In this document: positions 1 to 54,577 of the stretch, piece after piece
Layout of the letters: every line of letters starts with the position of its first letter
How positions within the stretch are numbered: position 1 is the first letter of the stretch
Source: an uncultured Porphyromonadaceae bacterium
Lineage (GTDB): Bacteria; Bacteroidota; Bacteroidia; Bacteroidales; Muribaculaceae
Direction of reading: 5' to 3'
NCBI GenBank assembly: GCA_947175215.1
Contig: CAMWLR010000009.1
Span: 1-54,577 of the forward strand
DNA length: 54,577 nt
Position numbers and translations under genes: made by a program
The notes under the pieces: model-generated
Seen by the model: only the letters and a program-made list of their open reading frames with translations
Databases searched by the model: none
What the model was told of the DNA's origin: nothing

Positions 1-427
1 CCTCCGTCATGGTCAGGAAATTGAACACGTATGGGTCTTTGGTTGTCTGCTGGGCAAGGTCGCTTTGTAAGGCGGGTAGCGTCTTACTGAAATTGGTAAT
101 GGCTTTCGCCTGCCGCTCATATAAGTCTGTACTGAGAAAATTCAACAGCATATCACGTCCCCAGCTATTTTCGATGACCTTGCGGACAAAGAAGATAGCC
201 TTTTTTACATCTCCTTTGCTCTTGTCAATAATTCTGCGCTGATGATCCCACGGGATAGAGCATATGTCTTTCAGTAAATCATCCGCAACCTGCGGATGAT
301 TTGCCATTTTGAAATCGTCCACACCTTGTGGATGATTCTGCCTTCCAAAATCGTCTACGCCCTGTAGACGATTTTCAATCAACTGGGAATAAAGTTGATA
401 GAAAAGATGCAAGCTTTTGAATTTGAT
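1..427 (-). pseudogene. N-terminally truncated YhcG-family (DUF1016, PDDEXK nuclease) fragment, runs off left edge
   Basis: Reading the minus strand from about 427 leftwards gives an open frame with the DUF1016 core. It shows FYQLYSQLIENRL, then IPWDHQRRIIDKSK, ENSWGRDMLL, RQAKAITNF, SDLAQQTTKDPYVFNF, and then the window edge. In complete family members about 90 residues (the N-terminal DUF1016 domain) precede this point. Here the frame continues upstream into the 3' end of the neighbouring glycosyltransferase without any start codon, so the N-terminus is missing. The first ATG in frame is at 307 and would make a shortened protein. A degenerate short repeat (N-x-x-Q-G-V-D-D-F, twice, then N-H-P-Q-V-A-D-D) lies just before the conserved tryptophan. 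The catalytic PDDEXK part would lie outside the window. Base composition is clearly more AT-rich than the neighbours, which suggests acquired DNA. It could still be expressed from ATG 307. Confidence 0.6.
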
Positions 428-445
428 TATGCCAGGTGGCCGGGA

Positions 446-2209
446 TCAGGGGCGGGTGAAGGAGTAGAGACTGGCGGTGCGTTTCAAGACGGGACGTGAT
501 GAGTCGTAGAGGTGGGTGAAACGGTAGCCTTCGGCCTCGAATTTGGGGAGCCATTTCTCTGCATCGAGGTCGGTGATTATCAGGTAGCCGCTGTCGGGGT
601 TTGATTTGCGGAAGTTCTCGATGCGGTCGCCGAGATAAAAGTCGAGTTCAAAGAAGTGGACGGGGTCGCCGGCAGCCATTTCCCCCTCTTCGATAAATTC
701 ATAGAGTGTGCCTGATGTCTGTGGAGCGATGGCATCTATCTCTGCGGCCACGGGGCGCTGTGATTTGACGTTGAGCACCTGTGGCTGATATGCACCGTCA
801 AGGGCGAGGTAGAGGCCAAATGTGAGGACACACAGTCCATAGAGGTAGCTGACGTTATATTGCGGGTGACGGTTGAGATACCACAGCCATGCCAAGGCGA
901 GTATGACGGGGATGGCGACAAGTATCCATGACCAGCCGGCGACAGCACCGATGCTCTCCATCATGGCGATATTCTGGGCCGCATGACGGCCGTGGAAGAT
1001 TGTGGTCGGTATCACGTCTGCTTTGATGAGCACCAGTGTCGCTGTCACTAACAGTGACACCACCGCCAGCACCGTGCCGTATATCTTTATCGATTTAGAT
1101 TTGACTTTGACCAGATATATCATATACCGCGCCAGGAAGTAGGCGATAAAGGGGTATATCGGCATCAGGTAGACGCTGCGCTTGCTCTGTGGGAAGCAGT
1201 AGAACAGGAATATGACAAAGATACACACGGCCGAGAAGATGTCGACGGCATCGGCCTCTCTCATCTTGGTCAGGCATCGCGACAGCACCGACGCGCGGGC
1301 CAGGTCGCCGCCGGGTTTGTTTGTCATCCTATTGAGACCTTTGCGGATTTTCGGCAGGCTGAACAGCGACAGAATCACCAGCAGTATCCATGGCACATAC
1401 CCCCCGACGAGGGTTATCAGGTTGTAATACCACGGATTGACACATGAGTCATAGCTCATGGTGTTGGTCATGCGCCCGAAGTTCTCCTCCATGACGAGGT
1501 CAAGAAACTCTTGTCCGCCATGCAGCCACGCGGCGTAATACCAGCAGAGCGGCAGGATAAACGAGGCGAGTCCCCATGCGGCCAGCAGCCCGAAGGCCTT
1601 GAAGAAATTAACCCCGCGCAGTAACAGGAACACGCCGAACGCCAGGCACGGTATCAGCGACCCTACCGGTCCTTTGGTGAGCGTGGCACAGCTCATCAGC
1701 AGAATAGCGAGCCAGGGCACACCTCTGAGTCCGCGTTCATAATATCGGTAAAATAGATAGAGCGCACAGACCGTCAGGGCTGTCAACACCATATCCACGC
1801 GGCAGTTGGCCCCGGCGCGATGCAGCTCAAAGGCCGTCAGGGTCACAAAGGCCGTGAGCAGCCCCGTCTGCATCCCCTTCCGGCGGGTGTAGAACAGATA
1901 CCCCGCCAGAGTCATCACCATCAGGGCAAGTGCCGACGGCAGACGCGACGTAAACTCATCGACCACACCGCCCGTGACGGCCGAACATGCAGCCACCGAC
2001 CAGTGGAAGAATGGCGGTTTATAAGGGATCTCCCCGCCATTGTTACGCGGCAAAATCCAGTCTCCGCTCTCAAGCATCGAGTAAGCCACCACGGCCTCGC
2101 GCGGCTCACCCTTTGTATGGAAATCGGCCAATCCCAAAAAAGGTATCAGCGTCACGCAGCATATTATAACGAGCAACCAAAATCCTCGGTTATCTGTCAG
2201 TCTTTTCAT
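446..2209 (-). CDS. ArnT-like (GT83) dolichol/undecaprenyl-phosphate sugar glycosyltransferase, membrane protein
   Basis: The 587-residue product is a polytopic inner-membrane protein with about a dozen hydrophobic segments. The N-terminal segment is followed by a periplasmic loop containing TKGEPREAV and YKPPFFHW, the layout of the ArnT/PMT superfamily, in which acidic residues of this loop are catalytic. Family members move a sugar from an undecaprenyl-phosphate carrier to lipid A or another envelope acceptor. The C-terminal 120 residues form a soluble periplasmic domain. The gene diverges from a NodB-type deacetylase and a GT2 transferase, the two activities that work with ArnT in the Arn pathway. 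No ArnA or ArnB homologue is visible, so the sugar is unknown. A -7 element (TAACTTTG, minus strand 2267-2260) lies about 50 nt upstream of the ATG. Confidence 0.85.
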   Translation of the reverse strand: MKRLTDNRGFWLLVIICCVTLIPFLGLADFHTKGEPREAVVAYSMLESGDWILPRNNGGEIPYKPPFFHWSVAACSAVTGGVVDEFTSRLPSALALMVMTLAGYLFYTRRKGMQTGLLTAFVTLTAFELHRAGANCRVDMVLTALTVCALYLFYRYYERGLRGVPWLAILLMSCATLTKGPVGSLIPCLAFGVFLLLRGVNFFKAFGLLAAWGLASFILPLCWYYAAWLHGGQEFLDLVMEENFGRMTNTMSYDSCVNPWYYNLITLVGGYVPWILLVILSLFSLPKIRKGLNRMTNKPGGDLARASVLSRCLTKMREADAVDIFSAVCIFVIFLFYCFPQSKRSVYLMPIYPFIAYFLARYMIYLVKVKSKSIKIYGTVLAVVSLLVTATLVLIKADVIPTTIFHGRHAAQNIAMMESIGAVAGWSWILVAIPVILALAWLWYLNRHPQYNVSYLYGLCVLTFGLYLALDGAYQPQVLNVKSQRPVAAEIDAIAPQTSGTLYEFIEEGEMAAGDPVHFFELDFYLGDRIENFRKSNPDSGYLIITDLDAEKWLPKFEAEGYRFTHLYDSSRPVLKRTASLYSFTRP

Positions 2210-2259
2210 TTACCTTTATACTATTAACCCGGCTACATCACCGATATAACGTGGAAATG

Positions 2260-2267
2260 CAAAGTTA
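2260..2267 (-). promoter_or_regulatory. Bacteroidetes -7 promoter element for the GT83 gene
   Basis: TAACTTTG read on the minus strand matches TAnnTTTG. Transcription would start near 2253, giving a leader of about 45 nt. It forms a divergent pair with the plus-strand element at 2311-2318. Confidence 0.6.
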
Positions 2268-2310
2268 CGAATTTTCTGCCTTTTTAATCTGCCGTTACGT
2301 CAAAATTATG

Positions 2311-2318
2311 TAACTTTG
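2311..2318 (+). promoter_or_regulatory. Bacteroidetes -7 promoter element for the deacetylase-GT2-ATPase operon
   Basis: TAACTTTG ends only 9 nt before the ATG at 2328, so the predicted transcription start practically coincides with the start codon. No good TTTG -33 box is visible. The in-frame TTG at 2316 lies inside this element and is not credible as a start. Confidence 0.6.
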
Positions 2319-2327
2319 CCGTCACAA

Positions 2328-3131
2328 ATGATACTGCTGAGTTTCGACACCGAAGAATTTGATGTACCTCGCGAGAGCGGGGTCGACTACACGCTCGCCG
2401 AGGGGGTGGAGGTCTCGCGGTACGGCACCGCGAAGATTCTCGACATCCTTGACCGCACCGGCGTGAAGGCCACGTTTTTCTGCACCACAAACTTTGCCGA
2501 GAACGCCCCCGATATCATGCAACGAACCATGGCATCGGGCCATGAGATCGCCGCTCACGGCTGCGACCACTGGCAGCCAAAACCCTCTGACGTATTCGAG
2601 GCAAAGAAGCGACTTGAGGAGTTGACGGGCTGTAACGTGTTGGGCTACCGCCAGCCGCGCATGTTTGCCGTCTCTGACGAGGATATCCGCAGCGCCGGCT
2701 ATCTCTATAACTCATCGCTCAACCCCTGCTTTATCCCGGGCCATTATAATCATCTCGACAAACCGCGCACGGCGTTTATGCAAGACGGCGTGTTGCAGAT
2801 ACCGGCATCGGTGACACCACTGCTGCGCATTCCTCTGTTCTGGCTCGCCGTTCATAACTTCCCCCCGGCGCTCTACCGTTGGATGGCCCGCCGGACCGTC
2901 AGCCATGACGGTTATCTGTCGGTCTATATGCACCCTTGGGAGTTTTACCCGTTGGGTGAACATCCCGAGTTCAAGATGAAGTTTATCAGCCGCAACCACG
3001 CCGGCATGGGGATGGAGCGGCGACTCGAGCAACTGATCAGAATGTTTCTCGACCGTGGCGAGGAGTTCACCACATACGGCGATTTCGCCCGGCGCAAGAT
3101 AGCACAACTTACAGGCGACCATGCGCGTTAA
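2328..3131 (+). CDS. Polysaccharide deacetylase family protein (NodB fold)
   Basis: The start chosen is ATG 2328 (MILLSFDTEEFDVP), giving 267 residues. An upstream in-frame TTG lies within the promoter. The NodB fold is visible. Motif 1 is SFDTEEFD, whose Asp residues bind metal and act as base. KATFFCTTNFAE follows. Motif 2 is GHEIAAHGCDHW, with the H-G-x-x-H metal ligands. LGYRQPR is motif 3, with its arginine. The C-terminal HPWEFYP carries the last histidine region. No signal peptide is seen, so it is probably cytoplasmic and may act on a lipid-linked or nucleotide sugar, as ArnD does. It is followed after 21 nt by a GT2 gene, and the ArnT-like gene is divergent, which supports a role in modifying a carrier-bound amino sugar. 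The substrate is inferred only. Confidence 0.85.
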   Translation: MILLSFDTEEFDVPRESGVDYTLAEGVEVSRYGTAKILDILDRTGVKATFFCTTNFAENAPDIMQRTMASGHEIAAHGCDHWQPKPSDVFEAKKRLEELTGCNVLGYRQPRMFAVSDEDIRSAGYLYNSSLNPCFIPGHYNHLDKPRTAFMQDGVLQIPASVTPLLRIPLFWLAVHNFPPALYRWMARRTVSHDGYLSVYMHPWEFYPLGEHPEFKMKFISRNHAGMGMERRLEQLIRMFLDRGEEFTTYGDFARRKIAQLTGDHAR

Positions 3132-3152
3132 CAGATTGTCACTTTATCTGAT

Positions 3153-4103
3153 ATGAACCCTATGACAAAGCTCGCAATAGTCTGCCCCTGCTACAATGAG
3201 GAAGCCGTAATGGAGATTTCGGCCCGCAAGCTGCAATCTCTGTTTGACCGCATGATAGCCGACGGCCTTATCTCGCCTGACAGTTTCGTGCTGTTTGTCA
3301 ATGACGGTAGCCGTGACGCCACATGGCAGATTATCACCCGCCTGCATCAGACAGACAACCGTTTCAAAGGGCTCAACCTCGCCAAAAACGTAGGTCACCA
3401 AAACGCCATAATGGCCGGGATGATGACCGCCCGCGATAGATCTGATGCGGTGGTAACCGTCGATGTCGACCTGCAGGATGACATCGAGGCCATTCCCCGC
3501 ATGGTCAAAGCATTTCACGAGGGATATGACGTAGTATACGGCGTCAAGGTCGAACGGACAGCCGACCCGGTGCTCAAACGCCTCTCAGCTCAGGCTTTCT
3601 ATCGCCTGCAGGAGCGGATGGGCGTAAAGGCTATATACAACCACGCCGATTTCAGGCTGATGTCGAGACGTGTGCTCGACGAACTGGCCCGCTACCGCGA
3701 GAAGAACCTCTATCTGCGCGGCATAATCCCGCAGATCGGTTTCCCATCGACCACCGTTGAGGATGTCATAGCGCCGCGACCCGCCGGCGAGTCAAAATAT
3801 TCGCTCACCAAGATGCTCTCGCTGGCCCTCGACGGCATCACATCATTCTCGGTCAAACCTCTCTACGCCATCCTCTATCTCGGCGTGATCTTCATACTCA
3901 TAAGCCTGGGCATCGGGGGGTATGTCATCTACTCTCTCTTTGCCCACACGGCTGTCCACGGTTGGGCCTCACTTATGCTGTCGGTTTGGCTCGTGGGCGG
4001 ATTCATCCTCGTCGCCCTCGGCGGTGTCGGCCTCTATGTCGGTAAAATCTATCAGGAGGTCAAGGATCGCCCGCTATATCATATCGAAAAATTCCTCGAT
4101 TAA
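3153..4103 (+). CDS. Glycosyltransferase family 2, ArnC/DPM1-type with two C-terminal membrane helices
   Basis: The 316-residue protein begins with the GT-A fold motif LAIVCPCYNEEAVMEI, then FVNDGSRDATW and the DxD-like VTVDVDLQDD at about residues 108-117. The nucleotide-sugar domain ends near 230. Two hydrophobic helices at about 240-265 and 275-300 complete the ArnC/GtrB/DPM1 layout. Such enzymes load a sugar on undecaprenyl phosphate at the cytoplasmic face, producing the donor for ArnT-type transferases. It sits between the deacetylase and the calcium ATPase in one operon (gaps of 21 and 26 nt). A second ATG three codons later (3162) is an alternative start. Confidence 0.88.
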   Translation: MNPMTKLAIVCPCYNEEAVMEISARKLQSLFDRMIADGLISPDSFVLFVNDGSRDATWQIITRLHQTDNRFKGLNLAKNVGHQNAIMAGMMTARDRSDAVVTVDVDLQDDIEAIPRMVKAFHEGYDVVYGVKVERTADPVLKRLSAQAFYRLQERMGVKAIYNHADFRLMSRRVLDELARYREKNLYLRGIIPQIGFPSTTVEDVIAPRPAGESKYSLTKMLSLALDGITSFSVKPLYAILYLGVIFILISLGIGGYVIYSLFAHTAVHGWASLMLSVWLVGGFILVALGGVGLYVGKIYQEVKDRPLYHIEKFLD

Positions 4104-4129
4104 TCCACCTTGCAATATATAAGCCTGCA

Positions 4130-6826
4130 ATGTCAACCAAGACACAACTCACCGGTCTGACCGCCTCACAGGTCGAGCAGAGCCGCCGCGAACATGGCTC
4201 TAATATCCTCACCCCGGCCAAAAAAGAGTCGGCATGGCATCTGTTTCTCGCCAAGTTCCGCGACCCGCTCATCATCATCCTGCTTGTAGCGGGCGCGCTG
4301 TCGATACTGATCTCGTTTTATGAGTATTACGGACTTGACAAAGGGTTTGAGGTATTCTTTGAACCGATAGGTATTTTCATCGCCATCATCCTCGCTACCG
4401 GCCTCTCATTCTTCTTTGAGTATCAGGCCGAGAAAGAATTTGCCATCCTAAACCAGGTCAACGATGACGAGCCCGTGCAGGTCATCCGCGAGTCAAACAC
4501 AATCGAGATCCCCCGCAAGGATGTCGTGGTGGGTGACATCGTGATACTCAACACCGGCAACGAGGTACCCGCCGACGGCCGGCTGCTCGATGCCGTCTCA
4601 CTTAATATCGACGAATCGACCCTGACGGGCGAACCGCTCTGTCACAAGAGCGTCAACCCCGATGAATTTGACGCTGAGGCAACCTTCCCCACCGATATGG
4701 CCATGCGCGGCACAAAGGTGATGGAGGGACACGGTATTATGGAGGTCACTGCCGTCGGAGACCATACCGAGAACGGTAAGGTCTTTGAGGCCGCGCAGAT
4801 TGACAACTCGGTCAAGACCCCTCTTAACGAACAGCTCGAGCGGCTGGGCCATCTGATATCTGTCTCGAGCTACGTTATCGGCGGTCTCATCATCGTGGGA
4901 CGCATAATAATGTATCTCACCCACACTGACGGCGCCTTTGAGTGGCTCGACTTCATAGCCTACCTGTTGCAGACCCTTATGATCGCCGTCACCCTCGTTG
5001 TCGTAGCCGTTCCCGAGGGTCTCCCCATGGCCGTCACCCTCTCGCTGGCCTACTCGATGCGGCGAATGCTGCGCACCAACAACCTCGTGCGCAAGATGCA
5101 CGCCTGCGAGACAATGGGCGCTACCACCGTTATCTGCACCGACAAGACCGGCACGCTGACCCAAAACCAGATGCAGGTCTATCAGACAGACTTCTATGGC
5201 CTTAAAGATCAGAAACTCACCGATGACACACTCAGTCACATAATCGAGGAGGGGATCTCGGTCAACTCGACGGCTATGCTCGACCTCTCTGACCCCGCCA
5301 AACCCAAGGCCCTCGGCAACCCCACCGAGGGGGCACTCCTGCTCTGGCTCAACAAGTCAGGAATAGACGCGCGCAAACTCAAAGATGAGGTAACAGTCAT
5401 CGAGGAACTACCCTTCACCACCCAGCGCAAATATATGGCCACGGTGATACGCGACAAGTCGGGACGCCGGATTCTCTACGTCAAAGGCGCACCCGAAATC
5501 GTCTACTCACTCTGTACCAAATTCCCCGACGGCGCTACCCGCGAGGCCGTTGACGCCCGTCTCCTCTCTTATCAGGAACAGGCGATGCGTACCCTCGGAT
5601 TCGCCTACATGGAGCTCACCGACGACCAACCTGCCATCGCAGACAACCGCGTGATCGCCGAGGGCCTCGAGTTTCTCGGATTCGTAGCAATCTCAGATCC
5701 GGTACGCGCCGATGTCCCCGCTGCCATCCGCGAGACTCTCGATGCGGGCATCAAGATCAAGATCGTCACCGGCGACACCACCGCCACCGCCCGCGAGATC
5801 GGCCGACAGATAGGTCTGTGGACAGATGAGGACACCGACCGCAACATCATAACAGGCCCTGAGTTTGAGAAACTCACAGAAGAGGAATTGCGCGAGCGCG
5901 TCGGTGACCTCAAGATCATAGCCCGCGCCCGTCCGCTCGACAAGAAACGCCTTGTCGAAGCCCTCCAGGCCAACAATGAGGTCGTGGCCGTCACCGGTGA
6001 CGGCACAAACGATGCCCCCGCCCTCAAGAGCGCCCATGTAGGCCTGTCGATGGGTGACGGCACCTCGGTGGCCAAAGAGGCATCAGACATCACCATCGTC
6101 GACAACTCATTCACCTCGATCGCCCGCGCCGTCATGTGGGGACGATCGCTATACCTCAACATCCGCCGCTTCGTGATGTTCCAGATGACGGTCAACGTGG
6201 CCGCCTGCCTCATCGTCCTCGCCGGGGCGTTTATGGGTACAGAGTCACCGCTGACCGTCACCCAGATGCTGTGGGTCAACCTGATTATGGACACCTTCGC
6301 CGCCATGGCGCTGGCCTCTCTTCCTCCCGACCACTCGGTCATGAAAGAGAAACCGCGCTCACGCACGGCATTCATCATAAACAAAGTGATGTGGCAGTCG
6401 ATACTCGGTGTCGGTTTGCTCTTCTTCTTCATCCTCCTGGCCACCTTGTGGTACTTTGAGCACACTCAGCTGACATCGCTTACTGAGATATTTACCCTGC
6501 CGCTACTCCCTGAGAACAAAGGGTTGTCAACCGTCGAGCTCTCCATATTCTTCACATTCTTTGTCTTCCTGCAATTCTGGAATCTCTTTAACGCCCGTGC
6601 ATTTGCCTCAGGCAAGACATCATTTAATTTTGCCCATTGCGGCGAATTCCTGCTGATTGTGTCGGTTATCTTCTTCGGGCAGATACTGATTGTCGAGTTC
6701 GGACACGGATTTTTCAGCGTCGCTCCACTTAGCCTCATCGACTGGGTGATCATCATCGCATCAACCTCGCTGGTATTTATAGCCGGCGAAGTATGGCGCA
6801 CGATACGCCGCGTAACCCGTTTGTAA
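4130..6826 (+). CDS. Calcium-translocating P-type ATPase, PMCA type (P2B)
   Basis: At 898 residues it has the full P-type ATPase layout. An N-terminal cation-ATPase domain precedes two membrane segments, and the actuator domain shows LTGEP. The calcium-site helix is VAVPEGLPMAV. The phosphorylation site DKTGTLT has Asp at about residue 338. The nucleotide-binding domain has KGAPE, the hinge is GDGTNDAP, and a C-terminal bundle of membrane helices follows. The PEGLP helix and length match plasma-membrane-type Ca2+ ATPases common in Bacteroidales, which export calcium from the cytoplasm. It is third in an operon behind two envelope-sugar genes, and no functional link is obvious. No autoinhibitory extension is seen. 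Confidence 0.93.
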   Translation: MSTKTQLTGLTASQVEQSRREHGSNILTPAKKESAWHLFLAKFRDPLIIILLVAGALSILISFYEYYGLDKGFEVFFEPIGIFIAIILATGLSFFFEYQAEKEFAILNQVNDDEPVQVIRESNTIEIPRKDVVVGDIVILNTGNEVPADGRLLDAVSLNIDESTLTGEPLCHKSVNPDEFDAEATFPTDMAMRGTKVMEGHGIMEVTAVGDHTENGKVFEAAQIDNSVKTPLNEQLERLGHLISVSSYVIGGLIIVGRIIMYLTHTDGAFEWLDFIAYLLQTLMIAVTLVVVAVPEGLPMAVTLSLAYSMRRMLRTNNLVRKMHACETMGATTVICTDKTGTLTQNQMQVYQTDFYGLKDQKLTDDTLSHIIEEGISVNSTAMLDLSDPAKPKALGNPTEGALLLWLNKSGIDARKLKDEVTVIEELPFTTQRKYMATVIRDKSGRRILYVKGAPEIVYSLCTKFPDGATREAVDARLLSYQEQAMRTLGFAYMELTDDQPAIADNRVIAEGLEFLGFVAISDPVRADVPAAIRETLDAGIKIKIVTGDTTATAREIGRQIGLWTDEDTDRNIITGPEFEKLTEEELRERVGDLKIIARARPLDKKRLVEALQANNEVVAVTGDGTNDAPALKSAHVGLSMGDGTSVAKEASDITIVDNSFTSIARAVMWGRSLYLNIRRFVMFQMTVNVAACLIVLAGAFMGTESPLTVTQMLWVNLIMDTFAAMALASLPPDHSVMKEKPRSRTAFIINKVMWQSILGVGLLFFFILLATLWYFEHTQLTSLTEIFTLPLLPENKGLSTVELSIFFTFFVFLQFWNLFNARAFASGKTSFNFAHCGEFLLIVSVIFFGQILIVEFGHGFFSVAPLSLIDWVIIIASTSLVFIAGEVWRTIRRVTRL

Positions 6827-6878
6827 TTATTTTTTAGCTAATCTGTCAACATTTCTTTGCAGATACGATAAATAATTG

Positions 6879-6886
6879 TAACTTTG
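6879..6886 (+). promoter_or_regulatory. Promoter of the histidine kinase gene (-7 TAACTTTG, -33 TTTG at 6856-6859)
   Basis: The two boxes are separated by 19 bp, an excellent match to the Bacteroidetes housekeeping promoter. Transcription would start near 6893. Confidence 0.7.
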
Positions 6887-6908
6887 CGGTATCACTGTCA
6901 ACGCTGTC

Positions 6909-9071
6909 ATGTCAACAGCGCAATCTCCACACACTTTATGTTTTATGCGTAACCGGGCTATCTACATACTCAGCTATTTCAGCCTTACGGCTGTGGTTTT
7001 GCTGACGGTGCTTATCACACCGTCAACCGCAAAGGCCGCAACTGACCGTCAGCATATGCTTGACAGTATCAACAACGTCCTATCACAGATTGACACACCG
7101 GCCGACTCGATCATGCCGATGTTTAACATCTATGATCTGCTGACCGAGCCCGACCGTATCGCATACAGTTATAAGCTCATCGAGACAGCCGGCCACGCGG
7201 GCCGCTATGATATTGCCCTCGACGTCATACGCAATAACGCCAACAGCAATATGCGCGACATCGAGGTCATTGACCGCATGATCGACCTGACCGCCACATT
7301 CCCCGAGTCTGAGGATCGCAGCAACTCACAGACATTCCTTAGAATGGTACGTAACGCCTGCAAGGCACAAGGCGCTGTCACTGCCAAAGAGCGCGTTGAC
7401 ATCATCGAGAAACTCATGCGCGAGGCCAATGCAAACCCGCCCGAGACACTCAATGACCAGATCGTCCTGCTGCATGAGATCTGCATCTACCTCTCAGACA
7501 TAACCGAGGGCGACCTGCTGGTCGACTATCTGCATAAACTCGGCGAACTCATCGAGAAGATGCCCGAGACAAGCTATGCGCTAAAGAATATGTATTATGT
7601 CTGGGCATCGATAATATACACCAAGACCGGACAGACCGCTCTGGCCATACAGGCCTGCAATCACCTGCTCGACCAGATCGACCTGCTCGACCAGCGCAAC
7701 CAGCGACTCGGTCGCGTACACCGCGACTATGACGCCCACCGCTATATCGTCTATACCCGTCTGCTCGAAAACGCCGAGGGGCTCGACCCTGCCGACGAGC
7801 TGAAATATTATAATGAGGCCATACGCCTGACCGGTACATCATCGAGGGCGGCCAAGACATACGCATCAGCCCCTCTGCCCGACATTTACCACGCGATGTA
7901 TCATAAAAATTATCGCAAAGCATTTGAGCTCATCGACCGGTGCAAGGATAACCCCTATCTCAACAAGCGGCGGCTGCAGATAATGAAGATGTATATCGGC
8001 GCTGCCACAGCCATCGGCGAGAACCAGGCGCTGCTCAACTCATACCCAGAATACGCACGCCTGCTCGAGGAGGAACTCAATACTCGCGAGAAAGAACGCT
8101 ACCGCGAACTGCAGGTCATCTATGACGTCAACGAGATCAAGATCGACAACCTGCGTCTCAAAGAACGCGAGGAGAACGCCCGCAAACAGATGTGGCGCGC
8201 CATCACGATCGTTTGTGTCTGCATGCTCGTCGCCCTGGCGATATTCTCATTCTTCATGCTCAGACTCAGCCGTCGCAAGACCGCCATAGCCAACCGCCTC
8301 AAGATCACCAACCGCAACCTCATGAACGAGAGCCGGTTGTTACGCGAGGCGCGCGACCAGCTCAAGACAGCCCGCGATATGGCCGAGAAGGCCGACAAAC
8401 TCAAGACCGAGTTTATCAACAACATGAGCCATGAGGTGAAAGTACCCCTGCAGGCAATGCTGCAATACTCTCAGATGATACTTGAGAATGTCGATGACGA
8501 CCGAAAGAAATTCCTCTCGACATTCGCTGACCGCCTCGTAATCAATTGCGAACTGGTCAACACCATCGTCAACGACGTGCTACAACTCGCCGAGCTGCAC
8601 AACTCGACACTCAAAATCTCTGAGCAGCCATACGACCTGCTGCCGATATGCGAGGCCGCTGCCGATGCCCTGCGTCCACGCCTCCACCCCGGCGTGACAC
8701 TCGATGTCACCGCCCCTGCCGGCAACATCATCATACGCACCGACCGCTACCGCCTGCAGCAGATACTCACCAACCTGCTCTCAAACGCAGTCAAGTTTAC
8801 CGATGAGGGTACTGTCTCACTGTCCATGTCGACAACAGCCGACAACAGCCAGGTAATATTTACCGTCACCGATACCGGCATAGGCATTGATCCGTCCTAC
8901 GCCGAGACTATTTTTGAGCGATTCTCAAAACTCGATAACAATATCCCGGGCGCAGGCCTCGGACTGACTATCGCACGCCTGCTCGCACACCTGCTTGGCG
9001 GCGACCTTATCCTTGACACAGCCTATAGAGCCGGCGCACGGTTTATACTATCCCTCCCCAACCGCGTCTAA
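6909..9071 (+). CDS. Membrane sensor histidine kinase with periplasmic helical-repeat sensor
   Basis: The product has 720 residues from ATG 6909. ATG 6945 (MRNRAIYIL...) would give a more canonical signal peptide and is an equally good start. After the signal sequence comes an alpha-helical, probably TPR-like, sensor of about 370 residues. A membrane helix follows (WRAITIVCVCMLVALAI, about residue 430), then a coiled-coil linker and a kinase core. The H-box is NNMSHEVKVPLQA (His about 508). The N-box is NLLSNAVKF, G1 is DTGIGI and G2 is GAGLGLTIA. The H-box lacks the usual E-L-R/I-R-T-P form and has V-K-V-P-L, a known variant. No response regulator is adjacent. It ends 136 nt before the six-gene SPFH operon, which has its own promoter. 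A signalling link to that operon is possible but unproven. Confidence 0.9.
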   Translation: MSTAQSPHTLCFMRNRAIYILSYFSLTAVVLLTVLITPSTAKAATDRQHMLDSINNVLSQIDTPADSIMPMFNIYDLLTEPDRIAYSYKLIETAGHAGRYDIALDVIRNNANSNMRDIEVIDRMIDLTATFPESEDRSNSQTFLRMVRNACKAQGAVTAKERVDIIEKLMREANANPPETLNDQIVLLHEICIYLSDITEGDLLVDYLHKLGELIEKMPETSYALKNMYYVWASIIYTKTGQTALAIQACNHLLDQIDLLDQRNQRLGRVHRDYDAHRYIVYTRLLENAEGLDPADELKYYNEAIRLTGTSSRAAKTYASAPLPDIYHAMYHKNYRKAFELIDRCKDNPYLNKRRLQIMKMYIGAATAIGENQALLNSYPEYARLLEEELNTREKERYRELQVIYDVNEIKIDNLRLKEREENARKQMWRAITIVCVCMLVALAIFSFFMLRLSRRKTAIANRLKITNRNLMNESRLLREARDQLKTARDMAEKADKLKTEFINNMSHEVKVPLQAMLQYSQMILENVDDDRKKFLSTFADRLVINCELVNTIVNDVLQLAELHNSTLKISEQPYDLLPICEAAADALRPRLHPGVTLDVTAPAGNIIIRTDRYRLQQILTNLLSNAVKFTDEGTVSLSMSTTADNSQVIFTVTDTGIGIDPSYAETIFERFSKLDNNIPGAGLGLTIARLLAHLLGGDLILDTAYRAGARFILSLPNRV

Positions 9072-9126
9072 GCCCACTGCCATTTATAAAGACCGGAAGT
9101 TATTTTTAAGGTTTTTGAGGAATTAT

Positions 9127-9157
9127 TTTGAATTAAGGGATTTATGTGTTATCTTCG
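9127..9157 (+). promoter_or_regulatory. Promoter of the six-gene SPFH operon (-33 TTTG, -7 TATCTTCG)
   Basis: TTTG at 9127-9130 and TATCTTCG at 9150-9157 are spaced by 19 bp. The -7 box differs from TAnnTTTG at one position. Transcription would start near 9164, leaving a leader of about 44 nt before ATG 9208. Confidence 0.55.
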
Positions 9158-9207
9158 CAAATCCTAACGTCCATTCCCTTAATCCTTAAACCTGATCAAC
9201 CTTTAAT

Positions 9208-10530
9208 ATGGCAATCATAGACTGTCTCATCTGGCAACCCCAGGGCTCAGAGATCATATACGCATATCATTATCCCGAAAACAACCTGTCGACCTATACC
9301 CAGCTCATTGTGCAGGAGTCACAGGTGGCCCTTCTTTTCTCAAAAGGGCAGCTGATGGGTAAATTCGGGCCCGGTAAAGTCACCCTCGACACCGAGAACC
9401 TCCCCATTCTCAGACGCCTCTATGGATTCCCCTTCGGCGGCAAGAACCCCTTTACGGCCGAAGTATGGTTTGTCAACCTCGTCGAGACATTCAATATCCC
9501 CTGGCGTATCGGCCAACTAAGCATCCATGACCCTGACTATAACACCCAGCTGCCTCTCGAGGCAACCGGGCAATACGGGCTTAAGATTGTCGATCCTGAG
9601 AAGTTCCTTATCAAGGTTGTCGGCACGCGCTATCAATACACACAGCGCGATATGACCGACCAGTTTACCGGCGAATTTACCACCAAGGTAAAATCGGCGT
9701 TAGTGCAGTTCATGATTCAGAACCGTGTGGGTTTCAAGCAAATCTCAGCATATCTCGACAACCTGTCGAACATCGTATGCCAGCAGATGAATCTGTTTTG
9801 GAACGAACTCGGCATCGAGCTCACCCGATTCTACATCAGCAACATCGACATCGACACCTCGACCCCCGAAGGCATGAAAGTCAAGGAGGCGATTGCCGAG
9901 CAGAGCTCGATGTCTATCACCGGCCACACATGGCAGCAGGCCCAGATGTTTGACACCGCCAACAATGCCATCGGCCAATTTGGCGGCAACAGCAACGGCT
10001 CACTGTTAGGCGGACTCATGGCCATCAACATGATGGGTGGCATGGGCGGCTCAGGGATGGGTGGCGCAGCCATGGCTCCACAATACAACCAGCCCACATT
10101 CGGCCCCGGCGGCCAGGGAGGCAACTTCAACCAGGGTGGCATGGGCGGCAACTTTAACGGCGGAGTCCCCGGCGGCAACCCCTCGCAACCGGGCGGTCAG
10201 CCTCGCATGGTCTACTGCTCTAACTGCTCAAAACGATTCCCCAACAATATGGAGTACTGTCCCAACTGCGGACACAAATACCATCCCTGTCCCAATTGCG
10301 GCACTGATAACCCCGATGACGCGCGCCGTTGCGTCAGCTGCGGTACTGCACTGGCCGGCGTCACCCCTAAATGTCCCCATTGTCAGACCCCGATACCCCC
10401 GGGATGCAACTTCTGCCCCGGTTGCGGACAACCCGTCATCGCCGACACCTCTACCTGCAGCCGATGCGGCTCACGCATCCCCGACGGCGCCAAGTTCTGC
10501 CCCCGCTGCGGCAACAAACGCGGCGCATGA
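9208..10530 (+). CDS. SPFH (Band 7) domain protein with four C-terminal zinc ribbons, YdjI-like
   Basis: The product is 440 residues. Residues 1-250 form an SPFH/Band-7 domain of the YdjI or 'virion core protein' type, ending in the helical part around EGMKVKEAIAEQSSM. A Gly/Asn/Met-rich flexible linker follows (about 255-335). The tail has four C-x-x-C pairs of pairs: CSNC/CPNC, CPNC/CVSC, CPHC/CPGC and CSRC/CPRC, which is four tandem zinc ribbons. There is no signal peptide or membrane helix, so it is probably a cytoplasmic scaffold that associates with the membrane through oligomers. In Bacillus, YdjI works with a PspA homologue in a membrane-stress operon, which is the nearest functional clue. 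It is first in an operon of unknown proteins. The biochemical role is unknown. Confidence 0.85.
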   Translation: MAIIDCLIWQPQGSEIIYAYHYPENNLSTYTQLIVQESQVALLFSKGQLMGKFGPGKVTLDTENLPILRRLYGFPFGGKNPFTAEVWFVNLVETFNIPWRIGQLSIHDPDYNTQLPLEATGQYGLKIVDPEKFLIKVVGTRYQYTQRDMTDQFTGEFTTKVKSALVQFMIQNRVGFKQISAYLDNLSNIVCQQMNLFWNELGIELTRFYISNIDIDTSTPEGMKVKEAIAEQSSMSITGHTWQQAQMFDTANNAIGQFGGNSNGSLLGGLMAINMMGGMGGSGMGGAAMAPQYNQPTFGPGGQGGNFNQGGMGGNFNGGVPGGNPSQPGGQPRMVYCSNCSKRFPNNMEYCPNCGHKYHPCPNCGTDNPDDARRCVSCGTALAGVTPKCPHCQTPIPPGCNFCPGCGQPVIADTSTCSRCGSRIPDGAKFCPRCGNKRGA

Positions 10531-10594
10531 TCTCCGTCAAGTCTCACTACGCACCACAATCAACACATACCTCACGCATTAAACACACCCCCTG

Positions 10595-11314
10595 ATGAAA
10601 ACCAATATCACATCACTCATATTGGCCATCATAGGGCAGGCCCTCATCATCACCGGCTTTATGCTCTTCCGTGGCAACACCCCTGATAATATCCTGTGGC
10701 TCAACATTGTTGTCACCTCGATAGTCTTCTGGCTCATAGCCGCCAACTTTACATTTATACAGCCCGTCAGACTCGATGACCCCGCCGGCAAACATGCCGC
10801 CGGACTCGGCATCCGCTGGGGGGCCGTCATCTGGTATGCCATACTCGCCATCGGATTCATGGCCGTTGCCGGCTACCTCAACTATCAGACCGAGACAATC
10901 TCATTCAAATGGCAGCTGATGGTGCAGGCGATTCTACTCTTTGTTATGGTGGGTTCGCTCATCGCCTCACAGTCGGCGACAGACAAAGCCGGCCAAGCCT
11001 ACGCCACCGAGCAACAGACCATGCGTGGCAAGATGACCATCCGACAGGCACTCTCTGACCTCGCCCGCGTGGCCGAGGGAACGCCCGGCATCCCCGCCGA
11101 GATCACAGGGCAGATCCGTCACCTCTCTGACGAGACCCGGTATATCACCCCCTCTCAAAAAACCGAGGCTTTATATGCCGATGACCGCATCCTCGACCTG
11201 GCATCGCGTCTGCGCCCCGTCCTGAGCGCATACGACATGAACAGTCAGATGATCGCGTCACTGGTCAGCGCCCTCTCAAGTGAGCTCACCGAGCGCAAGC
11301 GCGTCCTCGGCTAA
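10595..11314 (+). CDS. Hypothetical four-helix membrane protein of the SPFH operon
   Basis: I do not recognise a family for this 239-residue protein. Four hydrophobic helices are visible, near residues 5-24, 33-55, 75-95 and 105-125. They are followed by a soluble alpha-helical tail of about 110 residues, predicted to be cytoplasmic, which contains MTIRQALSDLARVAE. The tail could contact the coiled-coil proteins encoded downstream. The start ATG 10595 lies 64 nt after the SPFH gene, and the following gene begins 40 nt after its stop. Position and orientation point to the same transcription unit. Confidence 0.75.
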   Translation: MKTNITSLILAIIGQALIITGFMLFRGNTPDNILWLNIVVTSIVFWLIAANFTFIQPVRLDDPAGKHAAGLGIRWGAVIWYAILAIGFMAVAGYLNYQTETISFKWQLMVQAILLFVMVGSLIASQSATDKAGQAYATEQQTMRGKMTIRQALSDLARVAEGTPGIPAEITGQIRHLSDETRYITPSQKTEALYADDRILDLASRLRPVLSAYDMNSQMIASLVSALSSELTERKRVLG

Positions 11315-11354
11315 CCCCCCTCTGACCTATTCTTTATCCCTTAAATCTTTCAAT

Positions 11355-13319
11355 ATGCAAGGAAAAATTTTCCCGGATTCTGCCAACATCTGGCAAGACC
11401 AAGCGAAAATCCTGTTTAATTACTACCGCCAGGCAGCCGAACGCGTTGTCGCCGAGGAGGAACGTATTGAGCAGGAAGTCGCATCCCTGCAGGAACAACG
11501 CGCCGAACTCGAGCGACAGATCGGCGGCCTATGGGTATGGTTTCTAACCATTATCTTATTCTTTGTCTATTTCATCAAAAAGAGTGGCATCGAGAAACAG
11601 ATCATGCAGATTGATGCTCAGATCGCCAACCTGCAGCAGCAATGGAATGGTATCTTCCGCGACTACCGCGTCAAACGCCTCGGCGTTGCCTATGTCCCCG
11701 TGGCCGAACAGGTGAAATATCAAGACAAGAGCTTTATCGTCGACTTTACCGGCGACGTACCTGAGCAAGAGATCTCGATGTCTGTGTCGCGTCAGAACGA
11801 ACTACTCGTCGACACCATCCACAATCTCGAACATCTCGCTAAAGAGGCCCCCGTGGTCGAGACATCAGACGAGGCCGAGACCGTGGCTACCGATGACTAT
11901 TCACTCTCTATACAGGAGATCAAAGAGAACGACTATCTCGGCGCGCTTGAGCGCTCGCTGCGCACCGTCGCTTTCTGTATGGATGACCTTGACACCACCT
12001 CGGTCACCCTCCCCGTCATACTCGACGGCAACCCCTATCTCGACCGCCTCGACGAATACTCGACATCCAATCCACCGGTCGAAGCACCCGTCATCGAGGT
12101 ATTCGACAGTCAGGTCTACTCGCCCGCCATCGAGAAATTCCGCGAAATCAATCAGCTCAAAAACACCCTCTCTGACGAGACCAGCCGCTTTGAGGATGTG
12201 CTCAGACAGCTGATGATGACTATCGCCAAATCTGTGCAGACCCTCTCGGCCCTCAAGGTCGCATCGGTCGACAAGGTCGTCGTCGACTCTAACAAGATAC
12301 TCTACCAGATACTCAAAGCCCCCTATAACCATTACTCACCCACCCTTGAGATGGAGGAGATCGAGCGCATCCGCAACGAGAAGTTTGACTACTCAGAGGA
12401 TGTGCAGGGTTACGAACCCTTCCAGCTCCGACCGTCATCGCGCGTCAGGTTTAACCCCCTGTCAGGGACATGGGTGGCCGAGGACGGCTCGCAGACCGTC
12501 GTGCCGTTTGGCGTACATCAGATGTACGAAGAGATCATCGCCCCGATGGTGCAGAACCTCATGGCCGAGAACCGCATCGAGCGTCTCAAGATCTACAACC
12601 ACATCCGCGACCAGAAACTCAGCTACCTCAACAAGTGGCATCAGGATACCGACGCATTTTATCGCGCCAACCGCAGCGAGAGCGCCGACATCATCAACCT
12701 CATGCAGGAATCACTGCGCGAATATGTCGCTGCATACAACACCCTCATCTCACTGCGCAAGACAGAGGAGGCGATGGAGACCTCGGGCGAAAACCTCGAC
12801 TCGACCGTCGTCGACGCCGTCGAGAATGCCGCCGAGAGCCTCGCTGCCTTCGAGATGCAGAGTCAGGAGTTCCAGAAGGTGCAGACCGACTTTGAGGATT
12901 ATATGGAACGCCTCAAGGATGACATCGACCTCAAGGCCGAGAAGTTTGGCCATGTGCAGTATTATGACGCCAAGCTCCGCGACGGATACTCTAACGAGGT
13001 GGCCGTGGCCGCATCTGAGATCAGCGATATGGATGATCGTCGCAAATCGCTCGCTTCGGTCAACCCCAAACTCGCCAAAGACTCAGAGCTTCCACCCGAG
13101 CCCTCTGTCTCAGACCTTACCTACGAGCACTTCTCGCTCAACCTCAACGCCATGGCCCGCGAGGCACTCGACAACCTCGACAAGTCTCCAGCCCCAAATA
13201 ATGATGGCGATACCCCCGATAACGGCACCCCGGTTGATGATGCCCCGGCTGATGCCACACCTGACACCGACACCCCCGCCGGTGATAACGATAACGGTAA
13301 TATCAACCCTGAATCCTGA
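11355..13319 (+). CDS. Hypothetical membrane-anchored coiled-coil protein of the SPFH operon
   Basis: The start is set at ATG 11355 (MQGKIFPDSANIWQ), giving 654 residues. The frame is open further upstream, but that part overlaps the preceding gene. Residues 25-57 form a charged coiled coil rich in Glu and Gln. A single hydrophobic helix follows (VWFLTIILFFVYFI, about 60-78), then a second coiled coil to about residue 110. The long remainder is acidic and mostly helical (FEMQSQEFQKVQTDFEDYM and similar). The last 45 residues are low-complexity Asp, Pro, Thr and Ala. No enzyme motif is visible. The coiled coil-membrane-coiled coil layout suggests a structural or scaffolding protein. It is followed by the two paralogous coiled-coil genes after 5 nt. 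Confidence 0.8.
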   Translation: MQGKIFPDSANIWQDQAKILFNYYRQAAERVVAEEERIEQEVASLQEQRAELERQIGGLWVWFLTIILFFVYFIKKSGIEKQIMQIDAQIANLQQQWNGIFRDYRVKRLGVAYVPVAEQVKYQDKSFIVDFTGDVPEQEISMSVSRQNELLVDTIHNLEHLAKEAPVVETSDEAETVATDDYSLSIQEIKENDYLGALERSLRTVAFCMDDLDTTSVTLPVILDGNPYLDRLDEYSTSNPPVEAPVIEVFDSQVYSPAIEKFREINQLKNTLSDETSRFEDVLRQLMMTIAKSVQTLSALKVASVDKVVVDSNKILYQILKAPYNHYSPTLEMEEIERIRNEKFDYSEDVQGYEPFQLRPSSRVRFNPLSGTWVAEDGSQTVVPFGVHQMYEEIIAPMVQNLMAENRIERLKIYNHIRDQKLSYLNKWHQDTDAFYRANRSESADIINLMQESLREYVAAYNTLISLRKTEEAMETSGENLDSTVVDAVENAAESLAAFEMQSQEFQKVQTDFEDYMERLKDDIDLKAEKFGHVQYYDAKLRDGYSNEVAVAASEISDMDDRRKSLASVNPKLAKDSELPPEPSVSDLTYEHFSLNLNAMAREALDNLDKSPAPNNDGDTPDNGTPVDDAPADATPDTDTPAGDNDNGNINPES

Positions 13320-13324
13320 CCGCC

Positions 13325-14272
13325 ATGTCATCGACTATCACCTGTCATGTAGACACCTCTCCGATGGCCGAGTCGATAGGCTCGGTATCAAATCACGTCA
13401 ACGGCACCACCGCCGCCGTCGTCGCCATGAAAGCCGCCGTGGTCAAGGCCGAGAGTGACGCCGCCAACCATGTGTGCGACAAGGTCAACCGGGGCTTCTA
13501 TACCCTTATCCGCTCTCAGATCTCTCAGAAGATTGCCTCGCTCAAAAGTGAGGTCGACTCTCACCTGATGCGCCTCAACCAGCAGCGTAAGCAGCTCACC
13601 GCCATACGCGAGCGTATGCAGCGCGACTATAACATGATCTCGGCGCGCTATCTCAAGACTTTCACCACCATAAACAAGAATCTCGAGCAGCGCGTTGCCG
13701 AGCTCGACAGGCCCGTGATGGATCTCGCCGGCACTGAGGCCGGTAAGGTCACCAACCGTGCCGCCCGTTTGACCGCCGATATCCCGTTGGGCCAGATCGA
13801 GAGTGTACGCACCTCGCAGATGATCGGCTCATCGCGTCTCAAATTCACCGCACTAAAGGCTATCGAGACAATAGAGAGATTTATCGACGGCAGCAACCGT
13901 CTTGAGGAGGTAACCGACCGCATACTCTTGCGCCGGCGCATGAATCCCGAGACCACAAGCGTGTCACGCTCAATACCGGTGGTCATCACCGAGACCAACT
14001 ACGATCCCACCGATATGTCTCAGACCCAGACATATATCTCGCGCATGGAACTCTCCGCCGAGGCCACGCGCAGCATCGAGGGCGCCATCGACTCGGTCAT
14101 CCGCTCTCAGCAGCTACCCTGGGTATATCCTCAAGCCGGCATACCGGCCGAACTCGTCAGCGAGTTCCGCAGCCTCGTCGCCGCCTCGGGTATCGACCCG
14201 CGCCGTCAGCGTATGATGGTGGCAATGTTTGAGTCACACCCCTTCCAAACCTTAGAGATGACCGCCCGATGA
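13325..14272 (+). CDS. Hypothetical coiled-coil protein, first of a tandem paralogous pair
   Basis: The 315-residue protein has no signal peptide or membrane segment and no family that I recognise. Residues 55-140 hold a helical core (RGFYTLIRSQISQKIASL, MQRDYNMISARYLKTF, ELDRPVMDL). This core is clearly repeated in the next gene, so the two arose by duplication. The C-terminal third is different and ends in a region with PWVYPQAG. The stop overlaps the next start in ATGA, which indicates translational coupling and matched amounts of the two proteins. A partner role in a filament or complex is inferred from the operon. Confidence 0.8.
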   Translation: MSSTITCHVDTSPMAESIGSVSNHVNGTTAAVVAMKAAVVKAESDAANHVCDKVNRGFYTLIRSQISQKIASLKSEVDSHLMRLNQQRKQLTAIRERMQRDYNMISARYLKTFTTINKNLEQRVAELDRPVMDLAGTEAGKVTNRAARLTADIPLGQIESVRTSQMIGSSRLKFTALKAIETIERFIDGSNRLEEVTDRILLRRRMNPETTSVSRSIPVVITETNYDPTDMSQTQTYISRMELSAEATRSIEGAIDSVIRSQQLPWVYPQAGIPAELVSEFRSLVAASGIDPRRQRMMVAMFESHPFQTLEMTAR

Positions 14273-15306
14273 GTTACACCCGCAGACTTCCCACCCAATA
14301 TATCACCGTACACTACAGCCGCAGTGTCTCCTACCCCGCCTCACAGCACGGTGGCACATTGCAGGTAAGCGGCAGTGTCAGTGAGCCGGTCGATGTCTTC
14401 GTACATGTCGATACCGACCTCTTTGACCACGAGATCGACAAGTGTAATGACCGTGTCAACCTCCTCACCGGGTCGGTAGTGGCCACCGAGGGAGCACAGG
14501 TCGAGTCTATCCACGCCAATTCGCGCAAGGTCGGCGACACCATCATCCGCGGTTTCTTCAAGACCGTCCGCTCTGATATCTCACAGCAGATCGCTGCCTT
14601 GCAGAGCCGCATTGATGCCCTGCTCATCCACCTGCACGAACTGTCGGCCAGATGTATCGGCAAACGTGATCAGATGACCGTCGACTATAACCGCATCTCG
14701 TCACGCTACCTCAAGATATTCGGCGAACTCGACCGCGAACTCGAGAACCGCATACATGCTGTCGACGCTCCCGTCTTTGACGTCACCCGCGCAGCCGATG
14801 CCACCGCGTCAGCCACCACCGCCGAGAGTCTCGTTGCCACCACAGCTTTGGGGGCTGCCGAGAGTTCGCGTCTGCACGCCCGCATCTCTGCAGCCATGGC
14901 CAAACGCCGCGCATCCGAGGCGCTGTCAAAGGCACAACGGTTTCTCAACGTCCAGTATTCGGTCGACAGCCTGCTGGCCGACTGTCTCCGCCCCGGCGGA
15001 GAGGGCGCGATGCTCTACACCCCGGTCTGCCTATCCGAGACAACTGAGGCCCCCGGCCAATTCTCGCGCCGCCTCGACTCCTCACCCCTGCTCGACAACG
15101 TCTCACGTCAGGCCCTCCTCGATGGTATGGATGACTGTCCCTGGGGAGGCACCGTGTCCCCCTCTGATGCACAGGCCATCGCCGGATACTTCAACGACGA
15201 GGTCGCCCGCATGAGCAGTCAGGCCGTAACCCCCTCTCAGAGACGTGTCGCCGCCATGACTTCGCGCCTCTTTAACCTCTCATCAACAGCCTCACCCGGC
15301 ATCTGA
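14269..15306 (+). CDS. Hypothetical coiled-coil protein, second of the tandem paralogous pair
   Basis: The 345-residue product is paralogous to its upstream neighbour. Its core reads RGFFKTVRSDISQQIAAL, MTVDYNRISSRYLKIF and AVDAPVFDV, aligned nearly without gaps to the first copy. It has an extra N-terminal extension of about 40 residues that looks beta-strand-rich (YITVHYSRSVSYPA) and a Ser/Ala-rich middle. No enzyme motif, signal peptide or membrane helix is seen. The 4-nt overlap with the upstream gene suggests coupled translation. Divergence outside the core suggests that the copies have separate roles in the same assembly. Confidence 0.8.
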   Translation: MSYTRRLPTQYITVHYSRSVSYPASQHGGTLQVSGSVSEPVDVFVHVDTDLFDHEIDKCNDRVNLLTGSVVATEGAQVESIHANSRKVGDTIIRGFFKTVRSDISQQIAALQSRIDALLIHLHELSARCIGKRDQMTVDYNRISSRYLKIFGELDRELENRIHAVDAPVFDVTRAADATASATTAESLVATTALGAAESSRLHARISAAMAKRRASEALSKAQRFLNVQYSVDSLLADCLRPGGEGAMLYTPVCLSETTEAPGQFSRRLDSSPLLDNVSRQALLDGMDDCPWGGTVSPSDAQAIAGYFNDEVARMSSQAVTPSQRRVAAMTSRLFNLSSTASPGI

Positions 15307-15347
15307 TCAACCTATTTACCAACCACCGACCATATACATTATAATAT

Positions 15348-16322
15348 ATGAGTGACAAAAGAGAATTAAAGGAAGTACGCTTTGACACCTCAGAGATACG
15401 CCTGCGCGATAACCTCGTGCGCGGGGCGATACTTCCTCAGAAGATAGCCGAACTACCCCGCAACATCATCATCGAGGGGAACACCACCATCGAGGGCGCC
15501 GTCTATGGCCACCGCATCGAGATACGCAACGGTGACGTCGAGATACAGGGCGCCGTATTCGCCCAGAACGAGCTCTACATCTCGGGTGACGTCAACGCCC
15601 CCGTGACATTCAGAAAGAGTGTAGGGTCTGCCAACTCGGTCGTATCGCGCGGAGCATCATGCCGCCCGACATTCGCCTCAGACATCAACGCCCGCCAGGT
15701 ATCGTTGCGCAACGCATTTGTCGCCGGCAGCATATATGCCGACGAGATCGACATTGAGAACTGCATTGTCATCGGCGGAGTCTTCGCCACCACCGAGGCC
15801 CGCATCAGCAACTCGATCGTCGGCACATTCAACACCCCGGGCGTACAGCTTGAGGGCACCGTGCAGCTCCTTCTCCCCTCAGCATTCACCATCGACACCC
15901 CGCGCACCAATCCCGACACACGCCTCTTTAACCTCTCGCTGGCCGATCTCGGGGCACTCTACCGCGGCATGACCGAAGATCCCCAATCAGGCCGTATCGC
16001 CATGAACCTCCAGACAGACGAAATCAAGTCAAACCTCACCGATCACGAGAAACAGCGTACCCTGCGCGCATTCACCGTCATCGGCAAAGTGCTCGCCGCC
16101 GATCTCATCGACACCGACCGTTTCCAGAATCACTTCTTGCTGACAGCCGCCTCACTCGGTCCGCAGATGCTCAAGACATACGACCTCGGTCCGAACGCCG
16201 ACGGCCGTCCGACCCCCCTCGACCGCGACCATATCCGCGACTTCTTCTTCAAACTCCTCGACGGCCGCATCGAACCCCGCCATATCGACGCCACATTCTC
16301 CCTCTCAAACCTCGCCAACTGA
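15348..16322 (+). CDS. Bactofilin-like polymer-forming beta-helix protein, last gene of the SPFH operon
   Basis: This is a 324-residue soluble protein. Residues 30-185 show short repeating strands with alternating Ile/Val and Gly or Asn turns: NIIIEGNTTIEGAVYG, EIRNGDVEIQGAVFAQN, ELYISGDVNAPV, EIDIENCIVIGGVFA. This is the pattern of the right-handed beta-helix of bactofilins (polymer-forming cytoskeletal proteins). Unlike classical short bactofilins, it carries a helical C-terminal domain of about 130 residues with HEKQRTLRAFTVIGKVL and the HIRDFFFKLLDGR region. It lies 41 nt after the paralogous pair and is followed by a terminator at 16368. A filament or platform role at the membrane is inferred from the fold only. 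Confidence 0.75.
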   Translation: MSDKRELKEVRFDTSEIRLRDNLVRGAILPQKIAELPRNIIIEGNTTIEGAVYGHRIEIRNGDVEIQGAVFAQNELYISGDVNAPVTFRKSVGSANSVVSRGASCRPTFASDINARQVSLRNAFVAGSIYADEIDIENCIVIGGVFATTEARISNSIVGTFNTPGVQLEGTVQLLLPSAFTIDTPRTNPDTRLFNLSLADLGALYRGMTEDPQSGRIAMNLQTDEIKSNLTDHEKQRTLRAFTVIGKVLAADLIDTDRFQNHFLLTAASLGPQMLKTYDLGPNADGRPTPLDRDHIRDFFFKLLDGRIEPRHIDATFSLSNLAN

Positions 16323-16367
16323 GCCATGAATACGGCTCATTAACCCGGCATTTCCCCCACTCCTTAT

Positions 16368-16409
16368 ACCGCCGGCGGTCTCCCACGACTGCCGGCGGTT
16401 TTCATTTTC
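16368..16409 (+). terminator. Rho-independent-like terminator of the SPFH operon
   Basis: ACCGCCGGC (16368-16376) pairs with GCCGGCGGT (16391-16399) across a 14-nt loop, followed by TTTTCATTTT. Confidence 0.75.
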
Positions 16410-16571
16410 CCCCACCCTATTTCACCTCATAACTCATACCTATCCTTACCTCATACTTCATAACTAATATCTTATACTTATCCTCTCTCCTTGAAATGTT
16501 AAATCTTAAGCCACCTTACTTTCTTTAAGTATTTTTAACTATTCGGGGGGGGTAAATAGCGCCCTTTTATC

Positions 16572-16579
16572 TAACTTTG
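16572..16579 (+). promoter_or_regulatory. -7 promoter element (TAACTTTG) for the modular secreted protein
   Basis: It matches TAnnTTTG exactly. The expected -33 position falls on or next to a G8 homopolymer (16545-16552), so no TTTG box is present there. Predicted transcription start is near 16587. Confidence 0.6.
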
Positions 16580-16733
16580 CGCCGGATTATAGGCAAACAC
16601 GACCAAAATCTCATACTTTGCCACCTAAACTGCGACCAAAATCAACGGCCTCCTTACAATCCGCAACCACTCCTCTCTCTAACCAATCAATTTCGCTAAA
16701 ACTTCTCACAAAATAATCCAATCTCTTAACCAC

Positions 16734-19700
16734 ATGAAAAAAATTCTACTACTGCTTGTGGGTGTGCTAACTATGGCGCTCGCCAATGCGACCACCTACA
16801 CCACCACATCAGGGTCAGCTTCAATTTCAAGCAACCATTTGACGTGGTCTGAAAACGATGTAACCTGGAATCTTGCATATACATGGCTTAGCGGCTCAGG
16901 TTATTTCGCCACAGAAAATGATGGGTTGCACATCGGATCAAATAGCAATGGTATCGGCACAATAAAAATGTCAACCGACGATATCCCCGGGAAAATCAAA
17001 TCTGTCACTATTAACTGTAAGAGTAATGGCTCGACCTCGCTCGCAGTAACTGTTGGCAACACTTCCTTTACTTGCAATGGGAACGAATCAGTTACTATTA
17101 CAAACTCATCATCTTCGTATGCCTTTATAGGGGAAAGTACCGGCGAAATAATAATTGACTTCAACAATTCAACCAACAAGAAAAATATCTATATCAAAGA
17201 AGTCGTTGTTGAGTACGAAGAAGTGACTGAGAACCCCACCTCTGTCGGCGACATCAAGCTGTTTAACGGTGATACTGAAATTGACCCCACTGAGGGCGTT
17301 AATATCCCTGAGGGCACCGTGCTTACCATCTCGTCTGACAATGCCACCTCAATCATGGTTGGTGAAACATCTCTCACTGTTACTGACAACACCGCCACAT
17401 GGTCACCCACTCTCTGCAAAAATAAAGAAGTAACCATCACCGCTTCGGCAGACGGCCTCGAATCAAAGACCCTGACATTCAATCTCACCGTAACCAAGGC
17501 CGTCGGTGACATAATCGTTAAATATGGCGATGTAGAGATCTCAGCCGGTGATGAAATATCAGTGCCCGTAGGTACACTGTTTACCATCCATTCTGACGAT
17601 GCCACCAACATTAACATCCTCTCAGCAGGTGATAATGCATTGTCAGCAGATGGCCCTGATGCCACTTGGCAGCCCAACATCTGCGACAACACCACCATTA
17701 CCATCATCGCCTGTGATAACAACGGACTCCTCACCCAAAAGGAATTCACCTTTAACCTCACCGTCTACGACCCCTCACAGCTTTCTGCCACCTGGATTAT
17801 CACGGGTGTTGACGGCACCTCTAATGGTAATGATGCCTGCGATCTTCCTCTAACACTCGGTCAGGGCAGTGCAGCCGGTAACTGGCAGGCAGTCCACAGC
17901 TCTGCTTACGCCACAACAACCTCGGGCCATGCCCAGTTTGGTTCAAAGAATTATCCGTTTGACGGCGGTACGCTGACATTGACTAACTCTGATATCCCTG
18001 CGAATGCGAGGATACTCTCCGTATCAATGACAGGCTACAACTCTACAACAACACATACCACATGGGCTGTAACGGTTAATGGCAAAGAGGCAACCGAAAA
18101 AATCGTTTTCGGCAATAATACTTTCGCGGAGCATGAGGTTTCGATTGCCAATGAAAATCTTATCGGCAACCAAATCGTCCTGACCTGCGGCGGTGGTAGC
18201 GGCATAAATCAGACATATCTCTCCGGTATCACTATAAAATACACTCTTGAAGAGATAACCCTCGGAGAGGTTACCGCTACTGTTAACGGTGATGAGCTTA
18301 CTTCTCCCCTCGTCCTCGAGGAGGGTGAAACAGTCACATTCTCAGCGGCCTATGCTACCTCTTTTGAGGTCACTGTCGGCGACCGAGATCCCGTTGAACT
18401 CACTGCTCTTGACGGGGTTGCAGAATGGACACCCGACGCATGCACCGCTCAAACCGTATCGGTCATCGCCAAGCGCGTCGTAGAGGGTGAGGAGACACAG
18501 ACCTCTGCACCTCTGACATTCACCCTGACAGTCAACAAGAAAATCATAATTATCGATGACATTGTTGCTACATATCTCACTAATAATGTTATTAATGATG
18601 GCGACACTATCATAGTTGATGAGAACACAACGCTGACATTTAAGGCTGTAAATGCCACCAAGATCGAAATTGCCGGCACTAATACATACGCTGACGATGA
18701 TGAACTGATATGGACTCCGGATGTCTGCGAACCCATGAACATAACAGTGGTCGCCTCTCGTGAAGGCTCAGAAAGTAAGACCCTGACTTTTAACCTTACC
18801 GTCAAGAAGTGTACCCGCTTTACCGCTACGTGGAATGTTATCGGCGTTGACGGACAGTCAAACGGCGGTCAAAAATGCGATCTTCCCCTGCTGTTGAGTG
18901 AGGATAGCGCTGACGGCATCTGGACAGCCGAACATGAGACTGCTTACGCCACCACCAATTCAGGCTGCGCTCAGCTTGGCTCAGGCACACAGGCTAACAC
19001 CTTTGACGGGGGTACGCTGACTCTCACCGGTTCGGCAATCCCGCCTTATGCCACAATCCTCTCTGTCAGCATGACAGGCTATTGCAAGAACAGCAATCCT
19101 CATGCCGTCTGGACAGTCACCGTTAATAATACTGATGCCGATGAGACAATTGCTTTCAATACCGGCTCAGCCGATCATACCGCAAATGTAAACATCACAG
19201 GTAATAAGATCGTCCTGACCTGCCACTCATCAAGCACAAGCAATATGGCGCAGGTTCACCTCTCGGGCATCTCTATTACTTACAGTCTCCCCGAGGAGAC
19301 TCCCGAGCCCGCAGGCGATATTATCTGCGAGCATCCTGTTCACTTCCAGCTCGAAGAGTATACCACCGATAATATGATTTCGGTTATGGCCGGCACCAAG
19401 CTGACATTCATCTCTGAGAATGCCGATCATATCTACATCTCATCTGACGCCGACGGCCTGACTCTCCCCGAGACTGTTGGCGGCGACACGATCGAGTGGG
19501 AAGCCCCCGATATGGAGGAGGGATTCTATGACGAGATCACCGTCACCGCTATCCGCGACAATAATACCGACCCCGTGGTCAAGGTTTATGAGCTCTATGT
19601 AGAGAATGTCACCCACTCTGTCCCCACATATGTGGCCGATGAAGAGAATATGGCTGTCACTCTCACTTGCGAGTCCGGCGCTTTGGCCTATATGATCGTC

Positions 19701-20069
19701 GAGGTTCCCACCATTGACGAGGGTGATATCGAAGATCCGTTTGGCGCGCCCCGCCGCGTCGAGCTCACTGACACCTGGACACATCCCGAAGGTGTTTATC
19801 CCAAGACTCATACCATCGACTACTCTGACCTTGACAAAGACGTAATGGTTTATGCCAAGTCAGTAGTACCCGCCGGCGAGTCAGAGCCGATCAGCTTTAT
19901 GGTCAATGGTGACGGTGTTGTTTCCGGCATCGCAAACGTAAGCCTCGACAACGACAACCGTGGCGAAGCCATCTACTATGATCTGCAGGGCCGTCGCACA
20001 GATGCCGCCCGCGCCGGCCTCTATATCCGCACCGTCGGAGGCAAAGCCGAGAAAGTAGTCATCCGCTGA
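16734..20069 (+). CDS. Large modular secreted protein with Ig-like repeats and C-terminal T9SS-type sorting domain
   Basis: The 1111-residue protein begins with a clear signal peptide (MKKILLLLVGVLTMALANA). Two module types alternate. Type A, about 85 residues, contains GTxLTISSDNAT and W-x-P-x-x-C and ends in KTLTFNLTV. It occurs at about 170-252, 255-345, 508-600, 602-690 and, more divergent, 855-955. Type B, about 160 residues, contains ITGVDGxSNG, CDLPL, FDGGTLTLT and ILSVSMTGY, occurring at about 346-508 and 692-853 with a divergent copy at 20-165. The C-terminus has IYYDLQGRR and AGLYIRTVGG, typical of Bacteroidetes sorting domains. The function is unknown, and a binding or adhesive surface role is plausible. 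Its base composition is less GC-rich than the neighbours. No catalytic motif is seen. Confidence 0.85.
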   Translation: MKKILLLLVGVLTMALANATTYTTTSGSASISSNHLTWSENDVTWNLAYTWLSGSGYFATENDGLHIGSNSNGIGTIKMSTDDIPGKIKSVTINCKSNGSTSLAVTVGNTSFTCNGNESVTITNSSSSYAFIGESTGEIIIDFNNSTNKKNIYIKEVVVEYEEVTENPTSVGDIKLFNGDTEIDPTEGVNIPEGTVLTISSDNATSIMVGETSLTVTDNTATWSPTLCKNKEVTITASADGLESKTLTFNLTVTKAVGDIIVKYGDVEISAGDEISVPVGTLFTIHSDDATNINILSAGDNALSADGPDATWQPNICDNTTITIIACDNNGLLTQKEFTFNLTVYDPSQLSATWIITGVDGTSNGNDACDLPLTLGQGSAAGNWQAVHSSAYATTTSGHAQFGSKNYPFDGGTLTLTNSDIPANARILSVSMTGYNSTTTHTTWAVTVNGKEATEKIVFGNNTFAEHEVSIANENLIGNQIVLTCGGGSGINQTYLSGITIKYTLEEITLGEVTATVNGDELTSPLVLEEGETVTFSAAYATSFEVTVGDRDPVELTALDGVAEWTPDACTAQTVSVIAKRVVEGEETQTSAPLTFTLTVNKKIIIIDDIVATYLTNNVINDGDTIIVDENTTLTFKAVNATKIEIAGTNTYADDDELIWTPDVCEPMNITVVASREGSESKTLTFNLTVKKCTRFTATWNVIGVDGQSNGGQKCDLPLLLSEDSADGIWTAEHETAYATTNSGCAQLGSGTQANTFDGGTLTLTGSAIPPYATILSVSMTGYCKNSNPHAVWTVTVNNTDADETIAFNTGSADHTANVNITGNKIVLTCHSSSTSNMAQVHLSGISITYSLPEETPEPAGDIICEHPVHFQLEEYTTDNMISVMAGTKLTFISENADHIYISSDADGLTLPETVGGDTIEWEAPDMEEGFYDEITVTAIRDNNTDPVVKVYELYVENVTHSVPTYVADEENMAVTLTCESGALAYMIVEVPTIDEGDIEDPFGAPRRVELTDTWTHPEGVYPKTHTIDYSDLDKDVMVYAKSVVPAGESEPISFMVNGDGVVSGIANVSLDNDNRGEAIYYDLQGRRTDAARAGLYIRTVGGKAEKVVIR

Positions 20070-20155
20070 TCTACCTAAAGATCTCAAATAAAGATACCAA
20101 CTCATTTACAGCCGTGAGGCTGCAAGCCCAAAGAAAGTTTTAGTATAATTGGACG

Positions 20156-20192
20156 AAGGCGTGTCAACCCGTTTGACACGCCTTTATCTTTT
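20156..20192 (+). terminator. Terminator of the modular secreted protein gene
   Basis: AAGGCGTGTCAA and TTGACACGCCTT form a perfect 12-bp stem with a short loop, followed by a T-rich tract. Confidence 0.8.
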
Positions 20193-20462
20193 ACTGTTAC
20201 TCTATCTTTTACCCACTTTATCTTTTACTGTTACCGACGAAGATTCCGAAAGAATCCTTTACTATTAGCAGGGGGTTGGGATGATGGAGCCCCTTGGCTG
20301 ACCGCTGTCCCTATCCCCGGAATACAACCCATTAACAAGATCTCCCACGGAGTTCACAGAGCTCACAAATCCGGCCTTACGGATGCTCGAGGCGCGTCTT
20401 CGACACGTCGTCACCTGTCACCATCGCCTCCCGCAGTCTAAACGGGTCAGCGTGCAGGCACA

Positions 20463-20498
20463 GAAAAAAACCGCAGCGACTGTGACAATCGTTGCGGT
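20463..20498 (-). terminator. Terminator of tRNA-Val
   Basis: On the minus strand ACCGCAACGA pairs with TCGCTGCGGT (one G-T pair), followed by a run of seven or more T. It begins 5 nt after the tRNA CCA end. Confidence 0.85.
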
Positions 20499-20503
20499 GA
20501 TAG

Positions 20504-20581
20504 TGGTGGGCGCTGAGGGATTCGAACCCCCGACCCTCTGCTTGTAAGGCAGACGCTCTGAACCAGCTGAGCTAAGCGCCC
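20504..20581 (-). tRNA. tRNA-Val (anticodon TAC), CCA encoded
   Basis: The minus strand folds as a cloverleaf. The acceptor GGGCGCT pairs with AGCGCCC. The D arm contains AGCTCAGCTGGTTCAGAGC. The anticodon arm is TCTGC-CTTACAA-GCAGA with anticodon TAC, and the T arm is GGGGGTTCGAATCCC. The discriminator A and CCA are encoded. It is a single gene with its own terminator. Confidence 0.95.
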
Positions 20582-20761
20582 GTCTCGCTCTCAAAAGCGT
20601 TGCAAAGTTATAAACATTTTTAGTTTCCACCAAATTTTAAGACAATATTTTTTAATCTTTTTTGCGCCTCGTTATATATCTCATTGATTATACGCAGATT
20701 ACCACCATAACTATTTTTTATCACCGATTGTGTCGATTACCAGCTATTACGAGATTTTTTG

Positions 20762-20769
20762 TAACTTTG
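20762..20769 (+). promoter_or_regulatory. -7 promoter element (TAACTTTG) of purB
   Basis: It exactly matches the Bacteroidetes -7 consensus and lies 25 nt before the TTG start of purB. A matching -33 box is not obvious. Confidence 0.6.
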
Positions 20770-20794
20770 CATTTTCTAACAAAAGACTTAAGTT

Positions 20795-22141
20795 TTGGAA
20801 CTCTCAACACTCACCGCCATCTCACCCGTCGATGGCCGCTATCGCTCAAAAACATCGGGCCTTGACCTCTACTTTTCAGAATATGCACTTATCCGCTACC
20901 GTGTCAAGGTAGAGGTGGAGTATTTTATCGCATTATGCCGTCTGCCATTGCCCCAGCTGGCCGATGTGCCGGCCGAAGCCCTCGACCGACTCCCCTCGCT
21001 ATATAAAGACTTCACCGAGGCTGACGCCCTGCGCATCAAGGAGCATGAATCTGTAACCAACCATGATGTCAAGGCTGTTGAGTACTTCCTCAAAGAGCGA
21101 TTCGACGCCATGGGTCTCGCCACCTGGAAAGAGTTTATACACTTTGGCCTCACCTCTCAGGACATCAACAACACCTCGGTGCCGATGTCGGTCAAAGATG
21201 CTATCGACGAGGTCTTCCTCCCCCTGCTTGATGAGTTGATCGACGCGCTCGCCGCCCGTGCCGATGAGTGGGCCGACGTGCCGATGCTCGCCAAGACACA
21301 CGGACAGCCCGCCTCACCCACTCGCCTGGGCAAGGAGATCGAGGTCTTTGTATACCGCCTGCGCCGTCAGCGCGAACTGTTGGCCGCTACCCCCATTACA
21401 GGTAAATTTGGCGGAGCCACCGGCAACTTCAACGCCCATAACGCGGCATACCCCGACATCGACTGGCGCACGTTTGCCAACAGTTTTCTGAGCAGTAACC
21501 TCGGCATAGGCCGTGAGGAGCTGACCACCCAGATCTCAAACTATGACAACCTGGCCGCCCTCTTTGACGCCCTGCGCCGCATCAACACCATAATCCTCGA
21601 TCTCGACCGCGATGTGTGGATGTATGTCTCGGCCGAATATTTCAAGCAGAAGATCAAAGCGGGCGAGGTAGGGTCATCGGCGATGCCCCACAAAGTCAAC
21701 CCCATCGACTTTGAGAACTCAGAGGGTAACCTCGGCATCGCCAACGCCATATATACGCACCTGTCGCAGAAACTCCCCGTATCGCGCCTGCAGCGTGACC
21801 TGACCGACTCGACCGTGCTGCGCAATATCGGTGTACCGATGGCACACAGCGTTATCGCCATCCACTCGACACTTAAGGGACTTGGCAAACTGCTGCTCAA
21901 TCGCGCCGCTATCGACCGCGACCTCAACGCAGCCTGGGCCGTGGTGGCCGAGGGTATCCAGACCATCCTCCGTCGCGAGGGTTACCCCCACCCCTACGAG
22001 ACCCTCAAACAGCTCACGCGCGTCAACACCACAGTCACTGCCGAGTCGATCGCCGGGTTTATCGACACCCTCGATGTCACCCCCGAGGTGAAAGCCGAGC
22101 TCAAGATGCTCTCGCCGGCGACTTACACAGGTGTAAAATGA
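20795..22141 (+). CDS. purB: Adenylosuccinate lyase
   Basis: At 448 residues this is a full-length lyase of the fumarase/aspartase superfamily. It catalyses two steps of purine synthesis: SAICAR to AICAR plus fumarate, and adenylosuccinate to AMP plus fumarate. Visible motifs are HFGLTSQDINNTSVP, THGQPASPTRLGKEI and the signature GSSAMPHKVNPIDFEN with the mobile catalytic loop. The start is TTG 20795 (MELSTLTAISPVDGRY), supported by the expected N-terminal homology and by the promoter 25 nt upstream. It overlaps the next gene in ATGA. Confidence 0.95.
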   Translation: MELSTLTAISPVDGRYRSKTSGLDLYFSEYALIRYRVKVEVEYFIALCRLPLPQLADVPAEALDRLPSLYKDFTEADALRIKEHESVTNHDVKAVEYFLKERFDAMGLATWKEFIHFGLTSQDINNTSVPMSVKDAIDEVFLPLLDELIDALAARADEWADVPMLAKTHGQPASPTRLGKEIEVFVYRLRRQRELLAATPITGKFGGATGNFNAHNAAYPDIDWRTFANSFLSSNLGIGREELTTQISNYDNLAALFDALRRINTIILDLDRDVWMYVSAEYFKQKIKAGEVGSSAMPHKVNPIDFENSEGNLGIANAIYTHLSQKLPVSRLQRDLTDSTVLRNIGVPMAHSVIAIHSTLKGLGKLLLNRAAIDRDLNAAWAVVAEGIQTILRREGYPHPYETLKQLTRVNTTVTAESIAGFIDTLDVTPEVKAELKMLSPATYTGVK

Positions 22142-22992
22142 GCCGTAACACCCTATACATCTCAGACCTTGACGGGACTCTGCTCGACCCCTCGAGCAGA
22201 GTCTCGGACGAGTCTGTCGCCATCCTCAACGACCTGATAGACCGCGGGGCGATGTTTGCCGCCGCCACGGCCCGCACACCGGCCACCGTGCAGACACTGC
22301 TTTCGCGCATCCATCCCTCGCGCACACCCGCCGGGCGCGATATCCCCGACATCGTCATGACCGGCGCTGCGTACTGGAACCGCCGTCTGTCACGATACGA
22401 CTACATACGCATGATGTCGGCCGCCGATGCCGACATTATCAAGCGTGAGTTTGCGCGCGCGGGCATCAATCCGTTTAACTACTGCCTGGGTGAAAACGAA
22501 ATCCTCAACGTATACCACTCGGCGGAGCTCACCCCGCGCGAAGATGACTTCTATCAGCAGCGCCGCCATCTCGCGCTCAAGAAATTTCATTTAGGACGCC
22601 AACCCGCAGAATGGGAGCCTACCGTGCTGTTCTTTGCCATCGGCACGCCCGAGAAGATGGATCGCATCTGCCAAACCATCAACCGCAAGACCCGATGCTC
22701 GGCGGCATGGTATCGTGACATCTTCAATCCTGAGGTCGCTCTGATGGATGTATACGCCTCGGGGTGCTCAAAGGCGACCGCCGTAAAGGATGTGGCCACC
22801 GAGTTGGGGTGCGACCGCATCGTTGTCTTTGGTGACAACCTCAACGACCTGCCGATGATGGAGGTGGCCGACCTATCGGTCGCAGTCGACAACGCCCTCC
22901 CCGCAGTCAAAGAGAAAGCCGACTGCGTCATCGGGCCAAACACCCTGCCGTCGGTAGCCGACTTTATCCGCACCGACTTCCTCTCACAGTAA
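22138..22992 (+). CDS. Cof-type HAD-superfamily hydrolase
   Basis: The 284-residue protein has HAD motif I, ISDLDGTLLDP (both Asp catalytic). ARTPATVQTLL follows the cap entry, and motif IV is VVFGDNLNDLPMM. The large inserted C2 cap and VAVDNALPAVKEKADCVIG identify the Cof/YbiV subfamily, which dephosphorylates sugar phosphates, nucleotides or flavin cofactors. It overlaps the purB stop by 4 nt, indicating coupled translation. The true substrate cannot be read from the sequence. Confidence 0.9.
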   Translation: MSRNTLYISDLDGTLLDPSSRVSDESVAILNDLIDRGAMFAAATARTPATVQTLLSRIHPSRTPAGRDIPDIVMTGAAYWNRRLSRYDYIRMMSAADADIIKREFARAGINPFNYCLGENEILNVYHSAELTPREDDFYQQRRHLALKKFHLGRQPAEWEPTVLFFAIGTPEKMDRICQTINRKTRCSAAWYRDIFNPEVALMDVYASGCSKATAVKDVATELGCDRIVVFGDNLNDLPMMEVADLSVAVDNALPAVKEKADCVIGPNTLPSVADFIRTDFLSQ

Positions 22993-23037
22993 CCTCTCTA
23001 ACCTGGCACTTCTCCCCTCTAACCTCATACTTCTGTC

Positions 23038-25356
23038 ATGTCACTCCCCCGCAGATATCTGTTGCGCAAGGCTATGATCTCAGTCATGGCCGGGGTGATG
23101 TGTATCATCATCGCGGGGTGCAGCTCGACAAAACACGTCCCGCAGGGGAGCTACCTGCTCGACAAGGTTACCATCGCCGTCACCGACTCATCGGGGGTAT
23201 CTACCGGCGGGATGGTCAACTATCTGCGCCAGACACCAAACCATAAGATACTCGGATTCTGGAAACTGCAATTGGGTGTCTATAACCTCTCGGGGAAATC
23301 AGACAGCAAATTTAACCGCTGGCTGCGCAAAATCGGCCAGGAGCCGGCCATCTATGACCCCGACCTGACCGAGCAGAGCGCACGTCAGCTCAAACTCGCC
23401 CTGATCAACCGCGGCTATAATGACGTCGAGGTCGAGGTCGACACCGTCAGCCGCGGCAAGAAGATGGATGTCACCTATCGCCTCAAACCGGGCCAAGCTC
23501 ACCGTGTGGGCAGCTTCTCGACCCTATACACTGACCCGGTGGTCAGAGAGGTGATAATGACCGACTCACTCAAATTTCCCATCGCACCCGGCGACAATCT
23601 CGACCGCAACAATCTCGACAACATCCGCGCCGTCATCACCGAGGAGATGCGCGAACGCGGCTACCTCTCGTTTACCAAAGAGTACATCTCATTCACTGCT
23701 GACACACTCGGCGGCGTCAAGGATGTCGATCTGGTGATGACAGTCAAAGACCCGGGGCTGAGATACCGGTTTCGCAACGTATATATCGTCACCGACTTCA
23801 AACCCGGCGACGATGCCACACAGATGCACTTCGCCGCCAATGACACCCTGACATACGACGGCCTGCGCATACTCTATGGGCCTGACAGATTCCTGCGCCC
23901 CTCGGTGCTGGCCGAGCAATGCTATATCCGCCCCGGCGAACTGTATTCGACCTCGGCGATGGATCGCACGTATGAAAACTTCAACCGCCTGGCGATCCTG
24001 CGATATGTCAACATCGTCACCACCCCCGGCGGCGAGGAGGATGGCGAGAAGGCGCTCGACGTCTACATACTGCTGTCGCGCACCAAAAAACAGGGTATCA
24101 CGTTCGAACTCGAGGGGACAAACTCTGAGGGTGACTTAGGAGTCGGCGGCGGCGTTATCTGGACCAACCGCAACATCTTTCACGGCGGCGAGATACTCAA
24201 CGTCAAATTCAGAGGCGCATACGAGAGCCTGTCAGGTAATCTCGAGGGGTTGATCAACGACCGGTACACCGAACTTGCCGCCGAGGTCGGGATAACATTC
24301 CCCAAAATGGAGGCCCCCTTCCTGACCTCATCATTCAAACGCCGTAACCGCGCCACCACCGAGTTTGCCCTTACATTTATGTGGCAGGAACGTCCCGAAT
24401 ACACCCGTGTTATAGCCGGAGCGGCCTGGCGATTCAAATGGGCCGACCGCAACAACCTCACCCGTCGCACATACGACCTGATAGACCTTAATGTCGTCTC
24501 GCTGCCCCGGTCGACCGTCGACTTCATCAACAATATCGCTCCCAATAATCCCCTGCTGCGTTACAGCTACGAAGACCACTTCATCATGCGCACTGGTTAC
24601 ACATGGTATCACACCAACCGCCGCCCGGCATCGACCACCGACGGCCTCTTCCGCCTCCCCCGACAGGTCAACACCTATACCTGGCACGCCTCGATCGAGA
24701 CCGCCGGTAACCTCCTCTATGCCATCTCAAAAATCGTCGGGCAGAAAAAATCAGACGGCGCCTATAAGATCTTCTCCATCCCCTACGCCCAGTACGTCAA
24801 GGGGGAAATCGACTACACCATCAACCACGCAGTCACTACCCGCAACTCTATATCGTTCCACGCCAGCGCCGGCATCGGGTATCCATACGGCAACGCCACG
24901 ATGATCCCGTTTGAAAAACGTTTTTATGCCGGGGGCGCCAACTCTGTGAGAGGATGGAGTGTCCGCACCCTCGGCCCGGGCAGCTACGACTCGCGCAACA
25001 GCGTCACCGACTTTATCAACCAGTGCGGCGACATCTCGCTGATGCTCAGCCTCGAGTACCGCAACAAACTCTTCTGGGTCTTTGAGGGCGCTGTTTTTAT
25101 CGACGCCGGCAATATCTGGACCATTAAGGATTACCCCAACCAGCCAGGCGGCCTCTTCCGCTTCAACTCATTCTATAAAGAGATCGCCGCAGCCTACGGT
25201 GTAGGCCTGCGCATGGACTTCACCTACTTCCTGCTCAGATTTGACCTCGGATTCAAAGCCCACAACCCAGCCCGCGGTCAGGAACCCTGGCCGCTGATAC
25301 ACCCAGAGTGGAAACGCGACGCGACATTCCACTTCTCAGTGGGTTACCCGTTCTGA
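23038..25356 (+). CDS. TamL-type outer membrane lipoprotein of the BamA/TamA (Omp85) family
   Basis: The 772-residue precursor has a lipoprotein signal peptide (MCIIIAGC, Cys about 28), unlike classical TamA or BamA. POTRA-like segments follow: VDTVSRGKKMDVTYRL, RHAVITEEMRERGYLSF-type strands and RLAILRYVNIVT. A C-terminal 16-strand barrel region of about 400 residues comes next, with the Omp85 signature VRGWSVRTLGPGSY and a final aromatic residue (VGYPF). Bacteroidetes carry such lipid-anchored TamA relatives, thought to help insert outer-membrane proteins together with TamB. No tamB gene is adjacent in this window. It lies 45 nt after the HAD gene and 31 nt before the gph-like gene, probably in one operon. 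Confidence 0.88.
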   Translation: MSLPRRYLLRKAMISVMAGVMCIIIAGCSSTKHVPQGSYLLDKVTIAVTDSSGVSTGGMVNYLRQTPNHKILGFWKLQLGVYNLSGKSDSKFNRWLRKIGQEPAIYDPDLTEQSARQLKLALINRGYNDVEVEVDTVSRGKKMDVTYRLKPGQAHRVGSFSTLYTDPVVREVIMTDSLKFPIAPGDNLDRNNLDNIRAVITEEMRERGYLSFTKEYISFTADTLGGVKDVDLVMTVKDPGLRYRFRNVYIVTDFKPGDDATQMHFAANDTLTYDGLRILYGPDRFLRPSVLAEQCYIRPGELYSTSAMDRTYENFNRLAILRYVNIVTTPGGEEDGEKALDVYILLSRTKKQGITFELEGTNSEGDLGVGGGVIWTNRNIFHGGEILNVKFRGAYESLSGNLEGLINDRYTELAAEVGITFPKMEAPFLTSSFKRRNRATTEFALTFMWQERPEYTRVIAGAAWRFKWADRNNLTRRTYDLIDLNVVSLPRSTVDFINNIAPNNPLLRYSYEDHFIMRTGYTWYHTNRRPASTTDGLFRLPRQVNTYTWHASIETAGNLLYAISKIVGQKKSDGAYKIFSIPYAQYVKGEIDYTINHAVTTRNSISFHASAGIGYPYGNATMIPFEKRFYAGGANSVRGWSVRTLGPGSYDSRNSVTDFINQCGDISLMLSLEYRNKLFWVFEGAVFIDAGNIWTIKDYPNQPGGLFRFNSFYKEIAAAYGVGLRMDFTYFLLRFDLGFKAHNPARGQEPWPLIHPEWKRDATFHFSVGYPF

Positions 25357-25387
25357 CCCTCATAACCTCAACATAAAACAACCGACA

Positions 25388-26038
25388 ATGAAACAGCTCG
25401 TGATATTTGATCTCGACGGCACCCTGATAAACTCGATCGCCGATCTCGGTAACGCCACCAACTACGCCCTTGCCAAAGCCGGGCTACCTACCCATCCTGC
25501 CTCGGCATACCCCATGTTTGTCGGCAACGGCGTGCGCAAACTCATCGAGCGCGCAATCCCCGTGAGCATGCGCAACCCCGAGACTATCGACAGCCTCCTT
25601 GTCGACTTTAAAGAGTATTACGAAGCCCACAAGACCGATGAGACACGCCCCTACCCCGGCATCCCCGAGCTGCTCGCCGACATCACCTCACGCGGCGTCA
25701 AAGTCGCCGTCGCCTCAAACAAATACCGCCAGGCCGTGGTCGAACTCGTCAATCACTACTTCCCCGACGTCCCCTGGGCCGCCATCGAGGGGCAGAAAGA
25801 GGGAGTACCCGTCAAGCCCGACCCATCGATCGTATTCGAGATCCTCGCCGCCTCACCCACACCCAAAGCAGACGTGCTCTATGTCGGCGACTCAGCCATC
25901 GACATGGAGACCGCGCGCCGCTCATGTGTCGAGTCTTGCGGCGTCACCTGGGGATTCCGTTCGCGCGGCGAACTCGAGTCAGCCCACGCCGACAACATCG
26001 CCGACAACACCACCCAACTCCTCCGCCTCATCCTATAA
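25388..26038 (+). CDS. gph: HAD-superfamily phosphatase, phosphoglycolate phosphatase-like
   Basis: The 216-residue protein has motif I, IFDLDGTLINS. The helical C1 cap follows, with MFVGNGVRKLIERA, then motif II VAVASNKY, the lysine region PVKPDPSIV and motif IV VGDSAIDMETA. Length and cap match the Gph/PGP family that removes phosphate from 2-phosphoglycolate, although related enzymes act on pyrophosphate or sugar phosphates. It is the last gene of the purB-HAD-tamL cluster. Motif I is intact. Confidence 0.85.
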   Translation: MKQLVIFDLDGTLINSIADLGNATNYALAKAGLPTHPASAYPMFVGNGVRKLIERAIPVSMRNPETIDSLLVDFKEYYEAHKTDETRPYPGIPELLADITSRGVKVAVASNKYRQAVVELVNHYFPDVPWAAIEGQKEGVPVKPDPSIVFEILAASPTPKADVLYVGDSAIDMETARRSCVESCGVTWGFRSRGELESAHADNIADNTTQLLRLIL

Positions 26039-26102
26039 TCCACTGATCTATATAATATTGGGAGTCTATAAATATTTAATTATTATGATTTCTCGCGGTG
26101 GA

Positions 26103-26134
26103 TTTGGAAAAGCGGGAGAAAGGTTGTAACTTTG
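26103..26134 (+). promoter_or_regulatory. Promoter of the riboswitch-controlled transcript
   Basis: TTTG at 26103-26106 and TAACTTTG at 26127-26134 are separated by 20 bp, a strong Bacteroidetes promoter. Transcription would start near 26141, at the beginning of the riboswitch. Confidence 0.75.
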
Positions 26135-26140
26135 TCGGTG

Positions 26141-26345
26141 CTTAGGTGAGTGTTGATGTCGTCGGCGACAGAGACCTCTAAAAGGGAATCAGGTGAAAAG
26201 CCTGAACAGGCCCGCTACTGTAAGTCATGCTTACCGTTTCTACCTCAGACGTCACCCCGCAGGGGGACAGACGTCGGTCACTGCCTCAATCAGCAGGCGG
26301 GAAGGCCGGCCGAAACGGATGACAAGTCAGGAGACCTGCCTGAGC
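26141..26345 (+). promoter_or_regulatory. Cobalamin (vitamin B12) riboswitch
   Basis: The conserved core is unmistakable: AAAAGGGAA, GGTGAAAAGCC, CAGGCCCGCTACTGTAAG, then GCGGGAAGGCCGG and the B12 box region GATGACAAGTCAGGAGACC-TGCC. Such aptamers bind adenosyl- or related cobalamins and usually repress downstream genes when B12 is present. It lies directly after a strong promoter, and the next gene on this strand is the 1716-residue secreted protein at 26583. Confidence 0.93.
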
Positions 26346-26454
26346 ATTTATTTACTCAGCTGAGATCTCGCGGAACAGATTACAGGCTGGCCCAACCGAC
26401 ACCCACCGGGAATAGGCGTATGCGTATCCCGCGCAAGGACACGTTGTGTCACCA

Positions 26455-26566
26455 ATGATTTACACCCCGTCAGGCTATGCTGAGTAAGCAGAGTTTGGCG
26501 GGGTGCTCTGCGTTACATTCTCACGGCTATGAGGGCTGTGGCTTAATATCAGTTCATGTAAATCAT
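26455..26566 (+). repeat. 10-bp inverted repeat enclosing a hairpin in the riboswitch leader
   Basis: ATGATTTACA (26455-26464) and TGTAAATCAT (26557-26566) are perfect complements. Inside, CACCCCG near 26463 can pair with CGGGGTG near 26509. In addition TTACTCAGC (26352-26360), just after the aptamer, is complementary to GCTGAGTAA (26479-26487). These are alternatives that could make up the expression platform. Confidence 0.55.
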
Positions 26567-26582
26567 CTATTATCATAACATT

Positions 26583-29500
26583 ATGTCAATTATCCACTCT
26601 AAATTGCACCGGTGTCTGACCGCGTCGGCGCTCATTACGGCGGCTCTGATGCCGGCGGTATTGAGGGCTGAGACATTCAACATGCCTCAGTTTGGCCGCG
26701 TCGAGAAAACTGTGTCAGAGCCGATCGAGTTCTATGACCTGCAAGGCCCCGAGCAGATCAGGAGCACCTCGACCAACAACTCTTTCTCGACCGTGGTTTT
26801 CACACCCGCCAATCCCGGCGAAGCCGTGCAGATCAAATTCTCACGTATCCATCTCAAGGGCGACGGATCAAGCTACCCGGTGTCGCTGTCGATCTTCAAC
26901 GGCAATTATAACGAGGATATCACCTACCCCACCTCTACAAGCGCCGTCACCACCACCGATTTCCCCGACAACGGGAAACTGCTCGCGCGGTATGCCGCAT
27001 ACGACAAGAGTACCATTGAAGTCTCTGACGTCACATTTACTTCGACCGAAGAGGACGGTTCGCTCAGCGTCTGCTTCCTGTATAAATATGCAGCCGCATG
27101 CGAGGGATGGGAGGCAACGGTGACATCCGTCACGCTGACCGATCAGACCATTACCGGCATTACGGCCGATTATACGGGTGTTACCCCGAGTGTCTATGCC
27201 GGGCTTAAAGATGTGACTCTCGGCTCGGTCACCGCCGCTACCGACGGTATCCTCAATCCCTACACCGTCACTTCGCTCAGCTTCAGTCTCGATGACCCCA
27301 ACAGCGTAATCGAGAATCTGCGGCTCTATATCGGCAACACCCCCATCGACGCCACACCGACGGTCGCAGGTGATACATATACTTATACTCTCTCTCACGA
27401 ACTGGCGTCAGGCGACAACATCTTCACCGTCAAGGGTGACATCGCCACCGATGCTCCGTTCTACTCGACAGCGTCACTCACATTCACCGACCTGACCACC
27501 GATGCACCCTCCACCCCGGCAATCATCCCGGGCCAACCACAAGGTGTAACCGTCGCCGCACTGGTGATGATGCCTGCCGACGGGTCAACCGTCACAGCAC
27601 GTGTCGAGGAGGGGAAATCTGTACTGTTTTATGACAACGGCGGCCCGACGGCCAACTACCCCGAGAACACCTCCGGGACAGTCACCTTTATCCCCGCCGA
27701 GGGTAGCACCGGCAAGGTAATGCTCGATTTCTCATCAATCGCCCTGTTTAACACCAACCCGGCCCGCAACGACCAACTGATCGTCTATAACGGCACCACC
27801 GCCGACCCCGACAACGTATTGATTACCTTGTTAACCCAGTCGACAGCCCGCGTCAGATCTACCTCAGATGACGGCGCGCTGACTGTCACCTTCTCAACCA
27901 CCACCGGTGTCACAAAGGCCGGATGGGAGGCAACCGCCACTCTGTTTACCCCTCAGCCGATGACTCTGGTCGGCACCGATGTGACCGCAGCCTCAACCGC
28001 CGATGTCGCCGCCGGTGACACCGGTTGCGCGATACTGCGCGTAAAGGTCGTGACCGACAATACCGAGCCGCCCCTCAATCTGTCAGCCGTCTCGCTCGAC
28101 TTTGACGGCACTTCGCCCCAATGGGAGAAAGCAGCCGTCTACTCATCGGCCAACAGCGGGACATTCGATGTAGCCGGCGCCACACTGCTCGCCGAGAGTG
28201 TGGTGGCTGACCAACTCCTCAACCTCACACTCCCCACACCTCTCTCGCTGCTCGAGGGTGACAATTATATCTGGGTAGTGGCCGACATCGCTCAGGATGC
28301 ACAGACCGGCAGCGCGGTCAACGCCACCGTCACCTCGCTCACCCTCAACGACGAGGTTAGCGACGTCACACCCGCAGCCTCATCAACAGGCCGCAACGTC
28401 TACAATGTCGCCTACCCCTCCTCATCGCACCCTGTCAAGACAGTCTACGGGTCAATGAATCTGTCGCACAAACCATACTCATCGACTTACGGAGGGTATG
28501 ACGGATCGAATACCGACCAACTCATAACGTTCCTCCCGGCCCATGAGGGTAACGTCTGTGAGATAGATTTCTCTAAGCTAAACCTCTATTATTACACCTC
28601 AACCTACTATCCCTCGTCAAACGTCACCCCTACATTCGAGGTCTATGCAGGGAGTGAGGCCACAGGCACACCTCTTTATACACATACTAAAGATCTGAAT
28701 CTCAAAGCCGGCGATGATCCATCGCTTATAGGCACTATCAGATCGACAGCCGATAACGGCGCACTGACCATAAGATTCAACGCCGGCACGACCTCATCAT
28801 CTTACGTCAAAGACTCGCAATACGGATTTCTCGGCGAAGTGAGGGAGTATCTGTCGCGACCGATGCAGCCTGTCTCAGCCACCGGTCTCCCTACAGGATT
28901 GTCGACTATCGCTATCTCATCGGCCTCAGATGTGCCCGTCATCGGTGTGGACATCCTCACCGAGGGGAATCTCGACGCCGTCACCCTCGACAACATCACC
29001 TTTGCGCTAAAGGGTGACGCATCAATCTACACATCGCTAAAGCTCGCATCCTCAGGTCATAAAGCTATCCCCGCTGATGCAACCGTCATCGCTACGGCCG
29101 ATGCAACAGGTGCGACCGTCACCTTCACCCCTGCCGTCACTCTCGGCGAGGGAGAGAACCATTACTGGCTTCTTGCCGATATATCACCCGATGCCGTCCC
29201 CGGGTCGGTGATAGATGCCGCAATCACAGGTCTGACCGTCAACGGCTCTGAGATGACCGTCACCGACAATGACCCTGATGGCGAGATAATCACCGTTAAC
29301 ACATACGACCCGATCCTCGGCAATACCGAGCAGGTGGTCGAGGTCGGTGAATACCCCATACAGATAAACGGTGTGACCGCCGCCTACATGACCAACAACT
29401 ACACCATCACGGCACGCCCCGCTGTCGAGGGTGGCAAGATCACCGCGACATTTACCGAGGGTGCGTTTAACGTCAACACATCAAACCAGTATATCACCGT

Positions 29501-31733
29501 CATCGGCGGAGACCAGCCGTTTGGCGTAGACTATGACACCGTCTACCCCGTATCGGTCACATCAGTCCGTGAGGATGGCCAGCTCATCATCGAGTATCAT
29601 TCGCTGACCATCGGCAAAGATGAGGGATGGAAATGTATTCTATCGAGTGACGCGCGCAAACCCCTGGAGATGACAGGATTTGCCTCTCTCCCCTCAGTAT
29701 CGGCCGAAACAACGCGCGGCAGCGAGATACTGCTCGGCGGAGTGAAATTTGACGTAACAGGCGACAAAGACCCCATTACCCTGACAGCCCTCAGTTTTGA
29801 CATCCCCGATGCAGGCGAAATTTTCACAGGCTTCCACCTCTACGCCACCGGCGATGACCCTACATTCCTGCGAAACGACCTCGTGGCAGAGAATACCGAT
29901 GCCTCGACTACGCTGACCTTCACCACACCGGAGATCATATCTATCCCCGGCACGCGTCATTACTGGTTGGTCGGCACGGTCAGTCTTGATGCCGTAATCA
30001 ACGCCACAACCACCGTCACTCCCCATGCGTTGAGCTACACCACCGACACAACCCCTGAGGGGATTGTCGACCTCTCTGCTCTCGACACCAACTCCCTGAC
30101 TGTTATCGAGGGCTTCCACGGGACATATCGCATCGGATCGTCAATTGATGCCGATTATATCGACTTTGCCTCAGCAGTCAACGCCATGAGAGCAGGTATC
30201 GAAGGGCCCGTGAAGTTTGTTGTCGAACCCGGCACTTATAACGAACGTGTCGAGCTCGACCATATCCAAGGGGCATCGGCCGTCAACACTATCACCTTTG
30301 AGGGTGAGACCGGCGACCCGGGAGATGTACTGCTGATCTCAAACGACTGGACCGAGCCGCCATACTCAGACGACAAACTCGAGCATTATTACGGCGTCTT
30401 CACCCTGCGCGGCACATCTAACGTCACCCTCTCGGGCATGACCGTCAAGACCACCAATATAGGCTTCCCCTCGGTGATCCATATCGCCGCCGGCTCATCT
30501 GATGTTACTCTCGACAGATGTATCGTCACCGCCCCGACATCAACCTCAACCTATGACAACCTGGCGCTGGTCAACTCTTATGTCGGCCCGTCGGCAACCT
30601 CGCTCAACAACCGTCTGACCGTGACCGACTCTGACCTCAACGGCGGTTACTGCGGTATCCGTTTCGGTTCATTCTCTGTCAATCAGCCCGAGAGTGAGGG
30701 TGTGACGATAACCGGCTGCACATTCTCGGGACAGGGTTATCAGGCCATCTACCTCTACTTCTCAAAGGATGTCATTATACGCTCAAACGTTCTCAAAGGT
30801 GTGGCCACCTCGACCGACAAGAATTACTTCCAGACCATTGACCTCGACATCTCAGGTCCGGCCTCTATCGAGCGTAATCTCCTGACCTACTCAAAGACCG
30901 GCACCTATGGCCTCTACCTGCGTCGTCTTGCCGGATCTGATGAATCTCCCGTCATCATCGCCAACAATATCCTCGACATTGATGCCGGGAGCAACCCAGG
31001 GGCCGGTATTCAGCTCTATAACAGCGCCTCCAAGCCGTATACCGGCGTGACAATCGCCCATAACACTGTCGTTGTCAAGGGTGATGACGTAGTGATGCCC
31101 CTTATCATATCCACCAAGAGCGCATCAGCCGTCAGCGGACTGATCGCCAACAACATCCTTGTCAACACAACCGGCAGCTACGTCATCAAGGAGCAGTATG
31201 GTCCGGCCGGATTTAACTGGCAGAGCAATGCCGGTTATACCTCAGGCGCCACATACGCCTATTGGGGAGGCGATTACGACACTCAGATGACATTCAATCA
31301 ATGGGAACTCGCCTCGGGCGAATCTGCCGGAGTAAACGCGCCGTTGACATTTGACGACAGTGATGAGACGCGCCCCCTGTGGCCGGCCTCGTTCGCCCAA
31401 CTCAACTGCGGGACACCTCTGTCAGCCGTCACCGAGGATTATCGCGGAGTCACCCGCAGCACCGCCGCACCCACCATCGGCGCGTATGAGTACCACACCT
31501 CGGCTCTGACCGACATCGACCCTGCTCAGTCCTCGGCCCGCAATGCCATGACCGCCACAGACATGGTGACTGTCAACGCCGACGATGATCTACTCTGCAT
31601 CTACTCACTTGACGGGCGTCTTAGACACACCGCACATGTCAAAGGCGAGACAACGGTCGCCGTGGATCAGCTTCCGCGCGGCATCTACCTGATGACACTC
31701 GGCGACCGTGCCATGAGACTGATACTCCACTGA
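26583..31733 (+). CDS. Giant secreted protein with CUB-like, sialidase-neck-like and beta-helix domains and T9SS-type C-terminus; downstream of a B12 riboswitch
   Basis: The 1716-residue precursor has a signal peptide (ALITAALMPAVLRA). About four CUB-like modules (about 30-180, 305-450, 625-770 and 920-1030) each end in a phrase such as SxDGALTVxF and GWEA. They alternate with beta-sandwich modules resembling the neck domain of BNR sialidases, e.g. EGDNYIWVVADIAQDA, EGENHYWLLADIS and GTRHYWLVGTVS. Residues about 1190-1600 form a right-handed parallel beta-helix of the pectate-lyase type (NVTLSGMTV, GYQAIYLYFSKDVIIRSNV). The tail has LCIYSLDGRLR and LPRGIYLMTLG, a T9SS sorting domain. It is presumably exported to the cell surface. 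The cobalamin riboswitch upstream suggests a role in B12 capture or B12-dependent nutrition, but no known B12-binding family is recognised. Catalytic residues are not identifiable. Confidence 0.85.
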   Translation: MSIIHSKLHRCLTASALITAALMPAVLRAETFNMPQFGRVEKTVSEPIEFYDLQGPEQIRSTSTNNSFSTVVFTPANPGEAVQIKFSRIHLKGDGSSYPVSLSIFNGNYNEDITYPTSTSAVTTTDFPDNGKLLARYAAYDKSTIEVSDVTFTSTEEDGSLSVCFLYKYAAACEGWEATVTSVTLTDQTITGITADYTGVTPSVYAGLKDVTLGSVTAATDGILNPYTVTSLSFSLDDPNSVIENLRLYIGNTPIDATPTVAGDTYTYTLSHELASGDNIFTVKGDIATDAPFYSTASLTFTDLTTDAPSTPAIIPGQPQGVTVAALVMMPADGSTVTARVEEGKSVLFYDNGGPTANYPENTSGTVTFIPAEGSTGKVMLDFSSIALFNTNPARNDQLIVYNGTTADPDNVLITLLTQSTARVRSTSDDGALTVTFSTTTGVTKAGWEATATLFTPQPMTLVGTDVTAASTADVAAGDTGCAILRVKVVTDNTEPPLNLSAVSLDFDGTSPQWEKAAVYSSANSGTFDVAGATLLAESVVADQLLNLTLPTPLSLLEGDNYIWVVADIAQDAQTGSAVNATVTSLTLNDEVSDVTPAASSTGRNVYNVAYPSSSHPVKTVYGSMNLSHKPYSSTYGGYDGSNTDQLITFLPAHEGNVCEIDFSKLNLYYYTSTYYPSSNVTPTFEVYAGSEATGTPLYTHTKDLNLKAGDDPSLIGTIRSTADNGALTIRFNAGTTSSSYVKDSQYGFLGEVREYLSRPMQPVSATGLPTGLSTIAISSASDVPVIGVDILTEGNLDAVTLDNITFALKGDASIYTSLKLASSGHKAIPADATVIATADATGATVTFTPAVTLGEGENHYWLLADISPDAVPGSVIDAAITGLTVNGSEMTVTDNDPDGEIITVNTYDPILGNTEQVVEVGEYPIQINGVTAAYMTNNYTITARPAVEGGKITATFTEGAFNVNTSNQYITVIGGDQPFGVDYDTVYPVSVTSVREDGQLIIEYHSLTIGKDEGWKCILSSDARKPLEMTGFASLPSVSAETTRGSEILLGGVKFDVTGDKDPITLTALSFDIPDAGEIFTGFHLYATGDDPTFLRNDLVAENTDASTTLTFTTPEIISIPGTRHYWLVGTVSLDAVINATTTVTPHALSYTTDTTPEGIVDLSALDTNSLTVIEGFHGTYRIGSSIDADYIDFASAVNAMRAGIEGPVKFVVEPGTYNERVELDHIQGASAVNTITFEGETGDPGDVLLISNDWTEPPYSDDKLEHYYGVFTLRGTSNVTLSGMTVKTTNIGFPSVIHIAAGSSDVTLDRCIVTAPTSTSTYDNLALVNSYVGPSATSLNNRLTVTDSDLNGGYCGIRFGSFSVNQPESEGVTITGCTFSGQGYQAIYLYFSKDVIIRSNVLKGVATSTDKNYFQTIDLDISGPASIERNLLTYSKTGTYGLYLRRLAGSDESPVIIANNILDIDAGSNPGAGIQLYNSASKPYTGVTIAHNTVVVKGDDVVMPLIISTKSASAVSGLIANNILVNTTGSYVIKEQYGPAGFNWQSNAGYTSGATYAYWGGDYDTQMTFNQWELASGESAGVNAPLTFDDSDETRPLWPASFAQLNCGTPLSAVTEDYRGVTRSTAAPTIGAYEYHTSALTDIDPAQSSARNAMTATDMVTVNADDDLLCIYSLDGRLRHTAHVKGETTVAVDQLPRGIYLMTLGDRAMRLILH

Positions 31734-31795
31734 GAAATGTCCAAATTACACTGATCTAAATTTCCAAAACCGTTCTATAATTAAATTTCCGTATG

Positions 31796-31830
31796 CTGTC
31801 GTCGACCGTGAGGCCGGCGACAGTTTTTTG
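31796..31830 (+). terminator. Terminator of the giant secreted protein gene
   Basis: CTGTCGTCG (31796-31804) pairs with CGGCGACAG (31815-31823), with one G-T pair, followed by TTTTTTG. Confidence 0.8.
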
Positions 31831-31899
31831 TTTATCTGACACCTTACCGCCTCGCCCGATAATCCATATAAATATTGTAATCGCCAATTTGAATTGTTA

Positions 31900-31930
31900 T
31901 TTGGAGATTTGTAATAATTTCTTAACTTTG
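31900..31930 (+). promoter_or_regulatory. Promoter of the Na/Pi cotransporter operon (TTTG, 19 bp, TAACTTTG)
   Basis: TTTG at 31900-31903 and TAACTTTG at 31923-31930 have consensus spacing. The gene starts 48 nt downstream at 31978. Confidence 0.7.
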
Positions 31931-31977
31931 CGGTCAGAATCGGAGTCGGACACAACCACCTCCGTTACTGACACCAA

Positions 31978-33813
31978 ATGGAATACTCCCTACTTGATTT
32001 CTTAGGGCTCCTGGGAGCCGTCGGCCTGTTCCTCTACGGAATGAAGGTCATGAGTGAAGGTTTACAGAAAGCTGCGGGCGACCGTCTGCGCAATATTCTG
32101 TCAGCAATGACACGCAACCGGTTTACCGGCACGGTGACCGGATTTTTCATTACCGCACTCATTCAGAGTTCATCGGCATCGACCGTGATGGTCGTCAGCT
32201 TTGTCAACGCGGGCCTGATGACCCTGGCCCAGTCAATGGCCGTCATCATGGGTGCCAATGTCGGTACGACATTCACCGCGTGGATTATCGCACTGTTTGG
32301 CTTCAAGGTCGACATCTCGGCCTTTGCCCTGCCGCTGATCGGTCTGGCCATACCGTTGCTGTTCTCAAGCAAGAGCCGCACCAAGTCAATCGGTGAGTTT
32401 ACCATCGGCTTCGCTTTCCTCTTTATGGGTCTTGACATGATCAGCAAATATGTCCCTGACCTGCAGAGCAACCCCGAGATGTTTGAGTTCCTGCAACGCT
32501 ACGCCTCGATGGGCTTCGGTTCGGTACTGATATTCTGTCTCGTTGGCCTGGTGGTGACAATGGTCATCCAGAGCTCGGCAGCCACGTTTGCCATCACCCT
32601 GATCATGTGTTCAAAGGGATGGATAGACTTCCCGCTGGCCTGCGCCCTGGTGCTTGGATCAAATATCGGTACGACCATCACCCCGTTGTTAGCGTCGATG
32701 AGCGGTAATGTCGCCGCCAAGCGCACAGCCATGGGTCACCTGCTCTTTAACCTGCTGGGAACGATATGGGTACTGGCGATCTTCTACCCCTTTGTCGACC
32801 TCAACACCTGGATCACCGAGGAGATCGGCCAGGGTAATCCCTCATCGCTTTATCAGTATGTCAATGATCTGAAAGCCAATAACCCCGACATCTATAACCA
32901 GCTCTATGCCGGGTCACTCCCGACAGCCGACGGCGAGATACTCCACCATCAGACCATCATCTCGCAATTACAGATAAGCGTATCATTCGGGCTGTCGATG
33001 TTTCACACGGTATTCAACCTGATCAACCTCTCGATAATGATATGGTTGACCAAAGTCTACGTCAAGATCGTCGAGTTCCTCATCCCGGCTAAGCACGCCG
33101 GCGACGATGAGTTCCAGCTCAAATTTATCTCAGGCGGTATCCTCTCGGCCTCAGAGCTCAACATCAGCCAGGCCGAGAAAGAGATCTCGGTCTTTGCCGA
33201 GCGAGTGGCCCGTATGCTGCCCATGGCCAAGGAACTTATCGCGACCAAAGACGGCTCTGACGAATTTAACAAGGTATACTCGCGCTTAGAGAAATATGAG
33301 GAGATATCAGACCGCATGGAGATAGAGATAGCCAATTACCTCAACCGATGCGCCGAGGGTCGCCTCTCTAACGAGTCAAAACGCCGCATCGCCGCCATGC
33401 TCAGCATCGACTCTGAGATCGAGAGCATCGCCGACTGCGCTCTCGGTGTTGGCAAGATATTGCTGCGCAAACAGCAGAGTTCGGTGCAGTTTAACGATGA
33501 GATTTACCACAACATCAACACGATGTTTGAGTACGTCCACAAAGCCGTCGACAATATGCTGGTACTCCTCAACAACCTCGAGCATCAAAAGGAGTCGGCC
33601 ATCATCGTGTCATATAACTGCGAGCGCGAGATCAACAACCTACGCAACCAGCTGCGTACCAACAATATCGAGAACATCAACGAGCGGCACTACGAATACC
33701 AGAGCGGCATCTATTATATGGATATTATCTCGACCCTCGAGAAGATGGGCGACTATATCATCAATGTCGTCGACACGATCAAAGAGGAGTTTCGCTCGGT
33801 ACAGAAAAACTGA
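31978..33813 (+). CDS. Na+/phosphate cotransporter family protein (NptA type) with PhoU-like C-terminal domain
   Basis: The 611-residue protein starts with LGLLGAVGLFLYGMKVMSEGLQ. It carries two inverted Na/Pi transport repeats, each with the QSS signature: ALIQSSSASTVMV near residue 60 and MVIQSSAATFAIT near residue 197. Membrane helices extend to about residue 370. The remaining 240 residues are soluble, helical and PhoU-like (ADCALGVGKILL, YMDIISTLEKMGDYI) and probably regulate transport from the cytoplasm. It likely imports phosphate with sodium. It heads a run of same-strand genes with DUF4271 and hemD. Confidence 0.92.
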   Translation: MEYSLLDFLGLLGAVGLFLYGMKVMSEGLQKAAGDRLRNILSAMTRNRFTGTVTGFFITALIQSSSASTVMVVSFVNAGLMTLAQSMAVIMGANVGTTFTAWIIALFGFKVDISAFALPLIGLAIPLLFSSKSRTKSIGEFTIGFAFLFMGLDMISKYVPDLQSNPEMFEFLQRYASMGFGSVLIFCLVGLVVTMVIQSSAATFAITLIMCSKGWIDFPLACALVLGSNIGTTITPLLASMSGNVAAKRTAMGHLLFNLLGTIWVLAIFYPFVDLNTWITEEIGQGNPSSLYQYVNDLKANNPDIYNQLYAGSLPTADGEILHHQTIISQLQISVSFGLSMFHTVFNLINLSIMIWLTKVYVKIVEFLIPAKHAGDDEFQLKFISGGILSASELNISQAEKEISVFAERVARMLPMAKELIATKDGSDEFNKVYSRLEKYEEISDRMEIEIANYLNRCAEGRLSNESKRRIAAMLSIDSEIESIADCALGVGKILLRKQQSSVQFNDEIYHNINTMFEYVHKAVDNMLVLLNNLEHQKESAIIVSYNCEREINNLRNQLRTNNIENINERHYEYQSGIYYMDIISTLEKMGDYIINVVDTIKEEFRSVQKN

Positions 33814-33821
33814 TCGCGCCC

Positions 33822-34589
33822 ATGCCGTTTAACCGCTCTAATGAATATGATGCACCCACCTCTCCGACCGACAAGGTGCTGTATTCGACACGCGAGCCGG
33901 GATGGATCAGCGGCGTAAAGGGTGAGTTGCGCGATGTAACGCCCGGCTCAGATACCGGCATCCTGGCGATGGTGGTGTTATTGCTGGTGCTGTTTGGGTT
34001 CAACATGCGACATATCAGGCGTCTATTCAGGGCCATCACTCAGGATCTGTGGTCGGTCAGACGCCGTGCCAACGCCTTTGACGACCATACGGCCAACGAG
34101 ACCCGCACGATAGTGATACTGCTGTTTCAGCTATGCGTGTTTGAGGGGATACTGCTCTATCTGTGGCTCGGGGTAACGGGGCAGCCGGGCCATAGCGTGT
34201 TCATGCCGGTGATCAAGCTCACCGGCCTCGCCTCATTGTTTTATATCTTTGAATTACTCGCCTGCACCACCGTGGGATATGTGTTTACCGACCATGTCAA
34301 CGCCGTGCAGTGGCGTCGCGGACTCAACGCCTCATCGGTGATGCTCGGGATAGCCCTGACCGTGCCGACGCTTGTCTCACTGTTCTATCCATCGGTCACC
34401 GGGGCGATGCTGTGGGTGGCCGCCATCATGTATATAATGTCGCGGATGATATATGTAGCCAAAGGTTTTAGAATTTTTTACAATAATTTTCCCTCTTTGC
34501 TCTACTTTATTTTGTACCTTTGCACCCTGGAAATCATTCCATTGCTCGCCGTCTATGCGGCAGCTATGGCAATTTGTAACCCGATATGA
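33822..34589 (+). CDS. DUF4271 domain membrane protein
   Basis: The 255-residue protein has about seven hydrophobic segments (LAMVVLLLVLFGF, IVILLFQLCVFEGILLYLW, SVMLGIALTVPTLVSLFY, LLYFILYLCTLEIIPLLAVY). It matches DUF4271, a Bacteroidetes-specific family of unknown function that usually sits directly before hemD, as here. A soluble N-terminal stretch of about 45 residues precedes the first helix. A -7-like element inside its 3' part may serve hemD. Confidence 0.85.
   Translation: MPFNRSNEYDAPTSPTDKVLYSTREPGWISGVKGELRDVTPGSDTGILAMVVLLLVLFGFNMRHIRRLFRAITQDLWSVRRRANAFDDHTANETRTIVILLFQLCVFEGILLYLWLGVTGQPGHSVFMPVIKLTGLASLFYIFELLACTTVGYVFTDHVNAVQWRRGLNASSVMLGIALTVPTLVSLFYPSVTGAMLWVAAIMYIMSRMIYVAKGFRIFYNNFPSLLYFILYLCTLEIIPLLAVYAAAMAICNPI
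34515..34522 (+). promoter_or_regulatory. Possible internal -7 element (TACCTTTG) for hemD
   Basis: It matches TAnnTTTG, but the nearest TTTG upstream is only 15 bp away. It lies within the DUF4271 coding region, 150 nt before hemD. A small hairpin (GCTTTGTT/AACAAAGC, 34600-34621) lies in the resulting leader. Confidence 0.35.
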
Positions 34590-34667
34590 CGTCAACCCCG
34601 CTTTGTTAAACCAAACAAAGCCGAAGGTGTTAAGTATCGTCATCTTATCATATTGACAGTTTGCAAA

Positions 34668-35417
34668 GTGAAAGTTAAGAAGATTTTAGTCTCCCAACCG
34701 CAACCTACATCTGACAAGTCACCTTATTACGACATCGCGCAACGCTACGGTGTCGAACTTGTATTCCGTCCCTTTATCAAAGTCGAAGGCCTGTCGGCCA
34801 GGGAATTCCGCCAGCAGAAAATCAATATATCAGATTATACCGCCGTTATTTTTACCGCACGCACGGCCATCGATCATTTCTTTCGCCTCTGTGAAGAGAT
34901 GAGGGTCACCATCCCGGACACGATGAAATATTTCTGCACCACAGAGCAGATAGCCCTCTACCTGCAGAAATATATCGTTTACCGTAAACGCAAGATCTTC
35001 CACGGCGAGACCGGAAAACTCGAGGAACTTATACCGGCTCTGACCAAACACAACAAAGATAAATACCTCTTTGCCATCTCTGATGTCAACTCACGCGGTG
35101 CCGATCTGCTTGACGCAAACAAAGTCAACTACACCAAGGCCGTGATGTACCGCACGGTCAGCAACGATTTCGGTCCCGATGAAGAGTTTGATTACGATAT
35201 GCTCTTGTTTTTCTCTCCTGCCGGTATCGAGTCTCTCAAAAAGAATTTCCCCGACTTCAATCAGGGTGACATCCGCATAGGATGTTTCGGCGCATCAACA
35301 GCCAAGGCTGTCGAAGCTGCCGGACTCAGGCTCGACATCAAAGCCCCCACTCCCGCTACCCCGTCAATCACCGCAGCCCTCGAGAATTATCTCAAGGAGG
35401 AGGCCGCCAAAGAGTGA
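34668..35417 (+). CDS. hemD: Uroporphyrinogen-III synthase
   Basis: The start is set at GTG 34668 (read as MKVKKILVSQPQPTSDKSPYYDIAQRYG), because homologues begin with this phrase; TTG 34653 is in frame but less likely. The 250-residue product shows the HemD bilobed pattern: FRPFIKVEGLSAREFRQQ, AVIFTARTAIDHFF, and the second lobe with FFSPAGIESL and IGCFGASTAKAVEAAGL. It closes hydroxymethylbilane into uroporphyrinogen III, the precursor of heme and cobalamin-type rings. The position after DUF4271 and before rnpA is usual in Bacteroidales. No other heme genes are in the window. Confidence 0.9.
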   Translation: MKVKKILVSQPQPTSDKSPYYDIAQRYGVELVFRPFIKVEGLSAREFRQQKINISDYTAVIFTARTAIDHFFRLCEEMRVTIPDTMKYFCTTEQIALYLQKYIVYRKRKIFHGETGKLEELIPALTKHNKDKYLFAISDVNSRGADLLDANKVNYTKAVMYRTVSNDFGPDEEFDYDMLLFFSPAGIESLKKNFPDFNQGDIRIGCFGASTAKAVEAAGLRLDIKAPTPATPSITAALENYLKEEAAKE

Positions 35418-35470
35418 CAGTCTCAACGAGTGGGCTAAAAGATTATACTCAACGATTACAGACGCCTCGA

Positions 35471-35851
35471 ATGAACGATTACAGACTCCCAAAACCGTCA
35501 AAACTGTCTTCGCAGACGGCCATCGACAGACTGTTTGCCCAGAAAGACACGCAGGGAGCGCTGGCATATCCCCTCAGGGCGGTCTGGGGCGACAACGAGC
35601 AACGTTTCAGGGGCGATGCCGTGCAATTTCTTGCATCAGTGCCTAAAAAGCGGCTTCGGCATGCCGTCGACCGTGTGATGATGCGCCGCCGTATACGCGA
35701 GGCCTACCGTCTCAACCGTCAGAAATATTTCCCCGAGAGTCTCTCGGCCCCGCGCGACATCCTCTTTGTCTACGTCTCAAACACACCCGAGCCATATTTT
35801 AAGGTCGAGGCGGCGATGAAACGGCTTCTCCATAAGATATTCCGTAAATAA
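35471..35851 (+). CDS. rnpA: Ribonuclease P protein component
   Basis: The start is set at ATG 35471 (MNDYRLPKPSKLSSQTAIDRLF), giving 126 residues, the normal family size. The open frame upstream overlaps hemD and has no homology. The RNase P motif region reads SVPKKRLRHAVDRVMMRRRIREAYRLNRQ, a slightly divergent version of the RNR motif that binds the RNA subunit. A 13-bp direct repeat (AACGATTACAGAC at 35451 and 35474) spans the start. It is followed 6 nt later by the YidD-TatD fusion, matching the usual rnpA-yidD arrangement. Confidence 0.9.
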   Translation: MNDYRLPKPSKLSSQTAIDRLFAQKDTQGALAYPLRAVWGDNEQRFRGDAVQFLASVPKKRLRHAVDRVMMRRRIREAYRLNRQKYFPESLSAPRDILFVYVSNTPEPYFKVEAAMKRLLHKIFRK

Positions 35852-35857
35852 GCCGTC

Positions 35858-36775
35858 ATGGGCCTCATTACCCATAAGGTATCACAGATAACTTCGGCGG
35901 TATCGCGGATGATTTCGTGGATCTTGATACTCCCGGTGAGGTTTTATCAGCTCTGTATCTCTCCACTTTTCCCGTCAAGTTGCCGTTTCACCCCTACGTG
36001 CTCTCAATATGCCATCGAGGCTCTACATACTCACGGCCCGCTTAAAGGCCTGAGTCTGACACTCAAACGCTTGTCGCGTTGCCATCCTTGGGGCGGATCG
36101 GGTTATGACCCTGTACCACCCCCCTATAAGATTATCGACGTACACACCCATCATCGCTCACCTCTCACCACCTCGGTCTTATCGCTCTCGCCGGATCAAT
36201 TTGCCGGATTACCCAAAGCGGATTCAGGTTTTTACTCTGTCGGTATTCACCCCTGGGACACCGACAGCGACATCAACCTCGCTCAACTTGACAGCGCGAT
36301 AACCGATGACAGGGTCATCGCCATCGGCGAAACGGGCCTCGATATGCTCAGAGGCGGCTCACCCGAGACACAGGAGCAAGTGCTACGACATCATATCCGC
36401 CTCAGCGAACAGACCGGCAAGCCTCTGGTCATACATCTTGTAAAAGGACTCGACCGCTTCATAAAAATACGCCGCGAGACACGTCCCACCGCTCCTTGGA
36501 TTATCCACGGATTCAGAGGGAAACCTCAGACCCTCGGCCAACTACTCAACGCATATCCGGCCTCCCCGCTATACTTCTCAGTCGGCAGCAACTTCAACCC
36601 CGATACGCTGGCCGCAATCCCCGACGACAGACTGTTGTTAGAGACCGATGACTCTGACATCCCCGCTCAGGACATCCTCACAGCCATCGCCTGCGCCCGC
36701 GACAAATCACCCGCCGGGATGGCACGCATCATCAACAGCAATACGCTCAGGCTGTGGCCGGCGCTCGGCACCTGA
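35858..36775 (+). CDS. Fusion of membrane insertion factor YidD and TatD-family metallohydrolase
   Basis: This is a single 305-residue frame. Residues 1-88 are Yid[32 protein letters not shown] and the ending [12 protein letters not shown], which normally closes the protein. With no stop, the sequence continues with IIDVHTHH, the first metal-binding motif of Tat[17 protein letters not shown], the VIHLVK metal site and LLLETDD follow, giving a complete but short TatD domain. In other Bacteroidales these are separate neighbouring genes. YidD assists inner-membrane protein insertion with YidC, and TatD proteins are DNA 3'-exonucleases or deacylases. An assembly error is unlikely to preserve the frame so exactly, but the fusion should be checked in relatives. 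Confidence 0.85.
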
Positions 36776-36825
36776 TCTATGAGAAAATTAACCTGAGGGC
36801 CAATACCCGATTCAGAATATTTTCT

Positions 36826-36833
36826 TAACTTTG
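36826..36833 (+). promoter_or_regulatory. -7 promoter element (TAACTTTG) of the 36880 gene and downstream cyclophilin and peptidase genes
   Basis: It exactly matches TAnnTTTG. Transcription would start near 36840, about 40 nt before ATG 36880. Confidence 0.6.
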
Positions 36834-36879
36834 CAACGGGCTATGACCTCTGTTTAACCATTATAGTCACCCTGTATTT

Positions 36880-37257
36880 ATGGAAGAAGATGTTATAAAA
36901 AAGCTCTCGGCCGACACTGACGGCCTGCTTACATACGAATATATCGCCAACCATATCGACACCGTTGAGCCTCAGCTCCCCTGGCTTATCGACAATATGG
37001 AGAAGGTTGACCTTACCGGTCAGTTCGTGATCTCGGCTGCCAGATACCTCTTTGCCATCGATCCGATGCTATTTGCCCCGCACATCGACCGGCTGATCAA
37101 GTCGGGCATAGACAAAGACCGCGAGCGCCGCTATCTCGGCGATATGCTCCGTCAGATGTATGGGGCAGATTATGCCGAGCGTTGGGCCGAACTGTCGGCA
37201 ACCGATGATAATTTCCGCCGCATTTACAAGCGCATTTACCCCACATCAGCCATCTGA
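36880..37257 (+). CDS. Small hypothetical protein, alpha-helical
   Basis: I do not recognise a named family for this 125-residue, soluble, acidic, helical protein. Notable features are LPWLIDNMEKVDLTGQF, AARYLFAIDP, and a charged C-terminal half with RRYLGDMLRQMYG. There is no signal peptide and no metal or nucleotide motif. It sits behind a clear promoter and 18 nt before the cyclophilin gene. Coding composition and start context match its neighbours, so I regard it as a real gene. Confidence 0.75.
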   Translation: MEEDVIKKLSADTDGLLTYEYIANHIDTVEPQLPWLIDNMEKVDLTGQFVISAARYLFAIDPMLFAPHIDRLIKSGIDKDRERRYLGDMLRQMYGADYAERWAELSATDDNFRRIYKRIYPTSAI

Positions 37258-37275
37258 CATATATTATATCAGACC

Positions 37276-38163
37276 ATGACCCGCAGACGTATCTTACAGA
37301 TCTTCATCGTGGCCGCCATCATCGCCGTTACAGGCGGTTATGCTTATTCACGCACCAAATCTAAAGTAAAAATGACATCGCAACTTACCTCCGAAGCCCC
37401 CGTCATGGATAAAGGGGACGCACTGGTCGATATAAAGACCTCGCTGGGTGACATCCGCGTGCGCCTTTTTGGCGACACCCCGCTCCACCGTGATAATTTC
37501 CTCAAACTGGTCAATGAGAAATATTATGACGGCGTACTCTTCCATCGTGTCATTGATGAGTTTATGGTACAGACAGGAGACCCCGACTCAAAAGACGCAG
37601 CCCCCAACGCCCGTCTGGGATCGGGTGGACCGGGTTACAACATTGACGCCGAGATCGTCTACCCCCGCCATTTTCATCACCGCGGAGCATTGGCAGCTGC
37701 CCGTCAGGGTGACCAGGTCAACCCCGAGAGACGTTCGTCAGGCTCGCAATTCTATATCGTCACCGGCAAGACCTATAACGAGCAGCAGCTCGACCAGATT
37801 GACCGCCAGCTCGACATGGCCCATAAACAGCAGATTTTCAACGAGCTGTCACATCAATACCGCGACTCGATAATGACCATGCGCAAAAACCGCGATCAGG
37901 CCGGCCTGCAAGAACTGCAAGAGAAACTTATCGCCCTCACCGAGCAGAAAGCCGCCGAGTCAGCGGCCACACTCACCCCCGAGCAACGCGCGGCATACAC
38001 CACCGTGGGGGGCACCCCGCATCTCGACAATCAGTACACCGTATTCGGCGAGGTCGTCAGCGGCATGGATGTGGTCGAGAAGATAGAGAAAGCTAAGACC
38101 AACGCCCAGGACCGCCCCCTCGATGACATCCGCATCATCTCAATGAAGGTTGTCAAGAAATAA
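37276..38163 (+). CDS. Cyclophilin-type peptidyl-prolyl cis-trans isomerase, membrane-anchored or exported
   Basis: The 295-residue protein starts with basic residues and a hydrophobic helix (ILQIFIVAAIIAVTGGYAY), so it is exported or anchored in the inner membrane. The cyclophilin domain shows DIKTSLGDIRVRLF, NFLKLVNEKYYDGVLFHRVI with the catalytic Arg, FMVQTGDP and SGSQFYIVTG. The C-terminal part is YTVFGEVVSGMDVVEKI. Between the last two lies an inserted, charged helical stretch of about 75 residues (LDQIDRQLDMAHKQQIF and following), absent from classical cyclophilins. It probably catalyses proline isomerisation during folding of envelope proteins. It is followed by the M16 peptidase. Confidence 0.9.
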   Translation: MTRRRILQIFIVAAIIAVTGGYAYSRTKSKVKMTSQLTSEAPVMDKGDALVDIKTSLGDIRVRLFGDTPLHRDNFLKLVNEKYYDGVLFHRVIDEFMVQTGDPDSKDAAPNARLGSGGPGYNIDAEIVYPRHFHHRGALAAARQGDQVNPERRSSGSQFYIVTGKTYNEQQLDQIDRQLDMAHKQQIFNELSHQYRDSIMTMRKNRDQAGLQELQEKLIALTEQKAAESAATLTPEQRAAYTTVGGTPHLDNQYTVFGEVVSGMDVVEKIEKAKTNAQDRPLDDIRIISMKVVKK

Positions 38164-38173
38164 TGACAGGCTG

Positions 38174-39415
38174 ATGACCGAGACATTCCGCTTTACCCTC
38201 CCCAACGGGCTGAGGGTTGTCCACAACTATAACCCGACCGTCTCGATGGCGGTCGTCAACACCCTGTATGATGTCGGTGCACGCGATGAGTCGCCCGATC
38301 ATACAGGGCTTGCTCATCTGTTTGAGCATCTGATGTTTGGTGGCTCGGTCAACATCCCCGGCTTCGATGCCGCGCTGCAAGCTGCCGGTGGCCAGTCAAA
38401 TGCCTGGACCTCAAACGATTTTACCTGCTTTCACAACACCATTCCCGCCCATAATATCGAGACGGCGCTGTGGCTCGAGAGTGACCGCATGCTCTCGCTG
38501 GCGTTCTCTGACAAAGCGCTCGAGGTACAACGCTCTGTGGTGGTCGAGGAGTTTAAGGAGGTATGTCTCAACCGACCTTATGGCGACATGAGTCATCATC
38601 TGTTTGCGATGGCCTACCCCGGACACCCATACGGTGTACCGGTGATAGGGCGCGACTTTCATGACATCGAGAAAACCGTGCAGGATGATGTCCGCAGATG
38701 GTTCTTCAGTCACTACGCTCCCAACAACGCCATATTGTCGGTCGTAGGGAATGTACCTCCCGAACGATTACGCGACCTGGTGTGGAAGTGGTACAGCGAT
38801 ATACCCCGTCGCGAGATCGCCCCGCGCAACTTCGCCGATCCCGGCATACCTGAGACACCGCGACTGGTCGAGACATCGGGCAATGTCCCGCAGACCGCCA
38901 TAACTATAGCTTACCCGATGGGAGGATACACATCGGCTGACTATGTAGCCGATGATCTGATCACCGACATACTCGCCAACGGACGGTCATCGCGCTTTTA
39001 CCGCAACCTATTGATGCCCGGCAAACTGTTTGCATCCGTCGACGCATCTATTTTCGGCACCGAGCATCCGGGGCTGCTGATGGTCAACGCGCGCCTGCTG
39101 CGTAACGACCGCAACACCGAGCGCGAGGCTATCGAGGCAATCTATAACGAATTGAGGCAATTGACCCAGCGCGAGGTCGACCCTGCCGAACTATCCCGCT
39201 GTATACACCGCACCGAGAGCGACCGCCTCTTCTCGATGATAAACCCGCTGCAAAAGGCTCAGTCACTTGCGCTTGCCGAGTATCACGGCGAGACTGTCGA
39301 GGATATAAACGCACGATATCGCGCTGTCACACCGGCCTCACTGCGCGATGCCGCCGTCCGCGTTCTCGACCCGCAACGGGCGATGACTCTCATCTACCGC
39401 CCGGCAGTCAAATAA
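38174..39415 (+). CDS. M16 family zinc metallopeptidase (insulinase/processing-protease family)
   Basis: The start is set at ATG 38174 (MTETFRFTLPNGLRVV), giving 413 residues. An earlier in-frame TTG lies inside the cyclophilin gene. The inverted zinc motif H-x-x-E-H is present as GLAHLFEHLMF, and VVVEEFKEV provides the downstream Glu ligand region. The C-terminal half is the second M16 domain, with SRFYRNLLMPGKLFAS. No signal peptide is seen, so it is likely cytoplasmic or dependent on another export route. It is last of three closely spaced genes. Confidence 0.9.
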   Translation: MTETFRFTLPNGLRVVHNYNPTVSMAVVNTLYDVGARDESPDHTGLAHLFEHLMFGGSVNIPGFDAALQAAGGQSNAWTSNDFTCFHNTIPAHNIETALWLESDRMLSLAFSDKALEVQRSVVVEEFKEVCLNRPYGDMSHHLFAMAYPGHPYGVPVIGRDFHDIEKTVQDDVRRWFFSHYAPNNAILSVVGNVPPERLRDLVWKWYSDIPRREIAPRNFADPGIPETPRLVETSGNVPQTAITIAYPMGGYTSADYVADDLITDILANGRSSRFYRNLLMPGKLFASVDASIFGTEHPGLLMVNARLLRNDRNTEREAIEAIYNELRQLTQREVDPAELSRCIHRTESDRLFSMINPLQKAQSLALAEYHGETVEDINARYRAVTPASLRDAAVRVLDPQRAMTLIYRPAVK

Positions 39416-39514
39416 ATCTCTGACAGAGGGGCCTGTAAGTCCCAGACAGATCTCCAACAGATTGATTTTGAAAAAATTTCCCGGTCAAAAGTAGTATAAT
39501 CTAAAAATAGTTGC

Positions 39515-39522
39515 TATATTTG
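39515..39522 (+). promoter_or_regulatory. -7 promoter element (TATATTTG) of the DUF349 gene
   Basis: It matches TAnnTTTG exactly. The predicted leader is about 125 nt. No clear -33 box is seen. Confidence 0.55.
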
Positions 39523-39654
39523 ACGCGCTGTTTGCCACACATGCGGTAAATCAGCTTTTTAAGTGTGTTTTAAGGATGCGTGGCGTCTCTGCCGGCTACC
39601 GGTGAGAGTGTTGCGTTGTCCCGTGCTCCTCATTTCTAACCATTCTACTATTTT

Positions 39655-41694
39655 ATGGAAATGCGTGATCTTAACCCCGAGGCCGTAAAGCCCGAGGTTG
39701 CCGCCACCCCCGCCACACAGGCGGAGTCCCTTGAATCTCAATCCATCGCCGACGAGGGGATGAATCTCTCGGTCGCCGAAGCCGCCGCTCAGGACAAGGC
39801 TCAGTTTAACCTCGAAGCTCAGGAGGCACAACTCGCCGACAAGGCTTTCAATGCCGAGCAGACCGTCGAGGCTGTCGAGTCTGAGGAAGCCGATGCCCCC
39901 GTCGAGGCAGAATCAACAGGCACTGCCACCGGTGACGCCGACATCGAGGTAGTCTCAGAAGAAGCAGACACCCCTGCTGACGCCAAGAATGACGACGATC
40001 TCAAAACAAAAGATGACGTGATGGCGCGTCTCACCCGCCTCGCTGTCGATGAGGCCGTCGAGATCTCGCGCGACGAGATCGCTCACCTCAAACAGCGCTT
40101 TTATGCCATCCGCAAACTTGAACAGGAGGCCGAGCTGGCCGCTCATATCGCCGAGGGTAAGGACGCCGAAAGTTTCATGCCGGCTCTCGACCCCACAGAA
40201 GAGGAGTTCAAGAACATGATGAACACCGTTCGTGAGCGCAAGGCCGCTCAGGCCGCCGCCGAGGAGGAGGCCCGCAACAACAATCTCAACCGCAAACTCG
40301 CACTGATCGAAGAGCTGAAGACTATCTCGGCCGATACTGACAATGTCAACCGCACATTCCCCCGCGTCAAAGAGATACAGGCTGAGTTTAAGGAGATTGG
40401 CGAAGTACCCCCCACTGAGGCTACCGACCTGTGGAAAAACTATCAGGTGGCCGTTGAGCAGTTCTATGATCAGCTCAAGGTCAACAAGGATCTCCGCGAT
40501 TATGATTTCCGTAAAAATCTCGAACTCAAGACACTGCTGTGCGAAGAGGCTGAGAAGCTCAACGATGAGGAAGACATCGTGCTGGCGTTCAAACGCCTGC
40601 AGAATCTCCACGATGAGTGGCGTCAGACCGGGCCCGTAGCCAAGGAGGTACGCGAGGAGATCTGGACACGATTCAAAGACGCCTCTACTCAGGTAAACAA
40701 AAGATATCAGTTATTCTTTGAGGAACGCAAGGCACGCGAACTTGAGAACGAGAAGGCCAAGACCGAGATCTGTGAGCGTGTCGAGGCTCTCGATTTCAGC
40801 GGCCTCAAGACATACGCCGCCTGGGATGAGATGACCAAACAGATTCTCGCCGCCCAGGAGGAATGGAAGAAACTCGGTTTTGCCTCACGCAAGGCCAACA
40901 ACGCTCTGTTTGCCCGCTTCAGGTCGGTATGCGACAAGTTCTTCACCCTCAAGGCCGAACATTACCGCGAGATGAAGGATGAACTGGCCAACAACCTGGC
41001 CCGCAAGACTGCACTTTGCGAAAAAGCCGAGGCCCTTAAAGACTCTACCGACTGGAAAAAGACAGCCGAGGAGCTCGTGCGCCTGCAAAAAGAATGGAAA
41101 ACCATCGGCACCGTACCCAAAAAGCACTCAGACAACATCTGGCATCGCTTCCAGGCTGCCTGTGACGCATTCTTCGAAAGCCGCAAGGCAAATCTCAGTG
41201 AGAGCCGCGCCGCCGAGCAGGTCAACCTCAAGGCCAAACGCGAGGTTATCGCCGCCCTCAAGGAGATACCCCTCGATGCCAACCGCGGCGAGATGATGCC
41301 CAAAGTCAAGGAATTGCAGGCCAAATGGCAAAGCATCGGCCATGTGCCTATGCGCGAGAAAGACAAACTCTATGACGAGTATCGCGCCGCCTGTGACAAC
41401 CTCTATAACAACCTGGGGCGCGACCGCGGTGGCCGCTCACGCTTTGAGGACGTCATAAACGAGATGGGCTCAGACGAGCAGAAACTCTATCGCGAACGCG
41501 AGCGCATCCTCCGCGCCTTTGAGATCAAGCGCAATGAACTCAAGACCTATGAGAACAACCTCGGTTTCCTCTCCTCAAAGAGCAAATCAGGCGACTCGAT
41601 GGTACGCGAAATGGAGCGCCGCATACAGCGCATCAAAGACGACCTCGCCTCAATCGAGGAGAAAATCAAGCTCATAGACTCAAAACTCCGCTAA
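39655..41694 (+). CDS. DUF349 repeat protein
   Basis: The 679-residue soluble protein has an acidic, low-complexity N-terminus of about 120 residues rich in Glu and Ala. At least five DUF349 repeats follow, each recognisable by a W-x-x-x-G-x-x-P-type turn and a following R/Y-F helix: KEIGEVPPTE, WRQTGPVAKE, WKKLGFASRK, WKTIGTVPKKHSDNIWHRF and WQSIGHVPMRE. The tail (about 590-679) is a coiled coil ending in EEKIKLIDSKLR. The family is widespread in Bacteroidetes and its function is unknown. It has its own promoter and terminator, so it is monocistronic. Confidence 0.9.
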   Translation: MEMRDLNPEAVKPEVAATPATQAESLESQSIADEGMNLSVAEAAAQDKAQFNLEAQEAQLADKAFNAEQTVEAVESEEADAPVEAESTGTATGDADIEVVSEEADTPADAKNDDDLKTKDDVMARLTRLAVDEAVEISRDEIAHLKQRFYAIRKLEQEAELAAHIAEGKDAESFMPALDPTEEEFKNMMNTVRERKAAQAAAEEEARNNNLNRKLALIEELKTISADTDNVNRTFPRVKEIQAEFKEIGEVPPTEATDLWKNYQVAVEQFYDQLKVNKDLRDYDFRKNLELKTLLCEEAEKLNDEEDIVLAFKRLQNLHDEWRQTGPVAKEVREEIWTRFKDASTQVNKRYQLFFEERKARELENEKAKTEICERVEALDFSGLKTYAAWDEMTKQILAAQEEWKKLGFASRKANNALFARFRSVCDKFFTLKAEHYREMKDELANNLARKTALCEKAEALKDSTDWKKTAEELVRLQKEWKTIGTVPKKHSDNIWHRFQAACDAFFESRKANLSESRAAEQVNLKAKREVIAALKEIPLDANRGEMMPKVKELQAKWQSIGHVPMREKDKLYDEYRAACDNLYNNLGRDRGGRSRFEDVINEMGSDEQKLYRERERILRAFEIKRNELKTYENNLGFLSSKSKSGDSMVREMERRIQRIKDDLASIEEKIKLIDSKLR

Positions 41695-41728
41695 CCTCCC
41701 CGTCATAATATAAATATAAACACAAAAA

Positions 41729-41763
41729 CGGGTTGACACACCACACTGTCAACCCGCTTTTTA
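41729..41763 (+). terminator. Terminator of the DUF349 gene
   Basis: CGGGTTGACA (41729-41738) and TGTCAACCCG (41747-41756) form a perfect 10-bp stem followed by CTTTTT. Confidence 0.88.
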
Positions 41764-42101
41764 TATCGTCAGACTATCCGGTCGCCTTATTCTATACAAC
41801 CTTCAATCCACGAAATTAATCAGATCAAAATACATCGCCCGCGTCTTGGAGGACTTGTCCTTATCTGATAAAAAACATAATTGCCGCAATGACTTTTATG
41901 CAATATGTAAATTTCACTAATCATCGTCCAATCGGGCAGATTAAGTATGCGCTAATTTAATTAAACCAACAGGTAAAATATACCATTTACTGAGGTCGGC
42001 ACTTGTCAGAAAAACTACTTCTGACGGGATGATATATGAGTGGCGGCAATTTGGTACGAAAAAATTAGGCTGAAAATATTGGGAAAAATAAAGAAAATAG
42101 C

Positions 42102-42109
42102 TAACTTTG
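42102..42109 (+). promoter_or_regulatory. -7 promoter element (TAACTTTG) of the DUF177-rpmF-fabH cluster
   Basis: It exactly matches TAnnTTTG. The leader to GTG 42206 would be about 90 nt. Confidence 0.6.
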
Positions 42110-42205
42110 CAGAGTTTTTCCGGGCAACTCAAACCGCAGGCGCACGCGTCTGCCACTTGATAACGTTTGGAAATGCTTGATATTCACCGAAAATAATCCT
42201 GAACA

Positions 42206-42805
42206 GTGGGAAAATTCAGCGAATTTAAGCTCCCTTTGAAGAGCCTGTCAGAAGGGACTCACGAGTTTCATTACGACCTGACAAAGGAGTTCTTCAAAAA
42301 CATGGAGAGCACCGACATCCGCGATGCAGCCGTGTCAGTAGATCTGAGCGTAATGTACCGCAACGGGGTGTATGACCTGACATTCGCCTGTGACGGCACG
42401 GTGACTGTGCCCTGCGACCGATGCCTCGACGACCTCGAGCTCCCCATTGAGACCGCCTATCATGTGGTGGTCAAGTATGGCGACTCATATAAAGAGGACT
42501 CTGACGAGTTTATCGAGATCCCCGAGAGCGACAACTATCTCAACGTCGCCTACATGATCTATGACACCGTCTCACTGGCTATCCCTATCAAGCACGTACA
42601 TCCGCTCGGCAAATGCAACCGCGCGATGAGTTCGTTGCTCAAAAAGCACCGCTCACACGCAGCAGGCGATCAGGACACCGAGCTCGAAGATGAGCTGATC
42701 GAAGAGATGGAGTCACGACAGATCGCCGAGGACAACGGTCAGGACAATCAGGTCAAGACCGATCCCAGATGGGACGCGCTCAAAAACCTCGGCTCGGGTG
42801 AATAG
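42206..42805 (+). CDS. DUF177 (YceD-like) protein
   Basis: The start is GTG 42206 (MGKFSEFKLPLKSLSEGTHEF), which matches the conserved N-terminus. The 199-residue protein shows the DUF177 core, with VPCDRCLDDLELPI carrying the C-x-x-C pair, then the acidic segment EDSDEFIEIPESDNYLNV and SLAIPIKHVHP. In bacteria and plastids, members next to rpmF affect 23S rRNA accumulation. Its place directly upstream of rpmF follows that rule. The C-terminus is acidic and low in complexity. Confidence 0.88.
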   Translation: MGKFSEFKLPLKSLSEGTHEFHYDLTKEFFKNMESTDIRDAAVSVDLSVMYRNGVYDLTFACDGTVTVPCDRCLDDLELPIETAYHVVVKYGDSYKEDSDEFIEIPESDNYLNVAYMIYDTVSLAIPIKHVHPLGKCNRAMSSLLKKHRSHAAGDQDTELEDELIEEMESRQIAEDNGQDNQVKTDPRWDALKNLGSGE

Positions 42806-42853
42806 GCCATTCCCCCGCCGCCGACCCAAATGATACCGCACGTCACCGGGACT

Positions 42854-42893
42854 TCTCCCGGCCCACAGGCCGATCCCCGCAGGCGTAAAGCGG
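42854..42893 (+). other. Cluster of small hairpins in the rpmF leader
   Basis: Between DUF177 and rpmF the sequence holds CCGGGA/TCCCGG with a CTTC loop, GGCC-CACA-GGCC, and CGC-AGGCGTAAA-GCG in succession. This may be an RNA element controlling L32 or a processing site. Confidence 0.35.
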
Positions 42894-42940
42894 CATCAGA
42901 TAAATTAAAGAAAGAAAAAAAATAAAACGATAAAAAGAAA

Positions 42941-43126
42941 ATGGCACATCCTAAAAGACGTCAATCAAAGACCCGCACCGCAAAGCGCCGCACTCATGAC
43001 AAGGCCGCTATGCCTACCCTGGCCATCTGCCCCAACTGTGGCGCCTGGCACGTTTACCACTGCGTATGCCCCGAATGTGGCTACTACCGCGGTAAAATTG
43101 CGATCGAAAAGGACGCCGTTGTCTGA
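42941..43126 (+). CDS. rpmF: 50S ribosomal protein L32
   Basis: The 61-residue protein begins MAHPKRRQSKTRTAKRRTHD, the typical basic N-terminus of L32. A four-cysteine zinc site follows (CPNC and CPEC), so this is the zinc-binding (C+) form. It is part of the large ribosomal subunit. A hairpin terminator follows at 43174, and fabH starts 156 nt later. Confidence 0.96.
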   Translation: MAHPKRRQSKTRTAKRRTHDKAAMPTLAICPNCGAWHVYHCVCPECGYYRGKIAIEKDAVV

Positions 43127-43173
43127 CCTCACAGAAGTGGTCGCCTGAACCGACCATCCGGTAACGGCTCTTC

Positions 43174-43215
43174 TTGAAAGGGCTGCCTCTCGAAAAAGGG
43201 CAGCCTTTCAATTCT
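43174..43215 (+). terminator. Hairpin terminator after rpmF
   Basis: TTGAAAGGGCTGCC and GGCAGCCTTTCAA pair with a one-base bulge, followed by TTCTTTTAT. Confidence 0.7.
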
Positions 43216-43282
43216 TTTATATATCCCCCCGCCCGACATCCGGGCCAAGGGCCGATTAAATCATCCCATACTCCCCCTGACT

Positions 43283-44263
43283 ATGCTTAACGCAACTATT
43301 ACCGGGATTGCATCATACGTTCCTGACGACATCCTCGACAACGAAATGCTGTCAAAAATGGTCGACACCAACGATGAGTGGATCACAACTCGTGTCGGCA
43401 TCAAGGAACGCCGTATCCTCAAAAGTCCCGAAGGCTCATCATTCCTCGGCATCAAGGCTGTCGAGAAACTCCTCGCAGACACCAACACCGCTCCCGAGGA
43501 TATCGAGCTGCTGATATGCGCCACCTCAAACCCCGACTATCGTTTCCCCTCGACCGCCTCGATCATCTGCAAAGGTGCAGGTCTCAAGAACGCATACGCC
43601 TATGACATCCAGGCCGCCTGTGCCGGATTTATCGTGGCTCTCGAAGACGCAGCCGCATACATCAAGAGCGGTCTGCGCAAAAAGGTACTCGTCGTAGCCG
43701 CCGAGAAAATGTCGTCTATGGTCAACTATAAAGACCGCGCCACCTGCCCGCTCTTTGGCGATGGAGCGGCTTGTGTGCTCGTTGAGCCCACCGAGGAGCC
43801 CGTCGGAGTAATGGATGCCGTATTCCATGTCGACGGCAACGGCCTCGAGCATCTGGTGATGTGGGGAGGCGGCTCAGCCGAACCGACCACTCAGGAGACT
43901 CTCGATGCAGGACGCCACTTCCTCTTCCAGGAGGGGCGCAACGTCTATAAAAACGCTGTGACGGATATGTACACCGCCACCATGGATGTCATGAACCGCA
44001 ACGGTCTGACTGCCGACACCATCGACTATCTCGTGCCCCACCAGGCTAATCTCCGCATCATCGAGGCCGTAGGGTCACGTGCGCAGATACCTACCGAGAA
44101 GGTGCTCGTCAACATCCAGCATTACGGCAACACCTCGGCAGCCTCGATTCCCATCTGTCTTGACGAATTCAAAGGTCAGCTCAAAAAGGGTGACAAAATC
44201 ATCCTCACCGCCTTTGGCGCAGGCTTCACCTGGGGCTCGATGTATCTCGTCTGGGGTATGTAA
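43283..44263 (+). CDS. fabH: Beta-ketoacyl-ACP synthase III
   Basis: At 326 residues this is a full-length thiolase-fold enzyme. The catalytic triad is visible: Cys at about 113 in QAACAGF, His in VPHQANLRI and Asn in HYGNTSAASIP. It condenses acetyl-CoA or a branched acyl-CoA with malonyl-ACP to start fatty-acid synthesis. The link with rpmF and DUF177 upstream is conserved in many bacteria. A terminator lies 38 nt downstream. Confidence 0.95.
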   Translation: MLNATITGIASYVPDDILDNEMLSKMVDTNDEWITTRVGIKERRILKSPEGSSFLGIKAVEKLLADTNTAPEDIELLICATSNPDYRFPSTASIICKGAGLKNAYAYDIQAACAGFIVALEDAAAYIKSGLRKKVLVVAAEKMSSMVNYKDRATCPLFGDGAACVLVEPTEEPVGVMDAVFHVDGNGLEHLVMWGGGSAEPTTQETLDAGRHFLFQEGRNVYKNAVTDMYTATMDVMNRNGLTADTIDYLVPHQANLRIIEAVGSRAQIPTEKVLVNIQHYGNTSAASIPICLDEFKGQLKKGDKIILTAFGAGFTWGSMYLVWGM

Positions 44264-44300
44264 TTGAGAGTCCGGCATACCGTAAATGAAAAAATTTCAC

Positions 44301-44333
44301 AAAAATAGCATCTTTTCAGGTGCTATTTTTGTT
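44301..44333 (+). terminator. Terminator of fabH, abutting the era promoter
   Basis: AAAAATAGCA (44301-44310) pairs with TGCTATTTTT (44321-44330). The T tract runs directly into the -7 element of era. Confidence 0.75.
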
Positions 44334-44341
44334 TAATTTTG
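44334..44341 (+). promoter_or_regulatory. -7 promoter element (TAATTTTG) of era
   Basis: It matches TAnnTTTG. Its last bases form the in-frame TTG 44339, so that TTG is part of the promoter and not a start codon. Confidence 0.6.
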
Positions 44342-44362
44342 GAACACCTAAATATACAACTT

Positions 44363-45343
44363 ATGTCAGAACTCTCAACTAACCCCAACAACGAGGCGAC
44401 CGAGCCCGTCATAAAAGCAGAATTTAACGATGCCGCCATCGCCTCGACCGAGACACGCCCGGGCCACAAAGCCGGCTTTGTCAATATCGTAGGTAACCCT
44501 AACGTCGGTAAATCAACCCTGATGAATGACCTTGTGGGTGAGCGCGTGAGCATCATCACCTCAAAGGCCCAGACAACACGTCACCGCATCATGGGTATCG
44601 TCAACACACCCGACTACCAGATCGTATTCTCTGATACCCCCGGCGTGCTCAAACCCAACTATAAACTGCAGGAGAGCATGCTTAACTTTGCCGAGGGCGC
44701 ACTGACCGACGCAGACATCCTGCTCTATGTCACCGATGTCGTGGAGACACCCGACAAAAACGCCGACTATCTCGCCAAAGTGGCACGTCAGAAGATGCCC
44801 GTGCTGCTGGTCATCAACAAGATCGACCTGCTCAAAGGCAACGGCGAACTTGACGCTATCATCGCCCGCTGGAAAGAGACACTCCCCAACGCCGAGGTAT
44901 TCCCGATTTCGGCCAAAGAGAACTTCAATACGGCCAACCTCATGAACCGTATCATCGAACTCCTCCCCCCCTCGCCCCCATACTTCGGTAAGGATGCCCT
45001 CACCGACAAGCCGGCACGATTCTTCGTCACAGAGATTATCCGCGAGAAGATCCTGCTCAATTACGACAAGGAGATCCCATACTCGGTCGAGGTACTCGTC
45101 GAGAAATTCGAGGAGAAAGAAAACAGCATCCACATTATGGCCACCATCTATGTCGAGCGCGATTCTCAGAAAGGTATCCTCATCGGCAAGGGAGGCTCGA
45201 TGCTTAAACGTGTCGGCACAGAGGCCCGCAAAGATATAGAGACATTCTTTGGCAAACGTGTCTTCCTCGAGCTCTTTGTCAAGGTCGAGTCAAACTGGCG
45301 TAACCGCGAGAATAAACTCAAGGCATTTGGTTACATCGAGTAA
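44363..45343 (+). CDS. era: GTPase Era
   Basis: The start is set at ATG 44363 (MSELSTNPNN), because the in-frame TTG 44339 lies within the promoter. The 326-residue protein has an N-terminal extension of about 35 residues. The G domain has G1 NPNVGKST, G2 with TTRHRIMG, G3 DTPG and G4 NKID. The C-terminal KH domain contains GKGGSMLKRVG. Era binds 16S rRNA and helps assemble the 30S subunit. A 20-bp tandem duplication covers the stop codon. der follows 104 nt later. Confidence 0.95.
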   Translation: MSELSTNPNNEATEPVIKAEFNDAAIASTETRPGHKAGFVNIVGNPNVGKSTLMNDLVGERVSIITSKAQTTRHRIMGIVNTPDYQIVFSDTPGVLKPNYKLQESMLNFAEGALTDADILLYVTDVVETPDKNADYLAKVARQKMPVLLVINKIDLLKGNGELDAIIARWKETLPNAEVFPISAKENFNTANLMNRIIELLPPSPPYFGKDALTDKPARFFVTEIIREKILLNYDKEIPYSVEVLVEKFEEKENSIHIMATIYVERDSQKGILIGKGGSMLKRVGTEARKDIETFFGKRVFLELFVKVESNWRNRENKLKAFGYIE

Positions 45344-45374
45344 CCACACCCTTAATCGAGTAATCACACCCTTT
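45335..45374 (+). repeat. Imperfect 20-bp tandem duplication across the era stop codon
   Basis: Units at 45335-45354 and 45355-45374 both read ATCGAGTAA(C/T)CACACCCTT(A/T). The second copy carries a second in-frame-like TAA after the true stop. It is probably a small slippage duplication. Confidence 0.85.
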
Positions 45375-45447
45375 AAGGATATAAAGGCTCACGACTGACT
45401 CGCGTCAAAAATAATAAAATTAAACGTTAACAATCAACTATTAAGAT

Positions 45448-46764
45448 ATGAGCCAACTTGTAGCCATAGTCGGCCGCCCTAATGTCGGAAAATCGACCCT
45501 CTTCAACCGTCTGACCGAGTCTCGTCAGGCGATTGTCGACGGCACTGCCGGCACGACACGCGACCGCCAGTACGGCAAAGTAGAGTGGAGTGGCCGCGAA
45601 TTTTCGATCGTCGACACCGGCGGTTGGGTGGTCAACTCAGATGATATTTTTGAAGAAGAAATCAACAAACAGGTAGCCGTCGCTATCGAGCAGGCCGACG
45701 AAGTCCTCTTTGTCGTCGATGCCATGAACGGTGTCACCGACCTCGATGATCACGTCGCCGAGATCCTGCGTAAATCAAAGAAGCCCGTTATCCTTGTCGC
45801 AAACAAGGTTGACTCAAACGACTGGCTGTATAATGTCCCCGAGTTTTATTCGCTGGGCCTGGGAGATCCCTACCCCGTGTCAGCAGTCAGCGGATACGGT
45901 ACTGGCGACTTGCTCGACGAAATCGTCAAGAAGCTCCCCGAGCCGAACGGTGATGACGAGAATCTCGACGAGATCCCCAAATTTGCGATCGTCGGCCGAC
46001 CCAATGCCGGTAAATCGTCACTGATCAACGCCTTTATCGGCGAAGACCGTCATATCGTCACCGACATCGCCGGTACGACCCGCGACAGCATTTATACCCG
46101 ATATAATAAGTTTGGCTTTGACTTCTATCTCGTCGATACCGCCGGTATCCGCAAGAAACAGAAGGTCAACGAAGATATCGAGTATTACTCTGTCATCCGC
46201 TCGATCCGCGCCATCGAGGCGTCAGACGTCTGCATCCTCATGATCGACGCCACCCGCGGCATCGAGGCCCAGGACGCCAACATCTTCTCGCTCATCCAGC
46301 GCAACAAAAAAGGTCTTGTAGTTTGTGTCAACAAATGGGATATCGCCGAGGACCGTTCTGAGAAAGCCCAGAAGCACTTCGAGCAGGCGATCCGCAACAA
46401 GCTCGCCCCCTTTACCGACTTCCCCATCATCTTCGGGTCAGCGCTCACCAAGCAACGTATCTTCAAAGTCCTGGAGACCGCCGTCGAGGTCTATAAAAAC
46501 CGCCGTCGCGAGATACCCACCTCACAGCTCAACAAAGTGATGCTCGAGGCCATCGGTGCCTATCCCCCACCGGCCAACAAGGGCAAATATATCAAGATCA
46601 AATATGTCACCCAACTCAAGGGTGCGCAGATCCCGACATTCATATTCTTCTGCAACCTGCCCCAGTGGGTAAAAGAGCCCTATCGCCGTTTCCTCGAGAA
46701 CAAAATCCGCGATACCTGGGATTTTCATGGCACCCCCATCGCCATCTTCATGCGTGAGAAATAA
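45448..46764 (+). CDS. der: GTPase Der (EngA)
   Basis: The 438-residue protein has the two tandem G domains that define Der: [12 protein letters not shown] with DTGG and NKVD, then [12 protein letters not shown] with DTAGI and NKWD. It ends in a KH-like domain ([29 protein letters not shown]). It is required for 50S ribosome maturation. With era directly upstream it forms a ribosome-assembly pair. Several hairpins lie downstream, towards the converging rubrerythrin gene. Confidence 0.96.
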
Positions 46765-46791
46765 CCTTCTCTGCTTCTTCCCCGACATCGT

Positions 46792-46836
46792 AACAAACGC
46801 GGTTGTGCCAAAAGGCTCAGCCGCGTTTGTTGTAAT
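46792..46836 (+). terminator. First hairpin after der
   Basis: AACAAACGCGG (46792-46802) and CCGCGTTTGTT (46821-46831) form a perfect 11-bp stem, and the right arm is T-rich. It probably terminates der. Confidence 0.7.
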
Positions 46837-46861
46837 ATCGATGGTGAGGGGTGGTGAGGGA

Positions 46862-46957
46862 TGAGAGGTTGTCAGAATGGTTTGGATGGCAGGAGCCATT
46901 ATGACAACCCCTCTCAATAGCAAGGCCACGGTATCAGCGCTGATGCCGTGGCCTTGC
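46862..46957. repeat. Two further hairpins between convergent der and rubrerythrin, including a 38-bp near-perfect palindrome
   Basis: The first is an interrupted stem, TGAGAGG-TTGTCA against TGACAACC-CC-TCTCA (46862 to about 46916). The second is a palindrome at 46920-46957: GCAAGGCCACGG pairs with CCGTGGCCTTGC, and the interior ATCAGC/GCTGAT extends it to 19 bp with one T-G position. GGTTTTTCT follows on the plus strand. This is likely a bidirectional terminator zone. Confidence 0.8.
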
Positions 46958-46986
46958 GGTCGGTTTTTCTATGTCAGGTATAAAGA

Positions 46987-47574
46987 TTATTCGTCTGCTT
47001 CGTCCATCGCCATATAGTGCTGATAGGGATGGTTACATGCGGGACAGGGGGCCGGGGGCTCAGTACCCTCAAAGATGTAACCGCATACGAGACACTTCCA
47101 CTTGATGTCGTGGTCACGCTTCCATACGGTGCCATCCTGCACCTGCTTGAGATAGCGGGCAAAACGATCGCGGTGATGTTTCTCAACCTTGGCGATAGAG
47201 GCGAAACGCTCGGCGATTTCGGGGAAACCCTCTTCGAGAGCTACCTTGGCGGCTTCGGTATAAAGCTCGACGCCCTCGGCCTCCTCTTCGTTCATAGCGG
47301 TCTGCAGGTTTGAAGCGGTGTCACCGATGACACCTGCATCGATAGTCAGGGGTACCTCTATCTTACCACCCTCAAGGAATTTGAAGAAGATCTTGCCATG
47401 ATGAAGCTCATTGTCAGCTGTCTCGCGGAAGATCTGTCCGATAGGATAGTAGTTCTCTTTATCAGCCTGCTGGGCATAATAGGTATAACGTGTGTAGGCC
47501 ATTGACTCGGCCGCATAAGCGGTCACGAGATTTTTCTCGGTCCGAGTACCTTTAAGTGATTTGGTAGTTGCCAT
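46987..47574 (-). CDS. rbr: Rubrerythrin
   Basis: The 195-residue protein has the four-helix diiron domain: AYAAESMAYTRY, ETADNELHHGK and the second half EEAEGVELYTEAA and KVEKHHRDRF. A C-terminal rubredoxin-like iron site follows, with CLVCGYIFEG and CPACNHP. It reduces hydrogen peroxide to water in anaerobes, taking electrons from rubredoxin or flavoproteins, which fits a strict anaerobe. It is monocistronic and converges on der. Confidence 0.95.
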   Translation of the reverse strand: MATTKSLKGTRTEKNLVTAYAAESMAYTRYTYYAQQADKENYYPIGQIFRETADNELHHGKIFFKFLEGGKIEVPLTIDAGVIGDTASNLQTAMNEEEAEGVELYTEAAKVALEEGFPEIAERFASIAKVEKHHRDRFARYLKQVQDGTVWKRDHDIKWKCLVCGYIFEGTEPPAPCPACNHPYQHYMAMDEADE

Positions 47575-47693
47575 AGTTTATAGGATTATTTTTCTTTTTA
47601 AGTTCTTTATACTTATATAACATCATAGCGCCTACTTTGTTGACCTAATCATACGATTATCTACCTGTCAAAACAGCTAAGGCAGACGACCAA

Positions 47694-48602
47694 TTATTTA
47701 CGGCGAGGTATTTTTGAGAACATATCAAAGTCACACCGGGCCTCTATGTCATTCTCTATCTCATCGGGCAATGCGCTAAAGAAGTCATAGCCCGTTATCG
47801 CCTCGACCTCATCGACCGAGACAGCGGCACTCTGCATACCCCCGGCAACATACCCGTTAGGCATGACGAAACCGATCGCCCACGGATGCTCGACAAAGGG
47901 TGAGATTATCACTTTGAAGAATCTCTGAGGCACGGCCACTCCTGTCGTACCGATTCGGGCCGACGGGCCGCCCTTGTCAAATATCGGTCCGCAGACAATT
48001 ATCAGCGCACTGTCGGCAACGGCGCGCCGGCGGCATTTCTCCTCGAGCTTTTTCCATGCCCCGCGGTTAAGGTCTCCGGCCTGGGGGGTTATATTGGTCA
48101 TATAGAATGATTCTCTCATCGCCTGTGGATGCCACTTCATGTCCCCGGCCGGGGCCATGTGACCGCGATCAAATCCGGTATTGCGGTAATCATCAGGGGT
48201 GGCACAGCCGTCAACCGACGGATCTACGAGAAATCCCGGTTCGCGTCCCGAGCTGCCCGACACTTCGTTGCCAAGCAGTTCCCACGCCACCCAGTTAGGT
48301 TGATGGGTGTCACGGTTAAATGAGACAGTCATGCCGGTGTAAGGTATTATTTCCTCTGTCAATCCGGCGGGATTCTTCACCTGCTGCAGGCTGGTGGCAT
48401 AATCGTCAGGGAGTGCAGGGCGCTGATGCGTTTTGGCCGTTGAGACAACATAAAAGATCACGGCCACGACTATCATGATGAGCGCTATACCCAATCGGCG
48501 CGACCCTGCTGAGAATGGTGTTTTTCCCGCCTGAGTCTTACGCTGTCGCGGGGATGTCTCCGGGCGTCGTGAGGGTCGTGATGATTGATTGTGAGTTGCC
48601 AT
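47694..48602 (-). CDS. DNA/RNA non-specific endonuclease (NucA family), membrane-anchored
   Basis: The 302-residue protein has a basic N-terminus of about 32 residues and a single hydrophobic helix (LGIALIMIVVAVIFYVV). The nuclease domain is therefore outside the cytoplasm, anchored in the inner membrane or secreted. The catalytic motif is FDRGHMAPAGDM (His as general base), and MTNITPQAGDLNRGAW provides the magnesium-binding Asn. Such enzymes degrade extracellular nucleic acid or act in nutrition and defence. The domain appears intact. It lies 86 nt downstream of the TPR lipoprotein gene, with a hairpin between, and may be transcribed separately. Confidence 0.92.
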   Translation of the reverse strand: MATHNQSSRPSRRPETSPRQRKTQAGKTPFSAGSRRLGIALIMIVVAVIFYVVSTAKTHQRPALPDDYATSLQQVKNPAGLTEEIIPYTGMTVSFNRDTHQPNWVAWELLGNEVSGSSGREPGFLVDPSVDGCATPDDYRNTGFDRGHMAPAGDMKWHPQAMRESFYMTNITPQAGDLNRGAWKKLEEKCRRRAVADSALIIVCGPIFDKGGPSARIGTTGVAVPQRFFKVIISPFVEHPWAIGFVMPNGYVAGGMQSAAVSVDEVEAITGYDFFSALPDEIENDIEARCDFDMFSKIPRRK

Positions 48603-48629
48603 ATTATCTGTAATGGGGTCTGATACCGT

Positions 48630-48669
48630 CGGAGGCTGTGCCCGAATGTGGATTCTGACACAGCCTCCG
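48630..48669 (-). terminator. Hairpin between the TPR lipoprotein gene and the nuclease gene
   Basis: CGGAGGCTGTG (48630-48640) and CACAGCCTCCG (48659-48669) form a perfect 11-bp stem just after the lipoprotein stop. There is no T tract, so it may be a terminator or a transcript-processing hairpin. Confidence 0.55.
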
Positions 48670-48688
48670 CGATATTATCGGTTATTTC

Positions 48689-50386
48689 TCAAAGGATAGC
48701 CGAGAGGTTGAAGTTCTTAAACTCAAGATCGTTGAGCGCGCGGGTGGCAAGCGTGCGGTCGAGCTTGACTGCCTGACGCAGGTTTGAGCTTACCATCTTG
48801 TCATTGTTGGTGCGGGCACCGAGCACGGCGGTGAGGTAATAGGTGACAGCATCGGGGTTGTTGATCGCGCCCAGGGTGGTCTTGGCTTTACTATAATCCT
48901 TGGTCAGGATCTGGGCGAGGGCGGCGTTGTTGCTCTTGGTCTGACCAAAGGCGTTGACAGCCGAGATGGCGTCACCGGTCATCAGGTAATATGTACCCAT
49001 AGCGTCACCGAGCTCATCGATACCGGCAGCCGAGCCGAATTTCTGGTTAGCTACACGATAGTCTTTGTTGACCAGCGAAACCAGGCCGAGATTCATCTGT
49101 GGCTCGGCGGCAGCAGGATTGATGCGTGCAGCCTGATTGAAACTGTTGCGCGCGGAATCATAGTCACCGGCCACATACTGGGTGAGACCCAGGTCATTAT
49201 ATCCTCGGTAATCGTCGGGATAGGTCTTGACAACCTGCTTGTAGACCTTCATACGATCATCGTTATTGTCATAAAGGGTTGCGGCATAGAGCATCTCGTC
49301 GACTGACAGCTTCTCGGGTGTTGTCTCGAAATATCTGAGGATCTCCTCGTCACTCTTGCCGATGACATTGATCGAGGCGGTGATGCGGCTCTTGCGCAAC
49401 TGAGGCAGGATCTGATCGGCCAACTGGTCAAAGATCGACGAGAGGTTACGGATCTCTTTCTCACGCTGCTCGGGGTCGTTATACATCGACAGCACACTCA
49501 GGATAAGCTCCTTATCCTGGATGTCGCTGGCTGCTACGAGTTTCTGGAAACCCTCCCAGTCCTCTGGAGTGAAGTTGGCGGTGAGTTCGCCAAACTCGGT
49601 GATATTGTCTTTCTTGAGACGGCTCTTCATAAAGTCGGTGGTCGACACCTCACGCTTCTCGGCCAGACGGGTATTGAAATCGAGCGAACCCTCGGGTGAT
49701 GCGTATGACGAGATGTTGATCTCTTCGATAGTGCGGGCCGAGTCAGCGTTGGCTGCGAGTATCTGGGCGTTGAGAGCCTTCATATCGGCCGAACCTGCCT
49801 GAGCATCACGGATGTTGGCCTGATTGACCAGGAAGTGGATATCGGCATTATATTTCTCATTAATAACACGCTGGAACTTATCGGGAGCGATAGCCGGATT
49901 GACCGAACGGGCATCGGCGAGCGAAGCTGTCGCCACGACACCGTCGGCCACCGTCACGTTAGGTAGCACATATTTCTTGTTACCCTGTGTGACGCTAAAA
50001 GCCAGCTGCAGCGTAGACTTTAACATCTCGGGCGAATAGTTAAACATCACCGGGATAGTCACCGTACCGCCTCTGTCATAACTTACCACAGGGGCATTAC
50101 CGCGGACTTTCTCGCCCTGGAATGCATAGGGTTGCGAACTAACCTGACCACCGTCATAGCAGAGATAGGGTGTCACGGTCACCTGGGCGTTTTTCTGGAA
50201 GAACTTGGCAGGGATACGGGCGGTAACGGTCGCAGGGACACGATCGCCGGTCACCTCCAGCGGGTTAGGGTTGACCGAGAAGTAATCGGCCTGAAACTGA
50301 CCAAGCTTTTTGTTACACCCGGTCAGCATCATCAGGGCAGCGCATGCGGCAAGCGCGATGCCCGGAAATCGGTTTAAGGTTGTCAT
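48689..50386 (-). CDS. Lipoprotein with OmpA-like segment and TPR repeats
   Basis: The 565-residue precursor has a lipobox (MMLTGCNKK, Cys about 24). Residues 30-170 look like beta-sandwich strands (VTVTPYLCYDG, TVTIPVMFNY). Residues about 190-290 resemble an OmpA peptidoglycan-binding region with the ISSYASPEGSLDFNTRLAEKR pattern, as in several Bacteroidetes OmpA proteins, though more divergent. The C-terminal 200 residues are TPR repeats (GYNDLGLTQYVAGDYDSARN and following). It is probably an outer-membrane, periplasm-facing protein that links the envelope to peptidoglycan or organises a complex. Its -7 promoter element (TAATTTTG) is at 50420-50413. Confidence 0.85.
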   Translation of the reverse strand: MTTLNRFPGIALAACAALMMLTGCNKKLGQFQADYFSVNPNPLEVTGDRVPATVTARIPAKFFQKNAQVTVTPYLCYDGGQVSSQPYAFQGEKVRGNAPVVSYDRGGTVTIPVMFNYSPEMLKSTLQLAFSVTQGNKKYVLPNVTVADGVVATASLADARSVNPAIAPDKFQRVINEKYNADIHFLVNQANIRDAQAGSADMKALNAQILAANADSARTIEEINISSYASPEGSLDFNTRLAEKREVSTTDFMKSRLKKDNITEFGELTANFTPEDWEGFQKLVAASDIQDKELILSVLSMYNDPEQREKEIRNLSSIFDQLADQILPQLRKSRITASINVIGKSDEEILRYFETTPEKLSVDEMLYAATLYDNNDDRMKVYKQVVKTYPDDYRGYNDLGLTQYVAGDYDSARNSFNQAARINPAAAEPQMNLGLVSLVNKDYRVANQKFGSAAGIDELGDAMGTYYLMTGDAISAVNAFGQTKSNNAALAQILTKDYSKAKTTLGAINNPDAVTYYLTAVLGARTNNDKMVSSNLRQAVKLDRTLATRALNDLEFKNFNLSAIL

Positions 50387-50412
50387 CTTAAGTCTTTATT
50401 TATCTTATAATG

Positions 50413-50420
50413 CAAAATTA
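50413..50420 (-). promoter_or_regulatory. -7 promoter element (TAATTTTG) of the TPR lipoprotein gene
   Basis: On the minus strand it matches TAnnTTTG, 26 nt before the ATG at 50386. Confidence 0.55.
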
Positions 50421-50567
50421 GCCAATTTTAACTGAATCACAACATTCAGCGGATAAAATCTCACATAATAATGGTTAGAAAAGCAGCTTTAATTGTTAAC
50501 TAAAGTTAAACATTTTAATGTTACGTCATTGTGCAACAAACGTAACACCGGCGTAATATCAAGATAC

Positions 50568-50575
50568 TATCTTTG
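50568..50575 (+). promoter_or_regulatory. -7 promoter element (TATCTTTG) of the predicted small RNA
   Basis: It matches TAnnTTTG exactly. A -33 TTTG box at standard spacing is not visible. Confidence 0.55.
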
Positions 50576-50581
50576 CAACGT

Positions 50582-50742
50582 AATCTCAAAGAGGTTACTT
50601 AATCATTAGCCATTAGCACTTAAATCACAATACCTCCAGAATAAACACAAGTCTACAATTCATAGTATTAGAGCAAAGTAATAAAAGATACATCATTATC
50701 CCAGAAAACGGGCCGTCGAGACTGACGCCCCGTTTTTCTTTT
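50582..50742 (+). ncRNA. Predicted stand-alone small RNA, about 160 nt
   Basis: A promoter element is followed 5 nt later by a hairpin (GTAATCTC/GAGGTTAC, 50580-50598). An AT-rich unstructured stretch of about 105 nt comes next, then a Rho-independent terminator. No open reading frame is present, and the next plus-strand region is antisense to the 3' end of a minus-strand gene, so the transcript has no downstream coding partner. I do not recognise a known RNA family. Confidence 0.45.
50705..50742 (+). terminator. Rho-independent terminator of the predicted small RNA
   Basis: AAAACGGGCCGTC (50705-50717) pairs with GACGCCCCGTTTT (one C-C mismatch) across a 6-nt loop, followed by TTTTTCTTTT. 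Confidence 0.8.
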
Positions 50743-50855
50743 ATACCCCACACAAGTGTCTCTGGTCACTCTTACCCGGCCCGCTCTCGCATGCCCCTCT
50801 CTCTCCTTCCCTCATTCTCAGCGCTCATTCTCAGCGCTCACGCTGACAGGGTTTC

Positions 50856-52064
50856 TCAGGCGGGGTTGACAAGAGGGAGCTCTATACGGAAGGTCGTACC
50901 TTTGAGTGGCTCTGACCAGGAGACATAGATGCGACCGCCGTGATATTGCTCAACGATACGTTTGGCGAGGGCCAATCCTAAACCCCAGCCACGTTTTTTG
51001 GTGGTGAAGCCCGGGTTGAAGACGGTCTTGTGATTTTTGCGTGGAATACCTTTACCTGTATCAGCGACCGTGACACAGGCGCGATTGTTCTCGGCAAAGG
51101 TGGTGACGGTGATTGACCCTGATCCCTCCATGGCGTCTACGGCATTTTTGATCAGATTCTCCATCACCCATTCAAACAACGGGGCGCTCATCTCGACATC
51201 AAGGGGACGATCGGCAAGACTGACGGTCAGATTTATACGCGACGAGATGCGGGTCTGCATATATCCGGTCGCGCGTGCCACCACTTCGTTTAGGTCGGCG
51301 CTCTCCATATTGGGCCGGGAACCGATTTTAGAGAATCGAGAGGCGATCATCGACAGGCGGTTGACATCCTTATCCATCTCGGCGACCATCTCCTCGTCAG
51401 TACCTGTCGAGCGGAGCAGCTCAATCCATGCCATGAGCGAGGAGATGGGTGTGCCTAATTGATGAGCGGTCTCTTTAGAGAGTCCGACCCAAACCTTGTT
51501 TTGCTCGGCCTTGCGGGTCGAGTTCACCGCAAAATAAACAACCGCGATAAACGCCAACATCACCAACAGTTGTACATACGGATAATAACTCAGTCGCCTG
51601 AGCAGCTTTGAGTCATCATAATAAAGATGCTGGAAGTTGTCGGGCGATATTATGATATGTATGACATTGGCACGTTTCTCGAGCGAATTGAGTTTACCGC
51701 GCAGATATGCCTCGTTGGCAGGCGATATAACCCAGGGGGCAAGCGAATCTACCTCCTCAGGGAGGTCAAAGTTGCGGTGAAGCAATATCTCGCCGTCATT
51801 GTCTGTCAGCAGCACCGGTATCGAATGGTTCTGCTCGATGATGCCAAACAGAAACTCGAGATTGTCGGGCGATGCGTCAGGATTCTGCCCGATGTCGGCA
51901 ATCTGCTTTGTGGCATCGGCCCATATCTGCATACGCTCTCTCTCCTGAGCGGCCAGATCGGCTACCAGACTGTTAGACACCAACACAAACACCACCACGA
52001 CCGTGACTGAGATCACAAAGAAGACAGCGGTGCCAAAACGGCGGAGATCATAAATATTCATCAC
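50856..52064 (-). CDS. Sensor histidine kinase, membrane-bound
   Basis: The 402-residue protein has an N-terminal membrane helix (TAVFFVISVTVVVVFVLV), then a periplasmic sensor of about 120 residues with PVLLTDNDGEILLHRNF. A second helix follows (YVQLLVMLAFIAVVYFAV). In the kinase core the H-box is SKETAHQLGTPISSLMAW, the N-box is ENLIKNAVDAM, G1 is VADTGKGI and G2 is KRGWGLGLALAKRI. It closes the DUF3256-xseA-xseB cluster (22-nt gap to xseB). No response regulator is adjacent. The signal is unknown. Confidence 0.93.
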   Translation of the reverse strand: MMNIYDLRRFGTAVFFVISVTVVVVFVLVSNSLVADLAAQERERMQIWADATKQIADIGQNPDASPDNLEFLFGIIEQNHSIPVLLTDNDGEILLHRNFDLPEEVDSLAPWVISPANEAYLRGKLNSLEKRANVIHIIISPDNFQHLYYDDSKLLRRLSYYPYVQLLVMLAFIAVVYFAVNSTRKAEQNKVWVGLSKETAHQLGTPISSLMAWIELLRSTGTDEEMVAEMDKDVNRLSMIASRFSKIGSRPNMESADLNEVVARATGYMQTRISSRINLTVSLADRPLDVEMSAPLFEWVMENLIKNAVDAMEGSGSITVTTFAENNRACVTVADTGKGIPRKNHKTVFNPGFTTKKRGWGLGLALAKRIVEQYHGGRIYVSWSEPLKGTTFRIELPLVNPA

Positions 52065-52086
52065 GGCGTAGATATAAGGGCGTAAA

Positions 52087-52302
52087 TCAGTTCTCGAGTC
52101 CCTCGAGTATCTGTCTCAACTCCTCATCGGTGGCAGTAAGCCGCGCGCGGCACTCAGTGATCAGCTCAGTAGCCCTGCGCGTCAGCGCGGCCAGGCGATC
52201 GATGTCACACTGATCGCTCTGCATTGTCTTGAGGATCTCTGACAATTCCTCGAACGCCTGATTATAGGTCAGGTCCTTTACCGGTTTAACTTTATCTGAC
52301 AT
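52087..52302 (-). CDS. xseB: Exodeoxyribonuclease VII small subunit
   Basis: The 71-residue, acidic helical protein carries the XseB pattern LTYNQAFEELSEILKTMQ and a second helix with RLAALTRRATELITECRARL. It binds the large subunit XseA, encoded 18 nt upstream, to form exonuclease VII, which degrades single-stranded DNA in both directions. The size is normal for the family. Confidence 0.92.
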   Translation of the reverse strand: MSDKVKPVKDLTYNQAFEELSEILKTMQSDQCDIDRLAALTRRATELITECRARLTATDEELRQILEGLEN

Positions 52303-52320
52303 AATGATTGATTGTTAACG

Positions 52321-53616
52321 TTAGGGAGTATGGGCAAGCAATGAGCCGTCGGCAAATGTAATCTCAAGGCAATCGCCCGGCATAACCTCACCGACCGACG
52401 ACACCACACGGCCGTCAACACGTGTTATTGTATAACCCCTGGCGAGGGTGGCAGCCGGTGACAGCGCATCGAGCAACCTGCCGGCAGCCTCAAGGCGGTC
52501 ACCATCTTTCTGCAACCGCGCTTTGATCATAGTCGGGAGTGATTGCGCTATCATATCGAGACGAGCCGATGCGGGTGCGATCTTTATCCCCGACAGGCCG
52601 TAAAGCGATGTCAGGCATCTGTCAAGAGACGTCCGGCGACGCTCGGCCACCCCTCGGGCTGCTATCGGCAGCAACGCCTCGACCTGAGCAAGCTGCTCTT
52701 TGTCACCCGCGATACGCTCGGTCACGTATCTGGCCATCCGTGAGGCCGCCGTCATAAGCGCACCCAATATCGCCTCTCCCTTGCCTATCAACCACTCGGC
52801 CACTGCCGTAGGAGTCTTGAGACGCCGGTTGGCCACCCAGTCGAGCACAGTCACATCACGCTCATGCCCGATGCCTATGGCCACCGGCAGAGGGAACCGC
52901 GCCACCGCCGATGCGAGTTCATAATCTTCAAACGCCTGCAAGTCTGAGGTAGCGCCACCGCCTCGGATAATCACAACGCCATCCCAACGGTCTCGGTCAT
53001 CCCTGATGCGGTCAAGCGCGGCGATAATCGATGCGGGGGCTGATGCTCCCTGCATAACGGCGGGATAGAGCTGCGTGTCAAATTTGAGACGGGCGGGATT
53101 ATGGATAAGCTGATTCATGAAATCGCCGTACCCTGCAGCCCCGGGAGCCGACACGACGGCGATGCGCTGCACCACCACGGGCCATTTGAGCGCGCGGTTT
53201 AATTCGAGCACCCCCTCTTGTTGCAGACGGCGCAATATATCGTTACGGCGGCGCAGCAAGTCACCCATCGTATATTCTGAATTGACGTCGTATATCACAA
53301 GCGAGAGGCCGAACACGGGGTGCATCGATGCGGATACCTGCAACATCACCTTAAGGCCCGACGCAAACTGCTGACCGGTCTCCTCAAGGAAACCGCGACT
53401 GAGAGGCCCGTAGACATTAGCCCAACAACATCCCCTGACACGCGCGAGTTGCCGTCCGCCGTCATCCTTCTGCAACAGCTCCATATAGCAGTGACCACCG
53501 CGTGTAGTCACATCCTGCAACTCGGCTGTAACCCATACATACTGAGTAGCCGGCTGTTCGACAAGCCGCTTGATACGGTTGGTTAACTCCAAGAGCGTGA
53601 CCGACTCTTTTTCCAT
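52321..53616 (-). CDS. xseA: Exodeoxyribonuclease VII large subunit
   Basis: The 431-residue protein begins with an OB-fold DNA-binding domain (residues 1-100, containing YVWVTAELQDVTTRGGHCYMEL). The catalytic domain follows, with VVIIRGGGATSDLQAFEDY, VAIGIGHERDVTVLDWVA and KTPTAVAEWLI, the conserved nuclease motifs. The C-terminal coiled coil ends in LARGYTITRVDGR. It degrades single-stranded DNA into oligonucleotides. It is 12 nt downstream of the DUF3256 gene and followed by xseB, one operon. Confidence 0.95.
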   Translation of the reverse strand: MEKESVTLLELTNRIKRLVEQPATQYVWVTAELQDVTTRGGHCYMELLQKDDGGRQLARVRGCCWANVYGPLSRGFLEETGQQFASGLKVMLQVSASMHPVFGLSLVIYDVNSEYTMGDLLRRRNDILRRLQQEGVLELNRALKWPVVVQRIAVVSAPGAAGYGDFMNQLIHNPARLKFDTQLYPAVMQGASAPASIIAALDRIRDDRDRWDGVVIIRGGGATSDLQAFEDYELASAVARFPLPVAIGIGHERDVTVLDWVANRRLKTPTAVAEWLIGKGEAILGALMTAASRMARYVTERIAGDKEQLAQVEALLPIAARGVAERRRTSLDRCLTSLYGLSGIKIAPASARLDMIAQSLPTMIKARLQKDGDRLEAAGRLLDALSPAATLARGYTITRVDGRVVSSVGEVMPGDCLEITFADGSLLAHTP

Positions 53617-53628
53617 ACAGTCTGAGGG

Positions 53629-54342
53629 TTATTTCAGCTTAACGAAACGTTTGCCGTTCCACTTATAGCTAAGCGACTTAGTGATCGACGAGTTGGCCAG
53701 TCCCAGATCCTCCTCGGGGATATACTTATCGAGATTGTTGGTAAACGTCATCGTCTGCGAGTCGGGGGCATACTCAAGTTTGGCAAGCATAAACGGCACG
53801 GCATTCTCAACCTCCTTGCGGTGTTTCTTCTTAGCCTCGGGGAGCATCCATTCATCAAGCGTCGGGACGGTGAACATCCCCTTGATCTCGCTCCATCCGG
53901 TGGTATAGAATGTGACCGACGAGTCTTCGGCGGGTGTCTGTATCGTGCGTGTAAGCATCAGCACCACTCCTCCGGGACGCCCCGACGAGGGCAACAGGTC
54001 GATAGTATAGCGTGACACCAATGATGTCGAGAACTCGAGATGATCGGGGGTATCGGCCAATATCCTTACATTGCCACCCATCAGATTGCGTGACGGCTTG
54101 GGAGACCCTGCCCTGAAATAGTCGATCATATCGAGACGGGTGATACTGTCGATGGTGGGGAATACCCGCGCCGGGGCAGACACGAAATAATCGGCAGCGG
54201 TCTTCCGGGCCGCAGATCCATTAGCCGAGGCAGGGAAACCGGCTGACGAGCCCGATGCCGGGGTATCTGCGGCATTGTCGGCGAGAGCCGTACCAATGCC
54301 GCAGAGGAGCATCATTATTACAATATAATATTTGATATTCAT
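53629..54342 (-). CDS. DUF3256 family secreted protein
   Basis: The 237-residue precursor has a signal peptide (IVIMMLLCGIGTALA), then a Ser/Ala/Gly-rich linker of about 30 residues. The DUF3256 core follows: YFVSAPARVFPTIDSITRLDMIDYF, GGNVRILADTPDHLEFSTS and VTFYTTGW. The family is restricted to Bacteroidetes, and its function is unknown. It is first in the operon with xseA and xseB, which is likely an accident of linkage. The core is complete. Confidence 0.85.
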   Translation of the reverse strand: MNIKYYIVIMMLLCGIGTALADNAADTPASGSSAGFPASANGSAARKTAADYFVSAPARVFPTIDSITRLDMIDYFRAGSPKPSRNLMGGNVRILADTPDHLEFSTSLVSRYTIDLLPSSGRPGGVVLMLTRTIQTPAEDSSVTFYTTGWSEIKGMFTVPTLDEWMLPEAKKKHRKEVENAVPFMLAKLEYAPDSQTMTFTNNLDKYIPEEDLGLANSSITKSLSYKWNGKRFVKLK

Positions 54343-54408
54343 ACAGGATTAATCAGACTTACTTATCTGCAAAGATAAGCAAAAGTCACCAATCGGTCAA
54401 ATCAAAAG

Positions 54409-54577
54409 TCACATCGCCAGTTTGATTACCTTGGTCAATCTGTGTCCTGTGGCGTCTGAACCGGTCAGACGGGCAATATACAATCCGGCAGGAAGATCAA
54501 CAATGATCTGTGATGCGTAGCCGTCAGCCGTAAGACCGGTATGGCATCCGACCATCGCACCGGCGACCGTGTAGATC
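54409..54577 (-). CDS. C-terminal end of a secreted protein with T9SS-type sorting domain (partial)
   Basis: Only the last 55 residues are in the window, read on the minus strand up to TGA 54411-54409. They show IYTVAGAMVG, IIVDLPAGLYIARLTG and KVIKLAM, the usual closing beta-strands of a Por/T9SS type A domain, seen also in two other large proteins of this window. The remainder lies beyond 54577, so the catalytic or binding part is unknown. Confidence 0.8.
   Translation of the reverse strand, partial: IYTVAGAMVGCHTGLTADGYASQIIVDLPAGLYIARLTGSDATGHRLTKVIKLAM

What the first reader, a model, noticed from the sequence alone, without database searches (positions are those of the whole stretch)
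9208..16322. Six-gene SPFH/zinc-ribbon to bactofilin operon: a candidate undescribed membrane scaffold or stress system
Seen: one promoter (9127-9157), six same-strand genes with gaps of 64, 40, 5, -4 and 41 nt, and a terminator at 16368. The products are an SPFH protein with four zinc ribbons, a four-helix membrane protein, a coiled coil-membrane-coiled coil protein, two paralogous coiled-coil proteins and a bactofilin-like beta-helix protein. Known: SPFH proteins form membrane rings, bactofilins polymerise, and Bacillus YdjI (SPFH with zinc ribbon) works with a PspA homologue in membrane stress. Inference: these six build one membrane-associated assembly, with the coiled-coil proteins taking a PspA-like role. 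Four of the six have no family that I recognise.
Basis: partly seen in the sequence, partly recalled or inferred. Interest (0 to 1): 0.72.

Follow-up and report, generated by a model that had tools for sequence, protein, structure and literature searches.

The report
Six-gene membrane scaffold cassette, Bacteroidales
Some bacteria of the Bacteroidales carry a block of six genes that is nearly always found complete and in the same order, seems to move between species as one piece, and probably builds a protein scaffold on the inner membrane; four of its six proteins belong to no recognised family.

Summary
In detail: six co-directional genes (9208-16322) with a Bacteroidota-type promoter, the stated gaps and a strong terminator. 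The unit is real. All six genes lie in the same order in 39 of 46 related loci; 6 others are cut by contig ends and 1 lacks the SPFH gene. In 257 genomes of the order, searches with C, D (with its paralogue E), F and close A orthologues find the same 7 genomes; F adds one 40-residue piece elsewhere. No flanking family recurs in more than 4 of 51 loci, and three near relatives have a CitMHS transporter gene where the window has the cassette. It is rare (7 of 257) and patchy (3 of 14 in the genus). A is a PF13421 SPFH/zinc-ribbon protein, F is bactofilin-like below Pfam's cut-off, and B-E match no informative family. Best explanation: a transferable SPFH-centred scaffold on the cytoplasmic face of the inner membrane, working like Bacillus YdjGHI. 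The PspA-like role of D/E has no sequence support. Its function (envelope protection, phage defence or morphogenesis) is inferred, not shown.

The parts
9127..9157 (+). Bacteroidota-type promoter (TTTG-N19-TATCTTCG) upstream of gene A
   Evidence: sequence; (4 matches in the window, 0.28 expected); looser motif upstream of A in 17 of 43 related loci
9208..10530 (+). Gene A: SPFH (Band_7_1) protein without TM segment, Gly-rich linker, four C-terminal zinc ribbons, 440 aa
   Evidence: PF13421 3.7e-35, DZR 3.6e-25; no TM segment; 12 of 16 zinc-ribbon Cys invariant and the other 4 at 90% or more in 27 sequences
10216..10521 (+). Four CxxC-CxxC zinc ribbons of A (residues about 337-438)
   Evidence: translation
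10595..11314 (+). Gene B: four-TM protein with a cytoplasmic helical tail, termini predicted inside; fastest-evolving member
   Evidence: no Pfam family over its cut-off
11355..13319 (+). Gene C: single-TM protein (TM about residues 56-74), large conserved body predicted cytoplasmic, variable tail; most conserved member
   Evidence: only an 18-residue coiled-coil match over a Pfam cut-off (PF08946, 24.7 against 24 bits); no NCBIfam match over cut-off and no PDB match
13325..14272 (+). Gene D: soluble, partly amphipathic-helical protein, paralogue of E
14269..15306 (+). Gene E: paralogue of D with an N-terminal extension of about 40 aa
15348..16322 (+). Gene F: bactofilin-like region plus conserved C-terminal part
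   Evidence: PF04519 sub-threshold; best PDB profile match Bactofilin A 2n3d, E 0.043
16368..16399 (+). Intrinsic terminator, 13-pair stem with T-rich tail
16521..16598 (.). Stretch where DNA similarity to cassette-free relatives resumes (the right border of the insertion or replacement lies between 16323 and here)

Best explanation
A six-gene, horizontally shared cassette builds one SPFH-centred scaffold on the cytoplasmic face of the inner membrane and protects or organises the envelope under stress. B (four TM helices, cytoplasmic tail) and C (one TM helix, about 550-residue cytoplasmic body) anchor it. A, which has no TM helix of its own, assembles through its SPFH domain into a ring or cage at those anchors and uses its zinc ribbons to bind partners. 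The paralogues D and E form a hetero-oligomeric helical layer. F adds a nucleotide-independent beta-helix polymer that spreads or caps the assembly. SHOWN: the unit, its order, promoter motif, co-occurrence, different occupants of one site in close relatives, domain identity of A, D/E paralogy. INFERRED: topology (positive-inside rule), assembly, polymerisation by F, transfer as a block, and the envelope-stress role (by analogy with Bacillus YdjI, which needs membrane proteins YdjG/H to reach the membrane).
For: All six genes in order in 39 of 46 loci. The same 7 of 257 genomes for C, D/E, F and the close A orthologue. A promoter motif upstream of A in 17 of 43 loci. Gene distances correlate for all 15 gene pairs (Spearman 0.65-0.91; C-F 0.91, C-D 0.89; no species-tree control). 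A is in PF13421, which also rings in Bacillus subtilis (that this is YdjI is recalled), and has no TM helix, while B and C supply them; this is the same division of labour as YdjI with YdjG/H (PMC8581546, abstract and section 7). One relative's C protein carries its own zinc-ribbon tail (1 of 43 checked), which links C with zinc ribbons as in A. No nuclease, NTPase or protease family over a cut-off in the six proteins.
Against: PspA, the partner in the Bacillus system, is missing from 10 of 10 carriers, although it is rare anyway (3 of 46 non-carriers over the cut-off). F matches bactofilin only below Pfam's cut-off, so polymerisation is not established. Rarity and patchiness (7 of 257; 3 of 14 in the genus) fit a niche or conflict system better than a general stress response. 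B evolves fast (31% mean identity), which could mean a contact with a variable partner such as a phage.
Confidence: 0.45

Rival explanations
1. An anti-phage (or anti-plasmid) system acting at the inner membrane: the scaffold senses or blocks DNA entry, assembly or lysis, and is kept by patchy horizontal transfer.
For: Complete-or-absent, rare, patchy distribution; Capnocytophaga nested among Bacteroidales in the cassette tree; different occupants of one chromosomal site; fast-evolving B; single flank ORFs match defence models such as a restriction enzyme, DpdF and Csx1/Csm6; a methylase-like ORF upstream of B in L049 and an exonuclease gene adjoining F in L031, L032 and L036.
Against: No convincing PADLOC-DB match for any of the six (best E 0.0013); no effector domain found; window neighbours and flank families that could be read include many metabolic or housekeeping genes, though only 25 of 149 Pfam and 25 of 83 PADLOC families of the flank scans were listed and no background rate was measured; C absent from plasmid, phage and viral collections and D from viral contigs.
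Confidence: 0.2
2. A morphogenetic or compartment-forming apparatus: the bactofilin-like F and helical D/E build a local cytoskeletal patch, appendage base or membrane domain, with A as its rim.
For: F is bactofilin-like; D/E are partly helical by periodicity; no enzyme family recognised in the unit; bactofilins are known in morphogenesis (PMC12448750, start of abstract in the listing).
Against: No neighbour family of any kind recurs in more than 4 of 51 loci; patchy within a genus, which shape genes rarely are (general knowledge).
Confidence: 0.2
3. A membrane-protein quality-control or assembly platform: the SPFH ring and zinc ribbons hold substrates for a chromosomally encoded protease or chaperone.
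For: SPFH proteins of other families work with FtsH (PMC2636767 passages); four zinc ribbons and a zinc-ribbon tail on one C suggest client or partner binding; a ClpA/ClpB-type AAA+ chaperone gene lies downstream of F on the same strand in three loci (L040, L044, L045), which may be shared ancestry.
Against: No protease, NfeD or ATPase family over a cut-off inside the unit, and the Clp neighbour is limited to those three of the loci compared.
Confidence: 0.1
4. Six genes that are merely neighbours, without common function.
For: The only two recognised domain types (SPFH/zinc ribbon, bactofilin-like) are general.
Against: 39 of 46 loci with fixed order, same genome sets, unconserved flanks.
Confidence: 0.02

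Closest known systems
Bacillus subtilis pspA(ydjF)-ydjG-ydjH-ydjI operon
   Same: SPFH protein with zinc ribbon and no membrane helix, encoded with membrane proteins and a coiled-coil protein; in Bacillus the membrane proteins are needed to bring YdjI and PspA to the membrane (PMC8581546 abstract and section 7; domain make-up from PMC11237479 passages).
   Different: No PspA (PF04012) or TPM-domain match here; five partner proteins instead of three; four zinc ribbons; a bactofilin-like protein; the two proteins that could stand in for PspA show no sequence relation to it.
Band-7/PspA operons catalogued in the PSP comparative-genomics paper (PMC11237479, passages only)
   Same: Band-7 protein as platform for membrane complexes with coiled-coil partners.
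   Different: The contexts in those passages carry PspA, AAA+ ATPase, CesT/Tir, flotillin or YuaF-type proteins; none was recognised in the six; 'bactofilin' has 0 occurrences in that paper's main text.
Bactofilins (PF04519)
   Same: F has a weak similarity to the bactofilin repeat region, seen in 14 of 26 family members at E<=0.01.
   Different: Below Pfam's cut-off for the window protein; longer, with a conserved C-terminal part; no hydrophobic N-terminal membrane-targeting peptide visible in the consensus (read by eye).
SPFH-GYF mini-operon in genome G251 (L111:6707-10085)
   Same: PF13421 protein (210 bits to the A profile) next to a B-like membrane protein (E 9e-6).
   Different: GYF domain instead of zinc ribbons; a zinc-ribbon/TPR protein and a 240-aa protein follow; no C, D, E or F in the stretch or genome; B similarity weak by hhalign (37.5%).

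Membership tests
PF13421 Band_7_1 (YdjI-type SPFH) for protein A | Match over the curated cut-off along most of the domain | tested here: met
   121.9 bits against 24, profile 2-210 of 211
PF13421 Band_7_1 (YdjI-type SPFH) for protein A | C-terminal zinc ribbons and no TM helix, as in YdjI | tested here: met
   four ribbons, Cys conserved in 27 sequences; no hydrophobic segment
PSP system (PspA/ESCRT-III) | A PspA_IM30 (PF04012) protein in the operon | tested here: not met
   no PF04012 match for any of the six; no PspA/Vipp1 chain in PDB profile searches of C, D, E
PSP system (PspA/ESCRT-III) | PspA present elsewhere in carrier genomes | tested here: not met
   0 of 10 carriers; but only 3 of 46 non-carriers over the cut-off, so PspA is rare in this group anyway
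PSP system (PspA/ESCRT-III) | Induction by envelope stress | not testable with these tools
   needs expression data
Bactofilin (PF04519) for protein F | Match over the curated cut-off | tested here: not met
   17.8 bits against 27.9 for the window protein; 14 of 26 members match at E<=0.01, best 8.2e-6
Bactofilin (PF04519) for protein F | Similarity to solved bactofilin | tested here: inconclusive
   family profile against Bactofilin A 2n3d, E 0.043
Bactofilin (PF04519) for protein F | Nucleotide-free polymerisation | not testable with these tools
   needs purified protein
Known anti-phage defence systems (PADLOC-DB 2.0.0) | Any of A-F matches a model convincingly | tested here: not met
   best E 0.0013 (PbeC, a long helical stretch of D)
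One operon | Conserved order, short gaps, promoter upstream, terminator downstream | tested here: met
   (terminator looked at in the window only)
One operon | Single transcript | not testable with these tools
   needs RNA mapping

The most novel reading that the evidence does not exclude
A new class of transferable, nucleotide-independent membrane-remodelling machine of bacteria: an SPFH ring, a two-part membrane anchor (B, C), a paired helical coat (D/E) and a bactofilin-like polymer (F). It would do without PspA/ESCRT-III or any ATPase of its own, and could serve as an envelope immune system against phage or membrane-attacking competitors.
Probability: 0.2. Interest if true: 0.85.

Novelty: new variant of a known kind. 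Interest (0 to 1): 0.6.

Why it matters
SPFH proteins and bactofilins are each widespread scaffold builders, but in the listings of six paper searches (open-access library, lists capped) I saw no paper that joins them in one genetic unit. A block that is nearly always complete or absent points to an assembly in which every part is needed. It gives four unassigned protein families a shared, testable context. It also offers a natural experiment: close relatives with and without the cassette at the same chromosomal site. If the role is envelope protection or phage defence, it would be a second, PspA-free way to build an SPFH-based membrane guard.

Tried and rejected
PspA-like role for D/E: looked for in Pfam, PDB profiles and genomes; no support. 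PspA is also rare in non-carriers (3 of 46), so its absence from carriers says little by itself. Homology of C with E: hhalign probability 0.6% (D's profile was not compared with C). Homology of C with a 937-aa partner of another SPFH gene (L113): 0.1%. B-like protein in the SPFH-GYF mini-operon: weak only. PDB relatives of B, C, D, E: none convincing. One Pfam match over its cut-off outside A: PF08946, an osmosensory coiled coil, 18 residues of C at 24.7 against 24 bits; I treat it as a generic coiled coil. Phage, plasmid or viral origin: D and C gave no match; the other four were not searched there. Recent foreign origin by composition: cassette genes have GC 0.549-0.606 and GC3 0.707-0.750 against 0.542-0.575 and 0.669-0.746 for six other window genes, so the acquisition is not recent, or came from a donor of like composition. 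PADLOC and Pfam scans covered 127 flank ORFs of a list of 146 (two per side, 110-900 aa). 19 were dropped before the scan: 9 overlapped cassette genes, and 10 others, mostly long, were left out to stay within the residue limit; the listings show 25 of 83 PADLOC and 25 of 149 Pfam families, and no background rate was measured. The ORF-based table missed cassette genes because my ORF filter preferred longer spurious frames; it was replaced by the six-frame search. The tree used 27 of 47 cassettes (window and 26 named), quick method; family names are submitters' titles, and L026, titled Clostridiales, groups with Muribaculaceae rows and was not checked further. Over all families the labels are somewhat clustered (12 changes against 14.3 in shuffles, as low in 3 of 200), so vertical descent within groups exists as well as scatter.
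Full report
OBSERVATION. The promoter 9127-9157 is a good Bacteroidota-type match (the consensus is recalled); the pattern TTTG-N19-TAnnTTnG occurs 4 times in the window against 0.28 expected. The terminator at 16368-16399 is the strongest of seven candidates, although seven is no more than chance for the region. A carries an SPFH domain (PF13421, 3.7e-35) and four zinc ribbons. B, D and E have no Pfam match over a cut-off; C has one, an 18-residue coiled-coil stretch (PF08946, 24.7 against 24 bits), which says little. No NCBIfam match of B-E is over its cut-off, and no PADLOC match of the six is convincing. F reaches bactofilin only below the curated cut-off; 14 of 26 aligned members of the F family match bactofilin at E<=0.01, and the family profile's best PDB match is Bactofilin A at E 0.043. 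D and E are paralogues.

THE UNIT. A scan of one genome per species with protein C returned 46 named loci, a lower bound because exact peptide patterns are needed. A six-frame profile search of these 46 finds all six genes in the order A-B-C-D-E-F in 39. In two of the 39 some genes are split (L031, L050), and L023 has an extra piece of F. Six loci are cut by contig ends (L009, L015, L022, L037, L043, L051), and one, L049, lacks A although its contig goes on for 6 kb. These loci were found through C, so I tested co-occurrence independently: among 257 genomes of the order, C occurs in 7, the window's own included; D with its paralogue E in the same 7; F in the same 7, plus a 40-residue piece in an eighth. 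The A profile scores above 670 bits in the same 7 and at most 210 bits elsewhere, where it picks up other SPFH or zinc-ribbon proteins (86 of 257 genomes with any match). B was not searched genome-wide by itself. Pairwise gene distances correlate for every pair of the six (Spearman 0.65-0.91, 26 cassettes, no species-tree control).

A TRANSFERABLE CASSETTE. C is present in 5 of 61 relatives, in 3 of 14 genomes of the genus and in 1 of 296 of a phylum-wide sample, that one being the window's own; some genomes are incomplete. Flanking genes are not conserved: 469 flank ORFs of 51 loci share no family in more than four loci, and neighbours lie on either strand (upstream 24 plus and 15 minus, downstream 15 plus and 20 minus, by my simple ORF caller). 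In the genus-mate G004, which lacks the cassette, the order is P-type ATPase, histidine kinase, a 614-aa CitMHS transporter gene on the other strand, an 811-aa ORF, two tRNA-Val genes, purB; the 811-aa ORF shares only 50 C-terminal residues with the window's gene at 16734, but the DNA before it is similar. G013 and G008 also have the transporter (about 90% identical to G004's) between the kinase and a homologue of the gene at 16734; the window sequence has no match to it. The window has the cassette between the kinase and the gene at 16734, and DNA similarity to the three cassette-free relatives resumes at about 16521-16534. The two other carriers in the genus have it in stretches (about 16 kb each, one with almost nothing upstream of A) that hold none of these window neighbours. 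In the tree of five concatenated proteins (27 cassettes, quick method), Capnocytophaga (Flavobacteriales) lies inside a Bacteroidales group (support 98-100), and Muribaculaceae rows are scattered (6 changes against 6.2 in shuffles). Over all families together, though, labels are more clustered than chance (12 changes against 14.3, as low in 3 of 200). This fits transfer on top of some vertical descent, with the caution that family names are submitters' titles. Composition is similar to that of neighbouring genes, so the acquisition is not recent, or came from a similar donor. No relative of C was found among 72,556 plasmid and 50,697 phage records or in viral contigs, and none of D in viral contigs.

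ANATOMY. Family-averaged hydropathy gives no membrane segment in A, D, E or F, four helices in B (six windows merged) and one (residues 56-74) in C. Charge flanks put both termini of B and the large C-terminal body of C in the cytoplasm (positive-inside rule, inference). Mean pairwise identity is C 66 (core columns), A 63, F 63, D 49, E 44 and B 31 per cent, so C is the conserved core of the novel part and B the fast-evolving part. In one relative (G048) the C protein carries three extra zinc ribbons in its tail; 0 of 42 other C proteins has such a tail.

MECHANISM. I read this as an SPFH-centred scaffold on the inner face of the inner membrane: B and C anchor it, A assembles on them, D/E form a paired helical layer, and F adds a beta-helix polymer. 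The nearest experimentally studied case is Bacillus YdjI, a soluble SPFH protein that needs YdjG and YdjH to reach the membrane, where it works with PspA (PMC8581546, abstract and section 7). The division of labour is the same, but PspA is missing: no PF04012 match in the operon, and none in 10 of 10 carrier genomes. With only 3 of 46 non-carriers over the cut-off, that absence is what one would expect anyway. Envelope protection is the role I think most likely (0.45 for the whole statement). Phage defence (0.2) is favoured by patchiness, likely transfer and a fast-evolving membrane protein. It is disfavoured by the absence of a recognised effector domain and by many metabolic or housekeeping genes among the flanks that could be read; a few flanks match defence models but I measured no background. 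A morphogenetic or compartment role (0.2) and a quality-control platform (0.1; a Clp-type chaperone gene follows F in three loci, L040, L044, L045) remain open.

NOVELTY. A belongs to a known family and the general idea of an SPFH membrane platform is known. The six-gene combination, the PspA-free design and families B, C, D/E and the F variant were not seen in the listings of six paper searches, which cover open-access papers only and were capped (20 of 25 papers, 15 of 781); no paper listed or 46 holds both 'bactofilin' and 'SPFH'. Of PMC11237479, PMC10936438, PMC2636767 and PMC7159879 I saw only passages; of PMC12448750 only the start of the abstract in a listing. I rate it a new variant of a known kind, with a fair chance of being more.

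Noticed in passing
window 9071-16734; L134:9634-11478, L135:3571-5406, L136:4682-6517: The site after the histidine kinase holds a CitMHS-type transporter gene in three cassette-free genus-mates and the six-gene cassette in the window: alternative occupants of one site.
   Followed up: partly
L031:14834-15751, L032:14831-15748, L036:9380-10294: An exonuclease gene starts within a few bases of the end of gene F in three loci, like a seventh operon gene (PF00929 tested for L032 and L036; L031 by similarity); L032 and L036 are related cassettes in the tree.
   Followed up: partly
L040:15368-17443, and just after F in L044 and L045: A ClpA/ClpB-type AAA+ chaperone gene follows F on the same strand at 54-175 nt in three loci; named from the sequence start and Pfam families, not scanned one by one.
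   Followed up: no
L049:1-6582: The only locus with room that lacks gene A; a DNA-methylase-like ORF lies upstream of B instead.
   Followed up: partly
L110:8820-11231: The C protein of genome G048 carries three zinc ribbons (six CxxC) in its tail; 0 of 42 other C proteins checked has two or more CxxC there.
   Followed up: partly
L111:6707-10085: A related mini-operon: SPFH-GYF protein, B-like membrane protein, zinc-ribbon/TPR protein and an unknown 240-aa protein.
   Followed up: partly
L023:8115-8800: A gene for a zinc-ribbon protein with hydrophobic segments directly after F, followed by a piece matching the C-terminal part of F, perhaps a decayed tandem duplication.
   Followed up: no
window 16734-20069: A 1111-aa protein with a signal-like start and no Pfam family at E<=0.001; several overlapping partial matches to homologues in genus-mates suggest internal repeats.
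   Followed up: no
G058:C113:20943-21062: An isolated 40-residue match to the middle of F (positions 184-223) in a genome without the cassette: a remnant or a shared small motif.
   Followed up: no
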